Positions 1 through 64,000 of a stretch of 64,000 nucleotides of DNA are shown in pieces (the stretch's first letter is position 1; each line of letters begins with the position of its first letter). Below the pieces are notes generated by a model. The model was not told the origin of the DNA and made no database searches. It was given only the letters and a program-made list of their open reading frames with translations. Source of the DNA: Trebouxia sp. TZW2008 (taxonomy: Eukaryota; Chlorophyta; Trebouxiophyceae; Trebouxiales; Trebouxiaceae); NCBI GenBank assembly GCA_002118135.1, contig BDIU01000016.1, positions 62,001-126,000 on the forward strand. Direction: 5' to 3'. Both the position numbers and the translations under genes were made by a program.

Positions 1-1547
1 ATGCCTGCTGTGCCTCCTATCCGGAATGCCCCAGCCTGCACATCTTTTTGACTGTAAGGGGCAGCAAGGGCATGTACTGGCTTAAGGCCTGTACTTCATT
101 TGGATCTGTTTGAGTTTGTTCAACAGCCACATCAAAAAGGCAATAAAGTACTTGGTGTCACCTTCAGGCACAACTTCTGCAATGACTGCAATGGTGCAAA
201 TGGAAGCTTGCATGAGTGGGGTTTGAGCGCTGATGTGAAATGACACTGGAATATGGTGTGTATCTGGAGCCCTCTCACTGTTGCTGGTTCCACAGACAAC
301 TTGCACGAGTGGATTTCCAGATCAAGTGTGTAGCTAGGCTGGCATAAATTGCAAGTTGCATGAGTAAATTCAGATCTGGTGTGTAAGCATGCTAGGGTAG
401 GTTGTGTACCTGAAGCCCTCCCACTGTTGCTGGTCCCAGCACAATCTTATTGTGCTTGGCCGCATAGGCAATGAGCTGCTTGGTGTCACCTTCAGGGACA
501 CCTTCTGCAATGACTGCAATGGTGCGTATGGAAGCTTGCTGAAGTGCTTCCATGGATGACTCATATGCGCTGCATCATCAATGACAGGGGCTCAGATGCT
601 AGCAATGCATGCAGGCAAGGTAGACAGCCTTAGTCATGCAGGATTGTGTGCATCATCTGCTACAAACAACATGATGAGACAAGTTCAAACATGTTGCAAA
701 TGACTTGATGCTGCACTTGCAATGCTTGAACGAAAGGACCTGTTTGGGTTGAGGCCATGTTTCAGGCAAAAATTCACATTCCAGGCCAAGCCAGTGGTTT
801 GCAGTAGTTTCAGGTCACAATGGAATGCCAACATGCAAGCTGTTGCAACAGACAGCCGTGCAGTTTCAATCTGCAATAGCTGGGTGAATTTGACCTATCA
901 TGCACTGGCTTTTGCAGGCATGTGGTGCAGACTGAACAACTGATATGCCACAGGATCCTGCTGCCTACCTCCTGAAAGAGGCAAAGTTGATGAACACATC
1001 TGCACCTCTGTGAGCCTTGACAGCTGCTGGTGTGCTGCATGCCAAACATGCCCGTCACTCAAAGCAGCAGATTGTATTTTGCGGCCATGCAAATCATCAA
1101 CTATGGCCACTGTACTACTGCGGCAGATCAATGCGCCAACATGACTCCAAGCGTTGAGATGGAAACACTATAGTCTCACCTGCCGTAAACAGGAATGGCA
1201 ATTTCTTCTGATCCAAAAAACAGCTTTTGAAAGCCACCAGACGAGCCAGGTTGTACGATGCAAGCTACCGAAGGTGTGCTTCGACCTGCAGATTACCCAA
1301 GCATGTGGCTGCGTGCACAACTCCGACAGGCAAATACACAACTATGTATCTGAGCCGTTTCGGCTTGATGCCGCTCTGCAGATTGGCACTGCAACCCCTG
1401 ATCTATCGCCGTGCATCGCGTGACCTGCACGAGCAGGTGCTCACCGCACAGATAGTCGAAGTCGAGCATTCGCTGAATAGATTTCTGCTTCCAATTGTAG
1501 AAGACCGCCTGCGTGTCCGAGCTGAAGATCTGTCCATGTTTCACCAT
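1..1547 (-). CDS. ACLB: ATP-citrate synthase (lyase) beta chain, 5' part, runs off left edge
   Basis: Cytosolic ATP-citrate lyase cleaves citrate with CoA and ATP to acetyl-CoA and oxaloacetate; plants and green algae split it into A and B subunits and this is the N-terminal part of B. Exons in minus order: 1547-1445 (starts MVKHGQIFSSDTQAVFYNWK, then QRMLDFDYLC), 1285-1180 (STPSVACIVQPGS, GGFQKLFFGSEEIAIPV), 1034-969 (HRGADVFINFASFR), 569-410 (AYESSMEAL, TIAVIAEGVPEGDTKQLIAY, GPATVGGLQ) and 35-1 (AGAFRIGGTAG). All junctions have GT donors and AG acceptors and the phases match, which fixes the gene model. The start is the ATG at 1547, where known B chains begin shortly before GQIFS. The catalytic C-terminal part lies outside the window. 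Decayed copies of the fourth exon sit in the following intron (entry at 127-305). Confidence 0.93.
127..305 (-). repeat. Decayed copies of ACLB exon 4 inside the next intron
   Basis: Two degenerate pieces of the exon at 569-410 lie in the intron that follows it. 305-262 resembles the exon's 3' end (the ACCAGCAACAGTG... part through CTCCAG) but the donor GT is now AT. 213-127 resembles the exon's middle: its frame still reads QASICTIAVIAE and VPEGDTK. Neither is usable as an exon as it stands. They look like relics of a local tandem duplication. Confidence 0.8.
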
Positions 1548-1750
1548 GTTTCCCGAGAGCTTTGTCGTCAAAACGCAGTGCTCATCGTCGGATCTGCTGC
1601 ACTCTTGAGTTGTTTGTGCTGCTCATCGTTGTGTCGCGATTGCGTTCTTTGCGTACTGTCCGAGCGCGGTGCCAATTGCCAGTGCGCCCCATCTCGCCGG
1701 TGACTAATGACAAATCCACTAGCAACTCAGCTACTGCATCAAAACTGTTG

Positions 1751-1787
<37 letters not shown>

Positions 1788-2612
1788 CCGCTGCTTGCTG
1801 ACGTGAAACATATTCTCGGGGGGTTTTGTACTTGGTACAAGATCCACACGCAACTTGCTGCTTTCTTGACATTATGCCAATCGCAAACAGGCAGCCACAC
1901 AGACCATTGAATAATGACTTATAGGACATCAGGTATGCAATGACAAATAGTTTGAAGCAGTCAAATGACACGAAAGAGGTCAACTGACGTCTTGCAGCGG
2001 CAGTGTCTGTCACAGCATTGTCTGAGGGCATTTGAGCATTGTGCAAATGCACAAAAGGTGCAAAATGTGATGCATGCCCAAAGATCTGCATCTTGTCACT
2101 GTAGACTCAGACATTGTTGGGTGTTGAATAATTGGCAACTTCTTTTATTAACGTCATCCTTGAGGTTTGATAACTGATTTGCTTGAGCATATGTCTTACT
2201 TCGCAATGTTTCGAATGACCCTGATGCAAGTCCTGAAATCAAGCAATCAGTACTGAATAAGCATACACTTCCTGCAAAGTCGAACTCAAAGCGCTTGAAG
2301 CTGCTGTAATCTTAGCGACAAAGTAAGCTGAATTTTCCTTGAGTAACAGATCACCTGATCCACGTAATGAAATGAGTGCCCATTACAGGGCACATTAGTC
2401 AGTGCTGGTCACTCAACCAAGCACAGTGATCGCGCTTTGCATGAAGCAGAGATCAGTCATCAAATGGCATCTGTACAGAATCCGCAATCAAGCTGGTACT
2501 CTTGATCTCTGTATCAGTCAGTAGTCCATATGCTGTATGAGCTGCAGATGTCTACTTGTTCAGGCTCTTGCTATGACGCCTAAACGGCATACACCTTTCT
2601 TTTCTTTCCTTT
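1548..2612. other. Intergenic stretch between ACLB start and peroxiredoxin end
   Basis: Upstream of the ACLB ATG the DNA to about 1710 is relatively GC-rich, as expected for a promoter or 5' UTR. A TTGC tetranucleotide run follows at 1748-1788. I see no supportable gene in the rest; the open frames on both strands have no recognisable protein similarity and no consistent splice structure. Confidence 0.5.
1748..1788. repeat. (TTGC)n microsatellite
   Basis: About ten consecutive TTGC/CTTG units, followed by a few imperfect ones. Simple-sequence repeat between genes. Confidence 0.95.
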
Positions 2613-4639
2613 CTACTTGTTCAGCTGAGATATGTCAGTCAGGCGCAGATAGTCAATTCCGCTTGGTACCTGCATGCACAGCAATGCATTTACAGCATGT
2701 CAAACAAAAGACGTGGCCGATTTAAGCAAGCTATTGCAGAGCCCATAATACAACCAGTCGCTACACAGTTGAAGTGTGTGACAACATCTGCCCAGAAGAA
2801 TGAGTGTTGTTCAGCATTTGCAGGCCAAGCCTGTGTGTTGGGCGGATGTTCAACATTAGCATTACCAGCATGGATAGACTGCAATGCAGGTTGGTCTTCT
2901 CAGTTTTGTGACGACACCTTTTCCATATAGGCAGTAAAGTTCGACATGTCGTTTGCACATGACCAGTGGCATCAACATAATGAGGTAAATGTCACATTTG
3001 ACAGACCAGCTTGAACAACAGGGATGTTGAAGGAAAACAATGAAACTGTTGGAACTGTTGTTGGCAATCCACACCTTGCATGAATGGTGGCCTGGGAAGT
3101 GCATCTGGGCGTCTTCAGGCGTAACAGTGGGCAGCAGGAAAGCCCACCCCTTCTTGCCAATGCTCTCATGGTTGTATGGCCAGTTGGCTGGTGTTGCCTG
3201 CAGACATGAAAGACATATTGCATGTCTTGATGCTGAGTTCGCATTATGGATCATGGGTCACTGGGGCAGCAGGGAAGCGCAGGCAACTGTGGGACATCTC
3301 TGCTTGCAAACTCATGCACATTCTAGCAGAAGCAAAAGTAGGATGGAGACAATGGGGAACACATACCACAGAGTGCTTAGCAGATAGCTGCAGCGCATCC
3401 ACACACCGCATGATCTCATCCATATTGCGACCCACAGACGCTGGGTAATTCAGCGACAACTTCAGCTTCTTGTCAGGTCCAATGATGAAGACCGCTCTGA
3501 TGGTCAATGGTAGGTCGTTGCTATCCTTGTTGCTAGGGTCCAGCATCCCATACCTGACAGGAAAATGAGCACCACACACTTTGTGTTCGGAATAAAAGAC
3601 AGCAAAACGCATGGTGTCGTGCATGGGCAATGGCAGCATGTAAAAAGCTCAGGTCAACAGCAGCTGTGATGGTAGGCTGGTTCGGATGACACCAGCATCA
3701 ACTCGACATCATGGCAAGCATGACAGAATAATTGCAACGACCATGATCAGGATAGCTTTTTGGTAAGCAAGCTTACTCGTGCTGACCTGTGATGCATGTC
3801 TGCAAGTGATTTCCATGCACATGCTACCTTACCTAGAGCAAGCACTTTCTGATGCAGAGCTAATGTGTCCACTATTGTCTACGCTGATGTCAGATCAATT
3901 GCAAGAAAATGGCATTGCCTTACTTGATTGCAATGGATCTATCAGCGTCTCCAATGATTGGAAAATTTATTGTCACCTTGTTCTCACAGTGCGCCACTAC
4001 ATCTTGCAGCCATTTGTTATGACTTTCAACCTGCATATCCATTCATGATCGACACATCAGCCAACAAGCATTGTGTTCACTGCACTGGAGATGCTGTCTG
4101 ACCATGTCATGAAATCGCATGATTCAGAAGGGGAAATTCAAGTCAAGCTCTTCTGTTTTGCCCCAGCAACGAACTGGCTGAAGGCTATGCTGAGCAGACT
4201 TACTGGATCTGCTGACAGTGTCGCCAGCTTGACACCCTTGGCTCTCAACTCATCATACTTCAGGGCCAGCCGGCCGATCTCAGTGGTGCAAACAGGCTGC
4301 GATGGCAGAACGATATCAGGACATATACAGCGTTGCAGGCGTGCTTTCTGCCCGTGAAAGTCAAGTAACTCACTGTGAAGTCAGCTGGATGAGAAAAGAG
4401 AATTGCCCAGGAGCCTTCGATCCATTTGTGCCAGTCCATATGGCCCTGTGTCGTCTCAGCGGAGAAGTCGGGCACGGTGTTGCCCAGACGTAAGACCTAT
4501 AAGTCGCGTGTCTCGCAGTCAGTGCTGCACGGCCGCAACCAAAACGGCGACAAACGGCTGAGCTTACTCCATCTGATGACTGCTCTGGATACAGCTTGGC
4601 GTACATTTCAGTACCACTTTTCACGTCGGTGTTACACAT
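2613..4639 (-). CDS. PRX6: 1-Cys peroxiredoxin (Prx6 type)
   Basis: Thiol peroxidase reducing H2O2 and lipid hydroperoxides with a single peroxidatic cysteine. Exons in minus order: 4639-4568 (tentative first exon, phase 0), 4496-4374 ([29 protein letters not shown]), 4296-4204 (PVCTTEIG with the catalytic Cys, then [10 protein letters not shown]), 4030-3924 ([14 protein letters not shown]), 3553-3367 ([36 protein letters not shown]), 3197-3075 ([23 protein letters not shown]) and 2669-2613 ([12 protein letters not shown], stop). Every intron is GT..AG and all phases agree. The order matches the family from the N-terminal DF motif to the VPSG..YLR tail, which is specific to the Prx6 class. 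No resolving cysteine motif of 2-Cys enzymes is seen. Length is about 250 residues against roughly 220 in the family; the extra residues come from the uncertain first exon, where a second in-frame Met could be the true start. Confidence 0.94.
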
Positions 4640-7550
4640 TCTGTAAGCGTTTTAGAGGGTCAAAAGACCTGAAGGTTCCCTGTATGACCTCGAGTAGAAG
4701 CAGGAAAATAACGAAATTTAGATCAGGCGTCCGAGAGCTGGCTGCAGTCAGTTGCGATCGGCTTAAGCGCACGCAAGACGTCGCTATGCAGTCCCCCTTG
4801 GCGATGAGTAATGAGATGAACATGTGAGAGAAGTTGTGCTGATCTGACGCAATTCTTCTTCTTCCATCCTGATTGCTCCGGCAGCCAGCTGGACACGCTT
4901 TAGATGCACCAACTCAACTTGAAACTTCAAAGCTAAGGTATGCAGATGCGTGCATAGCCTACAGTCCGTTTCAACACGCCTGCAATTCCACAGAAACATC
5001 AACTTTAAGGCAGAAATTTAATGGACTACTTTCAACACAATTCCAGCTGAGCAACTGCTGCGCAAGTCTTGTGCTGACAGGCTGGGCAGAACGGCTGCGC
5101 TTGAAGCAGGTCTTTCCGAAAAATGCCATACATGTGCCTCAGACGGCTTGTTGATCGACAGGAGCAGTGTGGGCTGGCATTGTGGTGTCACATACCTGGA
5201 CAATTGTGTGCACTCACTTTCATCAGGACACACTAAGGCTGCTTCTACCCGCAGGGCCCCCCACAATGCCCAACAGCATGGATTTTTATCTGCTTCTGAA
5301 ATCTTCACTCTTTTATAGCGGGTGTACACAGCTGTCTTGGCGCATGAAACATCACTGCCAGCCCATGTATCTGCCCCAAATGCGCTACACATGCACAAGC
5401 ATAGAGGGCTTATAACCAGATGCGGTTGACCTGTTGAGGTGCAAGTTGTCATGGCTGACAGCTTGCAAAGACTTTTCAATTGCAAGCATGAGGGCAATTG
5501 TCTTGGCTTGCCCAATACTGGTGTAGCTGCATGACATGCGCACCTTGCTCATGATGAACAATTGTGTGCCCAACACTACTACACATGCGCAGTAATGCTT
5601 GTGTTGCACAACACCCGGAATAAGCACCTCGCCATCTAGCTAGCAATGCTTTTTGTCCCATATGTGCTCTGTAACAGAATGATCAGGCAGACAAGTATGG
5701 CCAATCTTGTACAGGAGCACGGTTATGCCGCTGAGCATATTCAACTGCAAGTGCTTGATGTAAACTCAAGTATGACATATTACTGATGCATCAATAAATC
5801 AGCATGGCGCTTCAGCCAACCGGGGCAGAGCACAAGAACAATAGCATAACAGTGTTTGTGCTCTAGAGCAGATCTGCTGGCCATGCAAAGGCTGTTCAAT
5901 ATCACAGAAGGTGGACCACATATCAAACCAAGTGGCTCAAATTCCGCAATGATTGACCCAAGTTGCCAGCAGCTGTGACGTCTCATCTTGAGCGAGGCTC
6001 AGCCAATGATCAAAGGGCCCCTACCATCTCAAGCATGGTGCAGGTCAGAAGCTTGACCAACAGGAAAGGACATTGCATCATGCAATGCCTATTGACCAAC
6101 TGGTTGTACATGTGCTTCTGTATGCTAAAGGAGCTCACGCGTTTTGATACATGCAGTGGCCACAAGCTGCCATTAGCATGCCAGTCTCCTCCAGAGGTGT
6201 GCCTTTCAATGCTACAAGGAAAGGCAGCCTCCATAGTGGCACCTGTAGCTACGCCTGAAGCACCTATTCCAACTACCGCTTGTGCACGTTGACAGAGACA
6301 CGCTCTAGAGCGGTTTAGCTATGGTGCTCGGGCATCAAGACTGATAGAAGTCTACGGCATGCTGTCATAGGTCACTAGAGCTTCATTATCATTCAATGGG
6401 ACCAGCTTTGCCTTTGGGGCAATGAGAAACACTTTATGATATATAGATATATATGACCTGCTGTCAGCGTGTTGTAGACAGACAGTGCAGCTGTGCATGC
6501 TCAAGCTTGTGCATGGTCAGATAAGTATATCGTGGAATAAGCTCGAAGGAATCTCAAAGAAACCTGTTGGTCGCTTATGGCTATGCGTGCAGCACGTCCC
6601 TAGCCCAAGCTGTGCAACTGGGGAGGTTGACTGCTAGACCAGCTTGAGTTGCAGTGATCCATTCAGAGGGTTGCAAAGAATCTTGTCTTGGATGCAGCTG
6701 CTGTCAGATAAGCAGCACCTAATGGACAAACCTTTGCCATGTGCTTGATTGTGACGCGCACACTAGTGCTTGCAGGTTGAACGCTCTCTATTATGTCAGA
6801 ATCACAGGAGAGGATGAGGGAATGAACTCAGCCTGCAGTCAACCATCCAAACCAGTTTGTGGAAAGTCTTCTGTAGGCCCAATCACAACATGTCGCCTCT
6901 TATAGCTGCATGCCTGCGCAACTGCAAGTGTCCACCTTCAGAGCTCAACACAGTCTGGCCAGCTGGCAGAAGTGTCTGCAGACCTGCCAGTCGAAGTGCT
7001 GTGCAGCTCAAAAAGTCCTGTGCAGCTCAAAAAGTCCTGTGCAGCTCAAAAAGTCCTGTGCAGCTCACAAGCTCCCCAGCTGTTTCATAATGGGCCCGTC
7101 ACATAGGTTAGCTTCAAAGAATGTGCACCGCGCTCAGCAGGTGCAAAACACCGCATTACATTCGAGTAATGCTGCATAGATGGAGTACTCCATCTAAACT
7201 TTCCTGACACCATAGTACTGTGGGTGGTGCTTGCCCGCCGTGTGGTGCTCAGAGTGCAATACTCCATGTTTCGCATGCAAATGCTCTGAATGCACTCATC
7301 TACCACTACTATAAAAGCACTCCAAGTGTTTCTGCAGTGTGGCTCATGAGTGATCACTGGCATTTGTAGTGGTCTTGAGCTAGTGTCTAGACAGCCTTGT
7401 GTTCCGTATGCACTGGATGCAGCCAGAGTGTACTGTGACAGGAAAACTCTGCTACGTATGTATACACAGCCTTAGTGCCAGATCCTGGTATTTTTGGATC
7501 ATATTTGAGGTATGCATCTCAACGTGCTCATGTGCTGCAGAGGCGCTCTG
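4640..7550. other. Stretch without a confident gene
   Basis: Open frames exist on both strands but none shows a known family or a consistent exon chain. The most coding-like piece is on the minus strand around 5530-5400 (frame reading SIGQAKTIALMLAIEKSLQ followed by a possible GT donor). It could be an exon of an unrecognised gene. A second possible piece is minus 6234-6010. Neither is annotated as a gene. Confidence 0.4.
7001..7073. repeat. 19-bp tandem repeat, about 4 copies
   Basis: The unit TGTGCAGCTCAAAAAGTCC is repeated three times perfectly and then ends in a diverged fourth copy. It lies outside any supported exon. Confidence 0.95.
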
Positions 7551-10500
7551 TTAATCACAGCTTGAGTCTGCGGCAAGCTGTGTAGGTAGCTTTGCAGACC
7601 CCAGCGCCTCCAAAGTAAGGCATTCCATCTCTGCTAGGCGCATTGCAATGGGAAAGTTGGGCTCCTGTGCAACTAGAATATCGCAAATGCTCTGATCTAC
7701 TTGCACGCTCCGCACACGTTTGTTGATGTTCATGTCTCGTCTGATGCTCTCAGCCATCAAACAGCACTTTTTCTGCAAGGCAAATGCCATAGATGAAACG
7801 CATTTGTCAACCTCTGGCAGGCGTGTGCACAGGCGCCAAGCATGGGGACCATGATGCTACACGCGAGTGTTCAATAGCAAGATGGAGCGTTTCTGAACCA
7901 GCAGCATTGGCCAACCGTCAGCAAGAAATGTGATTGACTTGTGGGACATGACAACCACTCATAACATGCAGCAGCTCCACAGCTCTGCAGCGATGATTTG
8001 TTGCAGTCACTTGACATGTCAGGCAGCCCTGCGTTGAATCCCCCGACACCTGTACTATAAGACTATGAAACTTGCCAAGCTGGCGAAATGCGGCAGCTTG
8101 CATGCTTGTCATGACTTGGGATGCCAACTGTACCTGGAGATCAGGCAAAATCTTGAGCAGTTGTGCTTTGGCCTCCTCATTTTCTTTCACCATTCCAACC
8201 AGGCACAGCAAGACTTCCATGAGCCACTTAGCATCATCCCCGCCTAGATGAACCTGCAACAAGCTGAACACGTCACTCAACTCATTGTTCCATGCCCAGA
8301 CAAAGCTTGTATTTCAAACAGCTACTTGCAAATGACCACAAGTGCAAGATGCGCATAGACTGCATCACACGTCCAATTGTGTCATGAATAACAGCGCAAG
8401 CCACGGGGTAATTCTTGCCCTGCTACAAACATGTTGAAGCCTAGCAGAAGGGGCGCACACAATCTGGACGTGAAATTGTGCCTATAAATCCAAGTTAGGC
8501 AAGCTACTGCGGCATTGATCCTCAACAGCCTGGCAAGCTGACTCACCTGCACCGCTGCTGGATTTGCCAAGCACTTGTACATTGCCTCTAGGCTGGCAGG
8601 CAACAGCTGATCCCCAAAGTGCTCAGGCCAAGTCCCAGCTGCCTTCATCTCGCGTGTCAACTGGGTGAGCACAGCTCGCAATATTGGGTAGAGACTGACA
8701 AGCAGCAGCGTGGCGTTGCAGCCCTGCTGCTGAATCTGCACAAATTGTGCCCAATCAAATTGACCGTTTGAGCACCCAGCAGCTACTGCCTTGCAGTCAA
8801 GCTTACTCTATTCATTGCCAACAGGTAGAGTGCATGCATGTCAACATGATGTTAGCCTGGCAAGCAGGTGTGCTGCCTCAGCTATTAGTCAGCTCAGGCA
8901 TACAAGCATAGCATCTTGATGCAAAAGTGTGCTGAAGTGACCAGGACACAGTCAAGGTTGCACATACCTGCGCCACCCAGCGCTCATCGCATCCATTGCG
9001 ATTGTAGACAGCTGCAATCAAACCGCAAAGGTGGCGTGCTAGCGTCAGCAGCATTCTGGCTGCAGTCTCTTCCTTTTTTATTTCAGCCGTGTACCCGTCT
9101 GCTTCTGTTCTTGCTTCGCCGCGTTCATGAGCATACTTGTCCTGACAACGCCTCACTATGCTTGTGTTGCGGGGCCTTTGAAAGGAGCTGCGGTTCACAC
9201 CAAAGAAGCGCTTGGTTTTTTCCCAATTGTTCATGACTTCAGCCACAACTACATCAACCATGTGTGCTGCTTCTCCTGCATCCAGCAACACCAAGGGATG
9301 TACCTTGCTTTCACACAAGTTTGGCCCAGCCATGCAGGTGCGTGACCACACATATGGTGGCGCATGCCAAAGCTGGCAAAGCAGCAGATGACAACAACAA
9401 GGGTTGCTTACTGCAGACTACTTGTGACCAACAGGAGGTTTGCACAGGCTGACCTTTCAAGAGATAGATGCCTGCATTCACCATCCCAGAGAAAGGGGTT
9501 ACGCAATCTGGGTAATTGGCAGAGTCTTTTCTGGAGAAAAGAGTTTCGCAGTCCAAGCAGGCCTTGTTTTCAAGTCCTCCAACGCAGAGGGCCAGCAAAG
9601 TCAGTCCTGCCTCAGTCTTGGAGGTATGCTTCTTGATGACACCTGCATGCAGCAGTCCCGTTGATGAGACCTCAGACACAGCTTGCAGCCACAGTTGAGC
9701 AATGTTGCATGCATTGTACCATTTTGTGTAGGCTATTCCACAAAGCAACATGCTTGCTGTTGTACCAAACATGCTTGCATTTGTGTTAGATGCCTTGTCT
9801 GCTTGTAATGCAGCACACAAAGCAGACCTTTCAGACATGGCACCAAATATTGCCTCAGCTGTTTCTGCAGCCAGGTCCTTCCATCTCCACCGGGCTCCAA
9901 TTCCATCATGTGCCTCAGCTGCTCTTGCCTGAGTTTAGCTCGCTCCGCCTTGCTTTTGTCTCCTGCTGTGCCACTGACAGCCACCAAAGGAGGAGGCTCC
10001 CTCTTGCCATCGTCCATTTCATCCAGTTCAACAAGCATGGGTGGATCGTCAAGACTCAGCTCTGCCAGGCTGGCGCCATTCCTGATAGCCACGTCTGCAG
10101 TCAGCAACATCAGTATGCCAATCATCTTGCTGTCTATACATCCTCACATCCCTGCATGCATGCTCAACATGCATTTGGCGAGCAGCTTCCCTGGTTGCCA
10201 GTCATGCAGAAACTGGTAGGCTTGAGCGTCACAGCCAGTGACAGTGATGTCAGTTGAGTGTGACTGCTTGGCAATTCTGGATGCTGCTCAAGGCAGCACT
10301 TGACCATAACAGCAGCTAGCCTCTTGCAACATGTTGCGCAGTCTCTGATGCATTCAGACATGGCGTGCCCCACATCAGAGTTGAGAGTCCAAGGTGCAAG
10401 CAAATGCAGGGATCAAATCCAACAGACCTCCATCAACCCAGGCTGACACATCGCCTTTGCGCTGCATTTGGATCTGACGCTCAGTCTTGACACGAGGCTT

Positions 10501-12070
10501 GACTTCATCCTTCGCCTTCTTCACTTCATCCTTCATCTTCTTAGGCGTACTTAGTTCTGCATCAAATTTTGGCCCACTGCCTGGAGTGCTTGTGGTAGAG
10601 ACAGATGGCTCCTGCAGATGAAACTGTGCTTCAATCACGTGTTGTGCCTTTGCTCTTTCATCTTATTCATTGCTCCCAGTGACTGTGCATGACTACTACA
10701 AACTAATCTTGGATCACAGGTCTCCAGGGCACTGCAAGACTACAGTGTGTGCTTTGCAGTGGAAAGTGCTTCACCTCCTGGGTCATGGTGACAAGGCGTT
10801 TTTCTAAGCTCCCTGCACCCTCACGCTGAAGCACTTCCAGGAAAGCTTGAGCCACATCTGGGCTCACCCTAAAGGCAAATTCACCGGCGCTTGCATGTCT
10901 ATACTGACCAAGAGCTCTTGCAAAACAGCGGACAGCAGTAGTTTGATGGCAGCAATGATTTGCAGTGCCATACCATTCCAAGTCAGCTTTCTTGGTTGGC
11001 CGCTCAGGAGTGCCGTCACCAGAGGTCGCACTTTCAGTAGATCCTGCTCTTTGGCGCTTTTTCTGGTTAGCTGTCAGGTCAGCCGCTGCTGCCTGCAACA
11101 TCACAGACAGCAGGTTGTGCATAAAACCACAAAATGCAAATTTGTGGTTTTATGCAAGACCCGCCACAAGTAACAGCAAACATTAAAACTCCTTCTGAAA
11201 CAGCACTGCATTTGATGCATTCTATAAAGCACACCTCTGCTGGCCTGGAGCCTGCGCTTGGCCTGTGCAAGGCTGTGGCAGAAGTAAGGTCTGTGGAGGC
11301 TTCCCTCGGCACACTGGTTGGACTTGCATTGTGAGAAACCGGAAGAGAAGGGTCCAAGGTGTTCTGCTGAGGCTTAGCTGAAGGCAGTGTTCCAGCATGA
11401 TTGCTGTGCTTGGCCGCTTCTGATGCAGCGGACATGTATGCTGGCATTGGTACGGAATCAAGTACTACACACTCAGGCACGTCACAAAGCAGTGCTTCAA
11501 ACTCAGGCTCAGCGGCGGGGTGGCTGCGGGAGGCAGGCTCCCTGCCCTGGCTGGGAGCTGCACAAGGCAAGCGCATAGTTCATGTGGATCATGGTGAATG
11601 TTGCTGTTGCCATGGCATGCAAGCCCCTGTTTGAAAAATGGGGTTCTGCCCCAGAAAGCTGGGGATCAAACAAAAGGTACAGCTCCTTTGCAACAGCAAT
11701 GAAGGTTATGTGGCCAGCACTTTGCATATTAGCAGGCAAAGCAGCAGTGTTTATAACAGGAAGAACAGCACACTTGCTTGGCAAGAGGAGGATGCCTTGC
11801 CTTACCTGCCAAAGCGCTGAAGGCAGACTTGTTGCGCGTGATGCTTGCAAGAGGAACTTCAGCATCCACAACCGGTGCGGTGGCAACCGGTGCGGTGGCT
11901 CCCGGCGCATGTGGCCCAGCCACTGCTTCAGACTGGGCTGGTAAGTGGGCATGGTCACTGTGCTTGGCAGGGGTGCGAGGAGGTTTGTGGTGCTTGGCAG
12001 ATAAGGGAGGCTCTGCCAGGACATTGAAATGGCTCGTCTTGGCAGATGCTGCACTTGGACAGTTTGGCAT
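7551..12070 (-). CDS. Multi-exon protein of unknown function, helical (ARM/HEAT-like) C-terminal part
   Basis: I do not recognise this protein. Phase-consistent exons on the minus strand include 9303-8968 (VHPLVLLDAGEAAHMVDVVV; YAHERGEARTEADGYTAEI), 8735-8547 (LYPILRAVLTQLTREM; PASLEAMYKCLANPAAVQ), 8253-8134 (DDAKWLMEVLLCLVGMVKE) and the last exon 7772-7551 (MAESIRRDMNINKRV; stop). Further coding-like exons lie near 9618-9425, 10102-9849 (SLDDPPMLVELDEMDD; KAERAKLRQEQL), 10612-10425 (Lys-rich, KKMKDEVKKAKDEVKPRV) and 11100-10750 (LTANQKKRQRAGSTES; FLEVLQREGAGSLEKRL). The N-terminal part (about 12070-11080) is Ala/Pro/Ser-rich and low in complexity, so its exon limits and the start are uncertain. 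Alternating leucine-rich helices in the C-terminal half suggest an alpha-solenoid scaffold; a nuclear scaffold is possible given the basic patches, but that is inference. Confidence 0.6.
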
Positions 12071-12564
12071 TGTCCTTTCAAGGGCGGCCGCGCTTCAGCT
12101 GAGGCTGCGTCTGCTAGGGGTCAAGAATTGGCTGTGAGAAGGCTGTCAGCTGGCTGCGCTGGACTGTTGGGGCTTGGACAATGGAAACAACATCTGCGTC
12201 TGCAATCAGAAGGCATGAATATCAGGCGTGATAATGCCAGGGATACCCAAGCCAAAATGCAGTCGAGCGGACCTCAGGCCTGGATCTTTATGCTACGGTC
12301 GGTCCTAAAACAAAAGTTACCTTCGAAAGGGCGCTGATGTTCCTTATGCGTGGCTACGGGCCAGATCGGTCAAACTCGCGGGACGAAGCCTCGACCGTCA
12401 AACAGAGATCAAGATACCGGCATGAGCAGGCAGGCAAGCAGACGTAGACTTGTGGACGGTTGCAGCGCATTTAAGATTGAACTGGACTGCAGGGACTGCA
12501 CACGCGTAGCATCAACAGTCTGAAATCTCACACAGACAGTCAAAAGAACCGCAGGGGTCACAGG

Positions 12565-12606
12565 AAGGAAGGTGTTGGAGGGGGCAGAGGGGGGGGAAGG
12601 GGGGTT
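12565..12606 (+). other. G-run tract, possible G-quadruplex
   Basis: Several runs of three to eight guanines (GGAGGGGG, GAGGGGGGGG, AAGGGGGG) within about 40 bases. It lies between the 3' end of hexokinase and the 5' side of the unknown gene on the same strand. Only the sequence pattern supports this. Confidence 0.5.
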
Positions 12607-12876
12607 TGAATTTTCTTCAAACCTGTGATGAAGGGTTAATCATTGCAGTGCTGGTCTCCTGCAGCGCACCTGGGGAATACAAACGCGACTGTATCGAGAG
12701 GGACATGTTTGACCAAGTTAGTATGCCTTTAGGGTCCATGTGGCCACGCCTAGGCCTATTGAAGTCTACAGGTACCTGTGGCAGGTGCTGCTGGTCTTTA
12801 GCTGCTGAACGAGTTGACAGAGCGATGCATGTATAGGCTTCCTCCCAACATGGAGTACCCTTGTCAGGCACAAGAA

Positions 12877-15800
12877 CTACACTGTATCCTGCCTGACTGC
12901 GGCTGCTGCCAAATAAGCAGCACCTAATGAAGAAGCATTGGCCACATGCCTGAGGTGCACACTTGATGCAGCCTCTTTGCCCATGATGTCTACCAGGCCC
13001 TTTTGCAATGCCTCTCTATAGTTGTCATACTGCTCATAGAAGCCCCCATCAACCCCAATGACGGTGCGCTGGCCTGTGTCTCTGCCCAGCTGATGCATGA
13101 CGGCTGCCACTGCAACCGCTTTCAACCGGCCTGCCCTCTTCCCGACCAAGCTGCACACCTCTTTCACCTGCCGCAGCATATTTGATGTTGTTGACAGCAC
13201 CGTCAAAGGCATCTTGCGGCATGCATGGACCTCATTCACTCTCAAATGGCACAGCTATGTTTTCTGCTGGTAAGGCCTAAGATTGCAGGGCACATCTTCC
13301 TCATTTCACGCCCTGATGCATGCCTTGCAGTCATCATACATGTCAAAGCAGAGTGCTCCCATGAGCTGATAATGTGCTGCAACTAGGCAAGCATCTATGC
13401 AGAGCCTCTTTGTAGAAATGCCTGAATATGCACTATCAATGCGCATGTCAGTGAGCGATGAACCACAGGCACAATCGGTAAAGCAGAGACTTACCATGAG
13501 CCGTGTTGCTACTGGGATGTGCTCTATCGGCACAGCCAAAGAAGTCTGCAGAATTTCCACAGTCTGCTGCATGTGTGGGGATTTGTCGTCGTCAATGCAG
13601 CTTAACTGGGAAGTATGCAGCGAGTTCTACTGTCGCTAACAAAGGGGCACTTGATGGCCAAATCGGCCAGCTTCTTCAGCTAATCTCAGTAGAGCCGTCT
13701 GGCTATCTCTCCTAGGTACATTCCTGCAATTCAGGACGTGCTTGCTGTATCGAACATAAAGCCAAACTGGTGTAAGTATGCGTATGGGAATCACACATGA
13801 ACAGCTCAGAACATTGTGCATGCCAGTTGTCCTTGATACTGGCAGAGACAGTCACAATGGACAGAGCATTTCAAAGCTCCTGTTGACCAAAGGCATGGTC
13901 AGAGCGCAAAGATGCTGCGCTTGCAAGACACATACGCAGCAGATTGGCTTGTCAGCACGACTCGTTTCCACATGCTTGTTGCTCAGAGCATGCACATCAG
14001 ATGCAGCTGCATCTTCGCTTTCTTGCTTGGCACTGTTGGTTGGCACAGGCCCATCCTGACCGCCAATACCTGCAGTCATTTTCTCATAATGCTGGCAACC
14101 AGGATTGCCAGAGGCAGCATCCAGGTCCTCATCAGCATCAGTCATTGGCAGGAGTGGTGAGAAAAAGTCCCCCCATTCATAGTCAATGATGACATGTGTG
14201 TCTTCCGCTAGATGCCTTCCTGCATTTTGTACATTCTGTGGTTGCTCCACGTAGAAACCATTCACGCCTGTGCCCAGTGTCACCCCCAGCATCGTGTCCG
14301 CATTAGTGTAGCGACAAGTTGCCAAGGTTGCCACAGCATCATTCACCAAAGACATCACCCTCGCCTGCATGCACAATGCTGTGTGATCACGCAACTTGAA
14401 GTGCCTTCATGGATCTCCAGCATTGCTCCAGGTTCTGTGCAGGAGTTGCCAAGGTTCCCAGCATCATTGAGTCAACACCACAATTCTCTAGCTGCTCAAG
14501 AGTTTGTTGGTTTACAGCATCATGGCCCTTTGGGCAGCTGTGAAGGTCAACAGGTCAATTGAGGACAGTGGGTTGGACGGGTGCATATTGGCATGCACTC
14601 AAGTGCTTGTACAAGTGCTGGATTGCAACAGTTGTGTGATGCACCAGCACAAGCAACAGCAGCAGCATGAGCACCAGCAGAGGCGTCAAGGCATGCAGCA
14701 GCCTGATGTTCAGCATGTGACTGCTGAGGCTTCATGAATACCTGCATGCCTTGCCTTGTGAGGGCTTCCTCCAGCAAGACAGCGGGATCTTGGCCCACAG
14801 CTCCAGGGTTTGTGAAGCCCTTGGCCCAGGTGATCATAGTGCCGTTGTGGGGGCTGGTCTGGTGCGTCGGAAAGCTGAAGCAGAAGCCGACACTAGCTTT
14901 GCAGCCTGGCTGAGGCCTGCAGCGAGTTGATTAAGTTGATCAAGGAGGGGTGCATCACGGCCTACGGAGGGGTGGACCATGCCCTCGAAGAGGGGGGGAC
15001 CACCCTCCAGGAGGGGTGGACCACAGCCTCAAGGAGGGTTGGATCACAACCTCAAGTCTGTGTCATGGCTGAAACATGCAGTGAGTTGCATCACAGTCAG
15101 GGTGTGTATGCACAGCATCTTCCGGCAGATCTGCAGCATATGCAGGTACGTGTGGAGCTGAACAAACATCACTGTACCAGTGCTCCAAGCCTTTGAGACG
15201 TGGATTGTGCAGCTGTGCCTGGCAGTGAGACCATTGCTCAGGACCAAGAGCTTGCACAGAATTGCAGTCAACTTTGCAAGGGCAAGTCTGCAGCTTCAAG
15301 ACATGCACAGCTTGATTTGAAGGCAGTCCATTGTTGGCGCAATGCTTGGCTGCATTAGGTGCTGCATGCTAGCAGACCAAAAGAGAGCCTGCCCAGAAAG
15401 ACCAATATGCACAAGGAAGACTTGTGACATCACGACTGAGCATGCACAAGGAAGGCAACTTGCATGAGGCTTGTGACATCACAATACAGCATGCTCATGC
15501 CAAAGAGCACCTACTCCTTGCCCAGGCGCTTTGCAAGGCCTGCCAACTTGGCAGCCATGAAATCAAAAAGCTCAGTGGCTGGGACTGAGCACAAGCGCTC
15601 CTGAACCTCAAACTTCTCCATTTCTAGCTCAGCCTGAATGCAAGACAGAATTGCTCAGCAGCTTCATTGTTTCACAAACTGCTCAAGGCCTAGGTATTGT
15701 GCCTCAGGCAATGTCCATGCAGCAGTGCAAGGTGACAAATTTTAGGGCTCTTGCTGGAGTCATAGCAAGGGGCCAGCCCCTGCTCCTGCCAGGTGGGCAA

Positions 15801-16263
15801 GCAGATGCTGTTACCTGGGCATGCTATGAGCAAAGTTTCTGTGGGTATCATACCAAGTGCACAACACCAGGATCTGGCTACATACCACTTGGCCAGCGTT
15901 CCCTGACAGCTTGACATGAATTATTCGAAAGTTTGTCCCACCCATGTCAAGGGCAAAACATTGCCTGCTTCAAGTCTGCATACATAGCCAAGTTAATGTA
16001 CACCTTACAGTGAGCTCTGCATCAAAATAAGCTGATAACACACATTGGTGATCACCCGCTGGGCAGCTGGTCCACAATATGGGGAAGCATGAGCATGGAA
16101 GAATGTCCTTCACTAGAGAGCGCAGCTGTCATCTGCACTGAGAGTTTCATGTCATCACTTCTGCATTTTGCAGCACGTAAAGCATCTTCGCACTGACCTG
16201 CGAATACGTGTCATTTTGGAGGCTGCAGAGAGCGTCTGCTGAAACATGCAGAACTTCACGATA
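12877..16263 (-). CDS. HXK: Hexokinase (plant type), middle exon appears frameshifted
   Basis: Phosphorylates glucose/hexoses with ATP. Exons in minus order: 16263-16198; 16132-16056 (TAALSSEGHSSMLMLPHIVD, LPSG); 15964-15886 (phosphate-binding FALDMGGTNFRIIHVKLSG); 15633-15515 (ELFDFMAAKLAGLAKRLG); 14892-14742 (sugar-site GFCFSFPTHQTS, ITWAKGF); 14364-14070 (catalytic Asp in SLVNDAVATLA; LGTGVNGFYVE; IDYEWGDFF; EKMTAG); an exon near 13727-13497; and a last exon near 13180-12877 (LVGKRAGRLKAVAVAAVM, VIGVDGGFYEQY, stop). Junction phases agree outside the middle exon. In that exon GMYLGEIAR and ALLRLAEEAGRFGHQ lie in different frames, and further shifts are needed before DDDKSPHMQQTVEIL. Either the locus is decaying, a very short intron is used, or the assembly has indels. 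The N-terminus upstream of 16263, including any transit peptide or membrane anchor, is not resolved. Confidence 0.88.
14938..15056. repeat. Imperfect ~24-bp tandem repeat in a hexokinase intron
   Basis: Four to five diverged copies of a purine-rich unit like GGAGGGGTGGACCACAGCCTC in a row, between the exons at 15515 and 14892. Confidence 0.7.
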
Positions 16264-17026
16264 CTGCAGTCAGCACGCAAGCTTTTGAGCCGTGACCCGT
16301 GACTTGACTGCACTCGCTTCGTCAGATGCACGGGGCGTTGAACACCGCAGTTCGCATGGAGTGGTACTCCGGCGAGGAGAGGGCGCTGAGAGGGAATTAG
16401 ACACGCTTTGCCGACAATGGCATACCTCCGCGAGCAGATGCTGCAGCTGGTTTGGTATGCGCTGTCCCGTATGAGCTTGCGGGTACAGTGAACTCTGGCG
16501 CTTGTAGTAAGCAGTGGCGCAGACGGCAGCAAGAATGCTGAATGCACAGGCCGGCTAGGCGGTCTGTCGGAACATGACGTTGAAAGCGAGCACCTGCAGG
16601 AGCGCACTGTCTGGTCAAGCTACATCACAGCAGCTCCACAACAGCACAAACATGCTCGTGATCAATTGACAAATGCATGTGCGCAGCGTTGCATGCGTTT
16701 CCACTGGAGGTGAACGTTTAGTAAGGATATATCTGGTTAGTAAGGCAACGCAACAATCTTGCGATCGCGCGGCGCTGTGTAGCACATCATGACGAGGGCG
16801 ATGCAGGGTATGCCGGGACGTGGCGCGTGGCTGTCTTACTTCCAGTCCGGAAAATAGTGCAGACTGTTCTCAGAGGCACAAGTGTGGAGGCAAGTCAGGG
16901 CAAAAACACACTGGGCGATCAGCAACTCACTGTAAGGCTCAGATTGCCGTTCTGCAATAGCTACTTGAGCTGCAGATGCAAGTAGACATTGTTTGCATCA
17001 AAGCTCCCCATCGGCATGATGCATGC
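16264..17026. other. Region between hexokinase and SBPase relic
   Basis: The part from about 16270 to 16830 is relatively GC-rich and probably carries the hexokinase promoter or first exon and perhaps the upstream part of the plus-strand SBPase locus. I could not find SBPase N-terminal exons here. Confidence 0.4.
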
Positions 17027-17065
17027 CACCGCTTTATTTTGATGCCACCGCCTTATTTTGATGTG
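17027..17065. repeat. 19-bp direct duplication
   Basis: GCCACCGCTTTATTTTGAT is followed directly by a copy differing in one base, just before the first recognisable SBPase exon. Confidence 0.9.
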
Positions 17066-17073
17066 CAAACTAG

Positions 17074-18401
17074 TGACATTGTCTTCAAGCACCTGCAAGC
17101 ATCTGGAGTAGTCGAGACTGCATCAAGTGAGGAGCAGACAGAGTGCCAGGATATGGGGGGAAAAGGCTTTTCTGTAAGTGGTGCTGATCCCTTGCAGCAT
17201 GCATGCAGTTCTGAGCATCTGACATGCCAGCAAGCATGCTCTACATGGCTCTGCATCTCTTTGCACCTTGGTCAAGCATGCATGTTGGGTGAGCTTTGAG
17301 CATGTAGCCTTGAGTTGGTCAAGTAGCCTCTCTGCACGCAGGGCAGCGTGATGCACTGCAAACGGCAAAAAGAACCCCACCCTTGGTCAAGAACGCTGAC
17401 CTGCTCTCACAAATTGGATTGCTTCATGCACCTGCCTTTTGCCCAGCGCAGACCTCAGCCAATACTACAAAACCCTTGGCTGTGTAACGCGCAGACACAG
17501 TGCTGCCAACACAGCCCTGACAGGTGGGGAGCCTGGAACAATCGGCGTCTTCATGCAGTTAAGCCTGGGTGCAGGTGGCATTTGACCCACTTGATGGCAG
17601 CAGCATTGTTGGGGCCAATTTTGCTGTGGGCAGCATCTTTGGCATCTGGCCAGGGGATGAACTGACTGGCAAGAAGGGCAGTGATCAGGTTGCTGCAGCC
17701 TATGCCGTATAAAGGCCCAGGACAGTCCTGGTCATTGCCTTGACACAGCAAGGTGAGCGCCTTGTCTGCTGTGTTCCGCCAACTATGCTGCAGCACCCCC
17801 AGGCTTGTTGCTGATGCTTGGCACAATGCAGAATGCTTGCACGAAATGCTTTCATGAGTTTGCCACAGCAGTCTTGAACGCAGGAGTGCTGTTGACATGG
17901 GCATTGGCACGCCATGCTCCTCATCACAAATGACAAGCTGACCAAGGCCCCAGTGGTGCAATTTGTGCCTCATTGGGCACCCTTTGCAAGTGCATGCCTT
18001 CAGGCTTGCTGCCAAACCTGAGCATCCTAGGAAAATGCCTAGATCAGGATCCCTCACAAGGCTTGATTGCGCGGCTGACATCATCAGCACAGCCTGCAGC
18101 TACTACCAAACACTGAACTGGGACAATGATGATCACACCTGCAGTCACAGTCACAGGGCCTATTGAGAAAAAGTTGGGTGTATGTGTAGGGCAATCAGGC
18201 GTCGTGCAGGAGTACCTGCTGACACCACCACCAGATGGCAGCAGTACTCATTGGGTCTTGCAGCGAGATGCAATTAGCATCGAGGACAAGAAGGTGTTTG
18301 CGCCAGCCAACCTGAGAGCAGCTGTAGAAAACCAGGAATATCAGCAGCTGGTGCAGTACTGGGTGGCCAACAAGTGCACTCTGCGCTACTCTGGCGGCAT
18401 G
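17074..18401 (+). pseudogene. Sedoheptulose-1,7-bisphosphatase relic with in-frame stop
   Basis: SBPase removes the C1 phosphate from sedoheptulose-1,7-bisphosphate in the Calvin-Benson cycle. Three phase-matched plus exons are recognisable. 17074-17173 reads HLQASGVVETASSEE and DMGGKGFS. 17575-17752 reads [20 protein letters not shown] (the metal-binding DPLDGSS), [19 protein letters not shown] and then PRTVLVIALTQQ. 18190-18401 reads VVQEYLLTPPPDG, KKVFAPANLRAAVENQEYQQ, TLRYSGGM. The order and spacing fit SBPase rather than FBPase. At 17710-17712 the codon expected to be Tyr of YGPRT is TAA and the next Gly codon is AGG. No exon for the VPDV..KAKLR..EKAGG C-terminus is found before the next gene and no N-terminal exons before 17074. 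I therefore call it a truncated, disabled copy. A sequence error at the stop would not explain the missing ends. Confidence 0.82.
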
Positions 18402-18525
18402 GTGCGTGAGCATTTGTGAGTTGATGATCTGTGCCGCAGGGTCAGTCCGGATAGAAAACAGAGCAATGCACCTTCTAGTGCGCCTCCCTCTCTGTGCTGG
18501 TGGCGTAACATTTCCACAGTGTAAC

Positions 18526-18594
18526 ATACCGGATTCGAACCCACGACTATTTAGTGGAGAGGACCCGAACTTAAGCTCTTAGCACCTTTCTTGT
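18526..18594 (-). other. tRNA-like segment (possible tRNA-Leu(UAA) relic or SINE head)
   Basis: On the minus strand there is a perfect B-box-like GGTTCGAATCC preceded by GTCGTG, and upstream a CTTAAG that would place a UAA anticodon. The T-stem does not pair properly and no acceptor stem partner for the 3' GTATGTTAC is seen, so it is not a functional tRNA. A tRNA-derived SINE fragment is an alternative. Confidence 0.3.
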
Positions 18595-19561
18595 GCGCAA
18601 AATTCCGAACTTAAGTGCCGACGTGTTAATTCCTGGACCTCAAGACGTAAATCTGTTATACACAGGTGTAGCTGAAGGATAGGCTTTTCTCGAAGCATCT
18701 TGGACCTTTTTGTCACATCATCTGACAGCCTGCAGAAAACAGCGAGCGGTCATACAGTGTGGCAGGTTGCAAAGCCTTCACCTGCCCCACAGGCAAGCGT
18801 ATGTCAGGGTGTCCTTGGTGATAGCAAGGGCGGCTGATGTGCTAGAAGCCAGTACAGCAGTGGCGCCTGCATCTGTGATTGTGACTGTGGCTGGCTGTCT
18901 GACAGGAACCGGGTTCTGGAGTGCTGCTAGTCGTTCCTGCTGGTAAGCCTTGAGCCAAGCAGTGTGTGGCGTCTGATCACTAAGCTCTTCTGGTAGCACG
19001 GCGGTGGTGTGCCTCTCATATGTGAGTATGTGACCCATCAGGAAGCGTGCGTTTAACAGATTGTTCTTGGTATGCCAGCGTGACTTACCCAGGCACTGTA
19101 GACTCAACGACTCGAGGCTGTCATCTGCTGCACGCTGCTTCATGAGCGGCCTAGCGACTAGGTAGCGCAACCTGGCAGCTGCTTTGGGAGTTGCGCCAGC
19201 CGGGGCGGGCAGCTCCAGGCCGTTGACCATGTTGCGCTACGAGAAGCCAGGCTCGCGCGCGGCCTCTTTTCTACCCCTTTCTACCTCAAAAAGGCTTCCG
19301 CTCGGGCGAACGTTCAGGCCACCACCACCTTTCGCATTTCGAAAAGGTTTCGGTCGTACAACGAAGGTACGAGGCGTAACATCTAGACCGGCCTTAAGAA
19401 GTCGAGCCACACGTGGACATCCAATCACTTGGCTGACATGCTGTGCTGGCGTTACGGATCTGCATCCTGGCGCTGCAACTACAGAGCCTAAAAGCTCGAA
19501 CCTTGCGGGTGTCCTCGACGTAGGTATTCGCAACAATACCGCAGAAGCGCAGAGTGTATCT

Positions 19562-19581
19562 TTTGTACCTCGAGGTACAAA
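19562..19581. other. 20-bp perfect palindrome
   Basis: TTTGTACCTCGAGGTACAAA is its own reverse complement. It lies about 70 bases upstream of the likely start codon of the repeat-exon gene, so it could be a dimeric-protein binding site, but there is no other support. Confidence 0.5.
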
Positions 19582-19651
19582 GACGAGTTGGTGATCTGAC
19601 CAGCTGCGATACAGCACACAAGTCACCTGCCCATCGAGTTCAAACTTGACC

Positions 19652-22600
19652 ATGGTCGCCACCATGCACTCATCAGCCGCAGTTCGTGTTCAGCCAGGAG
19701 CATGCCAAACAACATTCAGATCTAGAGCACCTCCCAGCACATCAACACGATCACGTGTCGTGCGCATTGCCGCTCAGGTGTGGACAAACATATGGCTTTG
19801 ATGGCGTATGCATGGCACACGTGTGCCGAACATGATGCACGAACAGGGCATCATCTGCAAAGCGTTGTACGTTCGATACGGCGCGAGGAGTTGAGTATGT
19901 CGTCATAACTTTTTGTTGTGTTCTGTGCAGAAGCCAGCTGACTCAGCAGGCCGACGTGATGAGGTGAGTCCTGTGGCGTCTGCATGGTTTCTGCAGAGGC
20001 GAGAACACTCAGCACGATGCAAACAGCGACTTGTTTGTTTGCAGAAAGGGCCCAGCCAGCTCGCCGTACAGTTTTTCGGCGCCGTCTCTGCTGCTCAGCT
20101 TGCTTTCTCAGGTACATGCATCACATATTTCTTGATCAGTCCAGCTGCACTCTCACACTCAGTTTCCTTGCAGCAGTTTTGCCAATTGATTGAAATGCAA
20201 AGCACTTGACTGTCGAGATGCTCATTGTGCTACTTGTGACCAGAACAATATGCATTTCCAGATTCTGCTGGCAGCTGGCAAGTGTTAATGACAAGTGTTA
20301 GTGATGTAGGTGGAGCAATTGCAGATGTTGCACGTCCTGTTGGCGATGTGGCCATCAGCTTCCCTGGGCAAGCCAATGACAAGGAGGCAGTGACAGCACC
20401 CAAGCCTGGCGAGGCCAAGGGCCTGCCCAAAGGCCCCACCGCCAAGCCCCCTAGCGGCCCCTCTCTACCCAAGGTGGGTGTGCAAGTCTGCTGCAATGCA
20501 ATGCACAGGATGACAACTCTCTTTGACATAGTACAAGATCATGACTGCTGAGCACAGAGTAGCTGTTGAGCATGCAAACAGCAGATGCATGGCACGCGTA
20601 ACGTTTCAAGGCAGCACGAGCATGTGTTACCTACACCACATGACACATCCTCACAGCTGCATGTGACACACATGTCTATGCTTGTCATGTCAACTTGCCC
20701 CATGTGGTTGCATAGCTGTAATCTCACACAGAATTGACCTACAATCACCGTTTCTGTGAATTGTGTATCCCAGAATGCTGACCTTTTCTAGCTATAGCAT
20801 GACTGCAAGGGGAATCTGGAAGTGAAGGGTGTACAGATCAGGCTCTTGATATCACAACTCACAGGCTGCAGTCTGCATTGCCTCGCATTTTCAGCATGCT
20901 GCTCTCCAAATCTGTTGCCAAAAATTGTGTGTGCTTTCTAACAGCTGCCAGGATCAGACGCTGGCAAGCCAGATGTGGCTGGAGCAGCCAAGGATGCAAT
21001 CAAGAAGAGCCCCTTGGGTTTCATGCAACTTGGTGATTTGGCCTTGAGCTTCCCTGGGCAAGCCAACGATAAGGAGGCAGTGACAGCGCCTAAGCCTGGT
21101 GAGGCCAAGGGCCTGCCCAAGGGCCCCACTGCCAAGCCCCCAAGCGGCCCCTCCCTACCCAAGGTGGGGTTGCATAGTTCTCAGCAGCCCACACCTTGCA
21201 GCTTCATGTCTTCGGTTCCCTCATATGCAATTCAGCTTTCACTACATTCATCTCGCTCTTCAAAGCAGCTTTTGCATGTGATCAAAGCCTTTGGACTGTC
21301 ATGTCAATATTTCCCTTTTCAAATATAGCCTGCAGTGCACACTGCAGCTTCAAGTGAAGGCTGGAACAAAGACTGGGCCATGACGTCAGCATGTCAAGAT
21401 GCCGTGGAACCAAAGGATGTTGTCACTTTGATGTCATTGAATGCAAGGCAGCACAACGCCACATGGCACATTTGTGTGACATCTGCAGACTGACAACAGA
21501 GACCTCATTGAAGCTCACCTCATAAACCGTGCAAGCTTCCAAAACTCAAGGCTACGCATAACAGCTCATACTGAGGAATTGTGTCTGCTTGCAGTTGCCA
21601 GGATCAGATGCTGGCAAGCCAGACGTAGCAGGCGCAGCCAAGGACGCTCTCAAGAAGAGCCCTCTAGGCGCCATGCAACTTGGGGATTTGGCTTTGAGCT
21701 TTCCTGGGCAAGCAAATGACAAGGAGGCAGTGACAGCCCCCAAGCCTGGCGAGGCCAAGGGCCTGCCCAAAGGCCCCACTGCCAAGCCTCCCAGCGGCCC
21801 CTCACTACCCAAGGTGCGTTTGGGTAGTCCATGTTATAGCTCATCTCTGCATATCTGCTTACACAACACTGTGCATTGCAATGCAGCTTCACACAGTCAA
21901 TGCATTGTGTCTGAGAGTAATTGTCGCTTGTCATACATAGGTTGCACCTCAGGTTGCAGTCCATCTGTAACACAGGGTTGAGGCCAATGTAAGCAAGCTA
22001 GTGGCGAACCCCTCATACATTCAGTCGCTGCATCATGAAATTGCCACATCAGTCACTAGTGGCACACAGAAGGCACACATGCTCACTGTATCGCAGCCTG
22101 CGATGATTTGAGGGCAGCAAATGGTGACAGGGCAGTCTATGTTTGTTTTGCGTGTCACAGCATGTTGCGCAAACCCAGTGCTACCTATTGCCATGTGACT
22201 TCTGCTTGCGGACAGCAGGGGCATTACTCTTGCCCCTTTGATGGCCTCTGTGACTGTACAACATGTTACGGCAATGAGGCAGCATTCAGTCAGCTCGGCG
22301 CTGACTCAACATGTGTTTCTGCAGTTGCCTGGATCAGACACTGGCAAGCCAGATGTAGCAGGCGCAGCCAAGGACGCACTCAAGAAGAGCCCTCTAGGCG
22401 CCATGCAAGTTGGTGACTTGGCCTTGAGCTTCCCTGGGCAAGCCAACGACAAGGAGGCGGTGACAGCGCCCAAGCCTGGCGAGGCCAAGGGCCTGCCCAA
22501 GGGCCCCACCGCCAAGCCCCCCAGTGGCCCCTCTCTTCCCAAGGTGGGTCCGGTTTGCCATCCTGGTGCCTGCTATATGCATATTGTCAAAGCAATTCTT

Positions 22601-25600
22601 GCTGCTTATGCATCAACCCAGGACTTTTGGGTTTGCTCCCTCAATTGCAGGTCTAGAGACATCCGTGCTGTTCATCACCAGGATATCAAGAGGTGCCACA
22701 TATTGCTACTCTGCGGCATGTAGCACCTCTGTAGGCTCCTGGCGATGGACCTGATGTGGCAGAAAAGCATGAGCGTGGATCATCTGCAACTGATGCCAAG
22801 CTCAGCGCCCTGCACTCATTTTTCTGTAGCTCATAGCGATTCTGCAAAAGAGTAGCTGCAGCCTGCGTTGATTTTGGTATGAGAGTCACTGGGCTGTGGT
22901 GCTGAACTTGCTCACTGCATTGTCAACCGGAAATGTGCTTGGGTCCCCCAGATGAAAACTGCCTTGCATACATAGAAGCGACCTGTGCCGAGATTCTAGC
23001 ACATCAGTAACTGTTGCCAAGTGCAGGTGTAAACACCCACTCTCCTGTGATGTCAGCAAAACCTTGAGAGTACAAGGCACACCTTGATTGTGTCCGCGTC
23101 ACTTGTTGCTGACGCAAGCGCACTTGCTTTAAGCTTGAGTGCAAATTCAGCATGCATACAATATGTAGTGACCCGAATTTTTTGTATTGCAGTTGCCTGG
23201 AGCAGATGCTGGCAAGCCAGATGTAGCAGGCGCAGCCAAGGACGCACTCAAGAAGAGCCCTCTAGGCGCCATGCAAGTTGGGGACTTGGCCTTGAGCTTC
23301 CCTGGGCAAGCCAACGACAAGGAGGCGGTGACTGCGCCCAAGCCTGGCGAGGCCAAGGGCCTGCCCAAGGGCCCCACTGCCAAGCCCCCCAGCGGCCCAT
23401 CCCTACCCAAGGTGGGTACAAAGCCCTTGCAAGCATACACCGCACTGCAGACACAGTGCGCATTGCACAAACTTGCATATTTCCAATTTTCTGTCTCTGT
23501 GCAGGTGACATGGTGTTCACATAGGTACACAAAAGACATCTGTTTGCATGTGACATCATTCCAAGCAGATTGTCGATCTGCTTTGTGGGCTCTGCAGCAT
23601 CACAGCACCTGCTGTGTTTGGCAAGCACCCAAAGAAGGGAACAGAACGATGCTGCTAGGTCTGTTATGCTCATGAGCATACATGCCAGTTCGGCACAAAC
23701 TGTGCCCTTTGCAAGCCCTTCCCCAAAACAGTTGCGCAACCATGTAAGCTTGATATATAGCCGGCTGGAATTCGCTGCTTTGTTTGCTACCCTGGCACAG
23801 CAAGTGAAAGTCAGTTGTCAGAGAGTCCAGACTGCATCTGTAGGCTGTATATTAGTGCAATACATTTGGCTCACATTTGTGGCTTCTGTGCTTGTTGGCA
23901 ATGCATCTGCTTTGCTGGGTTTCGTCAGATGGTTCTGCACCTATACATTGTAGATCACCTAGCAGCGCTGACAGCTTGCAGATTCTTTTGCACACAATGC
24001 TTTTGCCAACACAGCCAGACGCATGCAAGCTTGTCTCAGCTTCCATTGCCTGCTTACTGTGCCCTTGATTGCTGCACAGCACTCAGCAATGCTGAGCATA
24101 CACGTGGTTTTCTGCAGTTGCCTGGATCAGATGCTGGCAAGCCAGATGTAGCAGGCGCAGCCAAGGACGCACTCAAGAAGAGCCCTCTGGGCGCCATGCA
24201 AATTGGTGACTTGGCCTTGAGCTTCCCTGGGCAAGCCAATGACAAGGAGGCGGTGACAGCCCCCAAGCCTGGCGAGGCCAAGGGCCTGCCCAAGGGCCCC
24301 ACTGCCAAGCCCCCCAGCGGCCCCTCCCTACCCAAGGTACAACCCCACCTTGGGCTTTTTGACAGCAGGGCAGACAGACTTGATGTATACACAGATACAC
24401 AGACTGAAAATGGTTCCATCAGTGCAAGGCAGTCAAAGGCATCCACACAACTTGCTGCTTTAGGGTGCTGAATACCCCTATACAAGCTGCAGTGGTCCCT
24501 TTGAGTAAGGACAATTTCATGTAAGGACAAATGCCTTGGTAGCCAAAGCAGTCGTTACAGCAAGAGCTTTCTGTACCAGCTGTCTGCTTCAGCCAGCGCA
24601 GTGCTGAGTATGTATTTGGAACCCTGCAGTTGCCTGGATCAGACGCTGGCAAGCCAGATGTAGCAGGCGCAGCAAAGGACGCCCTCAAGAAGAGCCCCTT
24701 GGGTGTCATGCAAGTTGGGGACCTGGCCTTGAGCTTCCCTGGGCAAGCCAATGACAAGGAGGCGGTGACAGCACCCAAGCCTGGTGAGGCCAAGGGCCTG
24801 CCCAAGGGCCCCACCGCCAAGCCCCCCAGTGGCCCCTCCCTACCCAAGGTACATCCTAATCTTGGCTTCGTGAAACAAAGTTTGACAGAATGAAAGGCTT
24901 GTCGTATGGAAGAAAAGCAATATTTGTGACTGAAGCTCTGGCAAGCTTTACCTGGCTCTGTGTTTTCAGCAACATTTGTGAAAATTTATGCATGGCCTTT
25001 CTAGCTTGTTGGTTCAGAGGCCCTGTTGTCAGCAATGTCAGTGGCGCAGCTAACGTCATGTCAGGGTAATGTCCTTGCAGTTTGATGTGAGCTGCGGCCT
25101 GTGACAACGCAGCAGGCTGGCATCTGAACGATACATGCAAGCCTACATTGCACCTCTGTAATGTCTTTCAGCGAAAAAACATGTCGCACTTTGGTGTGCT
25201 GCAGCAACAACTGTCAAGATGAGGTTTTGTCAAGCCCTTAATTCAGCAGAGCATGTTGAGACAGCACAGCATATGTCCTTTTGAAGCAGGCATGCAATGC
25301 AGCCAAGATGCATGCATCAGCTGCAGCAGACAAACTTCTCTGCATTGGCCTCATAAGGGTTTACAAAATGCATTGGCCACATAAAGGTTTACAAAATGCA
25401 GTGCGCAAAAGCCTGTTGTAGGCTGCATATATCCTGCTCTGTCAATGTGCTGTACGTCCATATTCTGTGGCCTTTGAGGGGACAGGCAATACTAGCAAAG
25501 CGTGATCACTGTCCAAGCTTGTGGTCAGATGCAGCAGAGATACAATGGAAGGTGGCGGATTCCTGCCACCTTCGCCATGCTACCTGTGCTGCAAATGATG

Positions 25601-27714
25601 CCGAGTTGCACACTGTGCCTTTGTTTTGCATGTCCTGCGCTTGCAAGGTTGGTCACAACTACCTCAACCACCTTGTATCAAGCATTGGCACATTGTATAC
25701 CACGCTTCTGTGAACGCTTGGCATTACTCATATTGTTTCATACTCATCAGAAATGCTGATGGACATCGCCCACCTTGCACTGCTAACCACACAAGAATCA
25801 CTGCGTGTGCAGTTGCCCGGAGCAGACGCTGGCAAGCCAGATGTAGCAGGCGCAGCCAAGGATGCACTCAAGAAGAGCCCTCTAGGCGCCATGCAAGTTG
25901 GGGATTTGGCCTTGAGCTTCCCTGGGCAAGCCAATGACAAGGAGGCGGTGACAGCTCCCAAGCCTGGCGAGGCCAAGGGCCTGCCCGAGGGCCCCACTGC
26001 CAAGCCCCCCAGTGGCCCCTCCCTACCCAAGGTACACCTTGAGCTTGGCTTGTTACATGCAACTCAACAGGTTGAAAAGCTTCCTGTATGCCTTTAGCCC
26101 AAGCTCAATGAGCATTCCCAAGGACATCACTGCCAAGCCCCCCAGTGCCCCCCCCCCTACCCAAGACGGGCCAATTTGCTTGCCTTGGCTTTGCCATACC
26201 CGCTTTGGCCTCACATGATCATGTTGCGTCACAGTCGCTTTATGCTTAAAGATGCAGCAGACATGCATCAAGCAGTACTTACTGTGTGACCCATTGTTGT
26301 AATGTTCTGTCTACACACTTGCCAAACACTCTGGCAATGATCTCAGCTGCAGTGGAATGCAGATGCACTTGACTCACTTGCTGAGGCATTTGACATCTTC
26401 GTCATGGAACAACAATATCTTCGTCATGGAACAACAATGAATCATGTTGTTTTTGTTGCAGTTGCCTGGATCAGATGCTGGCAAGCCAGATGTAGCAGGT
26501 GCAGCCAAGGATGCATTGAAGAAGAGTCCCCTGGGGTTCATGCATGTTGGAGACTTGGCCTTTGACCTAAACCTGCCTGGGTCCAATGTGAAGAAGACTG
26601 ACCTTCCTGAGGGTGTCAAGCCCCTAGGGGGGTCCCCCAGCACCCCTGACCTTCCATCAAGTGGAGACATCAACCTCCCATCTCCCCCTAACCCAGCAGA
26701 GGTGCGTTTCAAGTGATGCATGTGCAAGCTGATTATTTTGCTTCGATTTGAATTTTGAACCCCAACAGCCCCCTTTTGCCTCATCCTCCGCCCAGTGCAG
26801 CTGGGAGGTAGGTCTAAATGCCAATTTCCACATGTGCAAATGCTTCTTTGTTTAAAGTTCCAGATGTTCAACTTGAACTCAAACCTGATTTGGCGTTTCA
26901 ATGTTGCCCATTGTCCCTACCATTGCTCCTGCCAATGGTTCATAATTGATCGCAGAGCCAGATTCCCTTGAGCGGAGTGAGTCTGTCAGGCGTGATCGAA
27001 GCACACGTGCTAGCTGCTTCAACTCACAGACGCTGTTTAATGATGCCCAGTAGCATGCCTATTTCTTTGTTTCCTCCCGCATTTGGTAAATGAATCATGG
27101 CCCATGGTCTTTGGTACTCAAAGCTGTATATGTTTTTTGGTTGCAGAGCCAAAACCCTTTGAGCGGAGTGAGTCTGCCAGATCTGAGTGGAGCTGCTGAC
27201 AGCGCCTCAAGCTTTGCTGGCAAGGCTCAGACAGCAGGCTCTGCAGTCTCAGGTCAGGCCTCAGCACATACTTAGGTCACCTCCAGTACCAAAACAATCT
27301 CAGTGAGGCGCCTGTAACAGTTGTGCGTTTGAGCCATTTTATTTTAGGCTAATCAGGCAGCACCTGCTGCTGACAGCTGTGCTGAAGCAGCTGTATTGAC
27401 TGTGTTTCACTGAAGCTGGTGAGGCAATGCCTAGCTGTACTACATACTATAGTTGCTGTAGCATCACGTGCTGTAGTATCACATCTCGGGCTGCCTGTTC
27501 AGGCAGAGGCTCCCGTTATGCCTCATGGCGTTGACTTTCCTTTTTTTTTGTCTTTTCTATCACATGCTTTTGTGATGTCTAGACTTGGCGATGCAGTGCT
27601 CTGGTGTTGTGAGTGCCGCTGCTGACTTGTGCAGGTTTGACAGATGCTGCTGGCAAGGCAGGCAATGCCAAGGACAGCTTGCAGAAGGCAGCTAATGAAG
27701 CTGGCTTGGAGTAG
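19652..27714 (+). CDS. Chloroplast-targeted tandem-repeat protein; one 73-residue repeat per exon
   Basis: No known family recognised. Thirteen phase-consistent exons: 19652-19777, 19931-19963, 20045-20111, 20262-20473, seven full repeat exons (20945-21163, 21595-21813, 22325-22543, 23193-23411, 24118-24336, 24630-24848, 25813-26031), 26462-26701, 27147-27252 and 27635-27714 (stop TAG): about 798 residues. Exon 1 (MVATMHSSAAVRVQPGAC..., Ser/Thr/Arg-rich, no acidic residues) is a convincing transit peptide; the ATG at 19652 is used because the second Met (19664) is in frame. Exons 2-3 give GRRDEKGPSQ then a hydrophobic segment LAVQFFGAVSAAQLAFSG, which could be a thylakoid-transfer signal or a membrane helix. 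Each repeat has a helix-like half (PDVAGAAKDALKKSPLG...GDLALSFPGQ) and a Pro/Lys/Gly-rich, probably disordered half (APKPGEAKGLPKG, AKPPSGPSLPK). It has about ten Lys and seven acidic residues, so it is net basic. The C-terminus is Ala-rich (GAADSASSFAGKA; AGNAKDSLQKAANEAG), LEA-like. Candidates are a Rubisco-linker-like, LEA-like or lumenal scaffold protein; none is established. Confidence 0.85.
24488..24575. mobile_element. Fragment of the pogo-like MITE family
   Basis: About 88 bases (GAGTAAGGACAATTTCATG... to ...GAGCTTTCTGTA) align with the right half of the 174-bp element at 50770-50943. It sits in an intron of the repeat-exon gene; the left half is absent. Confidence 0.65.
26097..26168 (+). 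pseudogene. Decayed 3' fragment of the 73-aa repeat exon
   Basis: About 65 bases after the donor of the seventh full repeat exon, the sequence again resembles the repeat's 3' end (CCCAAGGACATCACTGCCAA, then GCCCCCCAGTG). It has an expanded C run, a shifted frame and AAGGT changed to AAGAC, so the donor is lost. Confidence 0.8.
26956..26991 (+). other. Second, short copy of the 27147 exon; possible 12-aa mini-exon
   Basis: CAG then AGCCAGATTCCCTTGAGCGG... closely matches the start of the exon at 27147 (AGCCAAAACCCTTTGAGCGG). It could be spliced in phase 0-0 (SQIPLSGVSLSG followed by GTGATC), so it is either a decayed copy or an alternative mini-exon. Confidence 0.5.
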
Positions 27715-28718
27715 ATATTGTCTACTTAAGTTAAGCAGAAGATTGAGCTTCAGTGTGGTCGTTTACATGGCAAGCAAAGGATGGAGTGTCAATGTCTTAC
27801 AGCATGCAAGTGATTGTGGTGGGTAAGTGAAGTGTCAGATTGCTGTCTCTACATAGCTAGAAAATACCAGTAATGTGTATGGTTCATGCCAGAGCTGCTG
27901 CAGCTATGTATTATCAGCTGATGATTTCGTGGACTTCAAGGTTTGTCTACTGGTACTCATGACAGTATTGTCAGTTGACAACTGCGCAGCGGATGGATAT
28001 TTGGAACATTGCCTGGATATCGTATTTCGGTCACACAGTCAATCCGGTATAATAATCGCTTTGACTCCTCGACATCAACAAGCGACTCTGAGCTACACCA
28101 TCAATCTGCCTTTGTGTACTGGACGCTCCAAGGCAAATCACGATGCATGCAACGAAAAGCGTTGCTCAAACCCTCGCCAAATGCGGATGTAAGCGTCTGG
28201 TCAAAGGCAACATGTCAGATCTGATCGGTCTAGGCAGCATGTGGGACAGCAATGATGACGATGAAAACTTCAGGCTCGACGTGATTCAGGTGACACAAAG
28301 GGACATGTGACATATCACCACAAACTTAATTCATGAAGTTGAATAAGGAAGAGAAGGGCGCGCTTGAGTCACTTGCATCCATGCATAGCTCAAACTGCTG
28401 AAACACAACAGCTGCGCAATGGCAGCGACCAATTGGTTTGCAAGCAAGGCAAATGGGCACAGCCTCAAAACGCTGTATCAGCCCCAAGCAGCAGTGACAA
28501 ATCCGAAACACTGTTAAAGCAATGGAGAGTCCACTGAATGAGCAAACAAATGCAAACTACAGAAAACAGCAAGTGCTTTGTAAAGAACATTGCATGCAAA
28601 CCGTTCACTTCAATCGATTGAACCCACGTCCTGTTGAACGTACCATTTGTGTACAACAGCACAATTTTTGTGCTGCTGTGCTGCTGGTTGGCACTTGTTG
28701 TCCAAGACGTGGGCAGAA
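27715..28718. other. 3' region of repeat-exon gene and small candidate exon
   Basis: No clear gene. One possible first exon on the plus strand is 28212-28289 (MSDLIGLGSMWDSNDDDENF, ending in GT donor), but no downstream exon is recognisable before the opposing zinc-finger gene ends at 28719. Part of it shares a long match with the zinc-finger exon (see findings), so it may be a duplication product rather than a gene. Confidence 0.35.
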
Positions 28719-31091
28719 TCACATATTATTCTGTGTTTGCACTTGATCCACAGGACAAGATTCACTCGGCTGCTGCTGCTGCTCTTTAGAGGTGTTCTGA
28801 TCTTTCTCCTTCTGGCTGCGGACCTGAGTGCTGTATGGCTCAGGCTCAATCAACATGAAATGCCTTGCGTTGACCTTGTCATGAATATCCGTGTAGATTG
28901 ATTGAGCTATGCTAGCAACCCTGGCTTTGATTCCACATTTTGCTTTGGCGCTCTCAAAAATTCTGTCTGCAACATCTTTGTCGCTAGTAGCACTGATGAG
29001 TCTCCTCTTCTTTGAAGCACACCGCCTGTGCAGAGTGCTGAGATGGCGTATCTGGTGCTCACAGGATTCCAGACCCTGTTCAGGCTGATCCTGCCCTAGA
29101 TCTTGCTCATTCTGCCCTTGATCTGGCTCACTCTGCCCTGATAAGCGCTGATCCCGCTCTTGGTCTTGCTGCGGCTGCCGCTGATCCAGCTGATCCTGCC
29201 CTTGGTCTTGCTCATCCTGGCTTTGGGGCCGCGGTGCATGCTTTGCCTGCTGTGCATGCTCAGCAGGTCCTGGCATCTGCTGAGAATGTTCTTGCTGATG
29301 AGAGGGAGGGACATCACCTGATGTGCTTTGTTGCGCCCTAGCACCAGGGTGCTGTGCCATAGCTTTGCCTTCATTGCTTTGTGGCAAATGGACACCCTTG
29401 ACCACAGATTTGGTATCAAGCAGTTCAGCTTTACGCTTGCATTCTGGCCTGCAAGCGCCACTAGCTTGAGGTGTGTTGACCCTGCTGCTGTTGCTAGATG
29501 CGGGCTGAGGTACTGCCTGTGGCACTGCACTTTGAGGTGCTGTCTGCGACACTGTATATTGACCTGCTGCCTGTGGCACTGCACTTTGACCTGCTGTGTG
29601 TGACAGTGCAGCTTGAGGTGCTGTTGAGGGCACTGCACTTTGGGCTGTTGCCCATGACAATGCACTCTGAGCTGCTGCCTGTGAGACTGCATCTTGAGGT
29701 GCAGGTGGTGACATTGCATTTTCAGCTGCTGCCTGTGGCACTGCACTCTCAGCTGCTCTCTGCAGCACTGTACCCTCAGTTGCTGCCTGTGGCAGTGCAC
29801 TTTGAGCTGCTGTCAGGCAGGGAATTTGATTTGCTGTCAGCGACATTGCACTGTGCGCTGCTGGAAGGGACATTGCACTCTGAGTGGCTGGGAGTGACAT
29901 TGCAAACTGAAGTAATGCCTGTGACTCTGCACCTGGCGATAAGATGTTGGAAGCTGTTTCAGCGACCCCCCGCCTCTGATTAGCTGCCGCCTGGCTGGCA
30001 GCTTCAAGAGCCGCCTCAGATTCATATATGGCTTTGAAAAAGAACCTGTAGTCTCCGGGTGGTAAGCAATCAGTTTGTGGAGGGCGTTGGTTTTCTGGCA
30101 GTAGCAAGCTCTCAGCCTGCCTTGCTTCTGAAGTGTCCTGCACTCATGTCAATTAGCTGTCCAGCATATGCCAACTCAAAGGCTGTCAATGAATGAGCGT
30201 CTGATGAGTGTTTGTGGAGTGATCATGCAGTATGAATCAATTTGCAGTAACACTTTGGTTGTTTGCCCCTGCGTAGCTTGCCTTGGGATGTTTGCAAGGT
30301 CCCTCACAAACTTGTCGTACCGGACGTGTATACCGACGGTGGTCACGATAAGCTCATGCCAGCATGTTGTTGTCAACATGCATCCTTACCTTGTGTACTT
30401 CAGTACGCTTTAAGTGTAGCCACAGGTCTGCTTTGGACTTGAACCCAAGGCAGCATGTGGGACAGCAATGCTGACGCTCGTTTTGGGCCGTCATCCATTT
30501 TGACAGTTGAGCAGCAGCTTCCTTGGCAACTTCCTCATCCCTGTGCACTCAAACATCAACGCTTGAATGCATAGATGCAGGTCGGCAGTGCACTCCAAAC
30601 ATTTGCCCATGCCGTGTGGACATGCAGTTTACTTGCATCATTGCAAACTCTTCAAGCAAGCTGCTTCTTCTGTACCTGTGTTTCCCACTGTCCCTGAAGT
30701 GTTGAAGCAGGATCTGCAGTCTGGGAAAGGAGCGCTTGCACTTCTTGCAGTGAAAGTTCTGTTTCGCTTGGGATTTCCAGGTTATAGTTCCCTTCGAATA
30801 TCCTCTCATCTCTGCACAGAAAGTCATGTCAGTGCAGTATAGGAGGTGCTGCTGAATGCCCTCTTTTGTGGGGACGTAATGCAGTGAACGTCAGGAAAGG
30901 AGCGCACCTCTTTTGCGGATCTTGAGGGCACGTGCCTCGTCCTGAGCAGCTTCCTGCTCGTTGCAGAACTTATCCATATTGGCAGATGGGCTCTGTATAG
31001 CTGTATATGCTTCACCCACGAGAGTTGCAATATTCTCAAGCAACACCGCGGCTTCTAGAACTTTGTGACACAGAACACGAGCTGTCAGCAT
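28719..31091 (-). CDS. C2H2 zinc-finger protein with long Gln/Ala-rich C-terminus
   Basis: Probably a nuclear nucleic-acid-binding protein. Minus exons: 31091-30908 (MLTARVLCHKVLEAAVLLEN), 30811-30633 (first finger FHCKKCKRSFPRLQILLQHF plus RDSGKH: C-x2-C-x12-H-x5-H), about 30540-30390 (second finger with CPTCCLGFKSKADLWLHLKR, same spacing) and a large last exon 30137-28719. The join between exons 2 and 3 is uncertain: the CAA/GTAAAC donor does not fit the phase of exon 3, while a donor about 11 bases further on (AT/GTCCAC) does. The last exon has an Ala-rich array of SAVPQAA-like units, then a Gln/Asp stretch (QDQGQDQLDQRQPQQDQ), a basic patch (RRCASKKRRLI), a more ordered segment (ADRIFESAKAKCG) and a stop at 28719. 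Long H-to-H spacing recalls the U1-like/matrin type of finger, often RNA-binding. Head to head with the gene starting at 31343. Confidence 0.75.
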
Positions 31092-31342
31092 TCAAGTCGC
31101 GCACGACCCCCGGCGCAACAGATTTGCTTTTGCGCTGCGCAAACGAAATTCGTGCTGTGTCAATTAGAGTTTTGCCTTTACTCTTCTTCCTAAAACATGC
31201 ATGAGGGCCTTGACTTCACCTTTTGCTGCTGCATCTTCCGCAACGTATATGAGCCGGAGGTAATATGGATTCGCATTGCGTTAATAGCACCTGCGTGTGT
31301 GGCTGTCGCATACAGTAAGGCCAAGTCTTACGGGCAAGCAGA
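31092..31342. promoter_or_regulatory. Short divergent intergenic region (likely bidirectional promoter)
   Basis: Only about 250 bases separate the ATG of the minus zinc-finger gene from the ATG of the plus gene at 31343. No TATA box is obvious. The inference of shared promoter activity rests on geometry alone. Confidence 0.45.
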
Positions 31343-33363
31343 ATGTCACCAAAACGGCGCAGGAAATCTGCGCAAGGTTCGCCACAGCCAGAATTTGTGG
31401 CTGCCTCAGTCGATCACAGCGGTGACGACCTGGATGACAAACAAGATGACCTGCAGTTTGGGAATGTTGACGCAGGAGAGGTAGGCCAGTAGCCGCGTTG
31501 CCCTTACTTTGCTGACATCCTAAACACAAAGTACTTGCGCATACCATGTCTCTCGGCCGTGTCGTCTACGTGCATTATGTCATTTGACGTCCTAAATGCA
31601 ACGTTACACGGATCTGAAACCGATGAACACCAGCGCACGCTGCAGCTGACTGCCATGGATGTAAAGCACAGAGTAAGTTTTCAAAAATGTACAAGACGGA
31701 GAGCATGCAAGGTTCAAATGTTGCAGGGCACTACTGCAGAGCATTCAAATGGCATTAGACCCCATGGCACATCTTCTAGCGACTCCCAGTTACCAGCCTT
31801 TGAGATCATTGTAAGAGGCCTTGTTCAGGCGAGTCACAACTCTCCAAAGAGATCTCATGCCTGATACTTGCAGCTAAAATGCTTTGCTTGTCAGTGACAC
31901 AACTTTGACCTTGAATAGCTGAAGTAATTTGTAAGCTGCGGGAGCTGCCTGCGACAGGAAGCACACTTATCGTTTTGATGTTACTGGCAACAATGTTGCA
32001 TAAGCACAGCTGGCTAGCCATCTCTGCAACAGCAAATAATGTGCCTGCTATGGCTTCAGGAGAGGCAAGCTGTATCAAATGTCACCTGCGCAGTGCTGGA
32101 TCACCACATCACCATCCATTACCCCAATGCTAAGAAGGCGCTGCTCACAAACAGCAAAACTCTGCTGCAAGATGTGCAGGATCTCATCGGCAATGGCAAT
32201 ATACAGGTACTCTTGCAACACCTACAGCTGCTTAGATACTGTACAAGGCATCGCACATCTGGATGACTTTGCCCAGCAGGCTGCTGCCTTGGTTAATGTT
32301 CATGCCTTACTTTCTGCATTTGGCAATTGCTGGGAGCAAAAAACCTGAATTTTGGTTGTCATATGCTGCACAGAGCGAGTGCATTTCTACATCAGATGTG
32401 GGCTGTGTGCTGCTTTTCAAGACTGCAGATGCCCGAGTTGGTTTGACATTGCAATCTACAATTTAGAACATTGCAATCTACAATTGAGAACACACCAAAT
32501 ATGATGACGCAGACTGCAGCAGTACCTGCAAGCACACCCACCACGCAATTGCTGCAATTTTGCACAATGGCAAATGTCAAGCTGAAATGTGAGCATTGCT
32601 ATGGATGCTGTCTCATGCGCAGCAGATGCATCAGAGCGGCTGTCACATATAATTATATAGTGCACTCCTATTCCCTCAAACAGCCGGATTTATGCTTACT
32701 CGCTGAAACAAATAGTCCCAATTGGCACATCAGTCAACTTGCACATTGTCTTTTTTGGGTTTCCCAGACATTGTGTTCATCTGACATGACAGTCTTGGGT
32801 CAGGCTGCTTGCCCGTGGCTCAAAATCTCATGTATTCAGTGCATGAAAGCAAGCATGCTAGACAGGCTCAGCAGGCCCAGCTCAAAATCTGAGTTCTGGA
32901 AACTGGACCTGCAGGTCAGCACAGGGCTGGCCCCTGCCGGATCACCCAGGGTGCGCTATGAGCTGACAGACAAAGACAGCCTGCCTCCACCACAAGAGAT
33001 TGAGAAGGTAAGGCGCAAGGTCATGCATCTTCTTGTTCTGTGGCAGAGTTCAGTGTGTACTGGAGTGTGTGCTCAAGCAGCTCAGAAGCTGTGCAGATGT
33101 TACAGACATAGAAGTCGTGCTGCATGCTTGAGTTGTCAACACGCTTTCTCGCAGATATGTCTGGCAATATATTCCTTGTATGTTGCATCTCTGTTTGTGA
33201 GACAAAGCGAACGCTTAAGCATGTTTGCTGCGATTGACAGATCCTTGCTTGGGTAGGGAAGTTGGCTGCTCAGCCTGCCAACAAGTCGCCAGCCAAGAAT
33301 GATGCCAAGTGGCGCAAGAGAGCACTAGATGCCATTGTCATGCGCAGCATGCACGATCTGCTG
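31343..33363 (+). CDS. Unrecognised, probably nuclear protein (5' exons; may belong to the poly(A) polymerase gene)
   Basis: Phase-0 exons on the plus strand: 31343-31480 (start MSPKRRRKSAQGSPQPE, a nuclear localisation-like basic start, then acidic DHSGDDLDDKQDD), 31532-31672 (SETDEHQRTLQLTAMDVKHR), 31727-31810, 32060-32206 (SNVTCAVLDHHITIHYPNAK, LLQDVQDLIGNG), 32915-33007 (RVRYELTDKDSLPPPQEIEK) and 33241-33363 (DAKWRKRALDAIVMRSMHDL). All junctions are GT..AG with multiples of three, which is good evidence of coding. No family is recognised. The last exon has no stop and its donor is phase 0, so the chain continues. It may run on into the TRF4-like gene, giving a ~14.5 kb locus, or end in an unrecognised exon near 33.9-34.3 kb. 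Confidence 0.6.
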
Positions 33364-34574
33364 GTATGCTGCTTCCAAAGACTGCTTTTCAAGGCTGCAT
33401 CAAGTTCGCAAGATGGTCGCACATGATGCGCTGAGTGATCTCAGCAATCATAAGCATTGCTTTCACGACACACATCGTTTCACCTGAATGTTGAGTTCTG
33501 TCTGATTCAGCTTGGGTTAAGCTTGCGGATATGCTGCTTTCTGCGCCTTTTGTGTATGCAAAGGCGTGCTTTGCAGCAGGGCTGTTAGCATCTCATACAC
33601 ACGCAGCCCGTTCACACCTGATCTTCTGTCAGCCTCATGCGCAACAGCAAGTATCATGCACATTGAGTCCATACAGAATCCTGCTTCTCTTGGTTGCATG
33701 TCACCAGAAGGAGTAGCATGCATGACCGATAGTTGTGTCATGCATGCTGACTATTATGCACACACTTCAAAGTGTGAAACGCACTTGCAGGATTGGGGAG
33801 GCATGCATGCCACTGTGTTGAAACATGCGCTGAAGGACCTTGACAAACATCAGCAGATTCACCGTTGCCTCGTCCTCAGCATGCAGACCACTGACATGGT
33901 AGTTGCTGACCTGGTCGAGGTACCTTACACCTATTCCATGTTTGCGCATTTAAATGCTCTGTTGCTCAGCAAAACATCACATATGCAATTCTTATGCCTT
34001 GCCTCCAAATCTGCATCAGTTGCTTTATTGTGTTCATTTACGATCTCGTGAGCTAGGAGGCTGGCCTAGTCACAGAGCTTCGCCAAACACTATGCTGCCT
34101 TCTGCAACCAGTATCTTTCATTCCTCGGCCTGTAAAACATCAATTGTACTTGGCGGATCTACTCAAGTCGACTCAACACATTTGCTGAGGCGTACATCGC
34201 TTGCAATATACGTCACGAGACATCGACAAACAGTACTTAGCAGTCAGCGCACAGCCCAACTACCACGCTTGCCATTTTCCAAGAAGCACAATCAAGTCAC
34301 GCTCATCCCGGGCTGATGCATCAACAACGGCATCTTGCTGCTATGGCAATAGTGCATGCTTTTGAGACAAAGTGTCAGTCATCAACGGAGCATGCCCTGA
34401 TGCTGCTCATGGGCAGCAACTCAACAGCAGACCCATTGTCATATATATTGGTGCGGTTTGGATCAAGAATGCCCTGATGCTGCTCATGGGCAGCAAGTCA
34501 ACAGCAGACCCATTGTCTTATATATTGGTGCGGTTTGGAACAAGAATGCAGGCTATAGAGTGGTGATCATCAAC
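33364..34574. other. Intron or intergenic stretch before the TRF4-like exons
   Basis: No supportable exon. A 77-bp tandem duplication (34393-34469 and 34470-34546) lies just before the first exon of the polymerase. Confidence 0.4.
34393..34546. repeat. 77-bp tandem duplication, 2 copies
   Basis: The unit beginning TGCCCTGATGCTGCTCATGG occurs twice in direct succession with about three differences. Confidence 0.95.
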
Positions 34575-37500
34575 ATGTGGTGCCAACATGTAGCAATGAT
34601 GATGCAGAGAGGACTGTTGGAGCGAGGCGGCATGAGCCCTTTGTCCAAGGCTCGCAGCAGAAGTCTCAGTACTGGCAACGTCCAGCTGCGCTGCACAACT
34701 CCAGTGTCTCTGTCACAGCTGCAAGCAGCCTACGCTGTCTTTCAGCTCCCTGTCCCAAGCTATGCTGCTATAGCTGCCCGTCAAGCACAGCCTAGTGATC
34801 AGGCAGATGAGACTCAGAAGTCAGCACTACACTCAGCATCCTTGCAGCCCAACTCAGCTCAGAGCAAGGCTCCTCAAGCTCAGCTGAGTTCAGAGTCCGC
34901 CCCTCAGAGTGAAGAAGATGTAACGGACCAGCCAGAACATGCTAGTTTGGGCGCTGCAGCAGAGAATGGAGCTACAGTGCCAGCATATGCGTTGCAAATG
35001 GATGGGCCAAATGATGTACTGGATCATTCAGCAGCTAGCACAGCAGCTGCAGCAGCGGCTGCTGCCACAGCTGCAGCTGCTGATGCACAGCCTGAGTCTA
35101 CTTTTGAGCCTCGTAAGGCGCAGGACCACGTTGCAGCTCTGATTGCAGAGCAGGCGCTTGGTGCAGTGCATGGACACAGCCTTGGGCAAAGTGCTGAGCT
35201 AGCTTCAGGAGCTGCAGCAACAGCCGGTGAGTGGAGACTTGTCTAAAGTATTCGGTGTTAAATTCATTCGGAAACGAGGAAGTAAAGCCGTTGCATGCTG
35301 CATGACATGCTGTGATCAGATGACGGAGTGATCTGATCATCAATGCTAGCTCAAAGCTGACACCACATTTTCAGCACAGTGAGCATTACCTTCTAGCAAC
35401 ATCTCAAGCAGTCATGCCCACCCTGTTGACACGATCCCTGTATATGCAGGCGCCCACAGCAATGCTCTTGATGGCCTGATGTCGATGGTGAAAGAGGACA
35501 GGGGCAAAAGCTCTGTCGCACAGCATCAGTCAGGTCCTCAAGCTATCCCGTGCAATACATCACACCGTCCAGCGCCAGAGCATGCGCTACAACTTCGTCA
35601 AACCAGTTGTACTGTGCCAGAGCAGCTCAGCCAAAATACATCAGCATTTGACCAAGGCTTAGCTCCTACTGCTGCCTCACAACAAGCAGCAACAGACCTT
35701 GCAGCATTTGGTGGAAGCCTGATGCCTGCCTTGGCACCACCAGCAGGCATCACATGGCTGGAAGCTTATGCTGCAGTGCATGGCATCAACTTGCAGCAGG
35801 CCAGCCCTTCAGAGCAGGGCGCTTTGCTGCAGCCCCCTAACGAGCCAGAACCCAGCAACATGCTGCCCCCAGCTTTGGCTACCCTGGACCCCAACTCTGG
35901 GCGGTGGGTACCCCACTTGATGCCCATCAACCCCTTTGTCATTGCTCAGCTGTCTCAGGCGAGTGCTCCTCTCTGTAGGGCTGTAAACCATGACTCCACA
36001 TTCAGACAACAGGCAGCGCCCGATGACCAAGCTTCCAGAAAGCGTGCTTTGGAAAACACTGGTGCAGAAACTGTTAAGAGGCAGTGTATAGCTGAGCCCC
36101 ACACAGCGTCAGCAGCCACTGCTGCTCACACCGAATTGCGCCAAAGTCCACACCAGCACTACGAAGAAGAGTGCGCAAGCTATCGCGGCATGCCCATTAG
36201 TCAGTCAAGCGCTGCTCTCAGTCATCAGCGCACAGGGCCTGCACCACTCTGGTCACATGGGTCTGGGTCTTACCCTAATCCCCAGGGCTTGTGGCAGCCG
36301 CCGCCACACCTCCTCAGCAACAGTGCCAGCCCTAGTGGTGGCAATGAAGAAGAGCTGCGATACCATAGTCACCAACGCAGACAGCAGCAGAGGGACGGAG
36401 GCTTCCCTTGGCAGCCCTCGGCCACAGCTGCGGGGCCCTCAGCCACAGCTGCAGGGCCTTCATCACAGGCTAATGCAAGCAGAAGTCTTCTTCATGACGA
36501 GCTCACAGAGTTTGCTACATTGGCAAGTCCAACAGAGGTCAGCTGTTCTCATCAATGGTCTTGTCACATCTCATGTCTGGTCATGCAGCGATGACTTGAC
36601 TGTCGCTTACAATTTGGGGTGTGTAGTTAATTGTGTACTACAGCAATTTTGATGACACATTTGCCTGCGTCCTTGGGCATGCTTTTGCTGCGTAGTGTGA
36701 TGCTGCTGCTGAAAGCCTGAGCTGTGGCTGCATGACAGTTGACCTGTAAGGTAGCTGATGGCATTGCACTTGCAAGGCAGCTGACGGCATTGCGCTTGCA
36801 AGGCAGCTGACGGCATTGCCGTTGCAAGGCAGCTGATGGCATTGCACTTGCAAGGCAGGCCCAGGATCTCAGCAATTAGGCATTCCTGTCATGCCCAGCA
36901 TGATCATGATGTCAGCTGCTGACATCCTGAACCTGCATTGCAAGTGCAATGCTGTCAGCTACCTTGCAGGTCATTTGTCATGCAATTACAGCACATGGTT
37001 TTGGCAGCATATCAAAATGTGCAACAAATGCTCACCTGCAGCTCCAGAAGTGCTGCGCACGGAAGGCAGCACGTCGCCTTGTTTGTCTGATGCACACAGA
37101 TTCTGATGCGCACATCCAGACTATTGCCATGCCCTTCTAGAAGCTGTAACCATGTCACACAAGCTGCTTGGACAGGTGCGTTACACACAGCACATCATAC
37201 GCTCCTTCTAACCAGCACACAGCAGAGGCTTTGCAAAATAGTGCCCCCAGTCTGCTTGGTACTCTGCATGCTTGCTCAAAGAGCAAGTTCACACATCACA
37301 CACAGCCCAGACACAGCTCGTTGCATTGGACGCTGATGACCTTCTTCATGCCGAGCATACTCTTGATATGAAGCTGTCTGCTGGCTGAACTGGCCATCAG
37401 CAGCATGTGCATGCCAGCTATAAGAACATTGCGGTGATGCATTGTGTGTTTTCTACGCATGCAGGCAGAGCAGCAAGCAGTCAGAGATGCACTGGACAGC

Positions 37501-40500
37501 GTGATCAGGATCACCAAGATAGTATGGCCTGAGTCACGCACAGTGCTGTTTGGGTCCCAGGCGACCAATCTTGCGCTTCCTGGCAGTGATCTGGACATTG
37601 TGGTTCTGGGCGTCAGTGAGAACATCACGCATGCTGCTAGCGGCTTCAACAGGTACAATTAAGCATTGCATCAAGTCTACTGTTATACCAGCTCATGGAT
37701 TGTCATCTGTTGTTACTCAGCAGGGTCTGCTTTACATCTACCATGCTTTGTCAAATAGATCAACAAGTCATGACTGGCGGTGAAAGTGAGTGCTAGTGGT
37801 CAAGGCGCAAGGCTGTCTTCCTGTCAATGTCTCTTGAGCTTGCAAGCAAGCGCTGGTGCTGTCACTTCTGTATGTGCTTCTCTAAATGGCAAAAGCTAGC
37901 ATGCATGCTGCTCCTGCTGCATTGCGAATATCAGAGGGGACTGCAGGGAAAGCTGTTGAAGGACATGCTGGCTTGTCCGCCTGACACCTCGACCACAGGG
38001 TTGCAACTGCAGCAACCAATGTGATCTGTACGCAATGCAAGAATCACAGGGAACTGCTGTGGGCGCCTGTGTGACGCATCCAGCTCTGCTTAACATGCAT
38101 GCAATCGAAGAATACGGAGTGAATAGCATTTGTCTGTTGTGCAGGAATCAGAGAGAATTGCTGGGAGAGCTATTGGAGGACCTGCTGGCTTGCTTGCAGA
38201 CAGCTGGCATCCTGAAAGGCAGCGCCAAGATCATCGATGCACGGGTGCCCATCATCAAGTGCACCCTCAAATTTGGTATGCCCGCCATTGCTCTATGCAC
38301 CTTCGTCTTGGTTTTGTGATGGCTCTATGTTGCGCAAGGCCCAAACAATTGACAGAGGCAAGGGTGGCCATCATTCTGTGCACGCTCAACGTTGGGTAGT
38401 TTGTTAACAATTGGCAGATGGCTCTGTGTTATGTAAGGCTCAACCATGTAGCTGTCTAATGCTGTCCTGTGACCCCATTCGCAAATGATTGTAGACTTCA
38501 ACAAATGAGTCAACACAAGGTTGTAGCTGTTTGTGTGGCTGAGTACAGCCAAGCGTAGCCCTGCATGCCACATCCTCAAGCAGACTTGAAAGGCTTTGTG
38601 CTTGACACCTACAATTGAGAAAGCAAAGCCATTGTTGGATGTCTCAGAGGCTGGCTTCTGGCATCAACCAATGCCTGAAGCCTCTCTCTGAGGCATCAAG
38701 CAGTGGCTATAGTATCTCAAGATCAGGCTTCAAGGTGGATGATTCATCTCACCCCTTATGCCTTGCTGAGAAACTGAGCAGCCTCCTTGCCTTTCATCTG
38801 TCACTGTCTGTAGAGCTTTCACAAGCTTTGCCTAGAATGCATTATTGCCTGAGAGACATCACCTAGGCACATTCAAAGGCTTGTTTGTTGCCAGCACAGC
38901 AGAGCCTCTGACTGTGGCTCTGGTCATGTCATACTCCCCTGCCAGTGATGGTGATTTGATCACAGGCAGGGCACTTTGGCGTGAGCAGGGTTATCTTTCA
39001 CGGCTGAAGTTGCTGGTGCTATGGCTGCTCTCATTGCTCATGCAACAGGAATGACAGTTCGCCACGCCAAATTTCGTGGATAGTGACGTCTGTCTCAAAG
39101 CTGCCTGTTCATCGGACGGTTTGGCAATCAAACCATCAATCAGGTTGAGCACTTGCAACCCCTTTTCATACAGATCAGACCCTATGTGCAGGTTTGAACA
39201 TCACTCATACCTCTTCTGCTTTGCACACTTGAAATCTCTCGTCTGGCAAATCAGACCTTGTCTGTGTTTGACGAGCAGCCTGTGTTACTCCAGACAATCA
39301 GCTATGAGCGCAGAACTTGTCCTTCCAGGAGTTGCCTGTTTGTTGACTGAAGTCTGACAGAAGTTTGAATTTAAAATGGCACCCTTACCTCTGCTTTTTT
39401 GCAGGTCCTGGTCTGGCAGCTGACATTTCTCTTGGAGCAGTTAATGGCGCTGCAGCTGTACAGAATGTATGCCAGATGGTAGCAACTGCACCGCCATTGA
39501 GGGTTCTGGTGCTTGCAATCAAGGCTCTGCTCAAGGTGACACATGCAACCTAGCGAGAATCCTGCTTTGGCATCAATTGACCGCTTTCTGCTCATGCTGC
39601 ATTTATATCAGGGTTCAGGTACAATATGTAGCAACTGTCTGGATTTGTGCCAGAGAGTGACAATTGCATTGCCTTTGGAGGTCCTGGCACCTGCCATCAA
39701 GGCTCTTGTCAAAGTCATGTTAGTGGACACAGTGCCGCATGCATTTAGGGTTGTCATCATATACTTGAGATTGTCATCAAACAGCATTGTCAGTACGATC
39801 ATGCCTCACCCACGGTGCATAAGGTGCTTCGATTATGACGTCTCGTGCATTTTTGCAGGAGACAATGCTGAATGAAGTGTTCACTGGCGGCTTGTCATCG
39901 TACAGCATTGTCAACATGGTCATGGCACACTTGCTGTGCATGGGTTACCAGTTACCCAACCTGCCAGGGCCTGTGGGAAACGGCCCTGGATTTTGGGGCA
40001 GTCTGGTCCCTGCCCAAAATTGGCCTGAAGCAGACCTAGGAGTGCTTCTGCTCAGCTTTCTGAAGTTCTTTGGCACAGACTTTGACTACAGCCAGCATGC
40101 TGTCAGTGTCAGCCAGGTAATGCCGCTTTAGTGCCTGATGTAAGCTGGGTCTGGCACAGCCTATGATCACACACGGCATGCTGTCAGCGTTGTCCTGATC
40201 ATGCAGCTTCTATGCAAGATGCAAGCAAGGTTTGGCACAGACTTTGACAACTCACAGCATGTTGTCAGCGTCGGCCAGATCATGCAGCGCTTGTACACGA
40301 TGCAAGCTGGGTCTGGGTACAAATCCTGACTATGCAAAGCATGCTTTCGGCGTTGACCAGGTGATGTGGGGCTTGCGCATGATGCAAGCTGGGTTTGGCA
40401 CAGACTTTGAAAAGTCACGGCATGCTGTCAGCGTTGGACAGATCATACAGTGCTTGCCCATGATGCAAGCTGGGTCTTGGTACAGATCCTGGCTATGCAC

Positions 40501-43500
40501 ATCATGCTGTCAGCATTGGCCAAATGATGTAGCTCTTGTGCATCATGCAAGCTGGGTTCAATTAACACTTTGACTATGCACAGCATGCTGTTTGTTTTCA
40601 TGAAGGGATGCAGATGTCTTGCTGCATGATGTATGACGAGTGCAGGCCATCAAAACAAGCTTGTGATTGCCAAGTGGTTGCAATGGCTGCGATGCATGCG
40701 TGTATGTGGCAACAAGCTTTGCGCACATGCACAGCCGGCATCACATGCGCAGAGGCGTGTGCCTGCATGAGTCAGCTGCACATCATCTGCTTTGTCCAGT
40801 GGCTCTGCTCTTTCCTTCTCAGACCCCAACAGAATATCACCTGGCATTAATCTGTACAGCATGCTGGCATCGTCAGGATACTTGTGCACTTACAGGCTGG
40901 GCAGCATGCTTCAACAGCTTTCTTCATCTGTCACATGTGCTGGTAGAAATTTGTTTGTACCCATTGTATTGTTATACACCTAGTGTGCTGAACAGTTTTC
41001 ACTTTGTTTGCCAAAGAGCACCTACCAGCTATGGCTGCCAAAGCGCATGTGCACTCTGCAGTGTGCTTTTGTTCACACCTTTGCAGTGATGTATGCATTC
41101 TGTGTGTCCCAAAGGGAGGGCATCATTGAGAAGAAAAGGCAGCGCCATCAGATTGAGCGGCCATGGCTGTGGGAAATCTGCAGCATTTGGGCAAGGACAT
41201 TGGCTCCGGCATCTTCAAGTGTGCTCCTGTTGGTCACTGCTGATTTACAGCATTCCCTTCTTGTATCACAGGGAGGCATCATAGAGAAGAAGAGGGAATG
41301 GCAACAGGTTGACCGGCCATGGCTTCTTGCTGTCGAGGACCCGCAGCAACTGGGCAAGGACATCGGCTCTGGCACCTTCAACATCCGCAATGTGCGCCAC
41401 TTGTTTGCTGCTGCTGCCGGCACTCTCAGAGAAGCTCAGCAGACGTGCTCAGAACAGCAGCAGTGGTCAGCTGTACAGGTACACGACTTTGGACTGGCTT
41501 GGTGCATGTTCCACCCAATTTGTAGAACCCAAGTATGCATTGTTGCACGTCGTGCGTCCTGCTGCTGCTGGCACCCTCAGAGAAGCTCAGCAGTCACGCT
41601 CAGAACCGCACCAATGGTCAGCTGTACAGGTGTTTCAAGTATCTTGCATGCCAGTACAGGCCCTGCCGTACGTGTAAGCTCAGGGGTTCGTCTGCCATGT
41701 GCCATGGCTGTTTGCCATGTGCCTCAACTACATATCGCTCCATGTCTCTCAGGCATTTACATGCAGCAAAACTGTATGGCGTCAAGGGTTGGCCTGAAGC
41801 CACAGCAGACCAACCCCTAGCAGGCATATGATCTGTGCCACGCAATCCCTTATGTATGCTTTGTGCAGGCCTTGTGCAAAGCAGTACAGTGCCAGAGAAT
41901 GCCTTAAATTTCTGTCCTAAGGCCATTGATCTTGTCCAAAGCAGTACAATGCCAAGCAGTGCTTTGCTTACAGGCTGACGGAGCCAGTAGCAGTGCATCA
42001 GGGCAGTCCTTCGAAGAGCGATTCCCATTGCTCAGTGAGCTGATTGTCCTGGATGTGGCAGTGGGCAGAACAAGAGTGGCAGCCAAGGTGCATCCCCTGA
42101 ACGTCTCAAAGTTGGGAAGTTGAGGTCTCACAGGACATGCATTGTAGAAGTACAGCCGAAAATTGATTAGAATCGATGAACATCAACAGGTTTCCTGACT
42201 GTTGTGCACAACTTGTGTGGCAGTGGGCAGAACTAGAATGGCGGCCAAGGTGGGTCCCCCAATGTTACTTCAGAAACAGACATATGTGAGCGCGCATGTT
42301 CAGGCAGTCTGTTGCATAGTTTACATTGTCGTTCAATGAGCTGTTGGGCTCAGAGCACTGCAAGCCTTGCCGCTGCTCACTGAGCTTATGTCCTGAATGT
42401 GGCAGTAGGCAGGGCTTGAGCGGCAGCTGAGATTTTCATGTGCAGCAGGAGATTTATTAAAGTGTAGAATGTCAACTTCATGTTAGCATGTCTGTTGTCT
42501 GTTTTTTTGTCATATGTCCGATTAGCCCTCAAGTCCATCCAGGCCCAATTCTTTTGGGTAGTATTGACATGACTGACATGTGAGTCACGCTCACACAGGC
42601 TGAAAACTTCACAACAACAGAAAGGACAGATTAAGGTCATGCATCAGACATATACAGCTACAACTCACTTTTAGTGATAAGATATTCACAGGGTGCCCAC
42701 TGCTTTGCACACTTTTCAATGGTCAGTATTTCAGTCACAAACAGCTATGTCTTTCTGTATTGCTACAAGCTCAATTGCAGCAGTAGCAAACAGGTGGAGC
42801 CAAGTCTTCTCCGCATTGAGTAGCATGTTTGACTCACCGTGATGCCAGCTGTGATGGTTCCAGGCAGGAACCTGCTGTGTCTTGACATGCCTGAAATAAT
42901 TCAAGCTTGTGTTGTGGCGATCTGCACGCCATCTACCCTAGGAACAGACCAAACCATTGTATTTGAGGGCAGTTTTTTGTAATGGCTATCAACATGATTG
43001 TGTATCTTAGCAGTCCTGATTGATGCTCTGCTTTTATTGGCATGCAGAAGCTGGTCTGATACCAGTTCACTCACAGTACTTGAGATTTGTACAGCCCCAA
43101 GCACTGCATAGCATTTAACAGGATGATGTGCAAGTGCACAGTTGATCTTGCATCAGGACTCCACTGCTGAACTTACAATGAATTCTCAGTTTCGCTTTGC
43201 ATGCGGTCAATTGCTGTTACCTTCAGAATCAGCGCCATAAAACACAGCAGCATCATTGCAGCAGTGCTACAAACGTTTCACGTCCACAGTTTGTTTTGTT
43301 GTGTTGCTGACAAGAGATACACCCTTACACCTGTAGTATCTGTGCCGACAGCCAGAGCTTTGAATCTGAAGTGGTTCACAAACTATTCCTGCTGTGACTG
43401 GAAGCTTCATGCACTTGATCAAACAGTTTCCACTGCCTGCAGAAGCGTAACAGCAAGTGGCGCCAAGCTGCTCAGCAAAACAAGCTCAACATTGTGGACA

Positions 43501-45801
43501 AGCATTGCCTGCTGAAGCACCACTGCAGCTTGGTCCAGATCCCTGCTGACCCCCCCACCTTCCATGTGGGGCGCAAGGCCAAGGGCAAACGGCCTGCTGT
43601 CACTGTTCAGGTGCTGCTCTAATGTGCACTGTATGCTTCAGCCTTTACATTGCTTCTGTTGTTGAACAGCATTTGCCGGAGTAATGTGCCATGCATGCTT
43701 TAGCCTTTACATTGCTTCTGCCATTAAGCAGCATTTGCCAGCAGCTTGCACTAGCTTGATGCTTGCTGGTGTATGGCAGCACTAAAATTCAGCACAAGAG
43801 CGTTCTGATTTGGCCATTTCTTCTGGTCTACGCCTTTGGCATATCAATGCACATTGCTATTAAGCATACCAGTGCTGGCTGAATTGTGTTCGTGATTTCC
43901 TGCATCATTCTTTGGCTATGATGCTTGGTATTCCAGCAGACGAAGCCTGCCTAGGGCTCGTTTTGCCAGTTCCGGCTCTTCATCAAGTCTCAACATGCCG
44001 TATAACTGCAGATGCGTCGGCGTTGTGGCGCCCACTGAAGCTGCTGCAGTCATTCGCTCACCAGCGTGTGAGCATATCCTGATTGCCCACCACAGTCATG
44101 GTGTACTGATCACTCACAGATGTCGAGTGAGCCCATCTGTGCTTTGGCATGCCAACCAAACACCCCCAGTCCCTCTGAGCCCACCAATGCTTTGCAAAGC
44201 ACATGAGTCACAGCCGTGTTCGGTGGGCCCAGGGGCAGGGGCTGGGCTGGTTGTACCATCACACCTTCCTGCTGCCCATTTGAATCTGCCCATGATCTGT
44301 TTCCAACATGTGTATGTCAGCTTGCAGCGTGCTTGTGGCATGTGCAGTGCTTTTTGTGGCCTCTGGGCATGCCCACTAGGCTGGTCATGGCTGTCAAACC
44401 TGCTGTCAACGCGCAGTGAGAGGGAGAAGAACACTGCACAACTTCTTGGCTTGCATGTTGCACTGCATGGCCTGCCCCCTCCTGCCTGATCCCAATCCCC
44501 TATCATGGCATCTTTCCTTTGCCAAGACTTGCACATGTAGCTGCATTAACCATGCTGTCACATAGGTTCTGTTCCAGTCCAGCTTAAAAGTCACTTGTTA
44601 CCGCCAGTAGCTGTCACAGCTGTCTCTCATACCCTGCGTGCTTGGGATGCTCAGGTCTCTGAGAAAGTCAGCAAAAGAGACAAGAACAAAGCTGGTCAGA
44701 AGGGCAATGCCAAGCCCCAGACCAGGTCCCAGGATGCAGCTGCCTTGCCATCTTCTTATGGTGCGTTTGCATTGCAATATCATGACTGCTGGTTACTGAA
44801 TCACTGCTGGTAACGACCATAAGTCCTCATCTATGTTGCACAGCTTTGCTGCTGCTCTGCCTCAATGCATGCGTTGATGCTGCCGTCAATTGCAACGTGC
44901 CTTCTTGGCCATGGTCAATCAGCACCCCCTCTTTACCATGACACATTGTTGGCTCATTTTGCTATGCACAGATTTGAGCTTGTTCTTGCCACCAATACTG
45001 CTGGTCACATTTGTTGCAGGACTTGTCTGCACGCCCAACAGCACGAACGTGTCATCAATGAATCTCCTGTTGACAACTTCACGCTGCTAGACTTGCAAAC
45101 AAAATTTCAAGACAATTTTGCTAACATTTGTGGCATCTTTGACCAGATTTTTGTGCCCTTGACACATGATATGTTTGTGGTCATGTTGACGTGCAACTCC
45201 CAGTGAAGTGCGACGAACTTTGTTTGATCAGACATGTTCCCTTGCAGAAGCTGAGCAGCACGATGCCAGCAGTGACATACAGCTCACAGATCTAGATGCC
45301 TTCTTGCCACCTGCCAAGGCCATGACCAAGAGGCAGAAGCAAGCAGCCAAGAAAGCAGTCCAGACAACCAGCGGGCGTCAGAGCTCCAAGCAAAAGAGGC
45401 TTCTAGCCAGAGCTCAGCTAATGTCGGAGCGAGCACTGGATCGGCGGCAACAACAGGAGGAGCAGGCCAACGCGCTAGAGCAATCTCAGTCCCAGACGCG
45501 AGCAGCGTCTGGACAGACGGCAGCTGGCAGCGCGTCACGGGCACGCAATCAAACCGCATCTGGTCGCACTGCAGCTGGCAGCGCGTCACAAGCCTCAACT
45601 GCACAGCAGCCGGCTGCAGGCGGCGAGAGTGTGTCCAAAAAAGCGCGTCGCAAGGCCAAGAAGGCATCGGCCAAAGAGACCAGCCGGCGACAGGCGCAGC
45701 GTGACAATGATAGGGGACGGGGCGTACAGGCAGGTGGCGTGCGGAAGAAGCATGGTGGCAAGTTTGCCATCAAAAATTCTGAAAGATCAGCCAAGGCTTG
45801 A
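34575..45801 (+). CDS. TRF4/PAPD5-like non-canonical poly(A) polymerase (nucleotidyltransferase)
   Basis: Family members add short A tails to nuclear RNAs (TRAMP-type surveillance). The N-terminal part is low-complexity: 34575(start uncertain)-35226 and 35450-36537 (362 codons, Ala/Gln/Pro/Ser-rich). Catalytic exons: 37465-37652 (FGSQATNLALPGSDLDIVVL, the GS..DxD nucleotidyltransferase signature), 38145-38275 (DARVPIIKCTLKFG), 39405-39535 (ADISLGAVNGAAAV, PPLRVLVLAIKALLK), 39859-40116 (LNEVFTGGLSSYSIVNMVMA, LGVLLLSFLKFFGTDFDY), 41272-41478 (RPWLLAVEDPQQLGKDIGSG, IRNVRHLFAAAAGTL), 41974-42087 and 43443-43610. The C-terminal exons 44655-44760 and 45248-45801 are strongly basic (KKARRKAKKASAKE) and end in TGA. 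All listed junctions are in phase. Unlike typical genes, nearly every intron holds decayed copies of the adjacent exon. The upstream gene at 31343-33363 may be part of this locus. Confidence 0.88.
36690..37000. repeat. Inverted repeat flanking a 26-27-bp minisatellite
   Basis: A left arm near 36690-36778 (TGACCTGTAAGGTAGCTGAT...) reappears in inverted orientation near 36935-37000 (...TCAGCTACCTTGCAGGTCA). Between them, about 36741-36860, are four copies of a unit like GCATTGCACTTGCAAGGCAG. It lies in an intron of the polymerase gene and looks like a non-autonomous inverted-repeat element whose terminus became tandemly amplified. Confidence 0.7.
37927..38398 (+). repeat. Decayed copies around the 38145 polymerase exon
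   Basis: 37927-37985 (GAATATCAGAGGGGACTGCA...CTGGCTTGTCC) and about 38038-38065 (GCAAGAATCACAGGGAACTG) resemble the 5' part of exon 38145-38275. 38349-38398 (GAGGCAAGGGTGGCCATCAT...CTCAACGTTGGG) resembles its 3' end. All carry substitutions and indels. Confidence 0.75.
39629..39823 (+). repeat. Decayed polymerase exon copies between exons 39405 and 39859
   Basis: 39629-39714 resembles the 3' part of exon 39405-39535 (ending CCATCAAGGCTCTTGTCAAAG, donor GT now TC). 39770-39823 resembles the middle of the next exon (TTGTCATCAAACAGCATTGT against TTGTCATCGTACAGCATTGT). Confidence 0.75.
40069..40592 (+). repeat. ~81-bp tandem array grown from an exon-intron junction
   Basis: About six and a half units. 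The first unit is the last ~48 bases of the polymerase exon ending at 40116 (TTTGGCACAGACTTTGAC...GTCAGCCAG) plus its donor and ~33 bases of intron (...GATGTAAGCTGGG). Following units keep the pattern TTTGGCACAGACTTTGA, CATGCTGTCAGCGTTG, GATGCAAGCTGGG, while the donor is mutated (GTAATG to GATCAT or GTGATG). Confidence 0.92.
41112..41210 (+). repeat. Decayed upstream copy of the 41272 polymerase exon
   Basis: GGGCATCATTGAGAAGAAAA, GAGCGGCCATGGCTG and GGGCAAGGACATTGGCTC match the 5' half of exon 41272-41478, but an internal deletion (the LAVEDP part) breaks the frame. Confidence 0.85.
41557..41630 (+). repeat. Decayed downstream copy of the 41272 polymerase exon (3' end plus donor)
   Basis: GCTGCTGCTGGCACCCTCAG, AGAAGCTCAGCAGTCACGCT and CAATGGTCAGCTGTACAG followed by GT match the last ~74 bases of the exon and its donor. 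The exon is thus flanked by partial copies on both sides. Confidence 0.88.
42217..42425 (+). repeat. Two decayed copies of the 3' end of polymerase exon 41974-42087
   Basis: 42217-42250 (GTGGCAGTGGGCAGAACTAG then GCGGCCAAG and an intact GTGGGT donor) and about 42364-42425 (TGCTCACTGAGCTTATGTCC, GTGGCAGTAGGCAGGGCTTG) resemble the exon's end in successive positions of the following intron. A related short direct duplication (CTTGTGCAAAGCAGTACAGT / CTTGTCCAAAGCAGTACAAT) precedes the exon. Confidence 0.8.
43626..43742. repeat. ~60-bp tandem duplication in a polymerase intron
   Basis: Two adjacent copies containing AGCCTTTACATTGCTTCTG and AGCAGCATTTGCC, starting directly after the exon that ends at 43610. 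Confidence 0.9.
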
Positions 45802-47035
45802 CAGCCTGAAAGAGGACATGTGGATGCTGTGTCATCTGTGCGTCAAGCGGCAAGGCTCAGACTGTCGGTGGCAACAGAAAATGGTTAGCAAAGCTTGCAG
45901 TTCTTGTTTCAGCTTAGGTCTGTACAACAGCATTGTGTGTTGCAGTATACTAGTAGAAATGATTCATTGCAAGCCAGCTCGCTATCAGAAGTATCCCATG
46001 GAACGTCTTCCATTCTGGAACATGTTATGAGCAGAAGCTGCTCGAATGCAAATACAGTTGCATGAAATCATTGAACCAGATGGGCTTTTGAGGCAACTTT
46101 GCAAAACGTAGGTAGGGTATCGAAACCCATAATTGCTCACAAAAATTGCCTGTCCGACGGTCATGCTCAAACAAGAAGGCTGAGGCAGCCAAGGTTGTCT
46201 ATCTTTGCAGCCATGCCATTTGCATATGCACTTGTGATGTCATCAAAATACAGCTGTATAATGTATATTTATGTATACATGTTTCAGAGCAGAGCGCCAA
46301 GCAAAGGACCTTTTGTGATTGCTTTCACTGTTGGCCTGCATCCGGATGACCTGATGATCTTTGACAGAGATCATGCACGGGGTGTAGCCCTATCGTCTTT
46401 TTTCAAGAGGCGCGACGGGCTCCCTGATGCATGTCAAGATCCCAGACCCCCCAAGCCCCAAGACCTCAGGTGCGTATCGTCACTTCCAACTTCTGAATCA
46501 GGGATGTTGCCGGAACACACCACATTTCTGTGCAGACAAAGACGTGACAATTGAGTAGCTACCTTTAAGGCAGGATTCCTTAGGAGCTCAACAATAGATG
46601 AAGTCAACATACAAGGTGGGTGCCTGCCTGGCAATTTGCCGCTTATACAAACAGACTTTGCTAGCAAGGCTTGGTCTCATGTTCAATGTAGTGGAAACTA
46701 ACTTAATAGCCTTGAGCACAGTGTGACAAATCCATAGCATTCCCCGGTACAAGCTGAGTTTTGCCGGGCAACAGATCGACAGCGTGTCAAGTCGCTCCAA
46801 CTCCTGTAGATTAACCAACCAGCTTTGCTATGGGCATGTTTGCCTGTCATGATCACCATAACTTAACAGACATCAGAATGGGTCCAAGAATTGTTTACAA
46901 CGTTCATATTCAATGCAGTACCAAATGTGGCGAGACATTAAAATCAAAGTGGTATGCTGCCCGGGCTGCCTCTTTGGACAGACGCTCCCGTCATGACGCC
47001 TAACGGCATAGACTTTCATTTTTCTTTCTGATATG
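45802..47035. other. Stretch between polymerase and FAD oxidoreductase; one candidate exon
   Basis: Plus-strand 46288-46469 has AG and GT boundaries and one open frame (SRAPSKGPFVIAFTVGLHPD; DRDHARGVALSSFFKRRDG) with coding-like composition, but I recognise no family and no partner exons. Otherwise I see nothing. Confidence 0.35.
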
Positions 47036-50000
47036 CTACAAGTGACTGTCCCAGCCAATAGGTTCAGCACCCGCAAGGTGGGTCCTCTCAAAGTCTACAG
47101 CTTTCTCCTTTGACTTTGTTGCTTTGCTTTTGCGTATAAGCCTTGCTGGGTTGTAAGGTGCAAGGTCAACGCACTGTGAAGAGCCTGTACAGATCAGTTC
47201 AGCAAGGGCTTTCCCAGTGGCAGGGCCGTTCAAGATGCCCCAGCAGCTGTGCCCTGCATGTCATGTGACAGGTCAAGCAATCCTTACTATGCACGGCAAA
47301 CATACATTGCTCCAGGCTGGTGAAGAGTGCAACAATACCGGCTCACTAGGCAGTGCTGAGCAATGCCAGAGCACAAAGTAACTAGATAACCATGACAGCA
47401 CAACGTTGACTTGGGCCTGATTAGGTATTCTGGCAGGAGCGCTGCGGTAGTAGCCATGGCACATGCCCTGACCGACACAAATTCTGTGGCAAGGTGACCT
47501 ATCGATGTACACGGCACATGCCTAACGCCACACGCATCAAACACTCATGCTGGCAAATGACTTGTTTCAATATCACCACAATGCCTGTGTACCTGTTGCA
47601 ATGTAAGCTCCTGCAACATAAGGGTGTTGGCCAATGATTGGGGACCCGTCTGGGGATAAAGGGCGGATACAAGCTTGCTGTTGCACAACCTCTGCATCTG
47701 TCAGGTGAGATGACAGCGCCTGTGCAACTTCCTGCGCAACCACATGAGCTGACTATCTGCTTGAACTGCTATCATTGTAATCTCAACAGTTCACGCTTTG
47801 TTGCAACCTCGGCAGATCTGGACACCATGTTTGGAAGCTCTCAGGTCAGTATGGCCAAGCAAGCAATGCTGTATTGGTGTATGAAGAAGCACTTTGAAAG
47901 GCAAACAGCAAACTTGATGGCAACATCAACACAGCAGCAGCATCAGCTACAGAAGCACGACAACAGCAACAGCAGCAGATTCAGCAACAGCAGCGGCAGC
48001 AGCAGCAACAGCAGCAGCAATGCTCACAGCAACAACGGCAGCAATAACAGCAGACTCAGCAGCAGTGGCAGCAGCAGCAGCAGCAATCGCAACAACAACA
48101 GTGGCAGCAACAGCAGCAAGAACACAATGAAATGTTGACGCATTGCTCATCTGCAACCCATATACTAAGTACTTCTGACTATGTTAAAGAAAACGATTGA
48201 AAGGGGTTTTGGCAATGGCACAAGTACTGACCACAATGGCAGCAGAGGCTCCTGGGCGGGGGTTGACCCTGAGGGGGTCTTCTGGGGGGGTCACCATGCT
48301 GTTTTCTCCACAGGCCCAAATGGTTCCATCAGGCCGTGCGAATATCTCTGGTTCAGATGTTTTGCCTGAAAGAATTTGATTGCAGATCAGTGAAACATCA
48401 CGCTCTTCGTTTTACTGATTGATACCCTGAAACACTTGCAGATCACGCCTGGCGCATTGGCACCAATTGGTGTACTGCGCCTACCACAGCTTACACTGCG
48501 TTTTAGATGTGCACTCTGAAAGACTTGCATATTGTGTTATGTATTGTGTCTGGTAGCTCCTTGAGTGCAATCAACTCAGGGTCAGATGTTTTAGCTGAAG
48601 CAATTTACATTGCAACAATGCCAATGAGAGTTTTGATGGCTGAAATTATGCAGTCAAAGCAGTGTGCCAAGCATTTCCAGCGCTGAGCCTGTTTTTAGCC
48701 TGCTCAGTTTTGCTCAGCGTGAGACACTGTGCACCGCATTTTCCCCAAGGAACATGCAAGGATGGTCAATCAGAAGTAATAATTGTTGAGCCTCAACACG
48801 GTCCAGGAGCAACAATGCATGCACAAAAAAGAATGAGTCTATTGCTATGTTCCTGCAGTGGCAGTAGCGACTACTGAAAGAAGTAAATTTGACACAGCAG
48901 GAACTGTCTCTAGAAGAGAAGGCATTTGCTCAATTGATGTGCATCAACATAGCATGCGTATGTTTGGGTTTGTTGAATAAGCCTGAGGTTTCATGGCAGC
49001 ACCTGACTTGCCACGCCAGGAGACAAAGAAACAGTCACTAGGCAGGGGCTTTCAAGTGGTTAACTAAGCAAAAAAGAGTTTGCTGTATGGCAATACCTGA
49101 ATTGCTTTGCCAGGAGACGAAGAGACAGTCAGCAGGCAGGGGTTCTGAAGAAGAGGGCTTCAGGACAAGGCTGTGCCCAAGCTGCCCTGAAATATGAGGT
49201 AATTGTAGGGAGCTGGCTAGGGCATTGGTCCAAGGCCCTAAGGCAACCACAACTGCATCTGCCTTCACATGCTGTCCGTCCACCACAACGCCTGCACACC
49301 ATTTAGCCATTTTGGAAATGCAAAATCTTACACACGTTCTGTCAGTGTGAGCAACTTCTGATTGTCGCATGGCAGGATAATCAAGCCAGCAGTTTATTTA
49401 GCTGAAGTGCATGACAGTTTGCAGTGCGCTATAATTTACAGCTATTCCATGACAGGAGACTGTCTTGAGCAACGCATTCAGCTGATGAGCATGAAAAGTT
49501 GCAGTGCGCCATGATTCACACCTGTTCCATGGCAGGACACTGTTTTGAGCGACGCATATAGCTGACGAGCATGACAATTTGCAGTGCGCTATGGTTTACA
49601 CCTGTTTCATGGCAGGACATTGTGTTCAGCGATGTATTCAGCTAAGATGCATGACAATTTGCAGTGCGCAATGTTTTACAGTCATTTGGCAGCATGACAC
49701 TGAGACAAACTGTTCTACCAGCAAAGGTGCATGCCAATTTGCAGTACGCTATGGTTTCAAGCTATTCAATGGCAGAACATGGACAAGCAATGTATTCAAC
49801 TAAGACGCATGACAATTTGCAGTGCGCCATGTTTTACCCCAATCAGGTCTGCATGTTTCCCATATGGATTCTAGAGTTGCCACACATACTAACTAATCTG
49901 CACGCATGGACACAGCTTGGCAGACTCGAGCATCAATGCATGACAATCAAGTCAGAAGCAGACTTTCTGAAATACGACCACGACTGCCAGTCTGGGCACT

Positions 50001-51623
50001 GCGTGACAGAATCAACCATCGATGGACGAACATCAAATTTGATGCAAGCTTTCTGTGATATGATAATTGTTGCCCGTCTGCTGTGCAGTGACTCACCTGT
50101 CACGTGTGAAGCAGGTCCCTGAGAAGTTGTCACTTCCTCAACTGTCCCAATTTTGACTTTGGCGCCTCTGCTCTCTGCCGCTGCCATCATGGCTTTAGTC
50201 AACTTCTCTGGATGCACTTGTGCTGTACTCTGCTTGTTGCCCAGAACCTGCAGCAAAATCATATGCTTGTCATTCTGTTATTCTGCACCAAGCTGACGCT
50301 GATTATGAACCTATTGCTTGTGCTTTGCTAGAGCTGCGCTGCGCTGCGTTCTGCTGTGCTTTGGTGCAGCGCATGCACAATTGCAGACTGCTTACTGCGT
50401 ACTGTTTACAGCTGACAGCAAGAACAAAGCTCAAGGCGGTGCTTCTTTGATGCAGTATGTACCACACGCATGCTTCTTGGTGGCACAAGATGTGCACTGC
50501 TGTGTCTAATTGAACCAGGCACAATGCAAAGAAGCGGTAGGCGTACTTGGCCACCTGATACATTCCCATCCAACCAATCAGGCAACTTAGCAGAGCGCCG
50601 TTTGATGCGGTTGGCTTTTTGAGCTGTTGCAGCCAGAGCAAGACTCTGGACTGGCCGATAGTCAATGTCCTGCTCCAAGGCGCTGGCCAACTCCTGATGC
50701 AAGGCATAGCTTGTTCTTGCAAGATCGTCTGTCCAATCAAGAGCCAGAAAGCCTCCAGCTTTCCCTGTACAGTAACTTCTCTTTGTAAGACCACTTGACA
50801 TAATGGCATTCTTGTTGTAGGGACAATGCAACTAGGAACTGATCAATGTATTCCATTTGCAGTGGTACCTCAAAGTAAGGACAATTTGATGTAAGAACGA
50901 TTTTTGTGGTGACCAACGCTGTCGTTGTAAAGCGAAGTTACTGTACAGTGGTTTCTTGTTGTAGCCACACTTGACATATTGACATTCTCGACGTAACAAC
51001 AATGAAAGCATGAAGTTAGCACCGAAATGGTACTTTTGAGTGGCGACATCTGGATGTAGTGACAAATTGGTGGCAAACCCAGTCATTACAACAACAGGTC
51101 ACTGTTACTGCTTTTTCAAAGTGACAAAGCAACTCCATGCCTATTACGCTCATGTACAGAATGGAAACAGCTTGAGTTTCCTGGGGTGTGCTGTCTTTTG
51201 CATTCAGAACAGGGCTGTGCTAGCTGCAGAGTTGGCCTGATGGCGCATAGTTGTAGACAATATGACTAATTGTGAGAACATCTGAACATGACCAGGGGGT
51301 ACCCCCCCCTGGCACATCCATCACAGCCTTGTTGGCTGGCTACGGATGTAAAGCCGCTCCTCCTCCTCCTCCTGAGGTGTACCTGAAGCTGCGCATGCTA
51401 TGCCGCTCTTTTCCACCAGCAAAGGTTGCAAGCCCTGCAAGGTCAGGTAGTATGCCGTGGCCACGCCTATGATGCCGCCTCCGCAAATGACTACCTGATC
51501 CGGCATACTGCAAGCCTTCGAAGTCGCGACCCTCCGGAGCTGATTTGCCCGATGTTCCTGCCGACGCGCGCAACTTTTGAATAGTGTGATTGGACAGGTG
51601 CCGAGCGACTGAGCGCGGAGCAT
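47036..51623 (-). CDS. FAD-dependent oxidoreductase (D-amino-acid oxidase fold, TDA3-like), probably organelle-targeted
   Basis: Minus exons: 51623-51383 (Arg/Ser-rich leader MLRAQSLGTCPITLFKSCAR, then MPDQVVICGGGIIGVATAYY, the Rossmann GGGIIG FAD site, and IACAASG); 50764-50547 (GKAGGFLALDWTDDLARTS, LPDWLDGNVSGGQ); 50247-50097 (VLGNKQSTAQVHPEKLTKAM); 49291-49097 (GVVVDGQHVKADAVVVALGP, GPWTNALASSLQ); about 48365-48235 (PEIFARPDGTIWACGEN); 47697-47593 (DGSPIIGQHPYVAGAYIATG); 47253-47036 (HSCWGILNGPATGKALAELI, stop). Phases agree for most joins; between the 48365 and 47697 exons the phase does not close, so a small exon or other donor is missing there. The order of motifs (GKAGGFLALDW, TAQVHP, ALGPW, RPDG, ATGHSCWGILN.PATG) fits the TDA3/FOXRED-like branch of the DAO superfamily. 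Substrate unknown. The leader suggests plastid or mitochondrion. Confidence 0.87.
47932..48125. repeat. CAG/CAA-rich trinucleotide tract in an intron
   Basis: Nearly 200 bases of imperfect CAG, CAA and CGG triplets on the plus strand, located between two exons of the minus-strand oxidoreductase. In the plus direction a poly-Ser/Asn frame is open, but no gene context supports translation. Confidence 0.9.
49002..49065 (-). repeat. Decayed copy of the oxidoreductase exon 4 3' end
   Basis: About 95 bases beyond the donor at 49097 the minus strand again reads CCCCTGCCT.GTGACTGT.TC and TCTCCTGGC, followed by AAGTCAG/GTGCTG with an intact donor. The true exon reads CTGACTGTCTCTTCGTCTCC, then AATTCAG/GTATTG. 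Use of this second donor would not keep the frame. Confidence 0.75.
49405..49838. repeat. ~80-85-bp tandem array, about 5 copies, in an intron
   Basis: Units share GCATGACAATTTGCAGTGCG, then TATGGTTTACACCTGTTTCA, GGCAGGACA and GTATTCAGCTAA, with increasing divergence. It lies between oxidoreductase exons 3 and 4. Confidence 0.92.
50770..50943. mobile_element. 174-bp pogo-like MITE with TA target duplication
   Basis: Terminal inverted repeats CAGTAACTTCTCTTTGTAA and its complement at the other end (...AAAGCGAAGTTACTG), flanked on both sides by TA. CAGT termini with TA duplication are typical of Tc1/mariner-superfamily pogo/Tigger-like elements. There is no coding capacity. It abuts the splice acceptor of oxidoreductase exon 2 (minus strand). 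Confidence 0.85.
50946..51104. mobile_element. Second related MITE directly adjacent
   Basis: Starts CAGTGGTTTCTTGTTGTA immediately after the TA that ends the previous element and closes with an imperfect inverted copy (...CATTACAACAACAGGTCACTG). Shared internal words (CACTTGACATA, TGACATT, GTAACAACAATG-like) support the same family. Confidence 0.7.
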
Positions 51624-52199
51624 TCTAGCAAGCTTGTCAGTGCAGACGAAATTATACTTATGTCATGATAATCCTGTTGTGCTGCCATGTGCACATGCAC
51701 GGGAAACATATATATAGTCAATTGTTGCAAATCAGAAATGGCCCAAGTCTCTTGTGTATGGAGTGTGCAGGGAAAGGCATCAGGATTCTACCCTGACAAG
51801 ATAATCGTACAGCTGTCAAGCAAAACAGAAGTTGCGCTATATATGCGCAAAATGTCCTGCTGCAGCAGACAAATATGTTCAGATATGGTCAGGGCTGCCT
51901 ACCCAAGGCACAGCGCTTGTTGTCAATGTGCTACAATGAGATAGTCTATAGCACACCTCAATCACTGGGTCAACACTGTCAAACGTAACTGAAGCTGCTT
52001 ACCAATCGGAAAACATGCAAATGTGCTGTCTAAATGCTAGCAAAGCTGCTCTACTGCATAGTTGTCGCATGCACACTCACGCAACAACCAGACAGTCATG
52101 CAGCGCTTGCTGCCAACTCACACAAGACTTCACAACCTTGCTGAATCATGCATGAATGCTTATGCCATGCCAGCCCTGGAGCCTTTCTGGAGCATTTTA
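51624..52199. other. Intergenic stretch upstream of the oxidoreductase
   Basis: No gene seen. An AT-rich ATATATATAG at about 51710 lies roughly 90 bases upstream of the oxidoreductase start and may be a TATA-like element, but on sequence alone this is weak. Confidence 0.3.
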
Positions 52200-55100
52200 C
52201 TAAAGGGTTGCATCAGCAGGCAGATTGAGATCAAGTGTCAAAGGATCTGAAGGATCCAGAATATGTACAGGCTGTAACTGCAGGGGCTCCTCGGGCTTGC
52301 CTTGTGCTATTTGAGCTTGAGCAGCCCTGCATGACAAATAGTATGTGGCATATCTGTCCATACTATTCAACCCATGGCATACGTCATTTGAGCAGATTGA
52401 CATCAGCTGCTGCACATTTCTCCAACAACGCTGCATGACATTCATCCCACGCATAACATGCCTTACTCCAAGCACAAACATAGCTCGTAACAGCTGCATC
52501 ACAAGTCAACAACAGCGCTGCATGACCAACATGCCAGCTAAAGTACGCTTCAGCAAAAGCAAAGACAGAGCTGTTGCCAGCTGTATTGGTTTTCAACACC
52601 ACAGCTACATGACAGGGCAGCTCACCTGAATTCAGAATCCCTTCTCATGTGAGGCACGTGAACGCAGGGTTTGACATTTGGTCAGAGACACAAAGCACAC
52701 AGAAACTGAGTTGTGAAAACAATGCAAAGACAGGGTTCGGCATTTGGTCAAAAGCTCAAGGCACGCAGAGGCTGATGATAGAAAGCAGTTCATACCTAGC
52801 GGCAGCATGGCGTTGGGCATCTGCACTTAGAGCTGCCTGTCTCTGCTCTTGCGTTTGCGCAGCCCTGCACCCACAAACACACACAGCTGAGATACAGTGC
52901 AACAGGAGCGTCAAAATGAGAGGATAGATTTGCAGACGCATGCTAGCAAAGGAAGCAGAAACTGTAATAGATGGCCTTGGCAGCATTTGGAGATGGAAGT
53001 GAGACCTTCCGTCATACACAAAAGCTTAATTGTGTGCACATCAAGCACACAGCTTGTGTGTGCTCTGTGATTTCAATGCTGCTGATAGCAAAGCACACTC
53101 ATAACACCACAACGGCACAGTTGCAGCAGCACTTGATTGCATGCATCTGTGTCAGCACAAAAATGACAGGCGTGTACAACAATATCTGTCTGTGAAGACA
53201 CATGATCTAAGGGACCTTCCCATAATCAAGCGTCAATGCATTGGGACAGCTACATCACGCCATTTTGAGTGCAGCAGTACCTTCGAGTACAAAAATATAG
53301 ATATAGGGAAAACTGCCTTGGCAATTCATGCAGTCATGATAGGGGAGATGACTGTACCAACAATTGCATGCATGCACCCGTCTGAGCGTACCTGCGAAGC
53401 CGCTGGCGTGCAGCATCAGCAGCAGCAGCCTCCGCACGTTGCTCTGCAGATTGCGACGCCCTGCACACCAGACAGCAACAACAATCGTGATCAGTTGTAA
53501 TATGATTCTTGGAAGTGCATAATGCTGCATCATGAGATCAACACTTTCTTCACGGCACGAATGCTCGAGTGTTGCTATGGCTATGACATGTGATCTCAGC
53601 GATTTCCTGATGCTTGCTTGACCGTACAGTTTTGGGAATCTACTTCCAGATCATCAACTTAGTAAACAACAATCACGATTACGATGAATGATGATCACTT
53701 GCCAAAGGATAGTTGGATTACTCATGATGATTACTGGTGACATTCAGTCGCTTGTGATCAGTTACAGTATGAGCATGATTATTCTTATGCTGCTTTTCAT
53801 CAAGACGATGACTGCAACCACTCAATTAGCTGTGTGACCACTACAGCATAGTACGACAGCCGTTTATTTGAGCATACATGGTACATTTGGCTGTGCATGC
53901 ATGGAAACGCAAAGCGTCCACAGCAAGACATTCTGCATTACTCGACTTGTGCTGAGCGTTTTACACAGTGTATCCAAAGTGCTGACGCAACATGTATATC
54001 AATAACATGTGTATCATGTGTTCATAGTAACATTGAGATCCCCACAGGGTTCTATATCTGGCGTGTGAAACAGACCCCATGATGCTGAAATGCTGCACAC
54101 GCATTGTAGTAGATCAAGTTTCATGTGCTACGGTTTAGATTGGGCTTTTTGCAATTTTGCATTTGATAGAGGAATCAGATAGGTTGTTCAGGTCTCATGG
54201 CCTCTTTGCGATTTCCCAGGTAGAATCACAAGTCGGATGGGTTTGTCATGCAAGAATTCTTCACTAGAATGTCATAGATGCTGCACAGGGCACACCTTCT
54301 TTTTCTCTGCCTGGCAGCATGCGCAGCAGCTGCTTCCTGGCGCTGCTCTGGAGTCCTAGCTGCCCTGCAGATGCCATGCGGTTTAGCTTTCTGATTTAGT
54401 ATTGAGCTTGCTTGTCGCAAACGTTTGAGAAACAATTGGTGTCCTCAGAAGGTGCCATCAAGAACAACTTTGAGTGTTTATTTGGCTCATAAGACTGGGT
54501 TGGACTTAGAGTATGGTTGGAGGTAATGCATTGCTTCAGTAAGCAACCAGCAGGGTGACAGAGCTAAGAGACAGACAGACAGACAGATAGACAGACAGGC
54601 AGGCAGGCAGACAGACATACAAACAGACAGACAGAGTAGAGACACAGTCAGAAAAGCCAACAGACACATCAGAGTCAGGCAGCTCTGTACCTTCTCTCCC
54701 TCTGCCTGGCTGCATTTGCTGCAAGCGCTGCAGCACGCTGCTCCGCCGTCTGCATTGCCCTACAAGCACAGCAGTATGGGTCTTGTTGCAGGGCTGCAGG
54801 GTTGAAATTTCAAGGCAACGAATGTTTCATGTCCAAAGGCAGCCACTGATGTGCATGATGATCCACACGCTTTTGGAAGTTACAATTTAGGACACTTTAT
54901 CCCTAAGTGCAATTGCTGATGCTTGACAATGCTTAATGCCTCAAAATCTAGCATGACGCAGCCATAATACGGTTTGATGCTGATGGCGGTTTATGTACAT
55001 CCAGAATCTGAGCATGGTGCAAGCAATGAATCATTGCAGGAAGACCAGCGCCAGTCTGACATCCACATTTGATGGCGGGATAGGACTTGGGCCACACCCA

Positions 55101-58100
55101 CCTAGCGCATGTGCTGGATCGTGTAGAATTTGTTATTTGTTATTATCTGCATTCGATGATTGACGTTTGATGACATTCAGGCAGGAATGTGTAAGGACAA
55201 ACCCTCTCTGACAGCTGCAATGACTGAGCACGGTCACAACATTGCAGCAATCAGCATGGGACATCTTGCACAACAATCACTTCAACTTGACAATATTACA
55301 GGGATGTACAGTTTGTTCATGGTATGGCTTCTGCACCAGTGATAGACGCAAATATGAGGCAGCATACAAGGCAAAGGTACATAGTGCAGCAGAGCCCTTT
55401 CTGAACAGCTTCAGCCTTTGTCATTGAAGCGCCATGCCCCTCAATGCATAAGGTATCAACTTTGTATCGACGTTACCAAGCATACAGCAGGTTTGCTTGC
55501 ATTGAACAAATACCCTGCATGTGCCTTGAACTGAACCAGGGTAAGCACCCATGAGCAGTGCTGAGCCAAATGTTGCTAATTCATCAGTTGAATGCATTCG
55601 CTATCAGTCACATGGCAGATGAATGGCAAATACCTCCGCTGTCTCTGTCTCTCCGCGTGTGTCGCCAAAGCTGTCTTGCGCTGGTCTAACAGCTGTGCAG
55701 CCCTGCAAACACACTACTTGACATTTGCTAAACAAGAACATGCGAAAATTGCACTGCACAGGACCATGCAGGACCTCCAGAGTCCGTGCACATGCATTAC
55801 TTGCAGCAGTGCATGGACTCACGGGGATGAGATTTACAGCTGAGTACATGCCACATGAGCAGTCAATGCAATGACAAAGTTATACTGTTGCAAATACAGT
55901 AAACTCTCTTTGTAACGACCGCTTTGGTTACCATCAAATTTGTCCTTACATCAAATTGCCCTTGCTTGGAGTGACCATTGCAAGCAGAATGCAGTGATTG
56001 GTCATCAATGGCATGGTGCTTACATTGGTATTGTCCTTACATCCAGCGTGCTTACAAGAAGAGTTTACTGTGACAATAGTGACCAGCAGACACAATGGAC
56101 ATTGTTTGAGAAGCCAGAAAATAACTAGAATGTGCACACATGCATCTCAAAGTCACGGCTGCCATATGCCTAAGGCAACATGCCTAACTGATTGGTGTGC
56201 AAGCTGTTATCTAGATTGCATAGGTGTGACAAATGCTCACCGCTCTTCTGCTTCCTGAGCAGCGCTGGCAGCCGCTGCAGCAGCTTGTATCTCATTTGCC
56301 TGTGCAGCCCTGCACATCACACTAAATCCAGTCATGTAAGATTTCAAATTATTTGTGACTCAATTGAAGTTGAAATCAAGTTCGGACAAAATCAGGGCGT
56401 GTGATTGCATTGTTCAGAATGCATTCTAGAAAGTTGATGCAGGGATGACAGGTGTCTGTCCCTTTTCACTCCCTGTTTTCTTGTTCGGGCAGTATGTACT
56501 GAACAGCAAGACTAGCATGTTGAAGCACTTCAGCTGCTTACTGCGACAGAACATTGAAAAGGCTTTGTCACAGCTCGATGGGCCTTTCATTAAATGTACT
56601 CTTTACCAAAACCCTAAACCCTACATCTGTGCGCCTAAACCCTAAACGGTGAACCTAGTATGAAACTATACAATAAATTAGTGAAACCGATTTTTCAAAA
56701 CCCTGAATCCAACCCTAGAGTCAAGAGTACACCACATGTACGGAAGAGTCTCGATGGCAGTGCTTTGGACCGTGCGTCGAGTTCAAATTGACGCTCAGAT
56801 ACAACTGCAGCGGAGATCGACTTGGCGAGGCTTAACCAGGAGTCAGACAGAAAATGCACTGACGACTGCGCAGCACAGCTTCACATGGTGCTGAACATGA
56901 CTGCCAACTTTGCTAGGATTGAGCAGCCCCATGCATTGAGGTATGTATTGCTTTGTTGCCCAACATTGAGATATGAAGCAACAATGAGGTGCAGCGCCAA
57001 GCATATGCAGTATAAAGTGCAGGCTGTGCAGGTGCTCTGTTCAGGATCATGCGGTTTTACAGTAAGAGAAATTCAGCAGAGTATGCAAAGCACACCTTGC
57101 AGCAGCATGTCTAGCAGCATCTGAAGCAGCACATGTAGCGACCTTGGTACATCTTGCAAAGCATGTGATGCAAAGCATATGATGCAAAGCATACCTTGCA
57201 GCAGCATGTCTGGCAGCGTCCGCAGCAGCAACAGCAGCTCGTTGCTCAGCGGATTGAGCAGCTCGCCTGAGTCTCTGAGCTTGGGCTCTCCTGGCTTTAC
57301 GCTGTTGTTCAGTGTCTGTTGGCGCCTGCTGAAAAGGCTGTTGCAAGGTTGCAGGGTGACAGTCTAGCAGCTGTTGGTTGGCAATGGCATCAAGGATTGG
57401 TGCAGCAGACGGGAAGGCTGGCGTGGGTTCAAGCTCCTGCTGAACAAGTGGAGGGGCCTGTGTTTGTTCTTCTGTGGGAAGCCTGCAAGACATGCAGCAA
57501 TGAGGTTTACTAGAGCCTGAGAATGCAAGAGCAAGTACACTCATGCCTTGCAGAAAAGGCTGTTGCAAGGTTGCCGCGTGACAGATCAGCAGCTGTTGTT
57601 TGGCAATAGCATCTAAGATAGGCGCAGCAGACGGGAAGGCTGGCGTGGGTTCACGCTCCTGCTGAACAAGCGAAGGCGCCTGAGGCTGCTCTTCTGGAGG
57701 CATTCTGCGAGACACGCAGCTACAGCACTTCTGTACAGAACAGACACATCTTGCATTGCTCCAAAGAGCAGCTACAGCATAATAAGCCTTTCTGGGTTCT
57801 TGGACATGTTGTCGCCGCAGAAGAATGACAACGTGCAGCTCTGCGTAAGCAAGTGGCGTGCAGCAACAGCATTTGTTTGAGTCTCAGTCCACAAGAGCAT
57901 TCACAATGAAAACCCTCAAACATGACTGACTACAATGGACAAAAGGTTTGTCCACAGGAGTGAGGTTGAAAGTCTTGTGTGATCATCTTTTGAGACAGCT
58001 TTCTGTGAACCAGGCAAGTACCACAAGCAAAACAGCAAATGCATGAGCATCAGGTGGGGCAGGGACTCAAAAATGCAAAGGCAGTTTATGCATACTTACA

Positions 58101-58600
58101 AAGCTGTAGCAGGCATCTGCTCCTGCGGCTGTTGAAGGGGCTCTATCTGCACAATCTCTGCTTGCTGCACAGCTGGTTGCATGTCCTTGGACGGTTCTCC
58201 CTCAGCATCCTGGTGTGTGCTACGAGCCATTGCTACAAGCAAGCCTGCAGCAGCCCTGCAGAAGTGATCAAGCTCAGTCACTGCTGGGCCACCTGACTGT
58301 TAAACTCTCAAGGGCTGTCTTCACAGGCAATGAATTGCGAAGTCTTATGGCAGCGTCCCGTGGATGAATGCGCGAGTATGCGGACAAATTGAGACACAGG
58401 CTTGCCTCGACTCAGCACTTCCAGGAATGATGCCTGTGAGAAGAACAGGCGCTGGCTGTATATGCAGTTGCTGACTGGAGCCGTCTTCGTTGCGCTGCAG
58501 CAACTGCGCTTCGTCCGGCTGCTGCGGGATGAGGGCCATGCAGCTTGGCGACGAGCCCGAGACCTTTGCTGTATTTTTCGCGCACGACACAGCCGGGGAG
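52200..58600 (-). CDS. Protein with 23-residue helical (STPR-like) repeats, one per 69-nt exon
   Basis: Minus strand. Six consecutive exons of exactly 69 nt: 56309-56241, 55702-55634, 54759-54691, 54364-54296, 53460-53392, 52864-52796. Each begins G/GC. and ends AG before GT, phase 2-2, and encodes 23 residues such as AARTPEQRQEAAAAHAARQR+KRR. Consensus: AxQxxEQRxAAxAAxAARQRxRR. Upstream is a long exon 57704-57195 in the same phase (two Pro/Gln-rich duplicates, then two such repeats ending AAQSAEQRAAVAAADAARHA) and 58255-58100 (MARSTHQDAEGEP). The last exon 52326-52200 starts like a repeat (AAQAQIAQGK) and ends LDLNLPADATL, stop. The first exon near 58600-58400 is likely (MALIPQQPDEAQLLQ) but its donor is not settled. 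The 23-residue period and the E-x-R pattern match the STPR (score-and-three) repeat known as a DNA-binding helix array in silkworm FMBP-1; assignment is by resemblance. Confidence 0.75.
54570..54637. repeat. (GACA)n microsatellite with GGCA interruptions
   Basis: About sixteen tetranucleotide units GACA/GGCA/GATA in an intron of the 23-residue-repeat gene, about 50 bases from the exon 54759-54691. Confidence 0.95.
55897..56070. mobile_element. 174-bp pogo-like MITE
   Basis: Starts CAGTAAACTCTCTTTGTAAC after TA and ends GCTTACAAGAAGAGTTTACTG. It has the same length as the element at 50770 and shares GTAACGACC, GTCCTTACATCAAATT-like internal words. It sits between two 69-nt exons. The right-hand TA is not preserved. 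Confidence 0.85.
56609..56720. repeat. Interstitial plant-type telomeric repeats (CCCTAAA)n, degenerate
   Basis: AAAACCCTAAACCCTACATC, CCTAAACCCTAAACGG and later AAAACCCTGAATCC and AACCCTAGAG within about 110 bases. This is the Arabidopsis-type telomere heptamer and also matches the telo-box AAACCCTA. It lies in an intron of the 23-residue-repeat gene. Confidence 0.85.
57096..57130 (-). repeat. Partial copy of a 69-nt repeat exon (3' half plus donor)
   Basis: GCTTCAGATGCTGCTAGACA, TGCTGCTGCAAG then GTGTGC matches the end of the exon at 57195 (GACGCTGCCAGACATGCTGC). The frame stays open from 57194 to 57096 and the donor phase is the same, so it could also serve as an alternative downstream donor. 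Confidence 0.7.
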
Positions 58601-58723
58601 CCACTTGTTTCAGAACAAGACTTGGGGGGCTACCCGGCGTAAGCAACTGTGGTTTTAGCAGCGAGATCTCTTGGACCGCACTCAAAGTGAGTGTTTTACT
58701 GCCTGGGCACGGCAGCGGATACA

Positions 58724-58803
58724 CGGACAGACCGCTTTGGCAGGACGCACAGACGCACAGAGCTGAAAGCTGTGTGTGTCTGTGCGTCCTGCCAATCTGT
58801 CCG
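58724..58803. other. 80-base hairpin with near-perfect ~36-bp stem
   Basis: CGGACAGACC...GGCAGGACGCACAGACGCAC pairs with GTGTGTGTCTGTGCGTCCTG...TCTGTCCG around an AGCT-GAA-AGCT centre. The length is compatible with a small inverted-repeat element or a miRNA-type precursor. It lies just upstream of the likely start of the 23-residue-repeat gene. Confidence 0.75.
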
Positions 58804-60713
58804 AATGATTGAAAATATGCTTGTACCGGTCTTCTTCACCTTGGCTTGCCAAAAAAGCAGCGCCTGCAGTAGCAGCATAGTTTTGCCTCGCATGCAAGCA
58901 AGGTCTGCTCAAAATTGTCATCTAGTGAGTGCAAATCGATGCCGAGCTGCTTAGGTCTTGAGCGGTATCCTGCTGCAACATGTCTGATCTGCATGGGATG
59001 ATGCAATTGTCCTAAACACCTCCACAGCACACTCCAGCTGCATTGCTGTGGCTCATGACCATCAAGGCTGAAGCTGTCCTTCCTGCTGCTTCACAGATTA
59101 CAGGCAGTCTTGGCCAAGACCATGGGGCGATCGCTCATTTCAATGTTGTTATATGTCAGCTGCTTTCAGAAAAGGCGTGTGTTGCTGTGGATCATGCATG
59201 AGAGCTGAAACTGTCATGCCTGCAGGGCCCTTCAGAGTTTAGACAAGACTGCAGTCACATCAACCCTCTGAGAGAGGTTTGCAGAGGACTTTTGTCTGAA
59301 ACCTTTTTTGTGGCACTGCATGACTTTGAAGTGTGGAGCCGGTCTGCTGTGCCGCTGTGCTCTTAACAAGAGCACTGAGCAGACAAGCAATTGAAATAGA
59401 GGATCAGAAACTGCACTGAGGTGATGCTGTCTCTTCGCCTTTCTCATGGCCACACGTGTCCGTGAATGTAGCCCTGCGCATGTGCTCGGTGGCAGCAGCC
59501 TTAAGATGCAGTGAGTAACAAACTGTTTGCTGCAGGCGGCTTTCAGCGAACTAGCAACGAGCTCTGACGCGCCGTCCACGAACTGCGTGGCAACGTGTTA
59601 CCACAAAGGCTGCTCGGTCAAGTTAGAGCAACTTGTAATATCACCGAGCAGTCCTTGTAGGTGACGCTTGTCAAGAGCAAGGTTTTCATGCAAACAGCGA
59701 ACGCTTGTACTGCTGGCGTGGCGAGAGCTTGATGTCCGTTTGCAGCTGCGATCGTTGCGCTCTGGGATGTACGAGGCTTTCGGGCGGCTGTTTTCAGTAA
59801 GTGTCCTGTGACGTGAATCGTGAGCGATCGCACGCCACGGTTGGCCAAGTCGAGCAGGTCTGAGGCAGTCTGCAGCTGAAACCGCTCTGTCTGGGTTGTG
59901 CTGTCTGCTGTGTTGCTGCTGTTGGTCACGAGTGCTGTTGTAAGTGACGCTCCGTTTTCTTTGCTACATCTTGACCGAGCAGCCCTTGTAATGCCCTTGC
60001 AGACCGCCCTAAGCTGCATGTTCAAAAGGGGATGGCTTCCCGGGAGTCCAGACTCAACACAGTGCGCGATGAGCCTTTCGCGCCTTCACCACATTACAGC
60101 ACGTTGCCGTCTTGAACACTTTTCCTTGTCGTGTCTTATCTGTCTTGATGGAGCAGTTTGCAATTTCACCACTGAGCTTTGCGGTAAGATCAACGACCAG
60201 TCTGAGCCTGGAGCCGTGAAGAGTTGTTGACTCTCTTCATATACTTCCACGTACCAGTCATTCGAGGTGAGCGCTGCTTGTATAGCTCCTGTGTTCAACG
60301 ATGTTTGGATTCCTGCCAAACTGATCCTGCGGGTTACCTGTATTGCCTGTTTCTGCACACATCTCCTGCGAGTGTGCGCTTCGTGCTGTCTGCAAAGGCT
60401 GTCAGCCACCCTTGCAGGATTCAATTTTCTGCTGAACAGCAACGTGGCGTTCCTGTGGCTGAAGCTGGTCTTCCCGTCAGCAGTACAAGCACTTCAGTCT
60501 TCCATCAACCAGGCAGCCCTTGGACAGCCGTATCAACAGCAGGCCAGCCGTTGCCAGCCGTTTTGCTTCAACACCACGCGGCAGCCTCTCACGTTCAGAC
60601 CTTCTTTCTTGAGGTAAGCGTCTGCTGCTACCTGTTTGATATTGTTTGCTGATTGCAAACCGCAAAAGCAGGTGACTGTTGGCCAATCGACAACCAAGTC
60701 AGCATTTGCGCAG
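58804..60713. other. Stretch without a recognisable gene
   Basis: Several open frames on both strands, none with a known motif. GC content rises between 59.5 and 60.6 kb. A 15-base inverted pair GGCTGCTCGGTCAAG / CTTGACCGAGCAGCC occurs near 59608 and 59970, suggesting an old inverted duplication. Confidence 0.4.
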
Positions 60714-60895
60714 TCAGCCTTTACGTGACAGCCATCGTCAGCCTTTGCCTGACAGTCATCGTCAGCCTTTGCTTTGACAGCCATCGTCAGCCTTTGCTTG
60801 ACAGCCATCGTCAGCCTGTGCTTGACAGCCATTGTCAGCCTTTGCTTGACGGCCATTGTCAGCCTTTGCTTTGAGAGCCGTTTTCAGCCTTTTGC
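60714..60895. repeat. 24-25-bp minisatellite, about 7 copies
   Basis: Unit like TCAGCCTTTGCTTGACAGCC plus ATCG, repeated with single-base variants and one or two 25-base units. In one plus frame it gives an artificial SLCLTAIV octapeptide repeat. Confidence 0.95.
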
Positions 60896-61929
60896 GGTGA
60901 CGGCCATAACCACCCTCTCACTTTTGAGATACTGTCTTCAGGTAAGTGTCTGCTGCTATATGTTCCTCACATATTTTGGCTGTTTGCAGAATGCAGCTTC
61001 CTGCTGCTGTACGTCGCTCAATATGGTTTGCAATTTGCAGAAGGCGCCTCTCTCCTTGCAGCCGCCACATTTTTGCGACAGTGCAACATGGTGCTAAGCA
61101 AACAGGAGCAGGGTTTGGCTGCTGCTCATGGAACGACCAAGTCGGCAGTCAGCCAGCCAGCAGACAGCCACGGACTTTACACCTTCACCTTAAGTTTACA
61201 GATATATCAACTGTGCTTGCCTGCCTGCAGGGTGCAAGCTCTTTGCTGCCTGACAATCCTTGGCAGGCAACACGAGTGCTGCTAGCTACTTGCAGGTGCA
61301 CCAAACAGCCTGAAGGGGCCTTGTGTCATTTCAACACGCCCAATGTGGGATGCTTGACTCTTTGCAACGAATCGTGTCATTTCAACACGTTTAATCTGGA
61401 AGTCTTGATTGTTTCATCTGAGACATTTTGCATTATGTTGGAAGGACTCAGCCAGCACGTGCATGCAAGGCCATGTGCAGTCACAGTAATGCAAGATGAC
61501 ACATGCGCAGCCATATTTGCATGACTTCAACACAAGTGTGCACACGCCGCTGCTTTTGATGCATTGCAGCATAGATCACAAAGCTTTCTGATCTTTCAAA
61601 GCCGCAGGTAAATTTGCAGCGTGGTACCAGATGTGGAAATCATGCATTCAAGCGAATCAGCATGCAACACAGAAACTCAGCTCTCATCAACTTTTGACGC
61701 TGTATATGTCCTAAAGTACCTATCATTGCATGCTCACAAATCAAATGCTGTCTAGTCACTCTAATGTTTTATACCTGCAATCAGGTACGTACATACATTG
61801 CCAGCAATACATGGCAGTAACGCTGGTGCTGTCTAGAGGAGAAGCTATGTTTGCGGCCACAATGTGCATTGTCAAGACTCATTCTGGGACTGTTGCTTCC
61901 TTAGATTTGATAGTTTTGAGCCATATCTG

Positions 61930-62260
61930 CTTCAGTCCCTGCTGGTTTTCTGTAGTTGCTCTTTTGTAACTGTTGGCAGCTCTTGGCCCTTCTCTTTCAC
62001 CAGAAAGTCAACCTCTTCAAGCAGATAACTTGAAAGGGACTGTACCTGAGCATGAGCCCCTGCTTGCTTTCTGCAGTTGCTCTTTTTGTAACTGTTGGCA
62101 GCTCTTGACCCCTGTCTTTCACCAGAATGTCAACCTTCTCAAGGTTATGATTTGAAAGCAAGCGCATCTGGGCATCAGCCGCTGCTTGCTTGCTGCAGTT
62201 GCTGTTTTGTAGCTGTCAGCAGCTGTTGACTCCGCTCTGGAACCAGAAAGCAGCATCTGT
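61930..62260 (-). repeat. ~125-bp tandem array containing copies of an exon 3' part
   Basis: Three units with TTGCTGTTTTGTAGCTGTCA-like cores at about 61955, 62080 and 62205. On the minus strand the first unit is the continuation of the open frame 62517-62119 (AESTAADSYKTATAASKQRL); the next two resemble it with substitutions and frame changes. Confidence 0.8.
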
Positions 62261-62930
62261 GCGTCAGTGTGTGCTCCAGAAATGCCTTCCAAGGAGGGCT
62301 TTTCTGCAAAGTGGCCCTGTGACCAATCACCCATATGCTGCGCCTGCGCAAAACAGGTAACACTGCGTTGCCAACAATTCACAAGCAAACAATGTCTGCA
62401 TGACAGTTTAGGCAACCATGAATGACTGACTCCTAACATTACCTGCTTCACACAATCACCCACATCACCCGTCTGCAAATGCACAGCCTCATTTGCCCCA
62501 AATGCCATTGAGACCAATGCAGAGGCAAATCAGGCTGGTGCAACACCATCTGCTTCCGGCTTTCCATTCATTTGATTCCAGTTTCATTCCGAAAATGCTA
62601 GGCAGGCTCAGCAGGTCCAGCTAGGTACATACTACTTTGGTCCTGAACCCTTTGTACTGAGCATGCGGTCCTTCTCACGTCGAGGATGCTGTGCAGCAAT
62701 ACAACCAGACAAGTAACCCGACCTGCAGTGACAGCGTGTTTTGCTATGCAGATGACTTGTGCTTACACAGCTGTGGCTGCGGCGGTTTTTAAACGCATGC
62801 ACATCACTGCCCCAGAAGCAATTGGGCTTTGTTCAATTGCATTTGCTTCCCTAGCCAATATCAATAGTTTGAGGGCTTTCTCACATGCTTCATGTGCATA
62901 CTGAATTTGGCTGGAAGTGCTCATCACTTT
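62119..62930 (-). CDS. Unrecognised protein fragment, at least three coding-like exons
   Basis: Minus strand pieces with plausible splice sites: about 62905-62785 (YAHEACEKALKLLILAREAN, preceded by AG), about 62535-62447 (SMAFGANEAVHLQTGDVGD ending CAG/GTAATG) and about 62345-62160 (GDWSQGHFAEKPSLEGISGA; SRAESTAADSYKTATAA). I recognise no family, and neither the start nor the stop is certain. The third exon has tandem copies downstream (entry 61930-62260). Confidence 0.4.
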
Positions 62931-63270
62931 ATTTTGCTGAGCATTCATCAGCAGGCAGTGGCAGATCAGTGTCACAGTCACACAATATCAACCGAAGCCC
63001 AATGAACGCGGCACAAGCTAGACTACCTTGGGTTCAGAAAGCACCACAGAGATATGGGCAATCGCAGTGGCATAAATACTAAAAGAATGATGGACAGCTT
63101 GGTTGCTGAATTCCATTGCATTCCATCTGAAAATTCATTTAGTTTCTGTTACACCAGGCTGGTCACAAGATTGTGAAAGTTGACACACACCTGGCTGTTG
63201 CAGTGCGTATTTGCCGACATATACAGCAATTGTTGTTACAGTGATTACTACAAATCCTGTCGTACAGAGC

Positions 63271-63444
63271 CATGCTCTTTGTATGCGGAAAGCAAATAGT
63301 CCTGGCAAATGCAGGCCGCATGAATGTGGCAAGCAATGAAGGCAAATACGATATGTGCGTATTTAGCTCCATTGCTTGCCACATTCATTCAGGGCACATT
63401 TGCCAGGACTATTTGTACCATAAAACTTGCCATACAAAGCCATT
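63271..63444. repeat. ~170-bp imperfect palindrome
   Basis: GCATGAATGTGGCAAGCAAT... to ...CATTGCTTGCCACATTCAT are perfect 19-base arms, extended outward by CAAATAGTCCTGGCAAATG / CATTTGCCAGGACTATTTG and CTTTGTATG / CATACAAAG, around an AAATACG-ATATGTG-CGTATTT centre. A further direct copy of the GCCACATTCAT...CCAGGA segment lies at about 63480-63511. Confidence 0.85.
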
Positions 63445-63530
63445 GTCTTTGTATCGATTGCGGACCTGGCCCTTGTGAGTGCCACATTCATGCGGCGCAC
63501 ATCTGCCAGGAAGCCCACTCCTCTTCTTCC

Positions 63531-63787
63531 GCCCCCAACAGCCCCAGGGCTGTCTCCTTCATGTGCCCTTACACAGCTGAACAGCACCACATCCGCTTCT
63601 TTGCCCTGTATGCACGCACAGACTCTAAGGTGCCATCAGACTGGTCTTACATGAGACACCAGAAGAAGAAGATGAGGAAGAGATCTGGACAAGAAGAAGA
63701 GCAAGCCCCAACGGCTCCAGAAGTGTCGCCTTCATGTGCCCTTACACAGCTGAACAGCACCACATTTGCCTCCTTGCCCCGTGCATG
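63531..63787 (+). repeat. ~80-bp direct duplication flanking a basic open frame
   Basis: CCTTCATGTGCCCTTACACA, GCTGAACAGCACCACAT and TTGCCC occur at 63558-63605 and again at 63731-63780. Between them the plus frame reads [20 protein letters not shown] and is acidic/basic-rich, possibly an exon of an unrecognised gene that extends past the right edge. Confidence 0.75.
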
Positions 63788-64000
63788 CATTTAGAGCTCA
63801 GGGTTTAGCGACTTCACCCGCACTCAAAAGCTGCAAGCAGGCTGAATGTGGCCAAGAAAAAGCAGAGGAAGTTGCAGCTGTCGCCAGAATCAAATTGAAG
63901 ACACTGGGTGCACACATGCTGCAAGTCTCCGTAAGAAAGCATGAAACATTCCATGCTTGGGCAGATCCTAGTTCACATGCTGCTGAAGTACCATCTGACA

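Follow-up and report, generated by a model that had tools for sequence, protein, structure and literature searches.

The gene at 19652-27714 (+) of the window, meaning the whole 64,000-nt stretch of Trebouxia DNA analysed, is predicted to encode a 782-residue chloroplast precursor built largely from one repeated exon. Its mature chain is best read as an intrinsically disordered, multivalent repeat scaffold of the thylakoid lumen, whose partner is only postulated; we hold this reading tentatively, with slightly less than half of our confidence.

A closed gene grown by exon duplication

The best predicted gene model has 14 exons and is closed: it runs in phase from its ATG at 19652 to a stop codon whose last base is 27714, with an in-frame TGA 20 codons upstream of the ATG. 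Each of the 13 introns has GT-AG borders and keeps the phase, and a whole-genome search gave matches at this locus only. The first-pass annotation had described seven near-identical 73-residue repeats, each a single phase 0-0 exon; this is borne out by seven 219-nt exons with AG and GT borders on every one, and the half-repeats it placed at both ends lie in exons 4 and 12. Its closed, in-phase gene also stands, whereas its count of 13 exons and about 798 codons does not. The exon 4 acceptor was set at 20310 by relatives from other Trebouxia strains, to which the acceptor at 20325 of our first model (the 777-aa version) gave way. The features are as follows.

19652..19777 (+): exon 1, stroma-targeting transit peptide MVATMHSSAAVRVQPG...VVRIAAQ; open from the ATG, in-frame stop at 19592
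19931..19963 (+): exon 2, 33 nt, phase 0-0; GT-AG borders
20045..20111 (+): exon 3, predicted hydrophobic core of the lumen signal, QLAVQFFGAVSAAQLAFS; from the hydropathy peak and relatives
20310..20473 (+): exon 4, predicted end of the lumen signal, GGAIA↓DVARP (A-x-A site, arrow at the cleavage point), and N-terminal half-repeat; from relatives
20945..21163 (+): repeat exon 1, 73 aa
21595..21813 (+): repeat exon 2, 73 aa
22325..22543 (+): repeat exon 3, 73 aa
23193..23411 (+): repeat exon 4, 73 aa
24118..24336 (+): repeat exon 5, 73 aa
24630..24848 (+): repeat exon 6, 73 aa
25813..26031 (+): repeat exon 7, 73 aa
26117..26165 (+): decayed tail of a repeat exon, within the intron after repeat exon 7; sequence match
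26462..26701 (+): exon 12, terminal diverged unit; groups with the relatives' terminal units
27147..27252 (+): exon 13, C-terminal Ala-rich region; alignment to relatives
27635..27714 (+): exon 14, conserved C-terminus ...AANEAGLE and stop; from relatives

The decayed tail is 86% identical to the repeat exon over 49 nt (E 1e-9) and retains CCCAAG, with no GT after it. Exon 13 is partly duplicated at 26946-27002; because the relatives lack this second copy, it was omitted from the model as an extra exon.

Among the seven repeats, the protein varies at 6 of 73 positions and the DNA at 42 of 219 (pairwise pS 0.26 and pN 0.017; pN/pS 0.065, pooled over 21 repeat pairs). Silent sites thus differ far more than protein-changing sites, and by this measure the repeat unit is under selection as a protein. 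Near-identity within a species could arise from homogenisation among repeats alone. The gene shows very clearly how a protein can grow by duplicating one symmetric exon. We regard it as highly improbable that the model is an artefact whose repeat exons are not joined in the mRNA: the relatives' models are likewise predictions, and two decayed exon pieces lie within introns, but the in-phase GT-AG introns, the low pN/pS and the presence of long predicted relatives in four Trebouxia assemblies argue against it.

Relatives and the conserved unit

Protein searches found relatives in Trebouxia and Asterochloris, so the gene, earlier taken to look undescribed, is not confined to this genome; the relatives are all unnamed. 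They comprise proteins of four Trebouxia strains, reading frames in public contigs and one shorter Asterochloris protein. The hypothetical proteins of Trebouxia sp. C0004, C0005, C0006 and C0010 (WJX77_003922, WJX79_010904, WJX82_003363 and ABBQ32_010752) show 51-64% identity, and share with the window protein the signal, the KKSPLG/GPTAKPP unit, the terminal unit and the C-terminus. The mature window chain has eight KKSPLG units, exactly 73 residues apart, and an N-terminal half unit, whereas units in the relatives are mostly 74 residues apart (with four intervals of 104-125) and differ mid-unit (DLPGSNVSKDDLPN against SFPGQANDKEAVT). The five proteins carry 5 to 12 units each, and of their 33 intervals between units 29 measure 73 or 74 residues.

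A third protein search gave 28 matches, 18 of which fit the complete-unit pattern; all 18 have 74 residues followed by V, and 17 have Q (CAG) before the unit, the other one starting at the unit itself. This Q and the V, as expected from a GT read through, show the one-unit-one-exon layout recurring in the relatives.

Twenty-six of 63 aligned positions are identical across all 33 internal units of the five proteins. The Pro/Lys/Gly half had been cast as a mere linker, a role that does not fit its conservation: at 0.85 between species it exceeds every other part of the unit, the helix half reaching 0.74. The terminal units of all five proteins cluster as one group (support 95/94), and the C-terminal GLE is invariant in all five.

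The Asterochloris protein Astpho2/9432 (EukProt) is placed in the family by the profile (E 8e-12) and by BLASTP with the relative P0002 (52% over 96 aa). Like the window family, it has similar Ala/Lys stretches, LPGSxVTxxDLPxGPKP twice and the end KGLE; unlike it, it is 216 aa long, has another unit order and lacks a transit signal in the deposited model. Of the window's units, only the terminal one retains the motif shared with Asterochloris, LPGSxVTKDDLPxGPKP; the seven internal units lack it, so any 'sticker' is not one constant motif. In a search of this genome with E up to 10, the Asterochloris protein matched nothing, the window gene itself included; equally distant paralogues would therefore be missed.

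That the unit lies outside any named family was supported, in that no curated family was credited from Pfam or NCBIfam. Pfam gave no credible match for the window protein or the scanned relatives (P0002, P0004 and P0029). PF13860 and PF03531 on P0002 (30.9 and 27.6 bits against whole-protein cut-offs of 27 and 22.2), and PF03531 on P0004 (29.8 against 22.2), were rejected because the scores sum weak matches over the repeats, with no single stretch passing. PF17850 on the window protein fell below its cut-off (22.6 against 29.7), and NF041248 on P0004 far below (27.5 against 200 bits). PF08520 occurs solely as a ready-made database label on P0001. A PDB sequence search with two units gave a best E of 0.28 (DHT03 protein A), and the protein is not named in the titles or abstract openings of the literature searched.

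Targeting signal and probable compartment

Exon 1 reads as a transit peptide; three of the four Trebouxia relatives have an N-terminus that aligns with it, and the model of the fourth lacks that part. The chloroplast precursor proposed in the first-pass annotation is supported. The hydrophobic segment it noted next is present but takes on another meaning: once the relatives had corrected the splice site, its sequence became LAVQFFGAVSAAQLAFSGGAIA↓DV, which has the look of a lumen-type signal and carries an A-x-A site, and for this reason the compartment is probably the lumen. All lumen-signal calls here were made by eye. Exon 3 has the highest hydropathy within the first 160 residues, and its AAQLAF is invariant in all five aligned proteins, as is Ala at -3 and -1 of the cleavage site in the five full proteins. 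The signal with these alanines is also present in two further exons, P0031 and P0032; the latter has a search E-value of only 0.98, yet its 50 residues past A-x-A are identical to window exon 4. By inspection, the core and A-x-A are found in 5/5 proteins and a transit peptide before the core in 4/5, the exception being P0004, whose model begins late. Arginine accounts for 8 of the 80 residues before the cleavage site and 1 of the 702 after it. The window signal is less hydrophobic than those of the relatives (1.49 against 1.67-2.08).

The same signal type is seen in lumenal proteins of the same genome, namely PsbO (GKAVATAGAALMMAG/SASA↓LTYDE) and two PsbP-like proteins (SRRSLLAAAVAVPLINPARTLA↓GE and RRQAMLAAAAAIVLPALVQPAKA↓N), with boundaries read by eye; these are folded photosystem II subunits without such repeats. 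At the third PsbP locus (L013, the best match), no signal was seen among the frames examined. PsbQ, tried as a further control, gave one match, below the cut-off, and was not used.

A single hydrophobic segment near the N-terminus, followed by a long, probably disordered chain, would also suit an uncut membrane anchor whose repeats face the stroma and link the Rubisco matrix with the pyrenoid tubules, as RBMP1/2 are described as doing in Chlamydomonas (PMC13159521). We consider this very unlikely given that A-x-A is conserved, as in cut signals, and that the known Rubisco-binding motifs are absent; an acidic residue after the site, with Lys or Gln before the segment, is a weak hint of orientation, by eye only, in the same direction.

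Scaffold, Rubisco linker or protectant

Cys, Trp and Tyr are absent from the mature window chain, which is about 702 residues long and contains a single His. An AlphaFold model of P0002 has a mean pLDDT of 34.7, with 562 of 567 residues under 50, a figure that the four-sequence alignment itself lowers; weak ten-residue helices appear in 3/5 units, and a low-confidence helix (523-563) in the region of the exon 13 counterpart. This model of a relative suggests disorder with weak ten-residue helices, whereas in a charge/hydropathy plot each of the five mature chains falls just within the folded region. The pI is 9.3, 9.1 and 8.7 in three proteins and 6.8 and 6.1 in two, so basic charge is not kept.

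The multivalent scaffold suggested at first pass keeps its architecture, which fits a multivalent disordered protein, but moves to a compartment that is probably the lumen, with its structure drawn from a low-confidence model of a relative. In the mechanism we infer, the first part of the precursor would direct import into the stroma, and the hydrophobic second part would take the chain through the thylakoid translocase, by a route that looks Sec-type as it does for PsbO, and be cut after A-I-A. Each unit of the mature chain would then offer a short Ala/Lys helix and the conserved Pro/Lys/Gly stretch as putative 'stickers' that bind either some abundant partner in the lumen or the lumenal membrane face, and the chain could bridge many partner copies as a tether or condensing scaffold, possibly in pyrenoid tubules. 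What the sequence itself shows is the gene, its repeat, the selection on it, its family and the lumen-type signal; export as such, disorder within the cell, binding, partner and site belong to the inferred mechanism. A wider proposal, that Trebouxiales evolved such a lumen scaffold to condense or tether a lumenal partner, possibly in pyrenoid tubules, making it the lumen's equivalent of the stromal Rubisco linkers, amplified one exon at a time and kept uniform within each species, is speculative and on balance unlikely. The literature consulted describes EPYC1, CsLinker and PYCO1 as disordered multivalent chloroplast scaffolds, all Rubisco linkers, and the lumen as the site of a carbonic anhydrase supplying CO2 to the pyrenoid. 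If true, the proposal would extend scaffolding to that compartment, and would do so in a genus that is among the foremost lichen algae.

The protein's shape brings to mind another alternative, an EPYC1/CsLinker-type linker in the stroma that condenses Rubisco in the Trebouxia pyrenoid, with the hydrophobic stretch as part of an unusual transit peptide. EPYC1 of Chlamydomonas, with units of about 60 residues, is likewise a disordered chloroplast repeat protein; the window protein differs in its lumen-type signal and in lacking the Trp-based Rubisco-binding motif. The CsLinker paper (PMC11570498) describes a disordered chloroplast protein of Chlorella sorokiniana with six repeats, whose helices span some ten residues (174 and 240 are equivalent helix positions, 66 apart), a helix length matched in the model of P0002. 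It also gives the FLIPPer shape criteria (mostly disordered, with repeated structured elements spaced 20-120 residues), and notes that linkers of different lineages have little sequence in common. The window repeats are spaced within that range; disorder and helices come from the low-confidence model of P0002, and disorder is not indicated by the charge/hydropathy plot. Trebouxia has pyrenoids (PMC9405249, PMC12712428). CsLinker itself lies in the pyrenoid matrix and binds RbcL through a helix Phe and Arg/Lys (PMC11570498), a pattern absent from the window protein; its chain was sought in the PDB via an antibody peptide and not found, and the comparison uses the residues named in its paper.

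Neither F-[LMIV]-x-[RK]-[RK], a pattern derived here from the CsLinker contacts, nor the EPYC1 Rubisco-binding motif [DN]W[RK]xx[LIVA] occurs in any of the five proteins, although a third motif is possible. These absences, the conserved lumen-type signal with A-x-A, a mature chain almost without Arg and Trp and the near-neutral pI of two relatives all count against a stromal linker, which we judge quite unlikely. The case is also a warning for shape-based linker searches, which can catch proteins bound for another compartment.

The main rival to the lumenal scaffold is a LEA-like lumenal protectant, a Lys/Ala/Gly/Pro-rich disordered filler that would coat thylakoids or form a glass on drying without a specific partner; we think it unlikely, but more credible than a Rubisco linker. 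The mature chain's lack of Cys, Trp and Tyr and its single His, the disorder with short helices modelled for P0002 and the variable unit number are all consistent with it. LEA proteins are listed among the means of lichen desiccation tolerance in one source (PMC8073698), which reports two group 3 LEA genes and one dehydrin gene in Trebouxia gelatinosa with expression unchanged on drying, so induction may be a poor test of such a role. In a resurrection plant, a dense lumenal substance, believed to be phenolic there, is reported to preserve thylakoids (PMC9855904). If the protein is a protectant, it could help to explain how thylakoids of lichens withstand drying from the inside. LEA or dehydrin membership was not seen in the Pfam scans: no LEA model matched the 777-aa version of the window protein with E up to 10, or P0002, P0004 and P0029 at E up to 1. 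A bulk protectant should not require position-specific conservation across species as tight as that seen here, KKSPLG and GPTAKPP included.

Gene model and divergence of the repeat exons

The repeat gene extends from an ATG at 19652 to a stop codon ending at 27714, comprising 14 exons that encode 782 residues, with all 13 introns bounded by GT-AG and in phase. The first-pass annotation had counted 13 exons and about 798 codons, which was slightly wrong; its claim of seven exact 219-nt phase 0-0 exons, of 73 residues each, in one in-phase gene is borne out by the model. These seven exons vary at 6 of 73 residues and 42 of 219 bases (32 of the 42 at third codon positions). Searching the unit across the 68.5 Mb genome, with all candidates scored, returned nine places, corresponding to the nine exons of this gene that carry a unit. 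A partial duplicate of the exon 13 start lies 191 nt upstream (26946-27002 vs 27137-27193, 77% over 57 nt), and this second copy is absent from the relatives' proteins. Further features of the window are as follows.

13852-14394, minus strand: reading frame matching Hexokinase_2 (PF03727, E 1.4e-17)
26117-26165: decayed exon tail
28719-30143, minus strand: 474-aa frame neighbouring the repeat gene, Gln/Ala-rich and containing numerous short repeats, which matches nothing in Pfam at E up to 10

Across the 21 repeat pairs, uncorrected divergence is 0.259 at silent sites and 0.0169 at protein-changing sites, a ratio of 0.065, which speaks against an array that has just been duplicated and is unselected. 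The eight introns between unit exons (20474-26461) gave no match to one another at E 1e-3, and pieces of 11-32 nt only with E up to 1 and short words (best E 0.022). As a detection control, a 706-nt intron mutated by substitution only was recovered in 50 of 50 trials at 0.26, 36 of 50 at 0.36 and 17 of 50 at 0.45. A trace of intron similarity is left next to the exons, where agreement over the 54-nt flanks is 0.30 on the upstream and 0.28 on the downstream side (shuffles, 0.25), rising to 0.50 between repeats 5 and 6 on the upstream side. Since the control finds an intron mutated at 0.26, the silent sites of the exons are more alike than the introns, which could reflect gene conversion confined to the exons, constraint on codons or rapid indel turnover in the introns.

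Relatives and evolution of the units

Protein searches covered 5.8 billion proteins, with 8000 candidates scored per search. The first returned four proteins, all from Trebouxia, and a profile search returned the same four. Judged by protein similarity, the window itself comes from Trebouxia or a near relative. A shortened profile gave 28 matches at E up to 10, of which 27 were at 1.7e-7 or better and the weak match P0032 was at 0.98. One is an Asterochloris protein, and the others, 137-226 residues long, are unnamed reading frames that come from ENA, JGI, NCBI and a further source; we take most of these to be metagenome frames, the result table being silent on origin. By pattern, 18 of the 28 hold a complete unit, always of 74 residues, followed by V (18/18) and preceded by Q (17/18), as expected from reading through CAG/GT borders, so that the one-unit-one-exon layout seems to be shared across the group. 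The deposited model of P0004, from Trebouxia sp. C0010, apparently lacks the first exon and retains an unspliced intron piece at residues 631-644 (ICRQVTIFCVMMLQ before LPG), the source of both Cys and one of three Arg in its mature part.

In a tree built on 38 units of the five proteins (an alignment of few columns, with 19 of the 33 inner branches left open and the 28 shortened-profile matches outside it), the five terminal units form one group (support 95/94), as do the window protein's seven internal units (100/100); the internal units of C0004, C0005 and C0006 form no single group for each protein. From this grouping, the terminal units look orthologous, and the window internal units look amplified or homogenised in their own lineage. 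The decayed exon tail fits exon birth and death.

Composition and conservation within the unit

The predicted mature chain comprises 702 residues (about 68 kDa, pI 9.3), with abundant Ala, Pro, Gly and Lys. An AlphaFold model of the relative P0002 (four sequences) has a mean pLDDT of 34.7 and places helices of ten residues in three of the five units, with further helices at the signal and C-terminus; a charge-hydropathy plot called none of the five chains disordered. Between-species pairwise consensus identity, scored on 63 columns of 33 internal units (excluding the first ~10 residues per unit and the five terminal units, with the window-unit gap placed by hand), is 0.74 for the helix half, 0.65 for the middle and 0.85 for the Pro/Lys/Gly half. 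The helix half had been proposed as the binding part and the Pro/Lys/Gly half as linker; the latter's higher identity disputes this, so that the 'linker' half is as likely as the helix to be an element that binds. The middle motif LPGSxVTKDDLPxGPKP is common to the Asterochloris protein and the Trebouxia unit, and is replaced in the window's internal units and kept in its terminal unit.

Targeting signal and candidate function

The signals of the relatives end in SKLVMQLVAAVAAAQLAFPGTAIA before DINQP, and that of the window protein in SQLAVQFFGAVSAAQLAFSGGAIA before DVARP once exon 4 begins at 20310, with A invariant at -3 and -1 in all five proteins. In the same genome, PsbO (L011) has GKAVATAGAALMMAG, then an intron, then SASA before LTYDE; two PsbP-like loci have comparable signals, and a third (L013) shows none in the frames printed. 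Arg makes up 8 of the 80 residues preceding the site and 1 of the 702 that follow. Judged by inspection of the signal, together with these controls and the Arg drop, the protein is most likely located in the thylakoid lumen. Both PsbO and the repeat gene have an intron within the signal, in PsbO separating the hydrophobic core from the cleavage motif, and the two positions nearly coincide.

A stromal Rubisco linker of the EPYC1/CsLinker type is a natural first thought, and the proteins may roughly have the shape of one, but their signal points to the lumen and two of the five have a pI of only 6.8 and 6.1. Moreover, the EPYC1 motif and the CsLinker contact pattern, the latter taken from PMC11570498, each occur in none of the five. 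In the main text of the Trebouxia A48 genome paper (PMC12712428), the CO2-concentrating mechanism is treated via bestrophins and carbonic anhydrases, and the words linker, EPYC1 and Rubisco are absent. An LEA-like desiccation protectant would agree with ecology and composition, although Pfam scans of the window protein and three relatives gave no LEA profile match and conservation is strongly position-specific. The constant spacing of the units, their variable number and their tightly kept motifs are best accounted for by a putative multivalent lumenal scaffold.
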